This document shows positions 1-54,401 of a stretch of DNA of 54,401 bases, in pieces (the stretch's first letter is position 1; each line of letters begins with the position of its first letter). The notes under the pieces are model-generated. The model did no database searches and was not told where the DNA came from. It worked only from the letters and a program-made list of their open reading frames with translations. Position numbers and translations under genes: made by a program. This DNA comes from Verrucomicrobiota bacterium (GTDB taxonomy: Bacteria > Verrucomicrobiota > Verrucomicrobiia > Limisphaerales > JAKPVM01), in NCBI GenBank assembly GCA_029572555.1, contig JAKPVM010000189.1, positions 1 through 54,401 on the forward strand, given 5' to 3'.

Positions 1-27
1 CATATTCACTTTTATTAAAACCGCACT

Positions 28-58
28 AAAATTTTGCTAAACTTTGAATTTAGCAAAA
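28..58 (-). terminator. Rho-independent terminator of the ClpX-like gene
   Basis: A perfect 10-bp inverted repeat (32-41 with 49-58, 7-base loop) lies just past the stop codon of the minus-strand ClpX-like gene. Read on the minus strand, the stem is followed by a run of four T residues. Confidence 0.7.
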
Positions 59-69
59 ACAGTTTCTTT

Positions 70-1665
70 TTATCCCGATTCATCATCTTTCTTATCCGAG
101 TTTTCCGTTTGTTGTTTTCTATAACTTTCCACAACCCATTGACTCAAAACCTTGTCCGGATTTTCAACTGCGTCGCAATCAATCACAAAAGAATCCTGTC
201 CCGTGTTTTGGTTTATCAATTTTAAACCAAATTGATAGTCTTTAAATTTTTCCTTACATAAATCTGCCACAGTTTTCTCACTTTTTTCAGCCTCAGAGAT
301 TAACTTTTTAATAGCCGTTTCTGTAAAACTTAAATTTAACTTAAATTCCTGTGAAAATTCTCGGACAAATTGAGCCACTATATCGCCAACATTAGACTTG
401 TCTTTCTCTTTTTGTTCCTGGATTAGCCTTGTTAATACTTTTTGGGAATTATTCACCAACTCTTCATCAACAATAAAATGTTTAACATTTGTGGATGGAA
501 GTTCAAATTTGAACTCGCGCAACACCCGTTCACAAACTGTCATCAATCCCCTTGCGCCGGTCTTTTCATTAGCGGCAAGTTCAGCTATCCGTTTTAGCCC
601 TGAATCGGCAAACTCCGCCTGAATCCCGTAAGCCACAAAATCCTGTTGATACTGCCTTATAATACTCCCCTCTGAAAATTTAAGAATACCAAACAAATCA
701 TCGACAGATAACGGTTTGCAATATACACGCACTGGCAACCTGCCTATAAATTCTGGCTCTAATCCGAACTCAACAAAATCTCGCGTTTCAGCAAGTTCTA
801 ATACCTTTTCATCATCGGGCACTTCGCTTCCTTTTGTGGAAAAACCAATAGTAGATTCTCGCAAACGGCGACGAACAATTTTATCCAATCCATCAAACGC
901 GCCGCTTACTATAAACAAAATATGTTTTGTATTCACCGTATTAGGCTGTTTCTTTTGTCTTGGTCTTGTTGCCTCCATCAAAGCTGCAATTTGCCCTGCA
1001 ATATCTTGCGGAGACCGAGCCGGCACTTCGGTCTCTTCCATCAGTTTCAAAAGATTTGTTTGAACACCGCGTCCGCTTACATCTCTGCCTGCCATCTCTC
1101 TCGCCGACGCAATTTTATCGATTTCATCTATATAAATGATGCCGTATTCAGCCCTTTTTATATCCCCGTTGGCTCTGCGGACAAGTTCCCTGACCATATC
1201 TTCAACATCGCCCCCAACATAACCCGTCTCAGAAAATTTTGTTGCGTCGGCTTTGACAAAAGGAACACCGATTAAATCCGCAGCGCATCTTATTAAATAT
1301 GTTTTTCCAACGCCTGTTGGTCCTAATAATAATATATTTTGCTTCGTGTAATTTGGATGTTCTTTACCCTCAAGCGCTAAACGAACGTGGTTGTAATGAT
1401 CGCATATCGCAACACTTATAACCTTTTTGGCTTCATCTTGTTTTATTACAAATCGGTCAAGGTATTCTTTAATCTCGCGAGGTTTATAATTAAACTGAAA
1501 TATATCCTTTTCCTCATCAACAACCTCCCCTTCCCCATTATTAGTCTCAGCATCGGGATTTAAAAACATAACGTTCCCATCTTTAAAATTCTTTTTAATA
1601 AATTCCTGCATCTGCTTCTGAAAATCATCAGCCGTACTATTATAACTCTCGTATTTATTCAACAT
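70..1665 (-). CDS. ClpX-like AAA+ unfoldase lacking the zinc finger
   Basis: 531-residue AAA+ ATPase of the ClpX type, expected to unfold proteins and feed them to ClpP. Visible motifs: Walker A GPTGVGKT (115-122), pore loop GYVG (148-151), Walker B IIYIDE (176-181), IGF tripeptide (273-275) at the position of the ClpP-docking loop, PEFIGRLP (304-311) and the sensor-2 GAR (370-372). The four-cysteine zinc-binding domain that normally begins ClpX is absent; the first 55 residues are polar and acidic. After the usual ClpX end (about residue 410) there is an extra ~120-residue charged domain of unknown function. No clpP or tig lies next to it. No Shine-Dalgarno sequence precedes the ATG; a TATATT hexamer ends 8 bases before it. 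The family is certain; whether it is the cell's only ClpX is not known. Confidence 0.85.
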   Translation of the reverse strand: MLNKYESYNSTADDFQKQMQEFIKKNFKDGNVMFLNPDAETNNGEGEVVDEEKDIFQFNYKPREIKEYLDRFVIKQDEAKKVISVAICDHYNHVRLALEGKEHPNYTKQNILLLGPTGVGKTYLIRCAADLIGVPFVKADATKFSETGYVGGDVEDMVRELVRRANGDIKRAEYGIIYIDEIDKIASAREMAGRDVSGRGVQTNLLKLMEETEVPARSPQDIAGQIAALMEATRPRQKKQPNTVNTKHILFIVSGAFDGLDKIVRRRLRESTIGFSTKGSEVPDDEKVLELAETRDFVEFGLEPEFIGRLPVRVYCKPLSVDDLFGILKFSEGSIIRQYQQDFVAYGIQAEFADSGLKRIAELAANEKTGARGLMTVCERVLREFKFELPSTNVKHFIVDEELVNNSQKVLTRLIQEQKEKDKSNVGDIVAQFVREFSQEFKLNLSFTETAIKKLISEAEKSEKTVADLCKEKFKDYQFGLKLINQNTGQDSFVIDCDAVENPDKVLSQWVVESYRKQQTENSDKKDDESG

Positions 1666-1866
1666 AATAAAACAATATATCTGTTTTATCTAATTAACAA
1701 CAGAATTGAATGTTCAACAATAAATTCAAATCATAAAAAATAAAGCGTTTCTTTCTGTTATTATCTTATATTCAATCATTACATTTTTTGATTTAAAATT
1801 GTGGCTTTATTGAATTATGTAAAAACTGTGATAATATTATAAACGGCAAAATTGCAATTTTGTTAA

Positions 1867-2217
<351 letters not shown>

Positions 2218-2239
2218 CAACCTAACCAAATTAAATAAT

Positions 2240-3742
2240 ATGAGTTCAATACTAAAACTGATGGGGTGTGTAATAGTGGCAACAATACTTGTTTCTTTCG
2301 CGGTTTTTGCGGAAGAAACAAGAACAGAACCTTCCATTGAACAACGCCTTTCAGACCTTGAATCGTACGTGAACAATGTCGGAAGGACGGCGGACTCATC
2401 AAAAAATATACAATCTAAACTGGCAGTGTGCGATTCTAACAAAGGTTCTTATTCGCCTTTGCCAGGACCCGGGCATAATGCGTGGCTTATGATGAGCACG
2501 GCTCTGGTCCTTTTTATGACGCTCCCGGGACTTGCTCTTTTCTATGGCGGATTAGTTAGAAAAAAGAATGTGCTTTCCGTGCTTGCGCAATGCATAGCAA
2601 TCGCTGGGTTCGTAACCATTTTATGGTGGGTTTTTGGATACAGTTTTGTCTTTGCAGATGGCGGAGGTCCAATAATTGGAAACTTTACTAAATTTGCATT
2701 TTTCAAAGGCGTTAATTCTTTCGTTAATACCAATTATTGCTACTGGGTATCACACAATATTTTTGCAATATTTCAGATGATGTTTGCAATAATAACGCCC
2801 GCATTGATTGTGGGTGCAATCGCGGAACGAATCAAATTCTCGTCTCTGTTGATGTTCATAGGATTGTGGATGGTCATAGTTTATTTTCCACTCGCTCATA
2901 TGGTCTGGGGTATTGACGGATTAATGAACGGTGTATGGAATCCAAACGCAAAAATAAGAGCGTTGGACTTTGCCGGCGGCACCGTAGTTCATATGTCATC
3001 CGGTTGGTCAGCCCTGATTTTCTGTCTAATTTTAGGAAAAAGACTCGGCTTCCCAAGAGAACAAATGCCACCACATAATATGGTTCTTTGTATGATTGGA
3101 ACTGGAATGTTATGGGTCGGCTGGTACGGTTTTAACGCAGGAAGCGCGCTGGGCGCCGATATAATAGCGGCAAATGCTTTTGTTACAACCACCATTTCTG
3201 CGGCAATTGCATCTTTCGTATGGGCAATGCTCGAATGGATAATAAAAGGCAAGCCAAGCGTTCTCGGCTTCTGCTCCGGAGCTGTTGCAGGTCTTGTAGT
3301 AATAACACCGTCTTGTGGTTTTGTAACAACAAACGGTGCAATAATAATCGGTATTGTCGCTGGAATTATACCATACCTCGCTGTATCCTACCTCAAACCA
3401 AAACTCGGTTATGACGACTCGTTAGATACTTTTGGCATTCACGGTGTTGGCGGAACAATTGGCGCCCTTTTAACTGGTATACTTGCAACCAGTTCTGTAA
3501 ACGGGAATTTGACAGATGCAAACATCGCTGCGAAAACAAACGGTCTCGCAAACCTTGTCACTAACGGTGGTCTTGTTTTTGAACAACTTAAGGCTATTGC
3601 CATTACACTGTTAATTTCAATTATTGGCACACTTATTGTCGCCTTCCTGGTCAAGTTTTCTGTTGGATTAAGACCCAATGAAGAGGCTGAAACCATTGGT
3701 CTGGATTTATCAGAACATGGCGAAGAGGCTTATCACCACTAA
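2240..3742 (+). CDS. amt: Ammonium transporter Amt
   Basis: 500-residue Amt/Mep/Rh family channel for ammonium uptake across the inner membrane. The ATG at 2240 is chosen over an upstream in-frame codon at 2192 because it starts directly with a signal peptide (residues 1-24, hydrophobic core then AVFA) and avoids overlapping the PII gene. Residues 25-75 form a predicted extracytoplasmic segment with a heptad-like stretch before the first Amt helix. The twin pore histidines are present: H251 in VVHMSSGW and H401 in GIHGVGG. FYGGLVRKKN (101-110) is the conserved first-loop motif. It follows the PII gene and is probably cotranscribed with it. Confidence 0.93.
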   Translation: MSSILKLMGCVIVATILVSFAVFAEETRTEPSIEQRLSDLESYVNNVGRTADSSKNIQSKLAVCDSNKGSYSPLPGPGHNAWLMMSTALVLFMTLPGLALFYGGLVRKKNVLSVLAQCIAIAGFVTILWWVFGYSFVFADGGGPIIGNFTKFAFFKGVNSFVNTNYCYWVSHNIFAIFQMMFAIITPALIVGAIAERIKFSSLLMFIGLWMVIVYFPLAHMVWGIDGLMNGVWNPNAKIRALDFAGGTVVHMSSGWSALIFCLILGKRLGFPREQMPPHNMVLCMIGTGMLWVGWYGFNAGSALGADIIAANAFVTTTISAAIASFVWAMLEWIIKGKPSVLGFCSGAVAGLVVITPSCGFVTTNGAIIIGIVAGIIPYLAVSYLKPKLGYDDSLDTFGIHGVGGTIGALLTGILATSSVNGNLTDANIAAKTNGLANLVTNGGLVFEQLKAIAITLLISIIGTLIVAFLVKFSVGLRPNEEAETIGLDLSEHGEEAYHH

Positions 3743-3988
3743 ACAAGACGCTGTTCTGGTTTGTTATAATGATATTTTTGAAAAACATAATTGAAAACAA
3801 ATATTATGGAAAGAAATTCCAGAAAACATAATAGAACCGTCTGAAACTGCAATGCGCAAATGGTGGATTTAAAGTTTGTTTACGCCTTCGACACATTGTT
3901 ATAATTGTTGTTGTTGTTATCACTGTATTTTTTTCTATAGAATACATATAGTCATTTTTATTGTTTTTAATTAAAATGTTTCCGATTT

Positions 3989-5083
3989 ATGAAAGAATTA
4001 ATAAATCCAGTGTTGAACAATTTACCGGTTTATCAACCGGGACGTCCAATTGAAGAAGTGGCTCGCGAACTCGGTTTGCCTTGCGATGGTATTATTAAAT
4101 TAGCATCAAATGAGAATCCGTTAGGACCATCTCCATTGGCTCTTGCAGCTATGAAAAAGGCAGCAAAAAAGGTGCATCTTTATCCTGATGGGAACTCCTA
4201 TTATTTGAAAAATAAGCTTGCTGAAAAACTCTCGGTAAGCACTGAAAATATTATTTTAGGAAATGGCTCAAATGAAATCATAGAATTTGTGGGACATATT
4301 CTGATTAATCCTGACGCAGATGTAATAGTTTCACAATATTGTTTTGCAATATACACAATAGTAACAAAAATGTTTGGCGGCAATGTAATAACAGTACCGG
4401 CAAAAAATTATGGACACGATTTAAAAGCGATGCGCAATTCAATTACTCCAAAAACAAGGGTTATTTTTGTTACAAATCCAAATAACCCCACGGGGACAAT
4501 GGCGACAAAAGATGAACTAATTGAATTGATTGAAACTGTTCCTCCATCGGTTCTATTAGTCCTTGATGAAGCCTATATTGAATTCCTCGATAATCCTCTG
4601 GATACTGTTAGTTATGTAAAAAATGGCAAGAAAAACCTGCTTTTATTGAGGACATTCTCGAAAATATACGGTCTTGCTGGATTACGAATCGGTTATGGAA
4701 TTTGTTCAAAAGATATTGCGGATTCAATGGAAAAAGTTAGACAGCCATTTAATATAAACTCCGTTGCGCAAGAAGCCGCTATGGCTGCGCTTGACGATAT
4801 TAAGCATATCAAAAAGACAAGAAAAAATAATAGTAAGGGAATTTCTTATTTCGAAAAGGAATTCAAAAGATTGAATTTAGAATACGTCCCGACTTATGCG
4901 AATTTCATTCTTGCAAAAGTTAATGATGGTCAGCGGGTTTTCAATGAAATGCAAAAATTAGGCGTAATAACAAGACCTATGGGCGGCTATTCTCTACCGG
5001 AATGGATACGAATTACAATCGGTACGCCAGATGAAAATGAAATATGCATCAAGGCTTTAGAGAAAGTCTTGAATTTAAATTGA
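3989..5083 (+). CDS. hisC: Histidinol-phosphate aminotransferase
   Basis: 364-residue fold-type I PLP aminotransferase that converts imidazole-acetol phosphate to histidinol phosphate in histidine synthesis. Motifs: LASNENPLGPSP (38-49), NPNNPTGT (163-170), LDEAYIEF (192-199), and the PLP-binding Lys225 in RTFSKIYGLAGLRIGYG. The length is normal. It stands alone; another his gene (hisF) is about 28 kb away in this window, so the pathway is dispersed. A TAAAAT hexamer lies 11 bases before the ATG and there is no Shine-Dalgarno sequence. Close relatives act on phenylalanine or other substrates, so substrate specificity is inferred. Confidence 0.88.
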   Translation: MKELINPVLNNLPVYQPGRPIEEVARELGLPCDGIIKLASNENPLGPSPLALAAMKKAAKKVHLYPDGNSYYLKNKLAEKLSVSTENIILGNGSNEIIEFVGHILINPDADVIVSQYCFAIYTIVTKMFGGNVITVPAKNYGHDLKAMRNSITPKTRVIFVTNPNNPTGTMATKDELIELIETVPPSVLLVLDEAYIEFLDNPLDTVSYVKNGKKNLLLLRTFSKIYGLAGLRIGYGICSKDIADSMEKVRQPFNINSVAQEAAMAALDDIKHIKKTRKNNSKGISYFEKEFKRLNLEYVPTYANFILAKVNDGQRVFNEMQKLGVITRPMGGYSLPEWIRITIGTPDENEICIKALEKVLNLN

Positions 5084-5131
5084 GTTAAATAAATTCTATA
5101 GTATGCTATTCGTATAAAATATTATTGAAGC

Positions 5132-6448
5132 GTGAAACCTATAGATTTAAGAGGAATTCTACATTACGTACCGCAATTCCGAGATAAAACATTTGTAATC
5201 AGTGTCGACGGCGCCATAGTAAACGACGAACACTTCGGCAATTTACTTATGGATATCGCTATCTTGAGGTCTCTTAATGTGCGGATGGTAATTGCGCACG
5301 GTGCTTCGGCGCAAATTCAATCGCTCGCCCAGACACAGGGAATTGTGCCATCAGACCTTGACGGCGCTGGTGTCACAGATTCAAACACTTTACAAATTGC
5401 GCTAACAGCGGCTAACCGTCTAACCCATGAAATCCTTGAAGGCTTATCAATGTATGACTTACGCGCTGCAACAACAAACGCAATAATTGCACATCCACTT
5501 GGTATTATTCACGGAGTTGACCATCAATTAACGGGAAAAGTTGAACGGATAGATAAAGATTTTCTGCAAACACTTTTGGAAAATGATATCATCCCTGTTA
5601 TTCCACCTCTCGGGGTTGATGGCGAAGGAAATACCTATAGGGTTAATTCTGACCATATTGCTGTCGCAGTTGCCGAAGCCCTTAATGCAATTAAACTTAT
5701 TTACGTAACAACTGTTGACGGTCTGTTTTATCAAGGAAAATTAATCAGACAAATGCTTGTAAGCGAATTAGAAAAAATTCTTCAGAGTCAAAAAAATGAA
5801 CTTAATTCGGAGTGCTTATCAAAGGCGGTTCATTCTGTTCAAGCCTGTAAGCTAGGAATTCCACGCGTCCATATAATTAACGGACGATTAGAAGAAGGGC
5901 TCTTATCTGAGGTATTCTCGAACGAAGGTGTCGGCACATTGGTATACGCAAACGAATATCAGCAGATAAGAAAGGCGATGAAAAAAGATTTGCGGCAAAT
6001 AATGAGACTACTTAAACCTCATATGGAAAGCGAGGAATTGGTAAAGCGAACTCGCAATATGATTGAAAAAGATATCAATGACTACTACATATTTGAAATC
6101 GATAACAACCCGGTGGCTTGCGTTGCGCTGCATATTTATCAGGAGCAAAATATAGGTGAACTTGCTTCGTTATGTGTTAGCAAAGAGCATGAAAATCAAG
6201 GCATAGGACGTAAATTGGTAAAGTTTGTTGAAGATAAAGCCCGAGAACTAAAACTTGATAAGATTATAGCCCTTTCAACACAAGCGTTCACATATTTTCA
6301 AAAAAAAGCCGGGTTTATTGAGGGAACTCCTGACGACCTTCCACCAGCACGGAGGGAAAAATACGAGGCAAGTTCTCGGAGATCTAAAATCCTTATAAAA
6401 AACTTAAAGCCAACGGCAAACAATGTCTCATATAATCAAAATAATTAA
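5132..6448 (+). CDS. argA: N-acetylglutamate synthase, ArgA type (kinase-like fold + GNAT)
   Basis: 438-residue two-domain enzyme making N-acetylglutamate from acetyl-CoA and glutamate, the first step of arginine synthesis. Residues 1-275 form the amino-acid-kinase-like domain (VIAHGAS near 53-59, GKVERID near 136-141, NSDHIAVAVAEAL near 172-183) that binds arginine in the family; residues about 290-425 form a GNAT acetyltransferase with the acetyl-CoA loop ENQGIGRKLV (354-363). Length matches classical ArgA. Translation starts at GTG; the sequence from residue 1 aligns with the family start. Its 3' end overlaps the next gene by 26 bases. No other arg gene is visible here. Confidence 0.9.
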   Translation: MKPIDLRGILHYVPQFRDKTFVISVDGAIVNDEHFGNLLMDIAILRSLNVRMVIAHGASAQIQSLAQTQGIVPSDLDGAGVTDSNTLQIALTAANRLTHEILEGLSMYDLRAATTNAIIAHPLGIIHGVDHQLTGKVERIDKDFLQTLLENDIIPVIPPLGVDGEGNTYRVNSDHIAVAVAEALNAIKLIYVTTVDGLFYQGKLIRQMLVSELEKILQSQKNELNSECLSKAVHSVQACKLGIPRVHIINGRLEEGLLSEVFSNEGVGTLVYANEYQQIRKAMKKDLRQIMRLLKPHMESEELVKRTRNMIEKDINDYYIFEIDNNPVACVALHIYQEQNIGELASLCVSKEHENQGIGRKLVKFVEDKARELKLDKIIALSTQAFTYFQKKAGFIEGTPDDLPPARREKYEASSRRSKILIKNLKPTANNVSYNQNN

Positions 6449-8300
6449 ATTTGGATTTCCCTATCTCCGCAAGTATTGGACAAGGCTTTTCGCAGCCATA
6501 ATTCTTGGGGTATTCTATGGGCTTTCGAATGCAAGTTTTGTCTGGGTTACTAAAATATTATTCCAAAGAATAGATTCAACAACTCAAAGCCCCGCAGGCG
6601 CTACCGCTAATATTCAATCAGGCAGTTTTATAGCGACAATACTTAAACAGATTGAGCAAGTTGTTTTACAATTTTTAGACCAGTGGCTCCCATTAATGGG
6701 AAGACCTCTTGATGTAAAACAAATTATTGGCGGTTTATTACTGCTTCCAGTTCTCGTAGCGATAAGCAGGTATCTAGGTTACCTTAGCACTTATTGCACA
6801 AACTGGGTAAGCGAACGCGCAAACGCAGATTTGCGAGTATCAGTGCTGCAAAAATTAAGTTCGTTATCTCTGGATTTTTTTAACAAATCTACCACTGGCG
6901 ATTTATTAACACGGATTCAAACCGATACTGTGTCATTCCAACGGGTTGTTTCTCAGGGTTTCAATGACCTGATTAAAGAACCGCTTACCATTATTAGCGT
7001 GTTTGCAGCGCTTTTAATTATAGATTGGAAATTAACTTTGTTTACTCTTATATTTTTGCCGATTTGTTTTGTTCCGCTAATAATCATAGGAAGAAAAGTC
7101 CGAAGAATTACACAAAAATATATTCAGGTTGGCGTATTGCAATGGAGTCATCTTGTAGAACTAATTTCTTCAATTCGCATTATTAAGGCATTCAATTTAG
7201 AAGAAATCCAAAACCAACGCTATAGAGAGTCAGCGAAACTTCAAGTTCACTATGCAATGAAAACTGTTCAAGCAAAAGAACTCATTAATCCATTAGTAGA
7301 AACAATCGCTATGCTCGGTATTGGAATTCTTATTATTTCCATCTTCATCACTAACGCAAAAATTCCAAATCTTGTTGGGTTCTTAACGGGTGTGGTTTTA
7401 ATCTTTACTCCAATAAAAAAATTAGCAAACGTGCATATTATGTTTAAGCAAGCCTCAGTAAGCGCAGATAGGCTGATTGAACTATTCAAACAAGAATCTT
7501 GCGTCAAAGAACCAGCAAACCCAAAACCGCTTAATTCTTTTGAAAAAGAGATTAGTTTTGAAAATGTTACGTTTTCTTATGGAACTTATCTGGTTTTAGA
7601 TGATATATCTTTTAAAATCCCAAAGGGCACAAAACTCGGCATTGCCGGGGAAAGCGGAAGTGGTAAAAGCACTATTGTCAATCTCCTATTTAGATTCTAT
7701 GACCCAATTAAAGGAAGCATAAAAATCGACGGAGAAGACTTAAGAAACGTCAAAATAAGCGACTTACGTAAAATAATGGCGCTCGTGAGTCAGGAGGTCG
7801 TTGTCTTTGATGCAACAGTCGCCGAAAACATTGCTTGTGGGAAAATAGGTGCAACACGAAAGGAAATCGTAGAAGCGGCAAAGATGGCAAATGCCCACGA
7901 CTTTATAATTCAATTGCCTCAAGGCTATGATACCAGAATTAGTGAACGGGGCGCTACCCTTTCCGGGGGACAAAGACAACGGATTTGTATCGCACGCGCT
8001 TTTATTAGAAATGCGCCAATACTTGTCCTTGATGAAGCCACATCATCTCTTGATTCTGAATCCGAAGCAGAAGTGCAAGCCGCAATAGATGCGCTTGAAA
8101 AAAATCGCACTGTAATTTGCGTTGCTCATCGTATTTCTACTCTGGCAAATATGAATAAAATAATCGTTTTATCCAAAGGCAGAATTATTGAAGAAGGAAC
8201 TTTCGAAGAACTTTTAAAGAAAAATGGCACTTTTGCAATGATGGCGAAAAAGCAGGCAATTACACTTGAACAATCAGACATTCAAAAAATTATCGCTTAA
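6423..8300 (+). CDS. ABC exporter, MsbA-like (fused membrane and ATPase domains)
   Basis: 625-residue half-transporter. The N-terminal region (about 15-345) is a type-1 exporter membrane domain of about six helices, with a long periplasmic loop after helix 1; the C-terminal ATPase carries Walker A GESGSGKST (409-417), signature LSGGQ (513-517), Walker B ILVLDE (533-538) and the switch histidine in CVAHR. It most resembles the MsbA/lipid A and multidrug subgroup, and a lipid flippase role is plausible but unproven; no lipid A gene is adjacent. The ATG lies inside the 3' end of argA, so the two are likely translationally coupled. Confidence 0.88.
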   Translation: MSHIIKIIKFGFPYLRKYWTRLFAAIILGVFYGLSNASFVWVTKILFQRIDSTTQSPAGATANIQSGSFIATILKQIEQVVLQFLDQWLPLMGRPLDVKQIIGGLLLLPVLVAISRYLGYLSTYCTNWVSERANADLRVSVLQKLSSLSLDFFNKSTTGDLLTRIQTDTVSFQRVVSQGFNDLIKEPLTIISVFAALLIIDWKLTLFTLIFLPICFVPLIIIGRKVRRITQKYIQVGVLQWSHLVELISSIRIIKAFNLEEIQNQRYRESAKLQVHYAMKTVQAKELINPLVETIAMLGIGILIISIFITNAKIPNLVGFLTGVVLIFTPIKKLANVHIMFKQASVSADRLIELFKQESCVKEPANPKPLNSFEKEISFENVTFSYGTYLVLDDISFKIPKGTKLGIAGESGSGKSTIVNLLFRFYDPIKGSIKIDGEDLRNVKISDLRKIMALVSQEVVVFDATVAENIACGKIGATRKEIVEAAKMANAHDFIIQLPQGYDTRISERGATLSGGQRQRICIARAFIRNAPILVLDEATSSLDSESEAEVQAAIDALEKNRTVICVAHRISTLANMNKIIVLSKGRIIEEGTFEELLKKNGTFAMMAKKQAITLEQSDIQKIIA

Positions 8301-8325
8301 AATTTAATCTTTTACAGGAAACTCG

Positions 8326-8571
8326 TTATTGCTTTTCATACTCGCCCTTTACAGTGCGCTTGTACACAGTAAATCCCGCCTTTTTAGCATCAGTAACCGA
8401 TAGCGGTTTTAATTTATTCGGGGTATTAAAGTTAGAAATTACCTTTCTAACTGGTCGTTTACAAGCAGGGCATTTCGTAAGAGGAGGGGCATTAACTGGA
8501 CGATAAAGCGTAAACCGCCCCCCACAAACTACACAGTCGCCATCGCATAATTCGTATTCGTAAATTGGCAT
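8326..8571 (-). CDS. FmdB-family zinc-ribbon protein
   Basis: 81-residue protein with the FmdB start MPIYEYEL followed by a zinc ribbon: C13-x2-C16 and C34-x2-C37, plus an extra C9. The family is widespread and its role is not settled; a regulatory role was proposed from FmdB of Methylophilus. The ATG at 8571 is chosen because the only upstream in-frame start is a TTG two codons earlier and homologues begin MPxYEY. The C-terminal half (SNFNTPNKLKP then a basic tail) has no known domain. It lies 72 bases after the glycosylase gene on the same strand. Confidence 0.8.
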   Translation of the reverse strand: MPIYEYELCDGDCVVCGGRFTLYRPVNAPPLTKCPACKRPVRKVISNFNTPNKLKPLSVTDAKKAGFTVYKRTVKGEYEKQ

Positions 8572-8643
8572 AAGCAAAATAAATAAATTAAGAGATAATC
8601 AATCTCTAATATTAATATTTACAAATTTCATAAAATTTCAACC

Positions 8644-9330
8644 TCACTTTTTATCTTTGGGCAAAAGCGAATTTAATGGGCAATTTTCGCACTCTGGAAG
8701 TCTGCTCTTGCAAAAGTTTTTACCAACCATAACAAGTTGAGCGTGGTAATCTTGCCAGTAATCAAGCAAATCTATTTCAGTTCTTAATAACTGTTCGCAC
8801 ATTGCTTTTAATTCTTCATAGGTAACATTAATATCACACCACTTGTGTCGGTAAAAAATCCTCTTCGTGTATGCGTCTATTACAAAACTCAAATGTCTTC
8901 CTGCATACAACAACATACTATCAGCAGTCTCGTTTCCAATCCCTTTTATCGCGAGTAAACGACTTCTTACATCATTTATATTCCCTGATAACATCCGTTC
9001 TAAATCACCAGAAAATTCTTTGACCAGAACTTCTAAAAAACTCCTTACACGACGAGCCTTAACATTATAATAACCCGCTGGTTTTATAAACGAAGCGAGT
9101 TCTTCTAATGGAAGATTATATAATTTTTGAGGAGTTAAAACTTTTGCATTTCGCAAATTATTAATAGCCTTTTCTACATTTGACCAGGCGGTATTTTGTG
9201 TAAGAATAGCGCCAATACAAACCTCAAATTCATTTTCACCGGGCCACCAATGCTGATGCCCAAATCGTTGTCGCATCAATTTATATGCTTGATGAAGTTC
9301 TTTTCCTAAATTTTTCTTTTGCAAACCCAT
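8644..9330 (-). CDS. HhH-GPD DNA glycosylase, MagIII-like
   Basis: 228-residue base-excision repair glycosylase of the endonuclease III superfamily. The helix-hairpin-helix is IKGIGNETADS (128-138) and the catalytic aspartate is D152 in FVIDAYTKRIF. Glu134 replaces the lysine that gives endonuclease III its AP-lyase activity, as in MagIII-type 3-methyladenine glycosylases, so a monofunctional glycosylase is likely. The C-terminal iron-sulfur motif has only three cysteines (C207, C214, C217); the fourth position is leucine. Annotation as plain endonuclease III would therefore be misleading. The substrate is inferred, not shown. Confidence 0.85.
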   Translation of the reverse strand: MGLQKKNLGKELHQAYKLMRQRFGHQHWWPGENEFEVCIGAILTQNTAWSNVEKAINNLRNAKVLTPQKLYNLPLEELASFIKPAGYYNVKARRVRSFLEVLVKEFSGDLERMLSGNINDVRSRLLAIKGIGNETADSMLLYAGRHLSFVIDAYTKRIFYRHKWCDINVTYEELKAMCEQLLRTEIDLLDYWQDYHAQLVMVGKNFCKSRLPECENCPLNSLLPKDKK

Positions 9331-9421
9331 TAAGTAAAAAAATCAGATGATTTTATTTATTCAAGCATTAAAACATTTATAACCAAAATTAAGAATATAT
9401 CAAAAAACGAAAGCAAATGGG

Positions 9422-9456
9422 GCGAAAAAATAAGGCGAGGATTTAGTCCTCGCCTT
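9422..9456 (-). terminator. Rho-independent terminator of groL
   Basis: A perfect 10-bp stem (9432-9441 with 9447-9456) with a 5-base loop lies about 20 bases past the groL stop codon. On the minus strand it is followed by six T residues. Confidence 0.85.
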
Positions 9457-9475
9457 TTGAATAATTTTTATTTGA

Positions 9476-11107
9476 TTAATATTCCATATCACCACCCATA
9501 CCCGGGCCTGCTTGTGGCTTCTTTTCCTTTTCAGGAATCTCAGTTATCAAGCATTCGGTTGTGAGTAGTAATCCAGCAATTGATGACGCATTCTGGAGTG
9601 CTGTTCTCGTGACCTTCTTTGGATCAACAACACCCGCTTTTACAAGGTCTTCATATACGCCAGTTGCGACGTTGTAACCTTCGTTTCCTTTGCGATGTTT
9701 TACTTCTTCAACAACGATCGTCCCTTCAACACCAGCATTGATTGCAAGATAGCGTGTTGGATATTCAATCGCCCTCTTTACAATATCAATCCCAATCTTT
9801 TCATCTTCATTTGCCGGCTTAACTGTGTCGATAGCTGGTATGCAACGAATTAGAGCAATACCTCCACCCGGAACAATTCCCTCTTCAACTGCTGCTCTGG
9901 TTGCGTGAAGGGCGTCTTCTACACGGGCTTTCTTTTCTTTCATTTCGGTTTCAGTTGCGGCCCCAACTTTGATTACTGCAACACCACCAGCAAGTTTGGC
10001 AAGACGTTCTTGCAACTTTTCACGATCATAGTCAGAGGTGGTCTCCTCAATCTGACGGCGAATCTGATTCACACGCCCTTGTATATCAGAACTCTTGCCA
10101 TAACCTTCAACAATTGTGGTATTTTCTTTGTCAACCACAACGCTTTTAGCACGGCCAAGGTCTTCAATTTCAACATTCTCGAGCTTGATACCTAAATCTT
10201 CGCTTATGAATTTGCCACCTGTCAAAATTGCAATATCTTCACACATTGCTTTGCGCCTGTCGCCAAAACCAGGAGCCTTCACGGCGCAAACATTGATTGT
10301 CCCGCGCAACTTGTTTACAACCAATGTAGCAAGGGCTTCACCTTCAACTTCTTCAGCAATGATTAACAATGGCTTACCGACCTTAGCTATCTTTTCAAGT
10401 AATGGAAGGATGTCTTTGATGCTGCTAATCTTCTTTTCATAAATTAAAATGTAGCATTCCTCAAGTTTGCATTCCATTGTTTCTGCATTGGTCACAAAAT
10501 ATGGAGAAAGATAGCCTTTATCAAACTGCATACCCTCCACTACTTCAAGCGTGGTTTCAATGCTTTTTGCTTCTTCTACGGTGATAGTGCCATCTTTACC
10601 CACCTTGTCCATAGCATCGGCAATAATTTCGCCAATCGCAGTATCCCAGTTAGATGAAACAGTTGCAACCTGTTTAATTTCCTCTTTGTCTTTTACCTTC
10701 TTGGCAATTTTATCAAGGTGCGCAACCGCTGCATCTACTGCCTTTTGAATACCACGTTGTATGCCAATCGGATTCGCGCCTGAAGTAACAAATTTAAGGC
10801 CTTCTCTAAATATAGCTTCTGCAAGCAAGGTAGCCGTCGTTGTGCCGTCGCCGGCTGCATCGCTTGTTCTACTTGCGACCTCGCGCACCATTTGTGCACC
10901 CATATTTTCATAAGGGTCTTCAAGTTCAATTTCCTTTGCGACCGTAACACCGTCCTTGGTCACGTTCGGGGAACCAAATTTTTTGTCGATAACTACATTA
11001 CGTCCCTTCGGACCAAGTGTTGCTGTTACTGCTTTAGAAAGCTTACTAACGCCACGCAATAAAGCCTGGCGTGCCGATTCATCAAATATAAGTTGTTTTG
11101 CTGCCAT
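9476..11107 (-). CDS. groL: Chaperonin GroEL
   Basis: 543-residue Hsp60, the large ring subunit of the GroEL/GroES folding machine in the cytoplasm. The sequence is collinear with the family from the N-terminal [18 protein letters not shown] to the C-terminal tail [10 protein letters not shown]; the ATP-binding [14 protein letters not shown] is intact. A good Shine-Dalgarno sequence (GAGG about 9 bases before the ATG) is present, unlike most genes here. It follows groES by 46 bases and is closed by a strong terminator. No CIRCE element or hrcA gene is visible. Confidence 0.98.
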
Positions 11108-11153
11108 AGTTTAATCCTCAGTTTTTAGTTTTTTAAGTTATAAAGTTTAGAGA

Positions 11154-11447
11154 CTATTCAAGAATAGCAAGAATATCCTCAGAATTTAAAATTTTATACT
11201 CCTTATTCTCAATTTTGATTTCCGTCCCACCATATTTACTTATAAGGACGCGGTCTCCTTTTTTGACTTCGAAAGGAATTTTTTCTCCTTTCTCATTTGT
11301 TTTGCCTGTACCAAGGGCGACAACAATTGCTTCCATTGGTTTCTCCTTAGCGGTATCCGGTATAATAATACCGCCTTTTTTAACTTCTTTCTCTTCGACC
11401 GGTTCTACTAATATCCGATCTCCAAGTGGTTTTACATTAACTACCAT
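11154..11447 (-). CDS. groES: Co-chaperonin GroES
   Basis: 97-residue Hsp10 lid of the GroEL chamber. Family features: [20 protein letters not shown] at the start, the mobile loop around residues 17-35 ([15 protein letters not shown]) and a C-terminal ILAIL. A purine-rich Shine-Dalgarno sequence (AGAAAGAAGG) precedes the ATG. It sits between dnaK and groL on the same strand; the hairpin between dnaK and groES suggests that groES-groL can be transcribed separately. Confidence 0.97.
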
Positions 11448-11489
11448 AGTGCCTTCTTTCTCTTTAGGTTATATCAATTTAATATTAAC

Positions 11490-11511
11490 CCCGCTCGCAC
11501 CCGCGAGCGGG
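11490..11511 (-). terminator. Hairpin between dnaK and groES (probable dnaK terminator)
   Basis: A GC-rich perfect 9-bp stem (11490-11498 with 11503-11511) with a 4-base loop starts about 20 bases past the dnaK stop codon. The following T tract is poor (TTAATATT), so it may be a partial terminator or an mRNA-processing or stability structure separating dnaK from groES-groL. Confidence 0.6.
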
Positions 11512-11529
11512 TAAATCTGTTAAATAATT

Positions 11530-13458
11530 CTACTTTTTACCATCATCAATAACTTCAGCGTCAATAACAGTGTCGTCTGTCTTATCGCTCTTATTATCTG
11601 TGCTTTTAGCCCCGGATTCGGTTGTCCCGGCTTGTGCCCGTGATTCGCCTGCGGTGCGGTATATGTTGGCAGATACCTCATGCCATGCCTGGTTTAATCT
11701 GTCACAGGCAGGACGCAACCGCGGGAAATCTTTAGCATTTAAAGCATCTTTGACGTCCTTAATTGCTGATTCAATCTTTTCTTTGTCATTGGCTGGGACT
11801 TTACCAGCAAAATCTTGTAACAACTTTTCACTCCTATAAACAAGGCTATCGGCTTCGTTTCTGAGTTCAACTTCCTCTTTTTTACGTCGGTCTTCTTCGG
11901 CATGAAGATCGGCCTCTTTCTTCAACCGTTCAACATCATCTTTTGAAAGACCGCTACCAGCCGTAATTCTAATTTTTTGTTCTTTGCCAGTTCCAAGGTC
12001 CTTTGCGCTTACATGTAAAATTCCATTGGCGTCAATATCAAACGTAACTTCAATTTGAGGCACTCCCCTCGGCGCAGGAGGAATACCTTCAAGATTGAAT
12101 TGACCAAGCAATTTATTATCTGCAAACATTGGACGTTCGCCCTGCGCTATCCGTATTGTTACAGCTTCCTGGTTGTCTGATGCAGTAGTAAATATTTCCG
12201 ATTTTTTTGTTGGTATAGTGGTATTGCGTTCAATTAATTTTGTAAACACACCACCAAGCGTTTCAATCCCGAGTGATAATGGCGTAACGTCAAGTAGTAA
12301 AACATCGGTAATCTTGCCTTTCAAAACGGCGCCTTGAATTGCAGCTCCTATTGCAACCACTTCATCAGGATTTACACCTTGATGCGGTTGTTTTCCAACC
12401 AGAGACCGGGCAACCTCTACAACTCGCGGCATACGAGTCATACCGCCAACAAGAACAAGTTCATTAACATCATTTGCCGTTAGCCCAGCATCCTGGAGGC
12501 ATCGTTTTACAGGGGACACTGTCCGTTCAAATAAATCTTCACACAACTGCTCCATTTTAGCCCTGGTTAAAACCATACTAATATGTTTCGGTCCCGAGGC
12601 ATCTGCTGTAATGAACGGCAAATTAATTTCATATTGAAGTGTGCTTGAAAGAGCTATTTTAGCTTTTTCTGCCTCTTCTTTAATTCTTTGCAAGGCATCC
12701 GGCTGTTTACGCAAATCAATTCCATGATCTTTTCTAAACTCTTCAATTATCCAATCCATTATGCGGTTGTCCCAGTCATCACCACCTAAATGCGTATCAC
12801 CCTTTGTGGCTTTGACCTCAAAAACACCCTCGCCAATCTCAAGCACTGAAATATCAAAAGTCCCTCCACCAAGGTCAAACACAGCAATTTTTTCATCTTT
12901 TTTCTTATCAAGACCATAAGCAAGAGAAGCGGCTGTTGGTTCATTAATAATCCTTAGTACAGTAAGCCCTGCAATAGCACCGGCGTCTTTTGTAGCCTGC
13001 CGTTGTGAATCATTAAAATATGCAGGAACAGTAATCACCGCCTCTGTAATCTTCTCACCCAGCCGCATCTCTGCATCGGCTTTAAGCTTTGCAAGAATCA
13101 TTGCAGATATTTCAGGGGGACTGAAAATCTTTTTTTCGCCACCCACTTCAACTTCAACTGCTGCATCACCATTTGCCGCTCGGACGACTTTGTATGGGAC
13201 TAGTTTAATCTCTTCCTGTACTTCATCGAACTTGCGTCCCATAAATCTCTTAATTGAATAAATTGTGTTCCGCGGGTTTGTAACCGCCTGCCTCTTTGCC
13301 GCCTCACCAACAATACGTTCTCCATTTTTTGTAAAAGCAACTACTGACGGTGTTGTCCTTCTCCCCTCTGAGTTTTCCAGAACTACCGGCTCAGAACCTT
13401 CCATCACCGCCATACACGAGTTTGTCGTCCCTAAATCTATTCCAAGAACCTTTGGCAT
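11530..13458 (-). CDS. dnaK: Molecular chaperone DnaK (Hsp70)
   Basis: 642-residue Hsp70. The actin-like ATPase domain (1-385) begins with the phosphate loop [13 protein letters not shown] and has [11 protein letters not shown]; the substrate-binding domain follows, with the linker [13 protein letters not shown] and a helical lid. The C-terminus is rich in acidic residues and ends in a DAEVID-like tail, as in classical DnaK. An AAAGGA Shine-Dalgarno sequence precedes the ATG. It heads a minus-strand chaperone block dnaK-groES-groL; grpE, dnaJ and hrcA are not in this window. Confidence 0.98.
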
Positions 13459-13758
13459 AAAAATCCTTTCTTTAAATGTCTTTCCAATAACTTCTCTAAA
13501 TCTTATTTATTAATATCCGAAACTACTTTTAAAGCAGTAACAATGCCTAAATATTGGTTGCTTACATAAGTCATTGCAAGTCAAAGTATTGTTGATTTTA
13601 TTTTAACTCATTAATTACTAAAGCCGAAATAATAAGCGACATATTGTCTCATTTATAGCGTCATTATATCTCATACCAACCTTTAACAAAGTCCTTTATA
13701 TAATATTGATTAATATTTGAATTTTAATTCCCGGTGGTATATAATCGGGTTAGAAAAA
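13459..13758. other. Divergent intergenic region between dnaK and the SET gene
   Basis: 300 bases of AT-rich sequence without a gene. It must carry the dnaK promoter (minus strand), which I cannot place with confidence, and a sigma70-like promoter for the SET gene at its right end. I looked for a CIRCE element and found none. Confidence 0.6.
13717..13745 (+). promoter_or_regulatory. Sigma70-type promoter for the SET-domain gene
   Basis: TTGAAT (13717-13722), a 17-base spacer and a perfect TATAAT (13740-13745). Transcription would start near 13752, only about 6 bases before the ATG at 13759, so the mRNA would have almost no leader. Confidence 0.6.
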
Positions 13759-14220
13759 ATGATAGAAAACAATTTGTTGATAATAAGAGAATCCAAAATT
13801 CATGCAATGGGGGTCTTTGCAAAGCAGAAAATAACGTCCAATACAAAAATTGTTGAATATGTGGGAAGATTAATTTCAAAAGAAGAATCTAAACAATTAT
13901 GCAGTTCTGGAAATAATTTTATCTTTGAATTAGATGGAAAAACTGACATTGATGGAAACGTTGATTGGAATATCGCTCGTTTTATAAATCACAGTTGTGA
14001 ACCAAATTGCGAAGCCCAAATTATAGATGGACATATTTGGATTGTTGCAATTAGAGACGTCGAACCGGGTGAAGAACTCACATTCAACTATGGATATAGC
14101 ATAGAAAATTATCACGACTATCCTTGCAAATGCCGTTCAAATAAATGCATCGGATTTATGGTTGCTGAAGAACTGTTTCCTATTGTTAAAGAAGAAAATA
14201 AAACCACCCAAAAAAAATAA
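13759..14220 (+). CDS. SET-domain lysine methyltransferase-like protein
   Basis: 153-residue protein consisting of a complete SET domain, the fold of S-adenosylmethionine-dependent protein-lysine methyltransferases. Motifs: GVFAKQKI near 18-25, RFINHSCEPNCE (74-85), GEELTFNYGY (104-113), and a post-SET CxCxxxxC (123-130) that with Cys80 would bind zinc. The ATG at 13759 is preferred over a TTG at 13717 because that TTG lies in the predicted -35 box. Such proteins are common in eukaryotes and occur in chlamydiae and other PVC bacteria; substrates may be ribosomal, DNA-binding or host proteins. Here it is a single gene between dnaK and leuD, and its target is unknown. Confidence 0.85.
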   Translation: MIENNLLIIRESKIHAMGVFAKQKITSNTKIVEYVGRLISKEESKQLCSSGNNFIFELDGKTDIDGNVDWNIARFINHSCEPNCEAQIIDGHIWIVAIRDVEPGEELTFNYGYSIENYHDYPCKCRSNKCIGFMVAEELFPIVKEENKTTQKK

Positions 14221-14249
14221 ATCCGATACCATAAAACCTATTCAGGCGC

Positions 14250-14278
14250 TTGACACATTGAAACATCGTTTGTATTAT
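14250..14278 (+). promoter_or_regulatory. Sigma70-type promoter upstream of leuD
   Basis: Perfect TTGACA (14250-14255), a 17-base spacer and TATTAT (14273-14278). The predicted start near 14285 gives a leader of about 40 bases before the leuD ATG. Confidence 0.7.
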
Positions 14279-14326
14279 TTGTTCTCTTGTTTGAAAAACT
14301 GTTAAACAAGTTTAGATTAATAAATT

Positions 14327-14881
14327 ATGGTAACTGAAATAACAGGGGCAGTTTATGTGGTGAAAGATAATATTGATACTGACCAAATTATCCCTGCTCA
14401 GTATCTGAATCTTATACCTACTATACCTGAAGAGTACGAAAGGCTTGGCAGTTATTCGCTTTCTGGCTTACCTGAATCCGAGTATCCTATCAGATACGTT
14501 AAGCCGGGTGTTATGGATAGCGAATACCCAATTATTATCGCGGGAAGAAATTTTGGTTGCGGCAGTTCACGAGAACATGCGCCAATTGCGTTAGGTTCAG
14601 CAGGATGCAAGATTGTTGTTGCTGAAAGTTTTGCGAGAATCTTTTTCCGTAATGCAATTGCAACGGGTGAACTTTATCCTTGTGAATGTGTAGAACGGCT
14701 TTGCGAAATGTTTAAAACCGGGGATATTGTTACAGTTAATCTTGATAATACGACGATTAAATGTAACTCTACCGGTAAGGTGTTTAAGTTTAAACCATTA
14801 GGTGATGCAAAAGCAGTAATAGATGCGGGTGGTTTGTTTAATTTTGCAAGAAGTACTGAAATGATTCCGCAGGTTAAATAA
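14327..14881 (+). CDS. leuD: 3-isopropylmalate dehydratase small subunit
   Basis: 184-residue swivel-domain subunit of the isopropylmalate isomerase (LeuCD), which interconverts 2- and 3-isopropylmalate in leucine synthesis. Motifs: [14 protein letters not shown] (near 15-28), [14 protein letters not shown] (near 74-87) and [13 protein letters not shown]. The length fits the short LeuD type. Its partner leuC is not adjacent, and the likely pathway partner leuB is about 27 kb away on the other strand. A related small subunit is used by homoaconitase, but leucine synthesis is the simplest reading. Confidence 0.88.
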
Positions 14882-14952
14882 AAATAACACTTGCATATTT
14901 GATTAATTGAATATAGATTTTACTTTCTTTTAAAATTGATAAAAACGAAGAT

Positions 14953-15162
14953 ATGCGTCGTCCAAAACCAATAAAAACAAAGAAGTCGGTGGCAAAACGG
15001 TTCAAGATAACCGCCACGGGGAAGGTGTTGCGTTCGCACACCAGTAAGCGTCACTTATTACAGGGTAAAAGCCCGAAAAGACGTCGTCGTTTAAACTCTC
15101 CTGCTTTGGTTCATTCAAGTGATGTACACAGGATTAAAGATAGTTTGCCATTTAGTCATTAA
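14953..15162 (+). CDS. rpmI: 50S ribosomal protein L35
   Basis: 69-residue, strongly basic protein with the L35 pattern KPIKTKKSVAKRFKITATGK near the start. It is a structural component of the large ribosomal subunit. It precedes rplT by 20 bases in the conserved rpmI-rplT pair; the usual infC upstream is missing and leuD occupies that place. No typical Shine-Dalgarno sequence is seen. Confidence 0.95.
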   Translation: MRRPKPIKTKKSVAKRFKITATGKVLRSHTSKRHLLQGKSPKRRRRLNSPALVHSSDVHRIKDSLPFSH

Positions 15163-15182
15163 CAATAAAACATTAATATTTT

Positions 15183-15563
15183 ATGCGTGTAACTAACGCT
15201 CCAGCATCAAGAAAACGTCGAAAAAAAATGATAAGCGCGGCGAAGGGTTTCAGAATGCGCCGTTCCAAACTTTACAGATACGCTTCAGACGCGGTTGACC
15301 ACGGTTTACAATATGCGTTCAGAGATAGAAAAAGAAAGAAACGCGAGTTTAGATATCTTTGGCAGGTCCGCATCAATGCCGCATCACGGGCGGCAGGCAT
15401 TACTTACAGCCGATTCATTGAAGGCTTAAAAGCCGCAGGTGTTGAACTTGACAGAAAAATTCTCGCGGATATTGCAGCGACTGATAGTTCTACGTTTGCC
15501 GAACTCGTTCGTGTAGCGCAAGAAGGATTGAAATCAAAGGCTGCAACATCTGCAAAGGCTTAA
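15183..15563 (+). CDS. rplT: 50S ribosomal protein L20
   Basis: 126-residue basic protein with the L20 signature: RKRRKKMISAAKGFRMRRSK at the start and RDRKRKKREFRYLWQVRINA (near 49-68). It binds 23S rRNA early in large-subunit assembly and in some bacteria represses its own operon. It follows rpmI and precedes pheST, a common gene order, separated from pheS by two hairpins. Confidence 0.97.
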   Translation: MRVTNAPASRKRRKKMISAAKGFRMRRSKLYRYASDAVDHGLQYAFRDRKRKKREFRYLWQVRINAASRAAGITYSRFIEGLKAAGVELDRKILADIAATDSSTFAELVRVAQEGLKSKAATSAKA

Positions 15564-15582
15564 TTATTTTCTTTCGGGTATA

Positions 15583-15606
15583 TCCTGACTTGTTCGTATG
15601 TCAGGA
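15583..15606 (+). terminator. First hairpin between rplT and pheS
   Basis: A 7-bp stem (15583-15589 with 15600-15606) with a 10-base loop shortly after the rplT stop. It has no T tract directly behind it and may act together with the second, larger hairpin. Confidence 0.4.
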
Positions 15607-15615
15607 ATAAATAAG

Positions 15616-15660
15616 TTACATCGCTCTGGCATAAATTAAAATTGCCAGATGGCGGTGTAA
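15616..15660 (+). terminator. Long hairpin between rplT and pheS
   Basis: A 16-bp stem (15616-15631 with 15643-15660) containing one G-T pair and a 2-base bulge, with an 11-base loop, followed by TTTGTTTAG. It probably terminates or attenuates rpmI-rplT transcription ahead of pheST. No Phe-rich leader peptide and no T-box motif were found near it. Confidence 0.6.
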
Positions 15661-15710
15661 TTTGTTTAGTAATATAATATATGTCATAGCAATTTAGACG
15701 ATCCCTTAAA

Positions 15711-16757
15711 ATGTCATTAATAACCGAAATTGAAGCTATGAGATTGGCGGCAATAAATGATTTTAATAACGCCGCCGATGTTTCAAGCCTTGAGAAAAGT
15801 AAAAGTGTATGGCTCGGGGCTAATGGGAAAATCACCTCTTTAATGAAGCAGTTAGGTTCTCTCCCTAAAGAGGAACGACCATCAGCAGGCAAGGCGATTA
15901 ATGCTATCAAAAATGCGCTTGAATCTGTTCTGGCTGAAAAACGAGCCGAACTTGAACTTAAACTTTCATTGCCAAAAAATCCGACTGACTTTACACTTCC
16001 GGGACGCCGTAGAAGACTTGGAAAATTACATCCTTTAATCCGCACGACCGATGATATTGTAAGAAGTTTCAGGAAAATCGGTTTTGCAGTGGCAGAAGGT
16101 CCGGAGGTTGAAGATGATTATCATTGTTTTGATGCCTTAAATACACCGCCTGACCACCCGGCTCGTGATACACAGGACACATTTTATATTGCCGCAGATA
16201 ACACAAATACGTCAAAGATAGCGACAGTCGGAAACGCCTCAAATCCACTTTTATTGAGAACTCACACCTCACCCGTCCAGGTAAGGGTGATGGAAAAACA
16301 AAAACCGCCAATCAGGATAATTGTTCCTGGACGTGTTTACCGTCGCGATAATGCCGACGCTACACATAATCCAACATTTCATCAGGTTGAAGGATTGTAT
16401 GTGGATAAAAACGTAACAGTCGGCGATTTAAAAGGCACGGTAGAATTTGTTTTTCAAGAACTTATGGGACCTGAAACAAAAATCAGGTTTCGCCCACATT
16501 ATTTCAGTTATACCGAACCAAGTTTTGAAATAGATTTTTCAAGTCCATTAACAAGAAAAATGGGGAAAGAATGGCTGGAAATCGCTGGCTGTGGGATGGT
16601 GCATCCACAGGTGTTCGAAAATGTTGGTTATAATCCGGAAGAATGGACTGGCTGGGCTTTTGGGTTCGGGATTGAGCGGATCGCAATGATTAGATACGGA
16701 ATCAACGATATCAGGTTGTTTTACGAAAATGACATCAGGTTCTTGCGTCAGTTTTAA
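15711..16757 (+). CDS. pheS: Phenylalanyl-tRNA synthetase alpha subunit
   Basis: 348-residue class II aminoacyl-tRNA synthetase subunit that carries the active site of the (alpha-beta)2 enzyme. An N-terminal coiled-coil (about 1-95) is followed by the catalytic core with motif 2 (GRVYRRDNADATHNPTFHQ) and motif 3 (GWAFGFGIERIAMIRYGI near the C-terminus). The length is normal. pheT follows after 18 bases. A TATAAT lies about 32 bases before the ATG and could serve as a pheS promoter downstream of the hairpin. Confidence 0.96.
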   Translation: MSLITEIEAMRLAAINDFNNAADVSSLEKSKSVWLGANGKITSLMKQLGSLPKEERPSAGKAINAIKNALESVLAEKRAELELKLSLPKNPTDFTLPGRRRRLGKLHPLIRTTDDIVRSFRKIGFAVAEGPEVEDDYHCFDALNTPPDHPARDTQDTFYIAADNTNTSKIATVGNASNPLLLRTHTSPVQVRVMEKQKPPIRIIVPGRVYRRDNADATHNPTFHQVEGLYVDKNVTVGDLKGTVEFVFQELMGPETKIRFRPHYFSYTEPSFEIDFSSPLTRKMGKEWLEIAGCGMVHPQVFENVGYNPEEWTGWAFGFGIERIAMIRYGINDIRLFYENDIRFLRQF

Positions 16758-16775
16758 TTACATCTTTTTATTCCA

Positions 16776-19235
16776 ATGAAAGTTACATTAAACTGGTTAA
16801 AAAAATACGTGGATTTTGATTGGTCAGCCGACGAACTTGCAGAACGGCTGACAATGCTTGGTCTTGAGGTAGAATCCATCACAAAGGTTGGGGGCGAATT
16901 AGAAGGTGTTGTAATCGCTCAGGTTATAACAAGAGATAAACATCCCAACGCCGATAAACTATCAGTATGTAAAGTGTTTGATGGAAAAACGGAGCGTCAG
17001 ATAGTTTGTGGTGCAAATAATTTTAAGCCCGGGGATAAAGTGCCTTTAATATTGCCGGGTTATTTCCTCCCATCAACTGGCAACAAACCGGCTGAACAAA
17101 TTAAAGTCGGAAAGATTCGCGGAGCAGAATCTTATGGCATGATGTGTTCACCGAATGAACTCGGTGTGCCCGGAGATGCATCAGGCTTATTAATTTTGCC
17201 AGATGACGCACCCGTAGGAAAACCATTCGCCGAATATATCGGAAAAGCCGAGACAGATTTTGTGTATGACCTGGAAATTACACCTAATCGTCCGGACTTG
17301 AATAGCGTAATAGGAATTGCAAGAGAGATTTCTGCCGTCAGCGGCAATCCATTGAAGATACCTGTAATACCGCAATTAAATGTTGATTCAAAAAATCCGA
17401 TTGGAAAATATATCGAGGTAAAACTTGAAGCGCCTGATTTGTGTCCGCGTTATGTTGCAAGGGTAGTAAGAGGTGTTAAAATCACGCAAAGTCCGGACTG
17501 GTTGAGGAATATTCTGGAAAAAGTAGGGTTAAGACCCATTAACAATGTTGTTGATGTAACAAATTTTGTAATGCTTGAAACTGGTCAACCACTCCACGCC
17601 TTTGACTATCATCTTATCTCTGAAAATCAAAATGGCTTGCATACAATAATCGTCAGAAAAGCTGTCGATGGCGAACTTTTTGTTACCCTTGATGAGAAGA
17701 AACATACGCTTTCCAGCGAAATGCTACTAATTGCAGACCTTGAAAAGGCTATTGCTCTGGCTGGTGTAATGGGCGGACTTAATTCAGAAATTAAAGATAC
17801 AACTGAAGATGTTTTAATTGAAAGCGCCTATTTTAACCCGGCAAATGTCAGAAGGACCTCAAAAGCGCTCGGTTTAAGGACCGATGCAAGTTATAGATTT
17901 GAACGCGGTATTGATATTAATGGTTGCATTTATGCAAGCCTTAGATGTGCACAGTTAATCCTTGAAACCGCAGGCGGGAAACTATGCGAAGGTGTTGTTG
18001 ATGCCTGCGCAACAACCATAACGCAGAAGAAAATTACAGTTAGAACTTCTAAAGTAAATGAAATACTCGGATTACAATTAAAGCCCGAAGAGATAGAGTT
18101 CTATTTAACACGATTAGGACTCAAACCTGTTCCGAAAGCAAAACCAGTAGGAGTTGAAATTTCCGATGCCGCAACTACATTTCAAATACCAACTTTTCGA
18201 ATTGATTTAAAACGAGAGATAGACCTTATTGAGGAAGTTGCTCGGCTTTATGGTGTGGATAAAATTCCATCTACTCCACCGCGGGGCGCTATCGGGTTCA
18301 ACAATTTTGATTCAATTTATAATCAAATTGATGAAGTAAGAACGATTTTAACAGGAATGGGACTTGATGAGGCTCAAGGGCAAACCTTGATTTCAGAAAC
18401 AGCCGCAAAACTCGTGGAACAACAAAATTATGTTATGGTTGCAAATCCGTTAAGTTCAGATATGAACACCTTGAGACCGAGTTTGCTACCGGGTTTGTTA
18501 GATTCTCTCCGACACAATATCTCGCATAAAAACTATGATGTCGGGTTATTTGAAGTCGGAAAAAACTTTCGTCGGGAAGCTGGCTTTGTCAAAGAAAGTC
18601 GTAGAGTTGGTATTGCAATAACCGGTTGCAGAATTGAACCATTCTGGCAGGGTGCGGAGCGAGATGAAAAGTACGATATCTTTGACTTAAAAGGGATAAT
18701 CGAAGAATTCTTTGATAATTTCGGAATTAAAGGTGTGGTGTATAATAAAGCCAACCAAGAAGATTCGCTCTTTTTTGAATATGCTGAAATATCATTAGGA
18801 GGAAAAATCCGATTAGGAAGAATAGGACAAGCGCATCCAAAACTAACAAGAACTTATGATTTGCGCGACCCCGTGTATCTTGCTGAACTTGACCTTGATG
18901 CAATTTTATTAAAACGAAATACAACTCGTATTTACAAACCACTGCCACAATTTCCGGGAATACGAAGAGATGTGGCTATGATTGTCCCTGAATCTGTTAC
19001 ACACGATTCTATATTGCAGGTAATTAAAAAGGCAAAACCTAAACATCTTGAAGAGGTGCAACTGTTTGATATTTTCAGAGGCAAGAATATTCCGCCAGAC
19101 CATAAGAGTATGGCATACGGATTCATTTACAGGAGCGATGAAAGAACCCTAACAGATGCAGAAGTAAACCAAACTCATAATAGTCTGGTTGAGGAAATTA
19201 AGACTAAAATCCCTGCTACGATTAGAGACGCATAA
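16776..19235 (+). CDS. pheT: Phenylalanyl-tRNA synthetase beta subunit
   Basis: 819-residue partner of PheS. Domains in order: N-terminal region, EMAP-type tRNA-binding domain (about 40-150), B3/B4 editing region (about 210-385) with the editing-site segment around ETGQPLHAFD, B5 (about 410-480), the inactive catalytic-like core and the C-terminal anticodon-binding FDX-ACB domain (about 720-815, containing FPGIRRDVAMIV). The length is typical. It ends 8 bases from the convergent ligA stop. Confidence 0.96.
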   Translation: MKVTLNWLKKYVDFDWSADELAERLTMLGLEVESITKVGGELEGVVIAQVITRDKHPNADKLSVCKVFDGKTERQIVCGANNFKPGDKVPLILPGYFLPSTGNKPAEQIKVGKIRGAESYGMMCSPNELGVPGDASGLLILPDDAPVGKPFAEYIGKAETDFVYDLEITPNRPDLNSVIGIAREISAVSGNPLKIPVIPQLNVDSKNPIGKYIEVKLEAPDLCPRYVARVVRGVKITQSPDWLRNILEKVGLRPINNVVDVTNFVMLETGQPLHAFDYHLISENQNGLHTIIVRKAVDGELFVTLDEKKHTLSSEMLLIADLEKAIALAGVMGGLNSEIKDTTEDVLIESAYFNPANVRRTSKALGLRTDASYRFERGIDINGCIYASLRCAQLILETAGGKLCEGVVDACATTITQKKITVRTSKVNEILGLQLKPEEIEFYLTRLGLKPVPKAKPVGVEISDAATTFQIPTFRIDLKREIDLIEEVARLYGVDKIPSTPPRGAIGFNNFDSIYNQIDEVRTILTGMGLDEAQGQTLISETAAKLVEQQNYVMVANPLSSDMNTLRPSLLPGLLDSLRHNISHKNYDVGLFEVGKNFRREAGFVKESRRVGIAITGCRIEPFWQGAERDEKYDIFDLKGIIEEFFDNFGIKGVVYNKANQEDSLFFEYAEISLGGKIRLGRIGQAHPKLTRTYDLRDPVYLAELDLDAILLKRNTTRIYKPLPQFPGIRRDVAMIVPESVTHDSILQVIKKAKPKHLEEVQLFDIFRGKNIPPDHKSMAYGFIYRSDERTLTDAEVNQTHNSLVEEIKTKIPATIRDA

Positions 19236-19243
19236 GAATAATA

Positions 19244-21866
<2,623 letters not shown>

Positions 21867-22105
21867 AGTTCAATTTTATATCCAATTAAAAATTAAAAAC
21901 AGAACTTTTTATTTTCAAATTGTTATTAAGTGTACAACATTTTTCGTATTGATTATAGACATATTAATTTTGGGCATTGGTTGAGATATTTAAAAACACA
22001 GGATTTAAGGCTCTATTAGTCAAGGCACGAACATTGAATTTGAAATTAAGATTGTTCTTGCAAACTAAACGCCAATGTTTATAAAATGTTATTCATAGAA
22101 CTAAA

Positions 22106-22408
22106 ATGAACGGAATTTTTAATGCTAATTCAGTACCAAAAGCCGCGATATTTCTTGTTATCGTTAGTATAATTATAATGATTGGGGTTTGTTATTTTCC
22201 TGAAATGCGTAAAAATAAAGGTATGCGAGAAAAGATTATTCAACTTGATGAACAAATAAAAAAGGAAGAGTTAACAGAAAAGGAATTGCGTGGATATATA
22301 GACGCTTTACGAAACGACCCGAAAACAATAGAAAGGTTGCTTCGTGAAAATGGTTTCGCTCGCCCCGGGGAAACAGTATTCCGCTTTGAAAAACCTCCTA
22401 TACAATAA
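22106..22408 (+). CDS. FtsB/DivIC-like septum formation protein
   Basis: 100-residue bitopic membrane protein: a short N-terminal tail, one transmembrane helix (about 13-30), a coiled-coil (about 35-68, rich in Lys and Glu) and a short C-terminal region containing FARPGETVFRF. This is the architecture and the signature end of the FtsB/DivIC family, which links FtsL and FtsQ in the divisome. The family is weakly conserved, so the call rests on architecture plus the RPGE motif. It is followed after 20 bases by the DUF218 protein. Confidence 0.75.
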   Translation: MNGIFNANSVPKAAIFLVIVSIIIMIGVCYFPEMRKNKGMREKIIQLDEQIKKEELTEKELRGYIDALRNDPKTIERLLRENGFARPGETVFRFEKPPIQ

Positions 22409-22428
22409 ATTGAATTTTAACCAATAAG

Positions 22429-23208
22429 ATGTTAAGACAACTTTTCTATTCTTTAATTTATCTTACTGAACCAATCGGATTTATCTGGTTTTTACTATGT
22501 GTCGGGGCATTGATATTTGCTCGCAAAAAACAATGGTTAGCGTCAATATACTGTATCGTTATCGCTGGAATAATTTCTATTATCGGTAGCACGCCTTTAC
22601 CGGGGAAACTTGTTGAAATGCTTGAAAAACAATATCTGCGCCAGGATCCTTTTGATGTTCCGGTCTGCGACGCTGTTGTTTCGCTCGGAGGTTCTGTGCA
22701 GACTTCAAAATATGATGCGCATAACCTTGATGTAATGTACAGCGGTGACCGCATTTTTATGGCAGTTGAATTGGCAAAAAGAGGTCGCGCAAAAAATCTG
22801 GTTATTGGCGGTTCAGGCTACCTGTTCAACGGTGTTTTAAAAATTGAACCTGATATGGTTAAACAATGGCTTACCGATTGGAAACTCAATTATGTGCCGA
22901 TTTACAGTTTAGGCGCAACCGATAACACTCACGATGAAGCGCTCAGGGTTGCAAACCTCGCAAAGACAAACGGCTGGCAACAGATCCTTGTTGTTACCTC
23001 CGCCTATCATATGCCGAGAACCGCAGCCACATTCAAAAAGGCTGGACTAAACATTGTTTGCGTCCCTTGTGATTTTCAAACTTCTTTGAGCATTGAAACC
23101 CCGGTTTCTTATACACTCGTCCCGCGTTATCAAGGATTCGTTAAACTTTCAATCTTTATCCATGAAATACTTGGTATGGCAACTTACAAAATTCACGGGT
23201 GGATATAA
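22429..23208 (+). CDS. ElyC/YdcF-like DUF218 membrane protein
   Basis: 259-residue protein with two N-terminal hydrophobic helices (about 10-27 and 34-53) and a DUF218 domain facing the periplasm. Family motifs: DAVVSLGG, GDRIFMAVELAKRGRAKNL, TDNTHDEALRVA and VVTSAYHMPRTAATFKKAGL. ElyC in E. coli affects peptidoglycan and enterobacterial-antigen lipid-carrier metabolism; biochemical activity is unknown. Its place directly behind an FtsB-like gene supports a cell-envelope role. Confidence 0.8.
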   Translation: MLRQLFYSLIYLTEPIGFIWFLLCVGALIFARKKQWLASIYCIVIAGIISIIGSTPLPGKLVEMLEKQYLRQDPFDVPVCDAVVSLGGSVQTSKYDAHNLDVMYSGDRIFMAVELAKRGRAKNLVIGGSGYLFNGVLKIEPDMVKQWLTDWKLNYVPIYSLGATDNTHDEALRVANLAKTNGWQQILVVTSAYHMPRTAATFKKAGLNIVCVPCDFQTSLSIETPVSYTLVPRYQGFVKLSIFIHEILGMATYKIHGWI

Positions 23209-23264
23209 CAGCAATTAAAACTTCTTTTTAATCTCTTAAAGTGTTTCAATAGAGTACCGTATTT

Positions 23265-24296
23265 ATGAATGATGAACGTTCGATAATACCAAAAGTCGGA
23301 GTAATAGGCACTGGTGCTCTTGGTAAAGTGCATTCGCGCATATATTCGGAATTAGCCTCTTCACATAAAGTTAACTTTATAGGCGTTTACGATATAAACC
23401 GTTTGCTCGCTCAAAAGATTGCGGATACTTACAAGGTCAAAATCTTTAATTCTCTCGATGAAGCTGCGCAAGAGTGCGATGCAATGAGCATTGTAACCCC
23501 CACGGTTACACACTACGAAATAGCGATGCAACTACTCCGCAACCGACGCCATATATTCGTAGAAAAACCTATGACCGATAGCACTAATAAGGCAGTAGAG
23601 ATGGTCCAACTTGCCAGAGAAAATGGCTGCGTATTGCAAGTTGGACACATTGAGAGATTTAATCCGGTCTATTCTTTTTTGCAAAATAATGTAAAAAATC
23701 CTCGCTTTATAGAAGCCCACAGACTCTCGCCTTTTCCAGAAAGAAGCACTGACATAGGCGTCGTTCTTGATTTGATGATTCACGACCTTGATGTGGTCAT
23801 TGCATTTGTAAATTCGGAGATAGAAAGTTTTGACGCTGTTGGCATATCTGTCCTTAGTAAATCAGAAGATATTGCCAATGTGAGAATTCGTTTCAAAAAT
23901 GGATGTATCGCTAATTTAACCGCAAGCAGAATCAGCCCTGAAAAAATGCGTAAAATACGAGTGTTTAGCGGCGGTGAAGCGCCTTGTTATGTATCTCTCG
24001 ATTACCGCGCTCAGGAAGGCTTTTTATATAAATTAGCCAGCAAAGACGAGACAGAATCTTCTTTTTTAAAAAAAGTATTAACTTCTAAAACCGAGACCAT
24101 TGTAAGCCAATTTGCCGGTAAAAAAATTGTTCGCGAACCTGTTCCGATTGAAAAAGACGAACCGCTCAAACTTGAATTACTCCACTTTATAGAATGCGTT
24201 AAAGCAAAACAAAATCCAATCGTTAGCGGCGAAGTCGCTTTGCAATCTCTTGAACTTGCGCTTGAAATAACAAAAAACATACACGAACACCATTAA
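23265..24296 (+). CDS. Gfo/Idh/MocA-family oxidoreductase
   Basis: 343-residue NAD(P)-dependent oxidoreductase, cytoplasmic (no signal peptide). The Rossmann loop is GVIGTGALGKVHSRIY, the active-site lysine lies in VEKPMTD, and GHIERFNP follows. Proteins of this short type acting on sugar nucleotides are often found near lipid A or polysaccharide genes; here it follows two envelope genes. The exact substrate cannot be read from the sequence. It ends about 40 bases before the palindrome that precedes the fur-suf operon. Confidence 0.82.
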   Translation: MNDERSIIPKVGVIGTGALGKVHSRIYSELASSHKVNFIGVYDINRLLAQKIADTYKVKIFNSLDEAAQECDAMSIVTPTVTHYEIAMQLLRNRRHIFVEKPMTDSTNKAVEMVQLARENGCVLQVGHIERFNPVYSFLQNNVKNPRFIEAHRLSPFPERSTDIGVVLDLMIHDLDVVIAFVNSEIESFDAVGISVLSKSEDIANVRIRFKNGCIANLTASRISPEKMRKIRVFSGGEAPCYVSLDYRAQEGFLYKLASKDETESSFLKKVLTSKTETIVSQFAGKKIVREPVPIEKDEPLKLELLHFIECVKAKQNPIVSGEVALQSLELALEITKNIHEHH

Positions 24297-24314
24297 TGTT
24301 ATAATACCATCATT

Positions 24315-24363
24315 CACTGTCATAATACTATTTTGTATTTAGAATAATTCTAATTTGACAGTG
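24315..24363. repeat. Inverted repeat flanking the Fur/PerR box
   Basis: CACTGTCA at 24315-24322 is repeated in inverted orientation as TGACAGTG at 24356-24363, enclosing the 15-base palindrome. The right arm overlaps a perfect TTGACA (24355-24360). It could be part of a second operator or a stem-loop; the enclosed palindrome is off-centre. Confidence 0.4.
24339..24353. promoter_or_regulatory. PerR/Fur-box-like operator before the fur-suf operon
   Basis: A perfect 7-1-7 inverted repeat, TTAGAATAATTCTAA. It differs from the Bacillus PerR box (TTATAATnATTATAA) at one symmetrical pair and has the 7-1-7 symmetry of Fur-family sites. It lies 46 bases before the GTG of the Fur-family regulator that heads the suf operon, so autoregulation plus control of suf is the straightforward inference. 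A TTGACA follows at 24355, but a matching -10 at normal spacing is not clear. Confidence 0.7.
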
Positions 24364-24399
24364 GATAAAATATGAGTAAATTTTACCGCAATGTGAACG

Positions 24400-24840
24400 G
24401 TGGAAAAACAAAATAAAAAGAGCCGACTGAATGAAAGTCTGAAAAATAGCGGGATGAAACTAACCCGTCAGAGAAAACTTGTCTATGATACTTTACTCGA
24501 AAAATTAGACCATCCAACCGCCGAAGATTTATTTTTTAGAGCAAGAAAAAAACAACCAGAAATATCAATGGCTACAGTTTACAATTGTCTTGAAGCCCTC
24601 GTAAAATGTGGCCTTGTTAAACAGGTTAAGGTTGGCAAAAATGCAGTTAGATATTGCGCTAATCTGTGCGAGCACGCGCATTTTGTGTGCGAAGTATGTG
24701 GCGCCATCTTTGACTTAGATAGAGATAATCGGGAAAAATTTAAAAATATGCAGATTAAAATTCCGCGCGGTTTTAAAATCCATAATTTTGAAATTGCAAT
24801 TCATGGCACTTGTTCAGATTGTAATATTTTAAGAATTTAA
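24400..24840 (+). CDS. Fur-family metalloregulator, PerR-like
   Basis: 146-residue Fur/PerR-type repressor: winged-helix DNA-binding domain (about 10-85, recognition helix in [16 protein letters not shown]) and dimerisation domain. The structural zinc site C97-x2-C100 and C138-x2-C141 is intact. By alignment to Bacillus PerR the regulatory metal ligands are H38, H92, H94 and D105, while the ligand equivalent to Asp85 is C86. The start is GTG; no in-frame ATG upstream is available. It is the first gene of the suf operon, 1 base before sufB, and a matching palindrome lies upstream. Whether it senses iron or peroxide is unresolved. Confidence 0.88.
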
Positions 24841-24841
24841 A

Positions 24842-26290
24842 ATGAGCGACAAGAATGACATAATTGAGAGCCTCGTAAAAAAGGAATATAAATACGGTTT
24901 TTACACGGACGTCGAAACTGAAACTGTTCCGCCCGGTCTTAACGAAGATATTATCAGGCTGATTTCGCATAAAAAGCAGGAACCGGAATGGCTTTTGGAA
25001 TGGCGTTTAAAAGCATATCACCAATGGATTACAATGAAAATCCCGACTTGGGCTAAAGTGAAATATCAACCGATTGATTTCCAAAGCATCGTCTATTACG
25101 CAGCGCCTAAAACGCGAAAAGCAGGTCCTAAAAGTCTTGAGGAAGTTGACCCTAAATTGCTTGAGACTTATGAAAAACTTGGAATTCCATTGAAAGAACA
25201 GGAACGGCTTGCAGGTGTTGCAGTGGACGCAGTATTTGACAGTGTTTCTGTTGCGACCACATTTAAAGAAAAACTTGCCGAAAAAGGGATAATCTTCTGC
25301 GCATTTTCCGAAGCAGTGCGAGAATATCCGGAACTGGTAAAAAAATATCTTGGCAGTGTAGTCCCTTATACGGACAATTTTTATGCCGCCCTTAATACCG
25401 CTGTGTTCAGCGATGGTTCGTTTTGCTATATACCAAAAGGGGTAAGGTGTCCAATGGAACTTTCCACCTATTTTAGGATTAATGCATCAAGCACAGGACA
25501 GTTTGAGCGAACCCTAATAATAGCCGATGAAGGTGCGTATGTCAGTTATCTTGAAGGCTGCACAGCGCCAATGCGGGACGAAAACCAACTCCACGCCGCT
25601 GTGGTAGAACTTGTTGCGCTTGAAAATGCAGAAATAAAATATTCAACAGTTCAGAACTGGTATCCCGGCGATGAGTTAGGGCGAGGTGGAATTTATAATT
25701 TTGTAACAAAACGCGGAATCTGCAAAGGCAAGAATTCAAAAATTTCCTGGACGCAAGTCGAAACCGGTTCTGCGATTACCTGGAAATATCCAAGCGTGAT
25801 TTTGCAAGGCGATAATTCAATCGGTGAATTTTATTCTGTGGCTGTAACAAACAATTATCAACAGGCTGATACCGGCACAAAAATGATTCACATCGGCAAA
25901 AACACACGCAGCACCATTGTCTCAAAAGGAATCTCTGCGGGACACGGTCAAAACAGTTATCGTGGTCTGGTAAAGGTTGCAAAGTCAGCTATCAATGCTA
26001 GAAATTTTTCCCAATGCGATTCACTCTTAATAGGAAACAAGTGCGGCGCTCATACTTTCCCTTATATAGAGGTTAGAACTCCGACTGCAAATGTTGAACA
26101 CGAAGCCACGACTTCAAAAATTGGCGAAGACCAAATATTTTATTGCAATCAACGCGGTGTTTCCACTCAGGATGCGATTAATATGATTGTGAATGGATTT
26201 TGCAAAGAAGTTTTCAGGGAGCTTCCGATGGAATTTGCCGTAGAAGCTCAAAAATTGCTCGGGGTCAGTCTTGAAGGCAGCGTTGGCTAA
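24842..26290 (+). CDS. sufB: Fe-S cluster assembly protein SufB
   Basis: 482-residue scaffold subunit of the SufBC2D complex, on which iron-sulfur clusters are built. The sequence is collinear with Suf[13 protein letters not shown] near 55, [20 protein letters not shown] near 197-216, [11 protein letters not shown], and [20 protein letters not shown] in the beta-helix, with [14 protein letters not shown] near the end. Length is typical. It starts one base after the stop of the Fur-family regulator, implying tight coupling, and is followed after 20 bases by sufC. Confidence 0.97.
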
Positions 26291-26310
26291 TTCTAACATT
26301 AATCATTTAA

Positions 26311-27078
26311 ATGAATAACGGACAAATAATACTTGAAATAAAAAACCTTCACGCAGGGATTGAAGGCAAAAAGATATTGAAAGGCTTGAATCTTACAATT
26401 AAAGCCGGTGAAGTTCATGCGATAATGGGACCCAACGGCAGCGGCAAAAGCACACTATCTGCTGTGCTCGCTGGTAAATCAGAATACGAGGTAATTGAAG
26501 GCGAAGTTATTTATATGGGAAAAAACCTTCTTGAAATGGCACCAGAAGAACGGGCAAAGGAAGGAGTCTTTCTCGCATTTCAATATCCAGTGGAAATACC
26601 GGGTGTAAATTGCGCTTATTTTCTGAAGTCTGCCCTTAATGAGGTTCGCAAATATCGCGGACTGTCAGAACTGGACGCCATTGAGTTTCTAAACCTCGCA
26701 AAAGAAAAAATGAAATTGCTTGAATTGCCAGAAGACTTTTTAAAACGTTCAGTAAACGAAGGATTTTCAGGCGGCGAAAAAAAGAAAAACGAAATATTTC
26801 AAATGATAATTCTTGAACCAACGCTTGCCATCCTTGATGAAACTGATTCTGGACTCGATATTGATGCCTTGCGAATTGTTTCTGAGGGGATAAATCAGAT
26901 GCGCAAACCAGATAAAGCTCAACTTGTGATTACTCACTACCAGAGGCTTTTAAACTATATCGTGCCGGATTTTGTCCACGTTCTCGCTAATGGTCAAATT
27001 ATAAAATCTGGCGGAAAAGAATTGGCGCTTGAACTTGAAGAACATGGATATGATTGGTTAACTAACGGGAAGGGCTAA
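26311..27078 (+). CDS. sufC: Fe-S assembly ATPase SufC
   Basis: 255-residue ABC-type ATPase that drives the SufBCD scaffold. Walker A is GPNGSGKST (near 45-53), the signature segment is [14 protein letters not shown] and Walker B is [12 protein letters not shown], all in the SufC-specific form. It sits between sufB and sufD, with only 2 bases before the sufD start. Confidence 0.97.
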
Positions 27079-27080
27079 AA

Positions 27081-28427
27081 ATGAACAAGGTTCTGGTTCA
27101 AACAAAAGTAAAAGATTTAAATCACTTTAATGAACATTTTAAGAAAGCGATTGAACCACTTGAGTCGTCATATCCGGAATGGCTTTTCAATTTAAAACTA
27201 CGAGCGTTAGAACAATTTAATGATATAGGATTTCCCGCTCAAGATGACGAGGACTGGCGTTTCACCAACATTTCTCCAATTGAAAAAATTCACTGGAAAA
27301 TCGCTACCAAACAATCGGTTCAAAATTTGCCAGAGGATATACTGAAAAATGTCCCATTTCTAAATATCAAGTCTAACCGTCTTGTATTTGTAAATGGTTT
27401 TTATATTCCGGAACTTTCAATGATAACCGAAGAATTAGGTTTCATTGGTAACCTTGAAAACTTTATAAAAGGCGATTCAGACACATTAAAAAAGATTTAC
27501 GACGAATCCGGATTGGCTTTGAACGATGCCTTTTGCGCCCTTAATATGGCATTGTCTACGGACGGAGCGTTAATATTAATCCCACCGAATATTAAACTTT
27601 CAAAACCAGTGCATATTGTACACATATCGCTTGGTTCTGATTCATCTATTATGTCTGTTCCACAACATATTATTAGCGTCGGCAGACATTCAAATTTAAT
27701 TTTGTTTGAGACCTATTCAAACTATTCTGCAGATACCACATTTACAAATGCCTTTACAAGGATTATTGCAAATAATGGCGCTGTTGTTGAACATATTCGC
27801 TGTCAGACAGAGAATCAAAATTCATACAATATCGCAACAACTCAATCGTGTCTTGGGGAATCCGTTCAACTCTCACTGTTTTCAATCGCTTTGGGTGGCA
27901 AAATTTCAAGACACACAATTAAATCACGGCTTAACGGCGAGGGCATAGAATCTGTATTTGGCGGCATCTATATGGCATCTGATTCTCAGCTTAACGACCA
28001 CTATCTGGTTGTTGAACACATTAAACCCCGCTGCATAAGTTATGAATATTTTAACGGCATTTTATCTGACAAAGCCAGGGGTGTATTTAATGGCAGAATT
28101 TATGTCCATCCGAATGCAATAAAAACCGATGCTAAACAGACAAATAAAAATCTTTTGCTGTCAGACGACGCCGTCATTAATTCTAAACCGCAGTTAGAAA
28201 TTTACGCGGACGATGTAAAATGCACCCACGGCGCAACAGTCGGAAGGCTTGACCAAAACGCAATTTTTTATCTCCGTTCTCGTGGAATTAATATCAATGA
28301 TGCGCGACGAATGTTGATTTGGGCATTTGCGTCTGAAATTCTTGACCATATTAACAACCAAGAATGCCGGGAAAAACTTGAAAAGATTGTGGCTGATTGG
28401 CTTAGCAGTCATTTTGCAAATATTTAA
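27081..28427 (+). CDS. sufD: Fe-S cluster assembly protein SufD
   Basis: 448-residue partner of SufB in the SufBC2D complex, involved in iron acquisition and cluster assembly. Recognised by DEDWRFTNISPI (near 55-66), the beta-helical core and the C-terminal CTHGATVGRLDQNAIFYLRS with MLIWAFASEIL. A Shine-Dalgarno-like AAGGG lies 8 bases before the ATG. It is translationally close to sufC; sufU follows after 72 bases. Confidence 0.95.
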   Translation: MNKVLVQTKVKDLNHFNEHFKKAIEPLESSYPEWLFNLKLRALEQFNDIGFPAQDDEDWRFTNISPIEKIHWKIATKQSVQNLPEDILKNVPFLNIKSNRLVFVNGFYIPELSMITEELGFIGNLENFIKGDSDTLKKIYDESGLALNDAFCALNMALSTDGALILIPPNIKLSKPVHIVHISLGSDSSIMSVPQHIISVGRHSNLILFETYSNYSADTTFTNAFTRIIANNGAVVEHIRCQTENQNSYNIATTQSCLGESVQLSLFSIALGGKISRHTIKSRLNGEGIESVFGGIYMASDSQLNDHYLVVEHIKPRCISYEYFNGILSDKARGVFNGRIYVHPNAIKTDAKQTNKNLLLSDDAVINSKPQLEIYADDVKCTHGATVGRLDQNAIFYLRSRGININDARRMLIWAFASEILDHINNQECREKLEKIVADWLSSHFANI

Positions 28428-28499
28428 AGCGCTTTGACTTTTATCATAGAAAATTCAAATGAAATTGGCTGTTTTAACCATTTCTGTTAAATTAACAGT

Positions 28500-28955
28500 A
28501 TGATTGATGAACTGGCAGATTTGTATCAACAGGTGATACTTGACCACTGTAAACACCCGAGAAATTTCCATTCACTTGGGAACCCCACTTGTTCTGCTCA
28601 GGGACACAATCCGCTTTGCGGAGACCAATTAACACTGTACATTTCAACAAAAGACGACATTATTCTCGACATTAGTTTTGTCGGCTCAGGCTGCTGTATT
28701 TCTAAGGCATCTGCCTCGCTCCTTACAGAGGCGTTAAAAGGCAAAACCACAAAAGAGGCGCGTGAACTTTTCGATAAAGTTCACAAAATGGTAACAACCG
28801 GAACTACTGATGAGAACATAGGCAAACTCGCTGTCTTTGCTGGGGTGCATAAATTTCCATCAAGGGTAAAATGCGCAATCTTGCCCTGGCATGCACTTAT
28901 GGCGGCAATTGAAGGCAAGGCTCAAACGGTAACAACAGAAAATGACCATACCTAA
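28500..28955 (+). CDS. sufU: SufU-type sulfur transfer protein
   Basis: 151-residue NifU N-terminal-like protein of the SufU class. Zinc/sulfur-transfer residues C40, D42, C65 (or C66) and C125 are present in NPLCGDQ, GSGCCISKAS and RVKCAILPW. The ~20-residue segment between the second and third cysteines (KGKTTKEARELFDKVHKM) distinguishes SufU from IscU scaffolds. In Gram-positive bacteria SufU accepts sulfur from SufS; the presence of sufS two genes downstream and the absence of sufE fit that role. Confidence 0.93.
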   Translation: MIDELADLYQQVILDHCKHPRNFHSLGNPTCSAQGHNPLCGDQLTLYISTKDDIILDISFVGSGCCISKASASLLTEALKGKTTKEARELFDKVHKMVTTGTTDENIGKLAVFAGVHKFPSRVKCAILPWHALMAAIEGKAQTVTTENDHT

Positions 28956-28963
28956 ATCGGTTT

Positions 28964-29527
28964 ATGACAGAGAATAAAAAAGTTGTTCTCTCAAGAGACG
29001 TGGAAGCAATAAGAGTTCCCACAGGCGAACAGGTCGTTCTTGCAAAAGGTGAAGAGGCAAGTATCTTCCAGGAGTTGGGTAATAATTACACCATCATTGT
29101 TCAGGGGAATATGTTTATGATAGAGGGTAAAAATGCCGATGCGATTGGAGAACAAGTTAAAGAAAAACCCTCATCACAATGCCCTCCTACCCAGAACCGA
29201 CAACTCACACAAGAAGAAATTGAAAAAAAAGTCTGGGAGGCTTTAAAAAATTGCTATGACCCTGAAATTCCCGTCAACATTGTTGAGCTCGGATTAGTTT
29301 ATGACTGCAAGGTTGAACCTCTAAAAGATGGCGGTTTTAAAGTAAATGTTAAAATGACGCTTACAGCACCCGGCTGCGCTATGGGACCGATGATTGCGCA
29401 AGATGTTCAAAATAAACTCATCTCTATTGATGGCGTGAACGAGGCAAATGTTGAACTCGTCTGGGAACCAACTTGGAGCCAGGAGATGATGTCCGAATCC
29501 GCAAAACTTCAGCTCGGCTTTTTATAA
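28964..29527 (+). CDS. sufT: Fe-S maturation factor SufT (DUF59/MIP18 family)
   Basis: 187-residue protein of the long SufT form: an N-terminal domain (1-60, PTGEQVVLAKGEEASIFQ) and a C-terminal DUF59 domain (about 82-175) with NCYDPEIPVNIVELGLVY and the conserved cysteine in LTAPGCAMGP. SufT helps mature Fe-S proteins under high demand in Staphylococcus. It lies 8 bases after sufU and 11 bases before the sufS ATG, inside the suf operon. Confidence 0.93.
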   Translation: MTENKKVVLSRDVEAIRVPTGEQVVLAKGEEASIFQELGNNYTIIVQGNMFMIEGKNADAIGEQVKEKPSSQCPPTQNRQLTQEEIEKKVWEALKNCYDPEIPVNIVELGLVYDCKVEPLKDGGFKVNVKMTLTAPGCAMGPMIAQDVQNKLISIDGVNEANVELVWEPTWSQEMMSESAKLQLGFL

Positions 29528-29538
29528 AATTATTTAAG

Positions 29539-30852
29539 ATGAATACCCCATATAAAAATCTTGAGGAACATAATAAAATTTTGCACCAGCAAAATGAACT
29601 AAAACAGATTCAAAAATCAAATCCTACATTGTTTGATATTGCTGTCATCAGAAAAGATTTCCCCATCCTGAACCAAACTGTCAATGGCAACAGATTGATT
29701 TACTTTGATAATGCGGCGACAAGCCAAAAACCAATTCAAGTCATTGAAGCCATCAGGAATTATTATCTGAACGACAACGCAAATGTCCACCGCGGAATAC
29801 ATACCCTTAGCAACCGCGCAACAGTAGCGTTTGAAAAAGCCCGCGAAAGAGTGGCAAGTTTTATAAATGCTAAATCATCGGACGAAATAATTTTTACCCG
29901 TGGAACTACTGAAAGCATTAATCTTGTTGCCAATTCGTGGGGCTTAAAAAATTTAAAACCGGGAGACAAAATCTTGCTAACCGAGATGGAACATCATAGC
30001 AATATAGTCCCATGGCAAATTGTAGCAGAGCGAACCGGCGCTGAAATTGTTTATGTCCCAATTACCGGTGATGATGGCTACCTTGATTTAGAAGCATTTG
30101 AACGGTTATTGACTCCGCAGGTCAAAATTTTCTCCATAGTCCATATTTCGAACTCACTTGGGACTATAAATCCTGTAAAAGAGCTTTGCCATAAGGCTAA
30201 AACACTCGGCATCGTAACCCTTGTTGACGCTGCCCAAAGCGCTGGACATTGTCCGATTGATGTGAGTGAAATTGATTGTGATTTCCTCACCTTTTCCGGT
30301 CATAAGATTTGTGGTCCAACCGGGATTGGTGTCTTATATGGCAAGTATAAAATCCTTGAAACAATGCCACCATATCAAAGCGGTGGCGAGATGATTTTAA
30401 ATGTTGATTATTACAAAACTGCGTTTAAAAAGCCGCCACATCGTTTCGAGGCAGGTACGCCAGACATATCCGGTCCAATTGGTCTACATACAGCAATGGA
30501 TTATCTTGATTCAATAGGACGCGACCTCATCTTTGAACATGATAAAATCCTTGCTCAATATGCCTACGATAGATTAAAAGAAATTTCTGGCATTCGAATA
30601 TTCGGTCCTCCTATGAATCGCGGTGGACTTGTAAGTTTTGCATTGAAAGATATTCATGCCCACGATGTTGTCACCGTTGCTGACCAATTCGGCGTTGCTT
30701 TAAGAGGTGGACATCACTGCACACAGCCACTTATGAAAAAACTTGGCGTCGAATCAACTGCGCGGGCAAGTTTCTATTTTTATAATACTACGGAAGAAGC
30801 CGACCGATTTATCAATGTCATTAAAGAGATACAAAAATTCTTCACCTCATAA
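29539..30852 (+). CDS. sufS: Cysteine desulfurase SufS
   Basis: 437-residue PLP enzyme that takes sulfur from cysteine for Fe-S assembly. PLP-binding Lys256 is in TFSGHKICGPTG and the persulfide-forming Cys394 in RGGHHCTQPL, the group II (SufS) arrangement. The ATG at 29539 is preferred over a TTG at 29473 that would overlap sufT. Even so, about 35 residues rich in Asn, Gln and Lys precede the usual SufS start (IRKDFPIL), an extension of unknown role. It is the last gene of the operon and ends 7 bases from a convergent gene. Confidence 0.95.
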   Translation: MNTPYKNLEEHNKILHQQNELKQIQKSNPTLFDIAVIRKDFPILNQTVNGNRLIYFDNAATSQKPIQVIEAIRNYYLNDNANVHRGIHTLSNRATVAFEKARERVASFINAKSSDEIIFTRGTTESINLVANSWGLKNLKPGDKILLTEMEHHSNIVPWQIVAERTGAEIVYVPITGDDGYLDLEAFERLLTPQVKIFSIVHISNSLGTINPVKELCHKAKTLGIVTLVDAAQSAGHCPIDVSEIDCDFLTFSGHKICGPTGIGVLYGKYKILETMPPYQSGGEMILNVDYYKTAFKKPPHRFEAGTPDISGPIGLHTAMDYLDSIGRDLIFEHDKILAQYAYDRLKEISGIRIFGPPMNRGGLVSFALKDIHAHDVVTVADQFGVALRGGHHCTQPLMKKLGVESTARASFYFYNTTEEADRFINVIKEIQKFFTS

Positions 30853-30859
30853 TAAATCT

Positions 30860-32179
30860 TCAAATTAACTTTGTTTTGCCGGGAATATATACAGGATAAG
30901 AACCATCAGGACCGGGTTTAACTGGCGGTTCCATATTGTCTTTGCACTCCTCTGGCTTTGGTGGATAATAAAAATCAGACTTATTAATTTGATCCCATCT
31001 TATTTCTTTTCCCGTGTAGCAAGATATTTGTCCCATCACAGAAATCATTGTGCTGCGAACCATATAATCGCCACAATTAATCGGATTTCCCGATCTTATT
31101 GCGGCAAATAATTTATTATGCTCAATCTGGTATGGGTCGCCATTTGCTTGAGAACGCCAGTTCGTCTCACCCCATATTCGGCAAGACATTATTGATGCCT
31201 TTCCTTTTGTCCCGTGAATAATACTTGAATATTCGTCATAGCAACCGGTCGTTGTCCTGCAAAATGCAAACATTTTTATGCCGTTTTGATATTCATAAAT
31301 TACTGCGTGATGGTCAAAGACATTGCCATAAATCTGCTCAACCATTGAAGAACGCCCCCCCATTCCATAGCATCTTGTCGGCGTTAATCCATTTAGAACC
31401 CAGGTAGCTCTGTCAATGTTATGAACAAGCGATTGAACTACATCGTCACCTGATAGCCAAACAAAATGGTATTGAGTGCTAAGTTGCCATTGTAATTCTG
31501 TCAATGCTGGATTTCTGGGAATAATTCCATAAGGCGATCGCAGAAACTTCTCTTCAATCGTTACAATGTCGCCGATTGCGCCTTCTCGAATCTTTTCTAC
31601 TGTCTCAATATATCCGGGATGATGACGACTATGTAAACCCGAAAGCACGGATAGTTTCTTTTCTTTTGCGAGTTCACAAGCTTTTGCGGTCATTTTCAGC
31701 CCTGCGGGGTCAATCCCGTGCGGTTTTTCAACAAACACATGTTTGCCAGCCTCAACAGCAGCCAATAAATGCAATGGATGAAATTTTGCCGCATTGGCGA
31801 TTAACACAAGATCTGAACTTTCAATCACCCTTTTATATGATTCAAGCCCTACAAAACAATGGTCATCATCAACAGTAACCTGTTCGGGACATTGTTTCTT
31901 TATTTCCTCCCGTTTTGCCTTTACCCTATCCATAAATATATCGCACATTGCAACAAGCCTGGCGCCGGAATCTGCCTTTAACGCCTGCACCCCTGCCCCG
32001 GCGTTTCTTCCTCCACAACCAATCATCCCAACTTTTATAATATCGCTACCAGCAGCATTGGCGAACCGTTCAATGTCCAGTCCTACAACAGCCATCGTAG
32101 AAATAGCGGCAGTAGTGGTTTTTAAAAATGAACGACGAGTAGCCTTTTCATTGCCCGAATCTGTTTTTGGTAAATTCAT
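30860..32179 (-). CDS. Tat-exported Gfo/Idh/MocA-family oxidoreductase
   Basis: 439-residue oxidoreductase with a twin-arginine signal peptide (ATRRSFLKTTTAAIS near 13-27, hydrophobic stretch, then ANAAGS near 41-46). The Rossmann loop is GMIGCGGRNAGAG and the active-site segment is HVFVEKPHGID. This exported family, expanded in planctomycetes and verrucomicrobia, is thought to act on sugars in the periplasm with a tightly bound cofactor; the substrate is unknown. A TTGATT-N16-TATAGA promoter-like element ends 8 bases before the ATG, with no Shine-Dalgarno sequence. Confidence 0.85.
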   Translation of the reverse strand: MNLPKTDSGNEKATRRSFLKTTTAAISTMAVVGLDIERFANAAGSDIIKVGMIGCGGRNAGAGVQALKADSGARLVAMCDIFMDRVKAKREEIKKQCPEQVTVDDDHCFVGLESYKRVIESSDLVLIANAAKFHPLHLLAAVEAGKHVFVEKPHGIDPAGLKMTAKACELAKEKKLSVLSGLHSRHHPGYIETVEKIREGAIGDIVTIEEKFLRSPYGIIPRNPALTELQWQLSTQYHFVWLSGDDVVQSLVHNIDRATWVLNGLTPTRCYGMGGRSSMVEQIYGNVFDHHAVIYEYQNGIKMFAFCRTTTGCYDEYSSIIHGTKGKASIMSCRIWGETNWRSQANGDPYQIEHNKLFAAIRSGNPINCGDYMVRSTMISVMGQISCYTGKEIRWDQINKSDFYYPPKPEECKDNMEPPVKPGPDGSYPVYIPGKTKLI

Positions 32180-32187
32180 ACTTCAAT

Positions 32188-32215
32188 TCTATATGTCGGT
32201 TTTTAATATAATCAA
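32188..32215 (-). promoter_or_regulatory. Promoter-like element before the Tat oxidoreductase gene
   Basis: On the minus strand: TTGATT (32210-32215), a 16-base spacer and TATAGA (32188-32193), ending 8 bases before the ATG. The implied transcript would be nearly leaderless. Both boxes match the consensus at only 4 of 6 positions. Confidence 0.35.
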
Positions 32216-32288
32216 TGATTTTTATTTAAATTTATTCACTCTAAAAAAAATAGTGCTAAATTAACAAAGCAATGACATTATTTATAGT

Positions 32289-33071
32289 ATGTTAGCGAAA
32301 CGTGTAATTCCGTGCCTTGATGTGCACGATGGTAAAGTAACTCGCGGGGTTAAATTTGGTCGCGCCGAGGCTGGTGAACTGCGCAATGTAGGCGACCCTG
32401 TTGAACTCGCAATAAGATATAATGAACAGGGCGCAGATGAGATGGTGTTTTTCGACATTACCGCAAGCGCACAGGGTAGGGCAACAATGGTAAATGTTAT
32501 TGAACGGACTGCAAGTCATTGTTTTATGCCACTTACCGTAGGCGGCGGTATCCGCACTGTGGAGGATATGAACCTTATGCTAAAAGCCGGCGCCGACAAG
32601 GTCAGTATTAACACTGCGGCAATAGCAAATCCGGATTTAATTCGCGCAGGAGCGGAAAAGTTCGGCAGCCAATGTATCGTAGTTTCAATGGATGTGAAAA
32701 AGGTATCGCCAAACAAATGGGAAGTTTTTTCTTATGGCGGCAGAAAACCAACAGGACTTGACGCAATTGAATGGGCAAAAAAGGCGGTCTCTCTTGGTGC
32801 CGGAGAGATTGTTTTAAACAGTATAGACGCTGATGGAACAAAGGCTGGTTTTGATATTGAAATCACCCGTCTAATTAGTCAGATGGTAAATGTCCCTGTC
32901 GTGGCAAGTGGCGGCGCGGGAAAACTTGAACATTTAGCTGATGTCCTATTAAATGGAAAAGCCGATGCAGTGCTTGCCGCAAGCATATTTCACTTTGGCG
33001 AATATACAGTTGGTCAGGTAAAAGAATATTTAGCAAAATGCGGTATCCCTGTTAGACTACCAATAGTTTAA
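32289..33071 (+). CDS. hisF: Imidazole glycerol phosphate synthase subunit HisF
   Basis: 260-residue (beta-alpha)8-barrel cyclase subunit that, with HisH, makes imidazole glycerol phosphate and AICAR in histidine synthesis. Catalytic residues D11 ([17 protein letters not shown]) and D135 (VVSMDVK) are present, as are the phosphate-binding segments TVGGGIRT and [12 protein letters not shown]. HisH is not adjacent. Its stop codon directly abuts the stop of the convergent radical SAM gene with no base between. Confidence 0.96.
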
Positions 33072-34385
33072 TTAGACTTTCCATATACCGGGAATTTTTG
33101 TATCACAAAATCTACATTTCCCGTTAACGATTTCAAATTTGGTTATGGAAAAAATATCCCTTTGAATAACCGCCTTTTTGCAAGACGGACAATAGGTGGT
33201 CTCGGCATCATCAACTTCACGAACGTTTCCAATATACACATATCTCAACCCCGATGAACGAGCAATTTCGCGAGCCTTTAAGAGAATATCAATCGGCGTC
33301 GGTGGCAAATAAGTAAGCTTATGATTAGGAGAAAAGCGAGAGAAATGGATAGGTCTATCCTGTCCAAGATTATCCACAATCCAACCACACATCTTCTTAA
33401 TAACCTCCGGTTTATCCGTATAAGTTGGAACTATTAAATTAATAACCTCAAACCATATTCCAAGTTCATTGTATAACTTGAGGATTTTAAGGATAGACTC
33501 TAATTTACCGGAGTTAAGTTTCTTATAAGTTTCCTCATCAAATCCTTTCAAATCAATATGAGCGGCATCTACATATTGAGCAAGGTCTTTGAATGGCCGT
33601 TCTTCAATTGAACCGCAAGTAACAAGGACATTTTTGAGTCCGATTTCCCTGACCTTTTTGCAAGAATCACAAGTATATTCGTAAAATGCAGTAGGCTCTG
33701 AATAAGTATAAGAAACAGAAGGACAATCAAGCGCCTTTGCGACTGCAGCTACATCTTCGGGAAACATAGTCAACCTGCGCATTTGAGAAACCGTTATCGC
33801 AGAAGGCAATGGTGGACGCAAACGAAATTCTTCGCCAGATGGATCTTTCGTCTCCTCCGGCTTCTTCTGAGAAATTTCCCAGTTCTGACAATTCATACAT
33901 CTAAACACGCAGCCTGAGGTCGCTATCGAAAAAGTGTAAGTTCCGGGAAGAAAATGGAAAAGCGGTTTTTTCTCCACAGGATCAATATGAAATGTGCAAG
34001 GATTTCCATAAGCCATCGTGAATAAAGTGCCATCTAAATTGATTTTATTTCGGCAATGACTGCGGTCGCCCGGTTCAAGAATACAATTGTTTGGGCACAC
34101 CTTGCATTGCACGTTGCGTCCAAGTTTTAAATAATGCCGCGCCTCAACAAGCCAGCCGCGTTTGCGCCACAGTTCAATCGTCTTTGAATTTGGCGCATCG
34201 CCTTTAAAAACATCAGACGGGGCTTCCTCACCGGCAATTCGTTTTAAAAAATTCCAGAATGAACTTGCACCAATTAATCCAGTAAATCCAAACGATAAAG
34301 ATTGAAGAGCCTGACGACGACTAATATTTCTCCTTTCCGCTGGATATAGCGGTGAACCTAATAACTTGCCGGGCTGAAGATTCAT
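33072..34385 (-). CDS. AmrS-like radical SAM protein with Tat-like N-terminus
   Basis: 437-residue radical SAM protein of the AmmeMemoRadiSam (AmrS/PflA-like) family. The cluster motif CX3CX2C is at C159, C163 and C166. An N-terminal cysteine set (C94, C97, C101, C111) precedes it, and a C-terminal pair of CxxC motifs (CPSC and CRFC, about 400-432) looks like a zinc ribbon. Residues 20-50 (NISRRQAL then a hydrophobic stretch) resemble a twin-arginine signal, which is unexpected for an enzyme needing cytoplasmic SAM. No MEMO1-like or AMMECR1 gene is adjacent. Its ATG overlaps the stop of the small membrane gene by 4 bases. Substrate unknown. Confidence 0.85.
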   Translation of the reverse strand: MNLQPGKLLGSPLYPAERRNISRRQALQSLSFGFTGLIGASSFWNFLKRIAGEEAPSDVFKGDAPNSKTIELWRKRGWLVEARHYLKLGRNVQCKVCPNNCILEPGDRSHCRNKINLDGTLFTMAYGNPCTFHIDPVEKKPLFHFLPGTYTFSIATSGCVFRCMNCQNWEISQKKPEETKDPSGEEFRLRPPLPSAITVSQMRRLTMFPEDVAAVAKALDCPSVSYTYSEPTAFYEYTCDSCKKVREIGLKNVLVTCGSIEERPFKDLAQYVDAAHIDLKGFDEETYKKLNSGKLESILKILKLYNELGIWFEVINLIVPTYTDKPEVIKKMCGWIVDNLGQDRPIHFSRFSPNHKLTYLPPTPIDILLKAREIARSSGLRYVYIGNVREVDDAETTYCPSCKKAVIQRDIFSITKFEIVNGKCRFCDTKIPGIWKV

Positions 34386-34633
34386 GGTTTAATCCAACCC
34401 CATCTCATCATTGAAACATAAACCGCCGGAATTGAGTGAGCCAGAAAGAAAAAAATCAATGGCAGATGCAAAAGCCTATGTAAAGTTAATGCCTCATTCT
34501 CTGCCAGAACAACGCCAAGTCCATATCGCCCTGTTATTGCATAGCCAGTGAACAAAAACAATGGAACTATTAAAAGCAGGGGCCATCCAGTCCATCTTAC
34601 CAGCGTCACCATTACTTTTGAAGTCTTGCTCAT
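34382..34633 (-). CDS. Small di-helical membrane protein, cytochrome b-like
   Basis: 83-residue protein with two hydrophobic helices (about 14-33 and 52-74). Histidines H52, H56 and H66, spaced as in LHRLLHLPL and LAHSIPA, resemble haem ligands of short cytochrome b or SdhC-like anchors, so an electron-transfer or membrane-anchor role is possible; this is not proven. Its start overlaps the larE stop by 4 bases and its stop overlaps the radical SAM start by 4 bases, so the three are translationally coupled. I do not recognise a named family. Confidence 0.7.
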   Translation of the reverse strand: MSKTSKVMVTLVRWTGWPLLLIVPLFLFTGYAITGRYGLGVVLAENEALTLHRLLHLPLIFFFLAHSIPAVYVSMMRWGWIKP

Positions 34634-35448
34634 TTTTTACCTATTATCTCATTCATACTTCCACGCCGATATCCGAGTAAATCAATTGTAATGTAATTAT
34701 AACCAATCTTTTTTAGCGCCTCTCCAACAACAACATAAACGCCATTATCAAAAAATTTTTTTATATCATTTGGAGAAACTTCAATCCTCGCGAGTATTCC
34801 TTGCTTTAATTCGTGATGCCGTACCCTTACATCAGAAAATCCCATATCCCGCAATATATTTTCCGCATCTTCAATCATCTTAAGTTTTTCCAAATTTATC
34901 TGCTCGCCATAAGGGATTCTTGTACTCAAACATGCCATCTGCGGTTTGTCCGCCGTTGGCAGTCCAAACAACCTTGATAACCCTCGAATTTCTGCCTTTG
35001 TTAATCCGACCTCTTTAAGAGGAGCGCGTACATTAAACTCTTCAGCCGCCTTTGCTCCGGGGCGAAAATCGCCTGTATCGTCTGCATTTTCACCATATAA
35101 AATCAGATTATAACCACCACTGCGGGCAATTGATAATAAATCCTCGAACAAATTGTGTTTGCAGAAATAACAACGATTGATTGAGTTTTCTAAATAATCA
35201 AGATTTTCAAATTCCAAAGTCTTAATTACCCGGATAGGGAAACCAAACTTTTTTGCTATATCAATGGCTTCATTGAGTTCTCGCCTTGAAAGGCTTGGTG
35301 TATCCGCAATTACAGCCAGGGATTTATTTCCAATAATTTGATATGCGATAAAAGCCAGAAATGTTGAATCCACTCCGCCGGAATAAGCAACTATGCAAGA
35401 AGCGAAGGTCTTAATTAAATCTTTAAGTTTTTCAAATTTTTCATTCAT
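34630..35448 (-). CDS. larE: ATP-dependent sulfur transferase LarE, three-cysteine type
   Basis: 272-residue PP-loop enzyme. The ATP-pyrophosphatase motif is AYSGGVDSTFLAF (21-33), and ENADDTGDFRPGAKAA and CLSTRIPYGE (173-182) match LarE. LarE sulfurates the precursor of the nickel-pincer nucleotide cofactor of lactate racemase. Besides the conserved C173, cysteines C93 and C96 (CYFC) are present; LarE proteins with three such cysteines bind a [4Fe-4S] cluster and are catalytic instead of sacrificing a cysteine. larB, larC and larA are not in the window. A TATAAT lies 15 bases before the ATG. Confidence 0.9.
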   Translation of the reverse strand: MNEKFEKLKDLIKTFASCIVAYSGGVDSTFLAFIAYQIIGNKSLAVIADTPSLSRRELNEAIDIAKKFGFPIRVIKTLEFENLDYLENSINRCYFCKHNLFEDLLSIARSGGYNLILYGENADDTGDFRPGAKAAEEFNVRAPLKEVGLTKAEIRGLSRLFGLPTADKPQMACLSTRIPYGEQINLEKLKMIEDAENILRDMGFSDVRVRHHELKQGILARIEVSPNDIKKFFDNGVYVVVGEALKKIGYNYITIDLLGYRRGSMNEIIGKK

Positions 35449-35751
35449 TTACATAGTCCGATAATTATAGATTTTTATTAGGATAACTATGTCATATATT
35501 TTACGATTTTACAATAAAAGTTGAGAATTTCAGATTATTCAGGCTTTAAAGTGCAACAAAATTAATCTTTTTATAGGATGAAGTTTAATTATTTTGAATA
35601 ATCATGGTAAATCCGGCTAATTTAGGTTTGTTAATCTCCCCAAACAAAAATCAAAAATGGCTTAAGAATTAAATCATAATTCATAAATATTGAAAATTAT
35701 TATAAAAATTGTTTTTATTTTTTGTTAAATCCATCCAGTATAGATTCTGGT
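35449..35751. other. Divergent intergenic region between larE and purC
   Basis: 303 bases of very AT-rich sequence. A TATAAT on the minus strand (35464-35469) may belong to the larE promoter, and TATAGA (35739-35744) on the plus strand ends 7 bases before the purC ATG. A short palindrome (ATTATT..AATAAT, 35589-35603) is present. I see no gene or RNA. Confidence 0.5.
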
Positions 35752-36654
35752 ATGAAATGCGAACCATTGATGCAAGTTGAAATAAACGATGTGCCGGGAG
35801 TCAAAAAGATTAAAAGCGGCAAGGTCAGGGAAATATTTGATTTAGGCGATAATCTGTTGATAGTGGCAACAGATAGAATAAGTGCATTTGATGTTATAAT
35901 GCCAAATGGCATCCCTCAAAAAGGAGAAATTCTGACTCAAACATCTAAATTCTGGTTTGAACTCACAAGAAAGATTTATCCAAACCATTTGCTGAGCGGC
36001 GACGAAGCTAAATTCCCGGAACCTTTAAAACCTTACGAAAGCAAATTGTCTCGCAGAAGTGTGATTGTTAAAAAGTGTGAACCTCTAAAAATAGAGTGCG
36101 TTGTGCGTGGATACCTTGCCGGTTCAGGATGGAAAGAATACAAATATACACAAACCGTATGTGGAATTAAACTTCCGCTCGGACTTACCGAATCATCTGA
36201 ACTCCCAGAACCAATTTTCACACCCTCGACAAAGGCCGAAACAGGACACGATGAAAATATAACCTTTGCTAAGGCTTGCGAAATCGTCGGAGATGATGTT
36301 GCTCTGCGGATTCGCGACGCCAGTTTAAATATTTATAAATTTGCCAGAGATTATGCAAGGGCACGGCGAATCATCATTGCCGATACAAAATTTGAATTCG
36401 GAATTTGCAATGGTGAAATCCTCCTGATTGATGAACTTTTAACCCCTGATTCATCACGATTCTGGCCTGCAGATAAATACAAGCCGGGACATAGCCAGCC
36501 AAGTTTTGATAAACAATTCCTTAGAGACTATCTTGAATCCATTCGCTGGCACAAGCAACCACCTGCACCTATTCTGCCGCCGGATATTGTGGCAAAAACA
36601 CGGGCTAAATATATTGAAGCTTACGAAAAACTTACAGGTCTGAAGTTTGAATAA
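35752..36654 (+). CDS. purC: SAICAR synthetase
   Basis: 300-residue phosphoribosylaminoimidazole-succinocarboxamide synthase, which adds aspartate to CAIR with ATP in purine synthesis. Motifs: [11 protein letters not shown] near the start, [33 protein letters not shown] and [15 protein letters not shown]. The ATG at 35752 is preferred over a TTG at 35722; a further ATG 6 codons on is possible. The length matches the longer (about 300-residue) PurC class. It precedes the glycosidase gene by 39 bases but the two have no clear functional link. Confidence 0.95.
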
Positions 36655-36693
36655 ATGAGTTGAAATTTTAAATAATTTTAATAACATAGATTT

Positions 36694-38943
36694 ATGGCAC
36701 TCAAACCAACCATTAGTGCTTTATTCTTAATAGCCTGTACTACCACTTTTATTGGTGGAGAAAAGGTAACCACTGTTTATAGCAAAAAAGAGAAACTGGC
36801 TATAACTTTGGTAAAATTGTCAGATGTAAAAGCCCCACTATATAAACGAGTTGAAATTACCGTTGATTTAAATGCTACTTATGACAACCCATTTAACCCA
36901 GAGGACATAAGTTTGGAGGCAGAAATTTCATTACCAAACAGCCAAACCTTAACTGTACCGGGATTTTTCAACCAAAAATTTACAAGGCGACTTGATAATG
37001 GCAAAGAAGTCCTATCGCCCGAATCAAAAGGCGAATGGCTAATTCGGTTTTCTCCTTCAACCGTTGGTAGCCACAAGATTGTCGTTAAGGCAAAAGATCG
37101 CACAGGTATTGCAAAATCAAATCCAATAAATTTTACCGCAATTAAATCCGATTCTCAGGGATTTATCAGGATAAGCAAACGCGACCGCAGGTTTTTTGAA
37201 TTTGATAACGGAACGGTATTTTATCCTATTGGCGCAAATATGTGTTGGGCTGGTGGCAAAGGAACGTTTGACTATGATGAATGGTTAAAAAATTTCGGTG
37301 AGAACGGCTGTAACTATGGAAGGCTATGGCTTGCACCTCACTGGACAACTTTTGCCCTTGACCGTCCCGGAAAATATGAAGATGGATACGGCATCGGGAT
37401 GTTGAACTTGCCAAATGCCTGGCGAATTGAATATGTCCTTAATACTGCGGAAAAATACGGAATTAATCTTAAACTCTGTATCGAATCGTTCAATGTTTTA
37501 AGGAGAAAAGACGGCTACCCGGAATGGGAACGGACACCCCACAACATTGCAAATGGCGGTATCCTAAAAGAACCTTTAGAATTTTGGACAAATCCGCAGA
37601 TGGAAAAAATCTTTAAAAATAAACTCCGCTATCTTGTCGCAAGATTTGGCGCTTACACAAATTTAATGTCGTGGGAATTCTGGAACGAAGTCGACCTCAT
37701 TTCCGATTACAACCTAAAACCTGTCAAAGACTGGCATCAAAAAATGGGGAGTTATCTCCGTTCAATAGACCCATATAAACATTTGATTACAACGAGTTTC
37801 GCAAATACACGCGGCGAACCAACGATTGATTTGCTTGAAGAGCTGGATTATGTCCAATCTCATCATTACGGCAGCACTGATATTGTCTTAACAATTGACA
37901 AAACTCATCGGCTAAAATCCGCTTATAAAAAGCCGCATTATTTTGGTGAAATTGGCGCCGATGCTGGCGGTCCTCGCGCCAAAGACGACCCAACAGGCAT
38001 TCAGGTTCACGATCCTATGTGGGTATCAATCGCCATTGGATGTTCCGGCGCTGCTCAATCCTGGTGGTGGGATAACTTAATATATCCAAAAAATTTATAT
38101 TATCTTTACAAACCCGTTGCTGAATTTATTAAAGATATTGATTTTCCATCTGAAAATTTCAAAACCGCAAAGGCAGAAATCCATTGGAAAAAGAGACCTC
38201 TACCAGCAGAAAGATACGACCTTGTAATAGAAGGCGGACCTGTCTCCTGGGGAGAAACAGAATTTAACAAACCACGAACTGTAAAGATTGACCGCACAGG
38301 CGTCAAGAGTGGTTTACCAATAGCAGGCATTTTGCACGGAACTGCGAATCATTCGATAAAACACAACCCAATAACATTTGAGGTCTCACTTCCATGGGAA
38401 ACAGCTTTTGTAATTGAAGTGGGAGGAGTATCCGGCTATGGCGGCGCGGGATTAGAAGTGATACTTAATGGGAAAAAAGTTTTAGAAAAAGACTTCTCTG
38501 ATACCGACAATTCTAACGAAACTATAACAAAATATTCAGGCGAGTATAAAATTGAAATTCCTGCGGGTAGAAATACAATTATCGTAAATAATCCCGGTAA
38601 AGACTGGGTAATGGTTTCTTATATATTTAAAAACGCAACTGAAAGGGACCGTCCACCTTTGCTCGTATGGGGATTGTCAGGCGAAAAAACTACTATTCTC
38701 TGGATAAGAAATGAATTTGGTTCATGGGAAAGTCTCTGCGCAAGAAAACAACAAGAACCAAAAGTTGAACCCACAGTGTTAATCATCAACGGCTTAAAGC
38801 CCGGTGATTTAAAAGTTGAACTGTGGGATACCTATGCAAAAAATCCCGTTAAATCCAGTAATATAAAAGTTGGAAAAAACGGTGAAGCCAGAATTGAACT
38901 CCCAGAATTCCAGCACGACGTCGCCGTGAAATTAAAAAGGTGA
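36694..38943 (+). CDS. Secreted GH5-like glycoside hydrolase with DUF5060 domain
   Basis: 749-residue exported protein. A short signal peptide ends in LIAC (12-15), a lipobox, so it is probably a lipoprotein. Residues about 35-150 form a DUF5060-like beta domain; about 155-480 form a (beta-alpha)8 barrel of the GH5/cellulase clan with acid/base E332 in WEFWNEVD and nucleophile E419 in HYFGEIG; the rest (about 480-749) is beta-rich and probably carbohydrate-binding. The specificity (cellulose, mannan or other glycan) cannot be read. It is followed after 6 bases by a Xer recombinase gene. Confidence 0.82.
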   Translation: MALKPTISALFLIACTTTFIGGEKVTTVYSKKEKLAITLVKLSDVKAPLYKRVEITVDLNATYDNPFNPEDISLEAEISLPNSQTLTVPGFFNQKFTRRLDNGKEVLSPESKGEWLIRFSPSTVGSHKIVVKAKDRTGIAKSNPINFTAIKSDSQGFIRISKRDRRFFEFDNGTVFYPIGANMCWAGGKGTFDYDEWLKNFGENGCNYGRLWLAPHWTTFALDRPGKYEDGYGIGMLNLPNAWRIEYVLNTAEKYGINLKLCIESFNVLRRKDGYPEWERTPHNIANGGILKEPLEFWTNPQMEKIFKNKLRYLVARFGAYTNLMSWEFWNEVDLISDYNLKPVKDWHQKMGSYLRSIDPYKHLITTSFANTRGEPTIDLLEELDYVQSHHYGSTDIVLTIDKTHRLKSAYKKPHYFGEIGADAGGPRAKDDPTGIQVHDPMWVSIAIGCSGAAQSWWWDNLIYPKNLYYLYKPVAEFIKDIDFPSENFKTAKAEIHWKKRPLPAERYDLVIEGGPVSWGETEFNKPRTVKIDRTGVKSGLPIAGILHGTANHSIKHNPITFEVSLPWETAFVIEVGGVSGYGGAGLEVILNGKKVLEKDFSDTDNSNETITKYSGEYKIEIPAGRNTIIVNNPGKDWVMVSYIFKNATERDRPPLLVWGLSGEKTTILWIRNEFGSWESLCARKQQEPKVEPTVLIINGLKPGDLKVELWDTYAKNPVKSSNIKVGKNGEARIELPEFQHDVAVKLKR

Positions 38944-38949
38944 TTTTCA

Positions 38950-39870
38950 ATGGAAGAATTGATAGAAGATTTTCTGATTCATCTCCGCCACGAACGAGGC
39001 CTTGCTGAAAACACTCAAAAGACATATAAATTTCTTCTGGATAAATTTATTATCTATCTTAAGTCCAAAGGAACAAACAACTGGCAAGAGGTTAAGTTTA
39101 ACAATCTAATCGCTTTTCTACAATCTGAACGAGAACGCAAATCTAACAATTCAGAAAACGAACTTCAGCCCCGCTTAAGCGCATCAAGTTTATACCTTGA
39201 AATTGCAGCATTGAAGGCATTCTTCAAGTTTGCGTTTAACAGGAAAATGGTTAGCGAAAATATAGCAGAAACCCTTTCCTTACCAAGACGTTGGAAACGT
39301 TTACCAAAATCTTTGAGCGATAAAGAAATTGAACTACTCCTGCAACCTGAAAAACCGGAGACACCCGCATCTTTATGCGACCAGGCAGTCCTTGAATTAG
39401 CATATTCAAGCGGATTGCGTCTCGCCGAATTAATAAATCTCCGACTTGAACAACTTCATTTAGAATCGGGCTTTATAGTGGTAATTGGCAAGGGAAACAA
39501 AGAACGTGTTGTGCCGGTAGGTTCAAAAGCCATTGATGCCATTGAAAAATACTTAACCAGCGGCAGACCCGCTCTGGTAAAAAAACATTCCCCCGCAAAT
39601 CTCTTCTTAACAAATCGCGGGACAGCCTTTGCGCATGCAACATTATGGCGGAGAATAAAATTACGCGTCAAAAAGGCGGGAATTGACCAGAATATCACAC
39701 CACATACATTAAGACACAGTTTTGCTACGCATCTCCTCGAACACGGGGCAGATTTGCGTATCATTCAAGAGTTATTAGGACACGCAAGCATTCAAACGAC
39801 CGAGATTTACACACACGTCGGCAAAAACAGGCTTGTGGAAATTCACCGCAAATTCCATCCAAGAAGTTAA
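38950..39870 (+). CDS. xerD: Tyrosine recombinase XerC/XerD
   Basis: 306-residue site-specific recombinase that resolves chromosome dimers at dif. An N-terminal SAM-like core-binding domain (1-105) is followed by the catalytic domain with R157, K181, H252, R255, H278 and the nucleophile Y287, all present. The length and the absence of an adjacent mobile element fit the housekeeping enzyme rather than a phage integrase; XerC and XerD cannot be told apart with certainty. An AGGTGA Shine-Dalgarno sequence lies before the ATG, 6 bases after the glycosidase stop. Convergent with obgE, 7 bases apart. Confidence 0.88.
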   Translation: MEELIEDFLIHLRHERGLAENTQKTYKFLLDKFIIYLKSKGTNNWQEVKFNNLIAFLQSERERKSNNSENELQPRLSASSLYLEIAALKAFFKFAFNRKMVSENIAETLSLPRRWKRLPKSLSDKEIELLLQPEKPETPASLCDQAVLELAYSSGLRLAELINLRLEQLHLESGFIVVIGKGNKERVVPVGSKAIDAIEKYLTSGRPALVKKHSPANLFLTNRGTAFAHATLWRRIKLRVKKAGIDQNITPHTLRHSFATHLLEHGADLRIIQELLGHASIQTTEIYTHVGKNRLVEIHRKFHPRS

Positions 39871-39877
39871 TTTCTAA

Positions 39878-41053
39878 TTACCGAGCCTTGCAACCTTCAG
39901 TCGTTTTTGCTTCTGAAACTAATCTTTTTATTTCCTTTTTAAATTCATCTAAACCTATACCAAATGCTGCTGAAATTGGCAAAAGTTTTATCCCTTTAAT
40001 ACGCCGTTTGAACTTGCGCAAATTAGATTCTGACTGGGATTCATCTATTTTGTTCGCGACAACAATTCTTGGTTTCTGTAAAAGAGCGGCGTCATAAATT
40101 CCTAGTTCTTTTATTAATTGCTCATAATCGTTCCAGGGTTCCTTACCCTCACTTGCTGCCATATCAATCAAGATTACAAGAATTTTACACCTCTCAATAT
40201 GCCGCAGAAATTTATGTCCCAAACCGACATTACGGTGCGCCCCTTCAATCAAACCCGGCACATCACACACCGTAAGCCGCGAAAAATCCTCATACACAAC
40301 CACCCCGATATGTGGGTGAAGCGTTGTGAATGGGTAAGGAGCAATTTTAGGACGCGCCGCAGAAATAGCGGAAAGCAACGTTGATTTTCCCGCATTCGGA
40401 TATCCAACAAGACCGATATCAGCAATAATTCTCAACTCAAGCATAAACTCGCCTTCATCTCCCGGCTCACCGGGTTGAGCAAATCTTGGGGTTTGCATAA
40501 CCGAATTAGCAAAGTTCCGATTCCCTAATCCGCCTCTTCCGCCTTTGCACAACACAAACCGTTGACCGTGTTCGGTTAAGTCCGCTATTATTTCGCCTTT
40601 AGGATGAGAATAGATTTGTGTCGGTCTGTCCTCCGTTTCATCTTTAGGTGGGGTTATAATCCTACTTGAAGGAATTAAAGAGCGCCTATCGCCAGCATAA
40701 GAAATTACAGGTTTAGAACCATCTATTTCTGTAACCATTACAGGCTCTAATACTTTTTCTAATTTCCAGACAAGAGTGCCACAAGGGACTTTAACAATCA
40801 AATCACTGCCGGAACGTCCATCCATTCCCTTACCTTTGCCGTGCTCACCGTTTTTGGCAATCAACCGCGGTTGGTAATATTCTGCGATTAAATCATTTAC
40901 ATCGCGATCAGCCTCAAGAATTACACTTCCACCGCGACCACCATTGCCACCGCAGGGGCCACCTTTTGGACGATATGTCTCGCGTAAAAAAGCAACACAA
41001 CCATCTCCACCGCGTCCGGCTCTGGCGTATATTTTAATCTCATCTACAAACAT
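39878..41053 (-). CDS. obgE: GTPase Obg with an insertion in the Obg-fold domain
   Basis: 391-residue ribosome-associated GTPase (CgtA), essential in large-subunit assembly and stress responses. Glycine-rich Obg domain 1-205 (GGPCGGNGGRGGSV near 31-44), then the GTPase domain with G1 GYPNAGKS (217-224), G3 DVPGLIEGA and G4 NKID. The C-terminal OCT domain is absent. Between GTLVWKLE and GEIIADLTEHGQ (about 98-152) there are some 50 residues not found in ordinary Obg, where this is a short turn. No rplU-rpmA is adjacent. TATAAT ends 5 bases before the ATG, and there is no Shine-Dalgarno sequence. Confidence 0.93.
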   Translation of the reverse strand: MFVDEIKIYARAGRGGDGCVAFLRETYRPKGGPCGGNGGRGGSVILEADRDVNDLIAEYYQPRLIAKNGEHGKGKGMDGRSGSDLIVKVPCGTLVWKLEKVLEPVMVTEIDGSKPVISYAGDRRSLIPSSRIITPPKDETEDRPTQIYSHPKGEIIADLTEHGQRFVLCKGGRGGLGNRNFANSVMQTPRFAQPGEPGDEGEFMLELRIIADIGLVGYPNAGKSTLLSAISAARPKIAPYPFTTLHPHIGVVVYEDFSRLTVCDVPGLIEGAHRNVGLGHKFLRHIERCKILVILIDMAASEGKEPWNDYEQLIKELGIYDAALLQKPRIVVANKIDESQSESNLRKFKRRIKGIKLLPISAAFGIGLDEFKKEIKRLVSEAKTTEGCKAR

Positions 41054-41110
41054 TCGGAATTATAATATACACTTAAATTCAGCCATCGCAAACATTAGAT
41101 ATTCAGGTAT

Positions 41111-41136
41111 AAAAAAGGATGCCCTTTTGAGCATCC
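41111..41136 (-). terminator. Rho-independent terminator of leuB
   Basis: A 7-bp stem with one G-T pair (41117-41123 with 41130-41136) and a 6-base loop about 20 bases past the leuB stop. On the minus strand it is followed by six T residues. Confidence 0.8.
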
Positions 41137-41158
41137 CTGAGTTTTCTATAATAATAAT

Positions 41159-42262
41159 TTAAACTGATGCTGCAACAAGGTCGCCGACTTCGGTGGTCGA
41201 ATAACCCATCTTACCTGCTGCAAGAGATTTCAATTTACCACGAACAATTTTTATCACGGCGTTTTCAATCGCCTCTGCGGCATTAGCTTCACCGAGGAAA
41301 TCAAGCATCATTGCACCGGCGCAAATTGCCGCAAGCGGATTAATCACATTTTTCCCTGTATATTTTGGTGCACTGCCGCCAATAGGTTCAAACATACTTG
41401 TGCCATTTGGGTTAATATTCCCGCCAGCAGCAATTCCCATACCACCCTGAATCATTGCGCCAAGGTCAGTTACAATATCGCCAAACATATTATCAGTAAC
41501 AATGACATCAAACCATTCTGGATTTTTTACAAACCACATAGTAGTCGCATCAATGTGGGCATACTCCAGTTTTACTTCGGGATATGAAGCACCCATTTCA
41601 TTGAATGCCCGATACCATAAGTCAAAGGCATAGGTTAAAACATTTGTCTTTCCCGACAAAGTAAGCTGAGCGCGTTTGCCTGCCACAATATCTTCGGGTT
41701 TAAGACGATTCCATGGTGTTTTAGAATGACGACGCATTGCGTATTCAAACGAATATTTCAAACATCTATCTATACCTCGCCGAGTATTAATGCTTTCCTG
41801 AACAGCAATCTCGTTTGCCGTACCTTTAAATACAAACCCACCTGCGCCAGTATAAAGTCCTTCATTGTTCTCACGAACTACCACAAAATCAATGTCTTCG
41901 GGCTTCTTATCTTTGAGTGGGCAAAACCGTTCATCATAAAGTTTGACAGGTCTTAGGTTAATATACTGCTCAAGTTCAAACCGCATTCTAAGTAAAATCC
42001 CTTTTTCAAGAATTCCGGGCTTTACATCAGGATGACCAATCGCCCCAAGTAGTATTGCTGGAAATTTGCGCAGCTCATCAATAGCGCTGTCAGGCAACAC
42101 TTCGCCTGTGCGCAAGTAACGTTCTCCGCCGAAATCATATTCAACGTAGTTAAGTTTTAGTTCAAATTTCTTTGCTGCCGCATCCAGCACTTTTATAGCC
42201 TCCCGAACAACCTCCGGTCCGGTGCCATCCCCGCCAATTACTGCTATGTTATAATTTTTCAT
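41159..42262 (-). CDS. leuB: 3-isopropylmalate dehydrogenase
   Basis: 367-residue beta-decarboxylating dehydrogenase that oxidises 3-isopropylmalate to the leucine precursor. Motifs: [14 protein letters not shown] near 9-22, [19 protein letters not shown] around 91-109, [10 protein letters not shown], and the metal/NAD region [13 protein letters not shown] with [14 protein letters not shown]. The NAD-binding loop lacks the Lys-Tyr pair of NADP-dependent isocitrate dehydrogenase in its usual context. Tartrate or homoisocitrate dehydrogenases are close relatives; the presence of leuD in the window favours LeuB. It is followed by a terminator. Confidence 0.88.
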
Positions 42263-42361
42263 TCTTTTTAAACGTTCAATTTTAACTAATTTAAAGCAAC
42301 TTTTTTTTAATTCAATTAATTTAATAGGTAAGAAAAATAAAATATTTTATTCAGACGGTCC

Positions 42362-43531
42362 CTATATTAGCCCTCGTTTATTAAATTCGTTTATTACAAA
42401 ATTGTATTCTCCAATTAATTGTTCGACTACATTTCTGTTCTTAAATGACTGTGGCAATATGTTGAAGGTATAAGTTTCAATTTCAAAATGTGAACATATA
42501 GAGGGCGATTTTTTTAGGATATCCATCATATCTTGAATATGAAATAGCGTGCTTCTTATTGGTGGTTCGGGGATAGAATAAAGCGGGATATGAAAATGGA
42601 TCCGCCATTCTTCCATTTCTGGGAAGCGATTTTCTTCAGCCATTTTGAGCGCAATATCCAAATCTTTAACTCTAATTAATAAACCGTTTTTTGTCTTAAT
42701 TATTGTTTGATGTAAATAGGTTGGCTCGCTAAAAGTTTTTAAAATTCTCAGCACCGGTTTTGTTGGAATTACAGAGATTGCGCAGGAGAGATGAATTTTG
42801 CTTACTTTAATTCCTACGTTAACAAGCCGAGTAATCGCATCATTCGCATCTTCATATTCAATTGCAATATGACAGCAATCGTAATTAATTCCTAAATGCT
42901 GTTTAAGTTGCGCTTCATCAGGATAAATTTCCAGCAATTGTCCAAAGAAGTCAACGAATTCAGAGGTTGTCTCCACTAATCCTAATGGTTCAGGTTCAAT
43001 GCCAAGATGTAATACCCTTTTCTTTTTATCAGCCAATCTCTCAATATAATCAACGCACCTTAATAGATTTGCCTGTGCCGTCTTTAATTTTTCTGACGAT
43101 AAATTAAATTCCTTAAATGAAACGGGCATCGTGCTTACGCTACCATCGCAATCTTCCGGGACAATTTCACTCAAAATATCAAATAACACTTTGGTATATT
43201 CAAGCCGCTCTTCGCTTGACCAGTCCGGAAGAAATACCTTTTCTTTTACATAAGTATTGTGAAATTCGCCGTAAGGAAATCCGTTTATGGTAAAGACATA
43301 ACTATTGTTTTCATCAAGCCATTTTCTAAAGTGTAAAAGTTGTGATTTATCCTGCAACTCTTTAGCCGCCAATGCGCTTAACCTTAATCCAATTCCGAAT
43401 CGTTTTGAACCAGCAACAGTTTTTCGGACGCAATTTGAATATTTACGCAAAGCGTCAAAGGTCTCATCCCAACTTTCTGCGGGATGGATATTAGTAGAAT
43501 AGGCAAGGTGAAAATTGGGACTAAATTTCAT
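42362..43531 (-). CDS. eboE: EboE-like sugar-isomerase-fold protein
   Basis: 389-residue protein resembling EboE, a TIM-barrel protein of the xylose isomerase-like/AP endonuclease 2 fold. The start FHLAYSTNIHPAESWDE and the segment GFPYGEFHNTYVKEKVFLPDW are characteristic of EboE; LHLGIEPEPLGLVETTSEFVDFF and GINYDCCHIAIEYEDA follow the metal-site strands of the fold. In cyanobacteria the ebo genes are needed to move scytonemin precursors to the periplasm, and in Pseudomonas they are linked to nematode repulsion; the chemical step is unknown. It lies 26 bases after the TatD-family gene. Confidence 0.8.
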   Translation of the reverse strand: MKFSPNFHLAYSTNIHPAESWDETFDALRKYSNCVRKTVAGSKRFGIGLRLSALAAKELQDKSQLLHFRKWLDENNSYVFTINGFPYGEFHNTYVKEKVFLPDWSSEERLEYTKVLFDILSEIVPEDCDGSVSTMPVSFKEFNLSSEKLKTAQANLLRCVDYIERLADKKKRVLHLGIEPEPLGLVETTSEFVDFFGQLLEIYPDEAQLKQHLGINYDCCHIAIEYEDANDAITRLVNVGIKVSKIHLSCAISVIPTKPVLRILKTFSEPTYLHQTIIKTKNGLLIRVKDLDIALKMAEENRFPEMEEWRIHFHIPLYSIPEPPIRSTLFHIQDMMDILKKSPSICSHFEIETYTFNILPQSFKNRNVVEQLIGEYNFVINEFNKRGLI

Positions 43532-43557
43532 ATCAAAAATTATGGATAAATTGAATT

Positions 43558-44361
43558 TCAGATTACTTTAAAGTTTGGCGACTGGGACAAAAATTTATAA
43601 GGGTTTTGAAAAATTAATCTGTCAATTTCCTCTTCGCTATGTCCTCGTTGGCGCATTTCCAGGGCCAGATACGGCACAGCCAGAGGAAGGCTATTGCCCC
43701 AATCAGCGGCGCCATTTACCCAGATTCTTTCAAAACCATAGATTTCAATAATATCAATAGCCCTTGCAGTGGTGCATTTTGTTTGCGGATACAAGGTCAA
43801 GCCAGCCCAATAACCTTCATCGAGGGCTAACTTGACGGTATGTTCTTCACAATGGTCAATTATGACTTTATGAGGTGGAATTTTGCCATTGTTTTTGATG
43901 GCATCAATCGTCAGCCGCGTTCCTTTTAACTTATCTTCCAGATGTGGTGTATGAACAAGGACAAGTGTTTGATACTTTGCCGCAAGTTCCAGTTGCATTT
44001 CCAACACCTTTAATTCATTTTTGGTATTTCTGTTTAAGCCGATTTCTCCAATCCCAAGCACATTTTGATGATTAATGAAATTCGGTATCATTGAAACGAC
44101 ATCTCTGGCAAGTTGGAGGTTTTCGGCTTCTTTAGGATTGATGCACAGCCAGCAAAAATGCTTTATGCCATAGCGAGCAGCGCGTTTAGGTTCATATTGC
44201 GTCAACTGGATAAAATAATCTTTAAATCCATCCGCTGAACACCTATCAAATCCTGCCCAGAAAGATGGTTCGCTGATAGCAACACAACCTGAAACAGCCA
44301 TTTTTTGATAATCATCAGTAACCCGGCTTACCATGTGTATGTGTGGTTCAATATATCGCAT
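43558..44361 (-). CDS. TatD-family metal-dependent hydrolase, EboB-like
   Basis: 267-residue amidohydrolase-fold enzyme. Metal ligands are complete: H7 and H9 (PHIHM), E106 (GIGEIGLNR), H137 (LVHTPH), H170 (IIDHCEE) and D220 (GAADWGN). It differs from housekeeping TatD nucleases in its start (YIEPHIHMVSR) and in segments such as SEPSFWAGFDR, and matches the TatD-like protein found in Ebo clusters. It lies 12 bases after the 90-residue gene and just upstream of the EboE-like gene, so the three form one operon. The substrate is unknown. Confidence 0.8.
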   Translation of the reverse strand: MRYIEPHIHMVSRVTDDYQKMAVSGCVAISEPSFWAGFDRCSADGFKDYFIQLTQYEPKRAARYGIKHFCWLCINPKEAENLQLARDVVSMIPNFINHQNVLGIGEIGLNRNTKNELKVLEMQLELAAKYQTLVLVHTPHLEDKLKGTRLTIDAIKNNGKIPPHKVIIDHCEEHTVKLALDEGYWAGLTLYPQTKCTTARAIDIIEIYGFERIWVNGAADWGNSLPLAVPYLALEMRQRGHSEEEIDRLIFQNPYKFLSQSPNFKVI

Positions 44362-44373
44362 AAAACATCTTTG

Positions 44374-44646
44374 TTATTTAGATTGTGAAGGATTAAATGC
44401 GCCTATTGCAGATTTTGAATCCGATTTTTCAATAGGTTCAGAGGTCAGGTCGCTAAACGATAACAAGGAGCGTTTTGCACATTCAGGCTCTTCCTTGGTT
44501 AATTCATATAAAGCCTTTCTAAATGCAGCCAATCTAAAATCCTCGCTGCCATTAGCCCTCTCAACACGGTCAATAAATGCCGCAATTTCTATAAGGTTAT
44601 GGCGCGCCGCCAAAAAATATAAATCAAGAACCTCTTTCTTTGTCAT
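44374..44646 (-). CDS. Small unknown protein heading the Ebo-type operon
   Basis: 90-residue soluble protein: a mostly helical N-terminal half (MTKKEVLDLYFLAARHNLIE, IAAFIDRVERANG) and a polar C-terminal tail. It is far shorter than EboA (over 200 residues) and I do not recognise a domain. The overall composition and its position, 12 bases before the TatD-like gene on the same strand, support a real gene. The divergent GDP-fucose synthase gene starts 120 bases away. Confidence 0.65.
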   Translation of the reverse strand: MTKKEVLDLYFLAARHNLIEIAAFIDRVERANGSEDFRLAAFRKALYELTKEEPECAKRSLLSFSDLTSEPIEKSDSKSAIGAFNPSQSK

Positions 44647-44729
44647 AATATTATTATTTTAAACCCACATTTTAAAAAATGTCTATGAAACTTTAATGAT
44701 GAATTTGTGTTTTGAACGGATAAAGATTG

Positions 44730-44758
44730 TTGAAAATTTTATTCAAATATTTTTAAAT
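44730..44758 (+). promoter_or_regulatory. Promoter-like element before the GDP-fucose synthase gene
   Basis: TTGAAA (44730-44735), a 17-base spacer and TTAAAT (44753-44758), 8 bases before the ATG. The predicted start falls almost on the start codon, implying a leaderless mRNA. The -35 box matches at 5 of 6 positions, the -10 at 4. Confidence 0.45.
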
Positions 44759-44766
44759 GACTGAAT

Positions 44767-45729
44767 ATGGGACTTAATAAGGACGGAAAAATTTATATTG
44801 CGGGTCATACCGGACTTGTTGGCAGCGCATTATGGCGGGAGCTACAAAGACAGGGTTACACAAATCTTGTAGGTAAAACGCGGGATGAACTTGATTTGAT
44901 GAACACTCAAGCAGTGAACCTGTTCTTTGAAAACGAACGTCCTGAATTTGTGTTTTTAGCTGCTGCAAAGGTTGGTGGCATCCTTGCAAATAGCAAATAT
45001 CCTGTTGATTTTTTGCAGGACAATTTGAAAATTCAACTCAACATCATCGAGGCTGCGCACAAATACGGCATTAAAAAACTATTGTTTCTTGGGAGTTCCT
45101 GCATATACCCCAAATATGCCCCGCAACCTATGAAGGAAGAATATCTTTTAAACGGTGCTCTTGAACCTACAAACGAATGGTATGCTATCGCAAAAATTGC
45201 AGGATTAAAACTTTGTCAGGCATATCGCAGGCAATACGGCTGCAATTTTATCAGTGTAATGCCAACAAACCTGTACGGTATAAACGACAATTATCATCCA
45301 TCTGATTCGCACGTCTTGCCGGCTATGATTCGGCGATTCTATGAAGCCAAAGAATCAGGCGCCGAATCAGCTACCTGCTGGGGAACAGGAACACCAAGAC
45401 GAGAATTTTTATATGTTGACGACCTTGCCAATGCCTGCCTGTTTTTAATGAATAACTATGATGATGAACAAATAATAAACATTGGTTGCGGATATGATAT
45501 TACAATTAAAGAATTAAGCGAAATAGTCGTTGATGTCATTGGATACAATGGCAAAATCAACTGGGATACATCAAAACCAGACGGTACGCCAAGAAAACTT
45601 CTTGATTGCTCGCGAATCTTTTCTATGGGCTGGCGTCCAAAATATGATTTAAAAACAGGCATCAGACTCGCCTACGAAGATTTTCTTAAAAGATACAAAA
45701 CAGGTTCTTTTGAAAAAGGCAGATTTTAA
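44767..45729 (+). CDS. fcl: GDP-L-fucose synthase
   Basis: 320-residue short-chain dehydrogenase-type epimerase/reductase that turns GDP-4-keto-6-deoxymannose into GDP-L-fucose for surface glycans. NADP-binding [10 protein letters not shown] (13-22), catalytic S110 and C112 (GSSCIYP), Y139 and K143 (YxxxK), and [13 protein letters not shown] are all present. The partner GDP-mannose 4,6-dehydratase (gmd) is not adjacent. It is a single gene, with no Shine-Dalgarno sequence. Confidence 0.92.
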
Positions 45730-45849
45730 TTATATTGACGACATAATATTAACACTGTTTTTTATAGTTTTTATTTCACGGACAAAAATGTTTGAACTCC
45801 AATGTAATTTCAGATTTTCAAAATGTATTGTTTATAGTATTATTGATTT

Positions 45850-46296
45850 ATGAAGATTACCGACATCCTGCAAGGCGAACACATTGTTCTACATAATCTA
45901 TTTGACCATATTGAAAAGGTTGCTCCAAAATTGAAAACTCTCGCCGAAATAAAGACAATAGCAAGTTTAATGGAATCTCTTATTAATGCACACGGAAAAG
46001 TCGAGGACGAAATGGTTAGCCTGCCGCTTGATCATTATCTTGAACATATTGGCCAACTTGAAAAATTTCATTATGAACATACCGAAATCAATGAAAATTT
46101 AAAGAAAATCCAGTCTTCTAAAAGCATAAAAGAAGCCCGCAAATTGTTATTAAATGCCGTTGTATTTTCGCGATGCCACTTTGATAATGAGGAACGGAAT
46201 TTCTTTCCCCTTGCGGAAAAGTTTCTAAAAAATAGCACGCTCGAAACACTCGGTAAGACATATTTTGAAAAGCGAAAAAAGATACTCGGCGAGTGA
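45850..46296 (+). CDS. Hemerythrin-domain protein
   Basis: 148-residue four-helix bundle with the hemerythrin HHE di-iron pattern: H11 or H15, H48 with E52/E54, H74/H77, and H110 with E114/E115. Such proteins bind oxygen or nitric oxide, or help repair iron-sulfur clusters (YtfE-like), but the YtfE N-terminal domain is missing here. No operon partner; a TATAGT lies 11 bases before the ATG. The role is open. Confidence 0.8.
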   Translation: MKITDILQGEHIVLHNLFDHIEKVAPKLKTLAEIKTIASLMESLINAHGKVEDEMVSLPLDHYLEHIGQLEKFHYEHTEINENLKKIQSSKSIKEARKLLLNAVVFSRCHFDNEERNFFPLAEKFLKNSTLETLGKTYFEKRKKILGE

Positions 46297-46317
46297 TATT
46301 TAATTAACCCGATTAGA

Positions 46318-49300
46318 TTAATTTATCTTAATCGTATAAAATTTCATCGCGGGCAAGTTTGTATCCACTACTATCTTTTCCGGGACATCAAATACATCGT
46401 TCGCAATCACCTGCCAATTTTTTAATGGTATAAAAAGTTTTTCGTTTGCGAATACTGTAAATTCGCGTCCTTGCGGTCCATTAAGTTCTAACATAACACC
46501 ATCACTGGTTCTTTTTATGCCAATCTTTGGCGCATAGGTGCCATAATAAAATGTAGCTGAAACAGTTGCATCAACATCGGTTTTCAGCCTTACCCAGTGA
46601 GCAGAATAGCCTTGTGGAAATTGGTATTTAACTGTTTGTCCAGGTTCAACCGTAAAACGACCATATTCAGACCATACATTATTTGCGGCAAAATCAACTT
46701 CAACTATGAATGTAACCGAACGGTCTGATTTATGCGATAATTCAAGAACTTTTCGACCATAGCCGAACATCAGATACGGGTCGCTTGGTGTTAATGCAGT
46801 AACCTGTGTATCCTTCCACGGCCCGCCAATACCGCTCGGTTCTCCCATTTGCCATAGGTCATCAACATTTCCAAACCATAACGCAGCGCTTCCATCATCC
46901 GCCTTAAAAATATGTTCGCCGGACACATTTGTTTTAACTCCGGAAATTACAAACAATCCACGCCAAGAGGCAAAATCGCTAATTCGTTTGTTATGCGTGC
47001 TAATTGGTCTGATTTTTCTAAATCCGCCGGCGTCAGAACGAGGGACTTCATAAAATGTCCCGTGTGCTTGAAAAAGATTTCGCTCTGTAACAACCTCGCG
47101 AAGTCCTCTTGGAAAACCGCTAATAAATGGCGTATCATAATTTACGCTTGTTTTAGGCAGACGAAATCGATCTGTTCCGTTGGTATAAATCACCGACGCT
47201 GCGTCTATCGTAAAATCTGCGTTATCAAGAGAATACTGTGTTCGCAATGTAGATTCCGAAGTCGGGTTATTTGTAGCCTTTAATACCAATGAGCCATCGA
47301 CCTCGTAATAGACAGGGGTAACATTGTTAGAACTGTTGACAAGATTTGCAGCAAACTCAAGGATTTTTGCATTGCCCTGCTTCGGACGAATAATTCCATC
47401 GGAGTAATTCGTTTTTTCGTTCACATCGGCTATACCATCAAAGAGTTGCAGGTTTGCCCTACGAGGTTCATTTAAAAGATGGAAATATGCCGTTAAACCA
47501 TTGGCGTTGTTTTCGGGAACAAGCCGAACCCACCACATAGCAATTTGTGGCAGTTTATACCACACATATCCGCCGCCGCTTATGCTCAAATTAGTTAAAG
47601 TTTGCCAATTGCCATTGCCAGTTGGGTCATATTCAATCCTCAAAGTTAATCCGCTGCTGCCGGTTAATTTTAAATGCAAAATCCGTTCAGAAAATCCATA
47701 AACAAGGAATGGGTCGCTTTGGACATTTTCAGACACATCGTCGTTCATATAAACACCGCCAAACCCGGAAGGCGAACCCCATTTTTCCATATCCTCAATT
47801 TTCCCTAACCATATCGCCGAATGAGATTGACCCGCCCATTTATTGTTTCCAGTGGTTGAAGTATCGTCTCTCGTCATCACCAAATTCCCGTTCCACCAAC
47901 AATAATCAACCGGCATCTTTAAATAAGTGCAAATCGGTTTTATACCTGCGGTGTTGCCCGGAATGAAGTTTGACGGAAAGTTATAAAACATCCCATGCAT
48001 GTGGGCTAAATAAAAACCATTGGTTATTTCTCTTATTCTTGGCCATTCAGTATACCACCCGTGAAGGGCATCGTGTGTATAACTCCCTTTTGGTAACCGA
48101 TAACTATACCACTGATTATTATACAAGACCTTCAAAATAACTGACCTTTTATCCCATCCCAAAGCCCAGATTGGGTTAGTATCATTAGCACCATACAAAC
48201 CGCCGGGCGAGGTTATTTCTGTAAAATTCTTTCTTTCTACAATCCTCCAGCCATTTGTTAAATCCAATGTTAGGTTTTCCGCAAGAACGCCTGCGGGTCC
48301 ATTGAAGTTTTTATCGTTATTATAGCTCCAACCCGGTTCTCCATTGTTGGCATAGATGATTCTGCTTTGTCCCGTGTAACACCCTTTCCCGTGGTATCCC
48401 GGAAGAACTGAACTTCCAGTTCCTTGAACATCCGGATATAACGTATTCACCTCTAATGTATTAACATCCACCTCATAGAAACCCTCTTCCATTGTGGCAA
48501 AATAGACCTTGTTTTCAGGATTTGTTAAATGCCGTGTAACAGAAGTTAACCTGCCAGGCATTACAGAAGGCGGAATAACTCGCACATCGCCATTTGTATT
48601 TATAAAATACGGTCCGATTATAAGTTGTCGGGATTCTCTATGAATCATTCGGCAAGCGTGGGTTCCGCCAACGCTTCCTGAAAAGGCTTTTAGATTAAGA
48701 TTTGTATCAACGCTCCATAGTTTATCTGCGCTGCCATTCGGCGAATGTGGAGGATAAGTTATAAACCATAATTTGCCAGCCCATTCAGCGACTGCCCCTA
48801 TTCCACACTCCCCGTCGTTGTTAAAGACCAAAAGATGCGGATAAGTACCGCTAATATTAAGAATCGCATTTGAGACAGAACCCGGCGAGGAAATAACCAC
48901 TGCCTTCACCTCGTCAATATCAAATCCGGGATTGTTTCCAAAAACAGTTGTAAAAACAAAATATCTCGCTGAATTCGTCTTTGGATTTCCATTTTGAAAA
49001 TAAGCCAAATTTGTCGCCGTTGAAGTAAAAATATCGCTATTGGGTCCAGACAACTCAATATCATAAGAGGCGCTTGCGGCACCCCAATTTTTACCTGTCA
49101 ATCTCACCCTGTACCATTGTTCATCAAGGACGGAACCAAGTTGTGGAATTGTATTCCATACATTGTTTGCATAAGCAGCCCAGCCATTCTGGTATCGCAA
49201 ATTTATCGTTGCAGCGCCACTTCCTATTGAACCCGTTGAATCGGAAACTTGCAGGTTAAATTGCCGCTGAGAGCTTGAACGGACACGAAAGAAATAATCA

Positions 49301-49560
49301 ATTGAGAAATCTTTTGCGCCATCTAAAAAAATATTGTCAAACCTTGCGCCGAGTTCGCGACCAGTTGTTGATGTGTACGGCAAGAGCCTTGCGAAATTTG
49401 TTGTCCTTGCGGCTGCACCGCCGGTTTGAATGAGAACACCGGACTTTATACCCCAATCATTAGAAAAATCACCACTTTCAAAACCATCTTCAACCTGCCC
49501 ATAAAGTAAAAATGGGAGACTGAAAACAACAAGCCATAAGCAAGGTTTAAGACGTTTCAT
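46318..49560 (-). CDS. Large secreted protein with an internal duplication
   Basis: 1080-residue exported protein of unknown function. A Sec signal peptide covers residues 1-21. Residues about 25-225 resemble a concanavalin/LamG-like beta sandwich; about 240-480 contain short repeated beta segments suggesting a propeller-like fold; residues 487-695 and 798-1007 are a tandem duplication; the end (residues 1020-1080, NWQVIANDVFDVP...MKFYTIKIN) resembles the C-terminal domain common in verrucomicrobial secreted proteins. No catalytic motif is evident and it is not a PEP-CTERM protein. TTGAAT-N16-AATAAT lies 8 bases before the ATG. Confidence 0.8.
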   Translation of the reverse strand: MKRLKPCLWLVVFSLPFLLYGQVEDGFESGDFSNDWGIKSGVLIQTGGAAARTTNFARLLPYTSTTGRELGARFDNIFLDGAKDFSIDYFFRVRSSSQRQFNLQVSDSTGSIGSGAATINLRYQNGWAAYANNVWNTIPQLGSVLDEQWYRVRLTGKNWGAASASYDIELSGPNSDIFTSTATNLAYFQNGNPKTNSARYFVFTTVFGNNPGFDIDEVKAVVISSPGSVSNAILNISGTYPHLLVFNNDGECGIGAVAEWAGKLWFITYPPHSPNGSADKLWSVDTNLNLKAFSGSVGGTHACRMIHRESRQLIIGPYFINTNGDVRVIPPSVMPGRLTSVTRHLTNPENKVYFATMEEGFYEVDVNTLEVNTLYPDVQGTGSSVLPGYHGKGCYTGQSRIIYANNGEPGWSYNNDKNFNGPAGVLAENLTLDLTNGWRIVERKNFTEITSPGGLYGANDTNPIWALGWDKRSVILKVLYNNQWYSYRLPKGSYTHDALHGWYTEWPRIREITNGFYLAHMHGMFYNFPSNFIPGNTAGIKPICTYLKMPVDYCWWNGNLVMTRDDTSTTGNNKWAGQSHSAIWLGKIEDMEKWGSPSGFGGVYMNDDVSENVQSDPFLVYGFSERILHLKLTGSSGLTLRIEYDPTGNGNWQTLTNLSISGGGYVWYKLPQIAMWWVRLVPENNANGLTAYFHLLNEPRRANLQLFDGIADVNEKTNYSDGIIRPKQGNAKILEFAANLVNSSNNVTPVYYEVDGSLVLKATNNPTSESTLRTQYSLDNADFTIDAASVIYTNGTDRFRLPKTSVNYDTPFISGFPRGLREVVTERNLFQAHGTFYEVPRSDAGGFRKIRPISTHNKRISDFASWRGLFVISGVKTNVSGEHIFKADDGSAALWFGNVDDLWQMGEPSGIGGPWKDTQVTALTPSDPYLMFGYGRKVLELSHKSDRSVTFIVEVDFAANNVWSEYGRFTVEPGQTVKYQFPQGYSAHWVRLKTDVDATVSATFYYGTYAPKIGIKRTSDGVMLELNGPQGREFTVFANEKLFIPLKNWQVIANDVFDVPEKIVVDTNLPAMKFYTIKIN
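46540..47169 (-). repeat. Second copy of the ~210-residue internal repeat
   Basis: Encodes residues 798-1007 of the large secreted protein. Matching landmarks with the first copy are RLPK at the start, AHGTFYEVP, ALWFGNVDDLWQMGEPSG, SDPYLMFGYGRKVLEL, VEVDFAANNVWSEYG and WVRLKTDVDATVSATFYYG. The copies differ clearly in sequence, so the duplication is old. Confidence 0.75.
47476..48102 (-). repeat. First copy of the ~210-residue internal repeat
   Basis: Encodes residues 487-695 of the large secreted protein, with landmarks RLPK, MHGMFYNFPS, AIWLGKIEDMEKWGSPSG, SDPFLVYGFSERILHL, IEYDPTGNGNWQTL and WVRLVPENNANGLTAYFHL in the same order and spacing as in the second copy. Confidence 0.75.
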
Positions 49561-49568
49561 AGAAACAA

Positions 49569-49596
49569 ATTATTGCCATTATTTTTGTAAATTCAA
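49569..49596 (-). promoter_or_regulatory. Promoter-like element before the large secreted protein
   Basis: On the minus strand: TTGAAT (49591-49596), a 16-base spacer and AATAAT (49569-49574), 8 bases before the ATG. It starts right after the hppA terminator, so the gene is probably transcribed alone from a nearly leaderless start. Confidence 0.45.
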
Positions 49597-49600
49597 GTAT

Positions 49601-49630
49601 AAAAAAAAGACCGGCATAAGCCGGTCTTTT
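49601..49630 (-). terminator. Rho-independent terminator of hppA
   Basis: A perfect 10-bp stem (49606-49615 with 49620-49629) with a 4-base loop lies 14 bases past the hppA stop. On the minus strand it is followed by a run of eight T residues that begins in the stem. Confidence 0.9.
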
Positions 49631-49643
49631 GTATAATTGTAAA

Positions 49644-52091
49644 CTACTTCTTAGCTGGCGCTTCGTCTGGGATTCTCATCTTATAGAATGAGCGATAAAT
49701 AAACACCAGTGCAATTAGGAAAAGCACGATTCCGATTCCTAATTTTGCGCCAACTTTGTCAGCTTTTTGCATTGCTACTGCGATTTCAACTGCAAGAAGA
49801 CCAAACAATGTGGTAAATTTAATAATCGGGTTCATAGCCACAGATGAAGTGTCTTTGAACGGATCGCCTACGGTATCGCCAACAACGCTCGCAGCGTGTA
49901 AATCTGTCCCTTTCTGTCGTAAATCAACTTCAACAATTTTCTTCGCGTTATCCCATGCGCCACCTGCGTTTGCCATAAATATCGCCTGGAACAAACCAAA
50001 GAAGGCGATACTGATTAGATAACCAATGAAGAAATACGGGTCAAAGAACGATAGTGAAAGCGACATACAGAAGATTGCAACAAAGATATTTATCATACCT
50101 TTTTGAGCGTAAATAGTGCAGATTTTTACGACCTCTTTGCTATCTTCAATAGATGCACGAGCTGCATCAAGTCGCATATTTTGTTTGATATAAACAACAG
50201 CCCTGTATGCCCCCGTGACGACTGCCTGAGTTGAAGCGCCTGTGAACCAATAAATAACAGCGCCACCCATCAAGAATCCTAAGACTATTTGAGGTTGAAC
50301 CAAACTCAGTTTGCTGACAATGTCGCCAAACTCAGCATTCAACATCATTATAATGCCGAAAATCATTGTTGTAGCGCCAACAACCGCAGTCCCTATCAAT
50401 ACCGGTTTAGCAGTGGCTTTGAATGTATTGCCGGCGCCATCGTTCTTTTCAAGGTTAAGTTTTGCAGTTTCAAAGTCCGGTTCAAATCCAAAGTTCTTCT
50501 TAATATCATCTTTTATATTCGGGATAGATTCAATCTGGCTTAATTCATAAACCGATTGCGCGTTATCAGAAACAGGTCCGAAACTATCAACCGCAATTGT
50601 TACTGGTCCCATTCCAAGGAAACCGAATGCAACAAGTCCAAATGCGAAAATCGGTGCGGCGAATGGGACTTCTTTTGGCATTAATTGCATCACTGCCTGG
50701 TTTTGAGAAAGTAATGCCGCAATTAACATCAATACAAGCATTAGCAAACCTTCCCAGAACGCCGAGAAATTCCCTGTAACGAATCCTGAAAGAATATTCA
50801 GAGAAGCCCCACCTTGACGCGAAGCTGTGACAATTTCCTTTGTGTGGCGGGCTTCGGTGCTTGTAAATATCTTGGTAAATTCAGGAATTAAAGCGCCTGC
50901 AATTGTTCCACAGGAAATTATAACTCCAAGCACCCACCAGAGGTCAGGGTGAACTGCTTCGGAAGGAACAAGCAATATTTTGCTTGCAATAAAAGTCACA
51001 GCAATTGAAATTGCCGAAGTTATCCAGACCAACCAGGTCAATGGCTTCTCGGGATTGAACTCTTTCGCACTGCTATATTTTGCAGTGAAGTATTTATCAT
51101 TGATAAAGAATGCTACAAGCGAGGTAATAATCATCAAAATACGCATTACGAAAATCCAGACAATCATTTGAGCGCAAATATCTGTCAAACCGAGTGAAAG
51201 GGCAAGGAATGTAATTAACGCAACGCCAGTAACACCATAAGTCTCAAAACCATCAGCAGTCGGTCCGACGCTATCGCCTGCATTATCGCCAGTGCAGTCT
51301 GCAATGACACCCGGATTCTTCGGGTCGTCCTCAGGTAGCTTAAATACAATCTTCATCAAGTCCGAGCCAATGTCGGCAATTTTAGTAAAGATACCACCGC
51401 AGATACGAAGAGCGCTTGCGCCAAGGGATTCGCCAATTGCAAATCCAATAAAACAAGGTCCTTTTAAGTCAACAGGGAGGAATATTAAAATACAAATCAT
51501 AAAAAAGAGCTCAACGCTTATAAGCAAAAGCCCGACGCTCATTCCTGAATGCATAGGAATGGACAATGGCGCCCACGGTAATCCTTTAAGCGCGGCAAAG
51601 GCTGAACGTGAGTTTGCCTGAGTATTTATCCTCATACCAAACCATGCAACACCATAAGAACCAAGAATACCAAGAATTGATGTCAGTAATATTACAATAA
51701 CCTTCCCCACACCCATGTGTTGGAGAAACATAAAATAATAAACCATACATATCCCGATTAAAACCCAGAGTATTGCAAGGAACTTACCCTGTTGTATCAA
51801 ATAACTTTTGCAGGTCTCCCAGATGATTGCTGAGACGCTTCTCATACTTTCATGGACAGGAAGCGACTTTGTCTTGCTGTATTGAATCAATCCAAAAATT
51901 AATCCAATAACGCAAACACCGAGTCCAATTAACATCAGTTGAAACCCGGTTATTCCTCCAAGACTTTGATATGAAACGCGGCCAAGGTCTGGCACTTTAA
52001 TCTCAGCTTCACTTGCAAATCCGTTCGATGCTAACGCCATCAAACTTCCCAACATTAATGCTTTTAATGTAAACGATTTTATATTCTTCAT
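49644..52091 (-). CDS. hppA: Membrane-bound proton/sodium-pumping pyrophosphatase
   Basis: 815-residue multi-helix pump that uses pyrophosphate hydrolysis to move H+ or Na+ across the membrane. The pyrophosphate-binding acidic motif is ADCTGDNAGDSVGPTADGFE (264-283), and the C-terminal acidic loop is VVGDTVGDPFKDTSS. Lys558 in GNTFKA takes the place linked to potassium independence in the family. An N-terminal signal-like segment (1-27, ending ASNGFAS) precedes the first canonical helix. A stretch of about 35 residues (515-550) between the SDNAQSVYEL and GNTFKA motifs is longer than usual. It sits downstream of icd and ends at a strong terminator. Confidence 0.93.
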   Translation of the reverse strand: MKNIKSFTLKALMLGSLMALASNGFASEAEIKVPDLGRVSYQSLGGITGFQLMLIGLGVCVIGLIFGLIQYSKTKSLPVHESMRSVSAIIWETCKSYLIQQGKFLAILWVLIGICMVYYFMFLQHMGVGKVIVILLTSILGILGSYGVAWFGMRINTQANSRSAFAALKGLPWAPLSIPMHSGMSVGLLLISVELFFMICILIFLPVDLKGPCFIGFAIGESLGASALRICGGIFTKIADIGSDLMKIVFKLPEDDPKNPGVIADCTGDNAGDSVGPTADGFETYGVTGVALITFLALSLGLTDICAQMIVWIFVMRILMIITSLVAFFINDKYFTAKYSSAKEFNPEKPLTWLVWITSAISIAVTFIASKILLVPSEAVHPDLWWVLGVIISCGTIAGALIPEFTKIFTSTEARHTKEIVTASRQGGASLNILSGFVTGNFSAFWEGLLMLVLMLIAALLSQNQAVMQLMPKEVPFAAPIFAFGLVAFGFLGMGPVTIAVDSFGPVSDNAQSVYELSQIESIPNIKDDIKKNFGFEPDFETAKLNLEKNDGAGNTFKATAKPVLIGTAVVGATTMIFGIIMMLNAEFGDIVSKLSLVQPQIVLGFLMGGAVIYWFTGASTQAVVTGAYRAVVYIKQNMRLDAARASIEDSKEVVKICTIYAQKGMINIFVAIFCMSLSLSFFDPYFFIGYLISIAFFGLFQAIFMANAGGAWDNAKKIVEVDLRQKGTDLHAASVVGDTVGDPFKDTSSVAMNPIIKFTTLFGLLAVEIAVAMQKADKVGAKLGIGIVLFLIALVFIYRSFYKMRIPDEAPAKK

Positions 52092-52251
52092 ATTTCAATT
52101 AAAAAATATTCGTCTAATTCTGACAAAACTTTGATAAGATTTGCAAACTATTTTTTTGATAAATATTAGCATTCACAAATGATTGCAGAAATTCACCTAT
52201 CTAACTACCTGATGGACAGATACATAATCAAATTCTTGAAGATTTTAAAAA

Positions 52252-53613
52252 TTACATATTTTGAATTATATTATCGCCAAATTCTGAACATTTAATCTCT
52301 GCGGCGTTCTCCATTAGTCGGGCAAAATCGTAGGTAACTCGTTTGCTTGCTATAGCGCTGTTGATACCTTTTATTATTAAATCTGCGACCTCTGTCCACC
52401 CAAGATATCTGAACATCATTTCACCGCTAAGAATTACACTGCTCGGATTTACTTTGTCCAGATTGGCATATTTTGGAGCGGTGCCGTGTGTGGCTTCAAA
52501 AATGGCATTGCCAGTAGTGTAATTAATGTTGCCACCCGGCGCAATACCAATTCCTCCAACCTGCGCAGCAACGGCGTCGCTTAAATAATCGCCATTAAGG
52601 TTTAAAGTGGCAATGACATCGAAGTCCTCAGGTCTCGTAAGTACTTGCTGAAGAGTAATATCCGCAATTGCATCTTTGATTAAAATCACCCCATTGTTCA
52701 AAGCCGCATTTTGTTCCGCATTTGCCGCAGTCTCGCCTTTTTCCTTTTTTTTCCTTTCCCATTGCGCCCAGGTATATACTTTATCCCCATAAAGTTGTTC
52801 AGCAGCAGTATAACCCCAATCCCGAAATGCGCCTTCGGTATATTTCATAATGTTGCCTTTATGGACAATGGTAACACTTTTCCGTTTTTCTTTAATAGCA
52901 TAATCAATAGCAGCCTTGATTAAGCGAATTGTACCTATTTTTGAGATTGGTTTAATCCCTATTCCCACCCTTACCGCCGCACCTTCATCGCATAAATCCG
53001 CGCCGGCAATATCAAGATATTGTTGCGCTTTTTCAACCGTACCAAAACGGATTTTCTCAAAATCATTAGGGAATTCTTTCTGTAAGAATTCAAGAACCTT
53101 CTGCGCTTCGGGAGAACCGGCTCCGTATTCAATCCCGGCATAAATGTCTTCTGTATTCTCGCGGAAAATAACCATATTAACTTTTTCAGGATGTTTAACT
53201 GGGGAAGGCACACCATTAAACCATTGCACTGGACGCAGGCAAACATATAAATCAAGGAGTTGTCTTAATGCTACGTTTAATGAACGAATCCCGCCGCCTA
53301 TTGGCGTAGTAAGAGGCCCTTTTATTCCTACAAGAAATTCTTTGAACGCTTCAATGGTATCATCCGGCAGATATGTATTAAACTTTTTAAAGGCAGTTTC
53401 ACCGGCATAGACCTCAAACCAGACCATCTTTCTCTTTCCGCAATAAGCCTTATTGACTGCGGCGTCAAATACACGCTGGCTGGCAGCCCAAATATCCGGA
53501 CCTGTGCCGTCCCCACGAATGAACGGAATTATTGGATTATCAGGCACTTGCAAGACGCCATTTTTAATTGTAATTTTTCCGCCTTGTGGAGGTTTAACTG
53601 TGCTATATGCCAT
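52252..53613 (-). CDS. icd: NADP-type isocitrate dehydrogenase
   Basis: 453-residue TCA-cycle enzyme making 2-oxoglutarate, related to E. coli Icd (416 residues). Substrate site [30 protein letters not shown], the Mg-binding [11 protein letters not shown], and the coenzyme loop [17 protein letters not shown], whose Lys-Tyr pair is typical of NADP enzymes. Extra length lies mainly in a charged stretch around [18 protein letters not shown]. It starts 45 bases after the dxs stop. Its product is the signal read by PII, but no shared regulation is visible. Confidence 0.93.
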
Positions 53614-53658
53614 AAATTTGACTTTAAATAATATTAATTTTTAAAACAGACCGACCTT

Positions 53659-54401
53659 TTAAATAATTGCGAGTTCTTTTGTAGCCTTCTTATAAACCTT
53701 CTGCTCGAGAGTTTCTTTAACAAGTTGAACTGTGTGAGAAGATGTTAAGCCATACTTTTGGCGAAGGTCTTCGACTGTTGTTGCGTGTTCAATAAATTTA
53801 TCTGGCCAGCCGATTCTAACCACAGGGACGGGGATTTGTTTTTCGGATAAAAATTCCAGCACTGCCGAACCAAAACCGCCTGCAAGAACGTGGTCTTCTA
53901 ATGTGACCACAACATCGGAGTTTCTGGCGTAATATTCAATGGTCCCTTCATCAATAGGTTTAAAAAACAGGGCGTCAATAATTGCACAATCGTTACCTTC
54001 GGATTCCATCTGCATTGCAGATTGAGTGGCAATTTTCAACATATTACCCAATGAAATAAATGTAATCCTATAATTACCTTTGTTATTAAATCCCTTCACG
54101 ATTCGGGATTTGCCAATTTCAAGCACTGCTGGATTCTCTTTTATAGGCACTCCTTCTGCTGAACCGCGCGGATATCTAATACATACCGGAAGTTTTTGAA
54201 GCGTCGCCGTAAAAAGCATATCGACAAACTGGTCTTCATTTGACGGCGCCATTCCAATTAAGTTCGGTATGCAACGCAAATAGGCAATATCGAATAAACC
54301 GTGATGCGTTGGACCATCGTTTGCGGATAGCCCAGCCCTGTCCATACAAAATATTACAGGCAAATTCTGCAATGCAATGTCGTGAAGGATACAATCAAAT
54401 G
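53659..54401 (-). CDS. dxs: 1-deoxy-D-xylulose-5-phosphate synthase, C-terminal part
   Basis: Partial gene; the 5' part lies beyond the right edge and the frame stays open to the last base. The roughly 247 visible residues cover the end of the pyrimidine-binding domain (DIALQNLPVIFCMDRAGL, GPTHHG, PRG) and the C-terminal transketolase-like domain (EDHVLAGGFGSAVLEFL). Dxs condenses pyruvate and glyceraldehyde 3-phosphate with thiamine diphosphate, the first step of the MEP isoprenoid pathway. Methionines near the edge are internal, not starts. icd follows after 45 bases. Confidence 0.95.
   Translation of the reverse strand, partial: FDCILHDIALQNLPVIFCMDRAGLSANDGPTHHGLFDIAYLRCIPNLIGMAPSNEDQFVDMLFTATLQKLPVCIRYPRGSAEGVPIKENPAVLEIGKSRIVKGFNNKGNYRITFISLGNMLKIATQSAMQMESEGNDCAIIDALFFKPIDEGTIEYYARNSDVVVTLEDHVLAGGFGSAVLEFLSEKQIPVPVVRIGWPDKFIEHATTVEDLRQKYGLTSSHTVQLVKETLEQKVYKKATKELAII

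Follow-up and report, generated by a model that had tools for sequence, protein, structure and literature searches.

The locus lies on contig JAKPVM010000189.1 of a Verrucomicrobiota bacterium (GCA_029572555.1), at positions 42362 to 44646 of the stretch that we analyzed (positions 1-54,401; 54,401 nt in all, here called the window). As the earlier note had reported, three open reading frames (ORFs) follow one another on the minus strand: a 90-aa ORF, a gene for a TatD-like protein, and eboE (Table 1). The first two are separated by 12 nt and the last two by 26 nt, and with such short gaps the arrangement looks like an operon. A GDP-L-fucose synthase-like gene (44767-45729) is divergent from the 90-aa ORF at a distance of 120 bp; the two could share a regulatory region.

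Table 1. Genes of the locus, under the names assigned to them here
Gene	Position in window	Strand	Description
eboG	44374-44646	-	90 aa, predicted all-helical; takes the place of EboA, immediately ahead of eboB
eboB (EboG-type)	43558-44361	-	267 aa, TatD-like, putative metal-dependent hydrolase
eboE	42362-43531	-	389 aa, TIM-barrel protein; matches NF035939

The 389-aa protein scored 430.6 bits on the NCBIfam model TIM_EboE (NF035939), whose cut-off is 250, in an alignment that spans all but the last of the 379 profile positions (1-378); on the generic xylose-isomerase barrel PF01261, it reached only 20 bits, below the cut-off. On these scores, it is not an ordinary xylose isomerase-like protein, and we rejected that reading. 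The 267-aa protein was recognized as TatD-like (PF01026, 42 bits) but matched the TatD/YchF exonuclease model only weakly, with 32 bits against 206, and scored 17-32 bits on TatD models; poor performance on TatD/YchF exonuclease models has been published for EboB (PMC5133447). The 90-aa protein had zero Pfam or NCBIfam matches in a profile search, and a comparison of 56 of its relatives with both collections revealed no family beyond scattered weak matches.

That the small ORF is a real gene follows from its conservation, since 104 of 146 genomes from the same order encode a homologue with 41-62% identity. Homologues on two Deinococcus plasmids are the sole hypothetical protein within a complete ebo operon, which has the order eboD-[90 aa]-eboB-eboE-eboC-eboF; another homologue is carried on a Gemmatirosa plasmid, and a scan of named genomes detected more in Herpetosiphon aurantiacus DSM 785, Acidobacteria, Armatimonadota, Planctomycetota, Nitrospirota, Kiritimatiellota, and others. 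In H. aurantiacus DSM 785, Deinococcus, and Acidobacteria, the homologues fill the slot that EboA takes elsewhere. Yurchenko et al. (2016; PMC5133447) described eboG as encoding a short, poorly conserved protein in place of eboA, in Acidobacteriaceae, Thermithiobacillus, Herpetosiphon, and Deinococcales, which are without eboA. Judged by taxon, by operon slot, and by a genome that is without EboA, the 90-aa protein is identified as EboG, a previously described, uncharacterized protein. The novelty that had been claimed for it therefore had to be given up, the same gene having been named in 2016 and found in the same slot. AlphaFold2 predicted a confident three-helix bundle for EboG (mean pLDDT, 90; helices at residues 3-30, 37-50, and 56-62) with a looser C-terminal tail. 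A search of this model against PDB folds returned nothing significant (best E value, 4.2), and the EboG profile had no credible match among PDB sequences; the family is currently without a Pfam or NCBIfam model and without a solved relative. Its invariant charged residues are R15, D26, R27, R30, D36, and R38.

The window's EboB is 52-60% identical to EboB of the Deinococcus and Gemmatirosa ebo loci. In a 52-row EboB tree, from which true TatD DNases were left out, EboA-type and EboG-type sequences were split at 100/100, as reported previously (PMC5133447), and the window's EboB fell on the EboG side; the EboA-type side includes one Gloeothece EboB without an adjacent EboA. Together with the EboE match, this placement bears out the assignment of both larger proteins to the Ebo family. 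The candidate metal ligands of EboB (H7, H9, E106, H137, H170, and D220) are invariant in all members compared, of both types, whereas other positions, such as 39, 58, 73, 110, 142, and 172, distinguish the EboA type from the EboG type. By sequence, its closest solved relative is AF_1765 of Archaeoglobus (PDB 3guw; E value, 4e-21), which is an uncharacterized TatD-like hydrolase. A second, separate EboB clade (support, 100/99) accompanies a short EboG-like protein at three loci (L119, L120, and L122, in genomes G335, G168, and G304); two of these genomes, G335 and G168, have an EboG-EboB pair of the normal kind in addition and so contain two pairs but a single EboE.

EboA and EboG alternate. 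Among the 146 genomes of the order, their overlap is zero: a convincing EboA was detected in only three (G031, G058, and G065), all of which encode EboE and lack the 90-aa protein. The EboA-linked EboB of these three genomes is of the other type, with 41-45% identity to the window's EboB. EboA lies directly upstream of EboB in 5/5 annotated plasmid examples; each of the two proteins is thus encoded immediately before EboB, and they share an operon slot. The shared slot, and the helical character of both proteins (that of EboA by published prediction), would suit a very divergent, shortened EboA. We rejected this reading, to which we give very little credence: no EboA domain was found in the whole of the window's own genome, in which NF035938 was unmatched, a profile-profile comparison of EboG with EboA (hhalign) gave a probability of 0.2%, meaning no homology, and the HHalign test in PMC5133447 was likewise negative. 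EboA is also much larger, at ~220-250 aa or longer, and has other invariant residues. The statement that the small protein is not EboA was accordingly upheld. Three genomes of the sample (G010, G048, and G086; loci L106, L108, and L110) contain EboE, divergent in G048 and G086, and no detectable EboG or convincing EboA, EboD, or EboF.

The earlier note had described the cluster as truncated, with only EboE and the TatD-like protein left, and offered two accounts of this: a pathway split over the genome or a minimal version of it. The genome is represented by a metagenome-assembled genome (MAG) of 3.34 Mb in 356 contigs, 82.7% complete. The search for eboA in it was fruitless, as stated above, whereas homologues of eboC, eboD, and eboF were all found. 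Of two UbiA-superfamily genes, one is of the MqnP/UbiA type (contig C37), and the other (C79) has EboC as the best among all NCBIfam models, with an E value of 5e-33 and 114.7 bits on NF035940, short of the curated cut-off of 250. This model is apparently tuned to EboA-type operons, and we counted the C79 gene as an EboC homologue and not as a certified equivalog. Two dehydroquinate synthase genes are likewise present, the first AroB-like (C257) and the second, on C136, an EboD homologue; a phosphodiesterase on C147, which matches far better than any other family member in this genome, is an EboF homologue. A relative of the same order (L064) carries the 90-aa gene-eboB-eboE-eboC-eboD-eboF in one run, whose eboC, eboD, and eboF share 35%, 46%, and 55% identity with the C79, C136, and C147 genes, respectively. 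Sequence inspection indicated that the latter three are singletons amid housekeeping genes: the first is next to ribBA, the second near hemB, and the third next to polX. Since these homologues lie on three other contigs, we consider it very probable that the ebo set is split over the genome and is complete, not minimal; in an assembly this fragmented, their contigs and the locus may still be physically linked. The gene identities are nearly certain.

The same layout recurs across the order. The 90-aa gene was found in 104 of the 146 genomes, EboE in 109, EboD in 109, and EboF in 107, with all four in 90. Where the 90-aa gene is present, EboE accompanies it in 97/104 genomes and EboD and EboF in 98/104 each; in a phylum sample, ~54 of 56 genomes with EboG had EboE. 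The p-values for association ranged from 1e-12 to 1e-27, as calculated with the relatedness of the genomes ignored. Absences are soft, MAGs being incomplete, and several genomes with EboE only have congeners that carry EboG. Linkage within 6 kb was observed for 45/97 pairs of the 90-aa gene and EboE and for 71/105 pairs of EboD and EboF, compared to 3/98 pairs of the 90-aa gene and EboD. This dispersal is not merely an artifact of assembly, since in the single-contig genome G071 the 90-aa gene-EboE and EboD-EboF pairs are 1.3 Mb apart. Dispersed ebo genes are the usual layout of the order.

These data also bear on the possibility of a true minimal pathway, in which EboG, EboB, and EboE suffice and the eboC, eboD, and eboF homologues elsewhere are unrelated housekeeping paralogues. 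Just three genes are clustered at the locus, the genome's own EboC is under the curated cut-off, and an EboE match is missing from 7/104 EboG genomes, all of which could be cited in its favor. However, the dispersed genes match the operonic ones of L064, the genome has separate aroB-like and MqnP/UbiA-type genes besides, EboD and EboF travel with EboG at the frequencies given above, and nearly all of the seven EboE-less genomes retain both. Already largely refuted by the dispersed homologues and by co-occurrence, the minimal pathway was rejected as extremely improbable. Of the two accounts in the earlier note, the split one stood.

EboB is the gene that stays. In 77/80 loci from about a dozen phyla, EboB is directly downstream of EboG on the same strand, one of the exceptions being a contig end, and in 53/58 it is within 1.5 kb; in dispersed genomes, EboG remains with EboB where all other ebo genes leave. 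The pairing is near obligate, and no EboG-EboB gene fusion was found among the 80 loci. Between eboB and eboE, insertions of ~2.2 to 2.6 kb were observed at L150 (7143-9659), L151, and L171 (7132-9387); on inspection, their content included an ATPase-type regulator-like gene that runs in the opposite direction (Herpetosiphon giganteus) and ABC-permease-like genes (Luteitalea).

We next consider the divergence of the two proteins. In 21 complete operons, the EboG and EboB distance matrices correlated at 0.86, and the partial correlation, with the other four proteins removing shared history, was 0.74, a value that 0/5000 permutations reached. The corresponding values for EboE, EboC, EboD, and EboF were -0.05, -0.03, -0.15, and -0.19, respectively, and thinning to 17 operons raised the EboG-EboB value to 0.80. 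The divergence of EboG tracks EboB specifically and not the other Ebo proteins, an observation that is new here. Adjacency alone is insufficient to produce this signal, because EboD is the other neighbor of EboG in most of the 21 operons. Joint transfer of the eboG-eboB pair, instead of contact, could also yield matched divergence. Gene order and covariation together suggest that EboG is probably a dedicated partner of the EboB hydrolase.

A few EboG genes without a nearby EboB (L176, L186, and L123/L124) speak against such a partnership, and it is to these rare orphans and to a distinct shorter variant that occurrences in unrelated contexts, which the earlier note would have held against its proposal, were confined. 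At two of the orphan loci, L186 (EboG at 2886-3161) and L123, EboG is closely followed by a prolyl-tRNA synthetase-like gene. The variant, an EboG-like protein of ~70-84 aa, is encoded directly upstream of a TadA-like deaminase in L116, L118, and L125 (family f94, same phylum); no EboB is near it, and EboE is elsewhere in the genome.

EboG might instead act apart from EboB, as an independent enzyme or terminal-step factor, and direct the pathway toward an end product other than that of the EboA version. Alternative products were raised as a possibility in PMC5133447, the mutual exclusion of EboA- and EboG-type operons is compatible with them, and the six invariant charged residues could be read in the same way. 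We consider this unlikely: a 90-aa protein predicted to form three helices and a looser tail has no recognizable active site, its divergence follows EboB only rather than the whole pathway, and it stays with EboB where the other genes are gone.

Our preferred reading, to which we assign a probability of roughly 0.7, is that the locus carries eboG, eboB, and eboE of a complete EboG-type set, whose eboC, eboD, and eboF are dispersed, and that EboG serves EboB. It resembles the published EboG-type ebo operon (PMC5133447) in that all six genes are in the genome, EboG replaces EboA directly upstream of EboB, and EboB groups with the EboG-type sequences in the tree; it differs in that only eboG, eboB, and eboE are together, the others being singletons on other contigs. 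With the EboA-type clusters of cyanobacteria, Bacteroidetes, and Pseudomonas (EDB cluster), it has homologues of EboB, EboC, EboD, EboE, and EboF in common, but the genome is without EboA, its EboB belongs to the other clade, and scytonemin genes are not expected in it.

In the proposed mechanism, EboG would be a small helical subunit of the EboB metallohydrolase, acting as its scaffold, activator, or chaperone. It would bring EboG-type EboB into the enzyme set, as the unrelated EboA does for the EboA-type enzyme. It is conceivable, at somewhat less than even odds, that EboA and EboG are unrelated, interchangeable helical partner subunits, each with one EboB clade, and that the swap of partners defines two versions of the Ebo pathway, with a switch between them within a single bacterial order. 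The remaining enzymes would be the sugar-phosphate cyclase EboD, the TIM-barrel isomerase-like EboE, the phosphodiesterase/phosphatase EboF, and the membrane prenyltransferase EboC, and the set is thought to make a prenylated carrier, probably derived from a sugar or cyclitol, that moves small molecules across the inner membrane. In Nostoc, every tested ebo deletion keeps the scytonemin monomer in the cytoplasm, and it is in Nostoc alone, for this monomer, that the export role has been shown genetically (PMC6282210); an EboC homologue attaches farnesyl groups to quinoline-like aromatics (PMC9235831). A carrier or export function for the ebo set is offered only tentatively.

The reassignment of the locus corrects its reading as a truncated or minimal cluster, and it links the role of EboG more narrowly to EboB, a prediction that is directly testable. 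The Ebo set is a widespread bacterial gene set, and a complete one can have just two or three of its genes together; gene-cluster searches will miss such sets.
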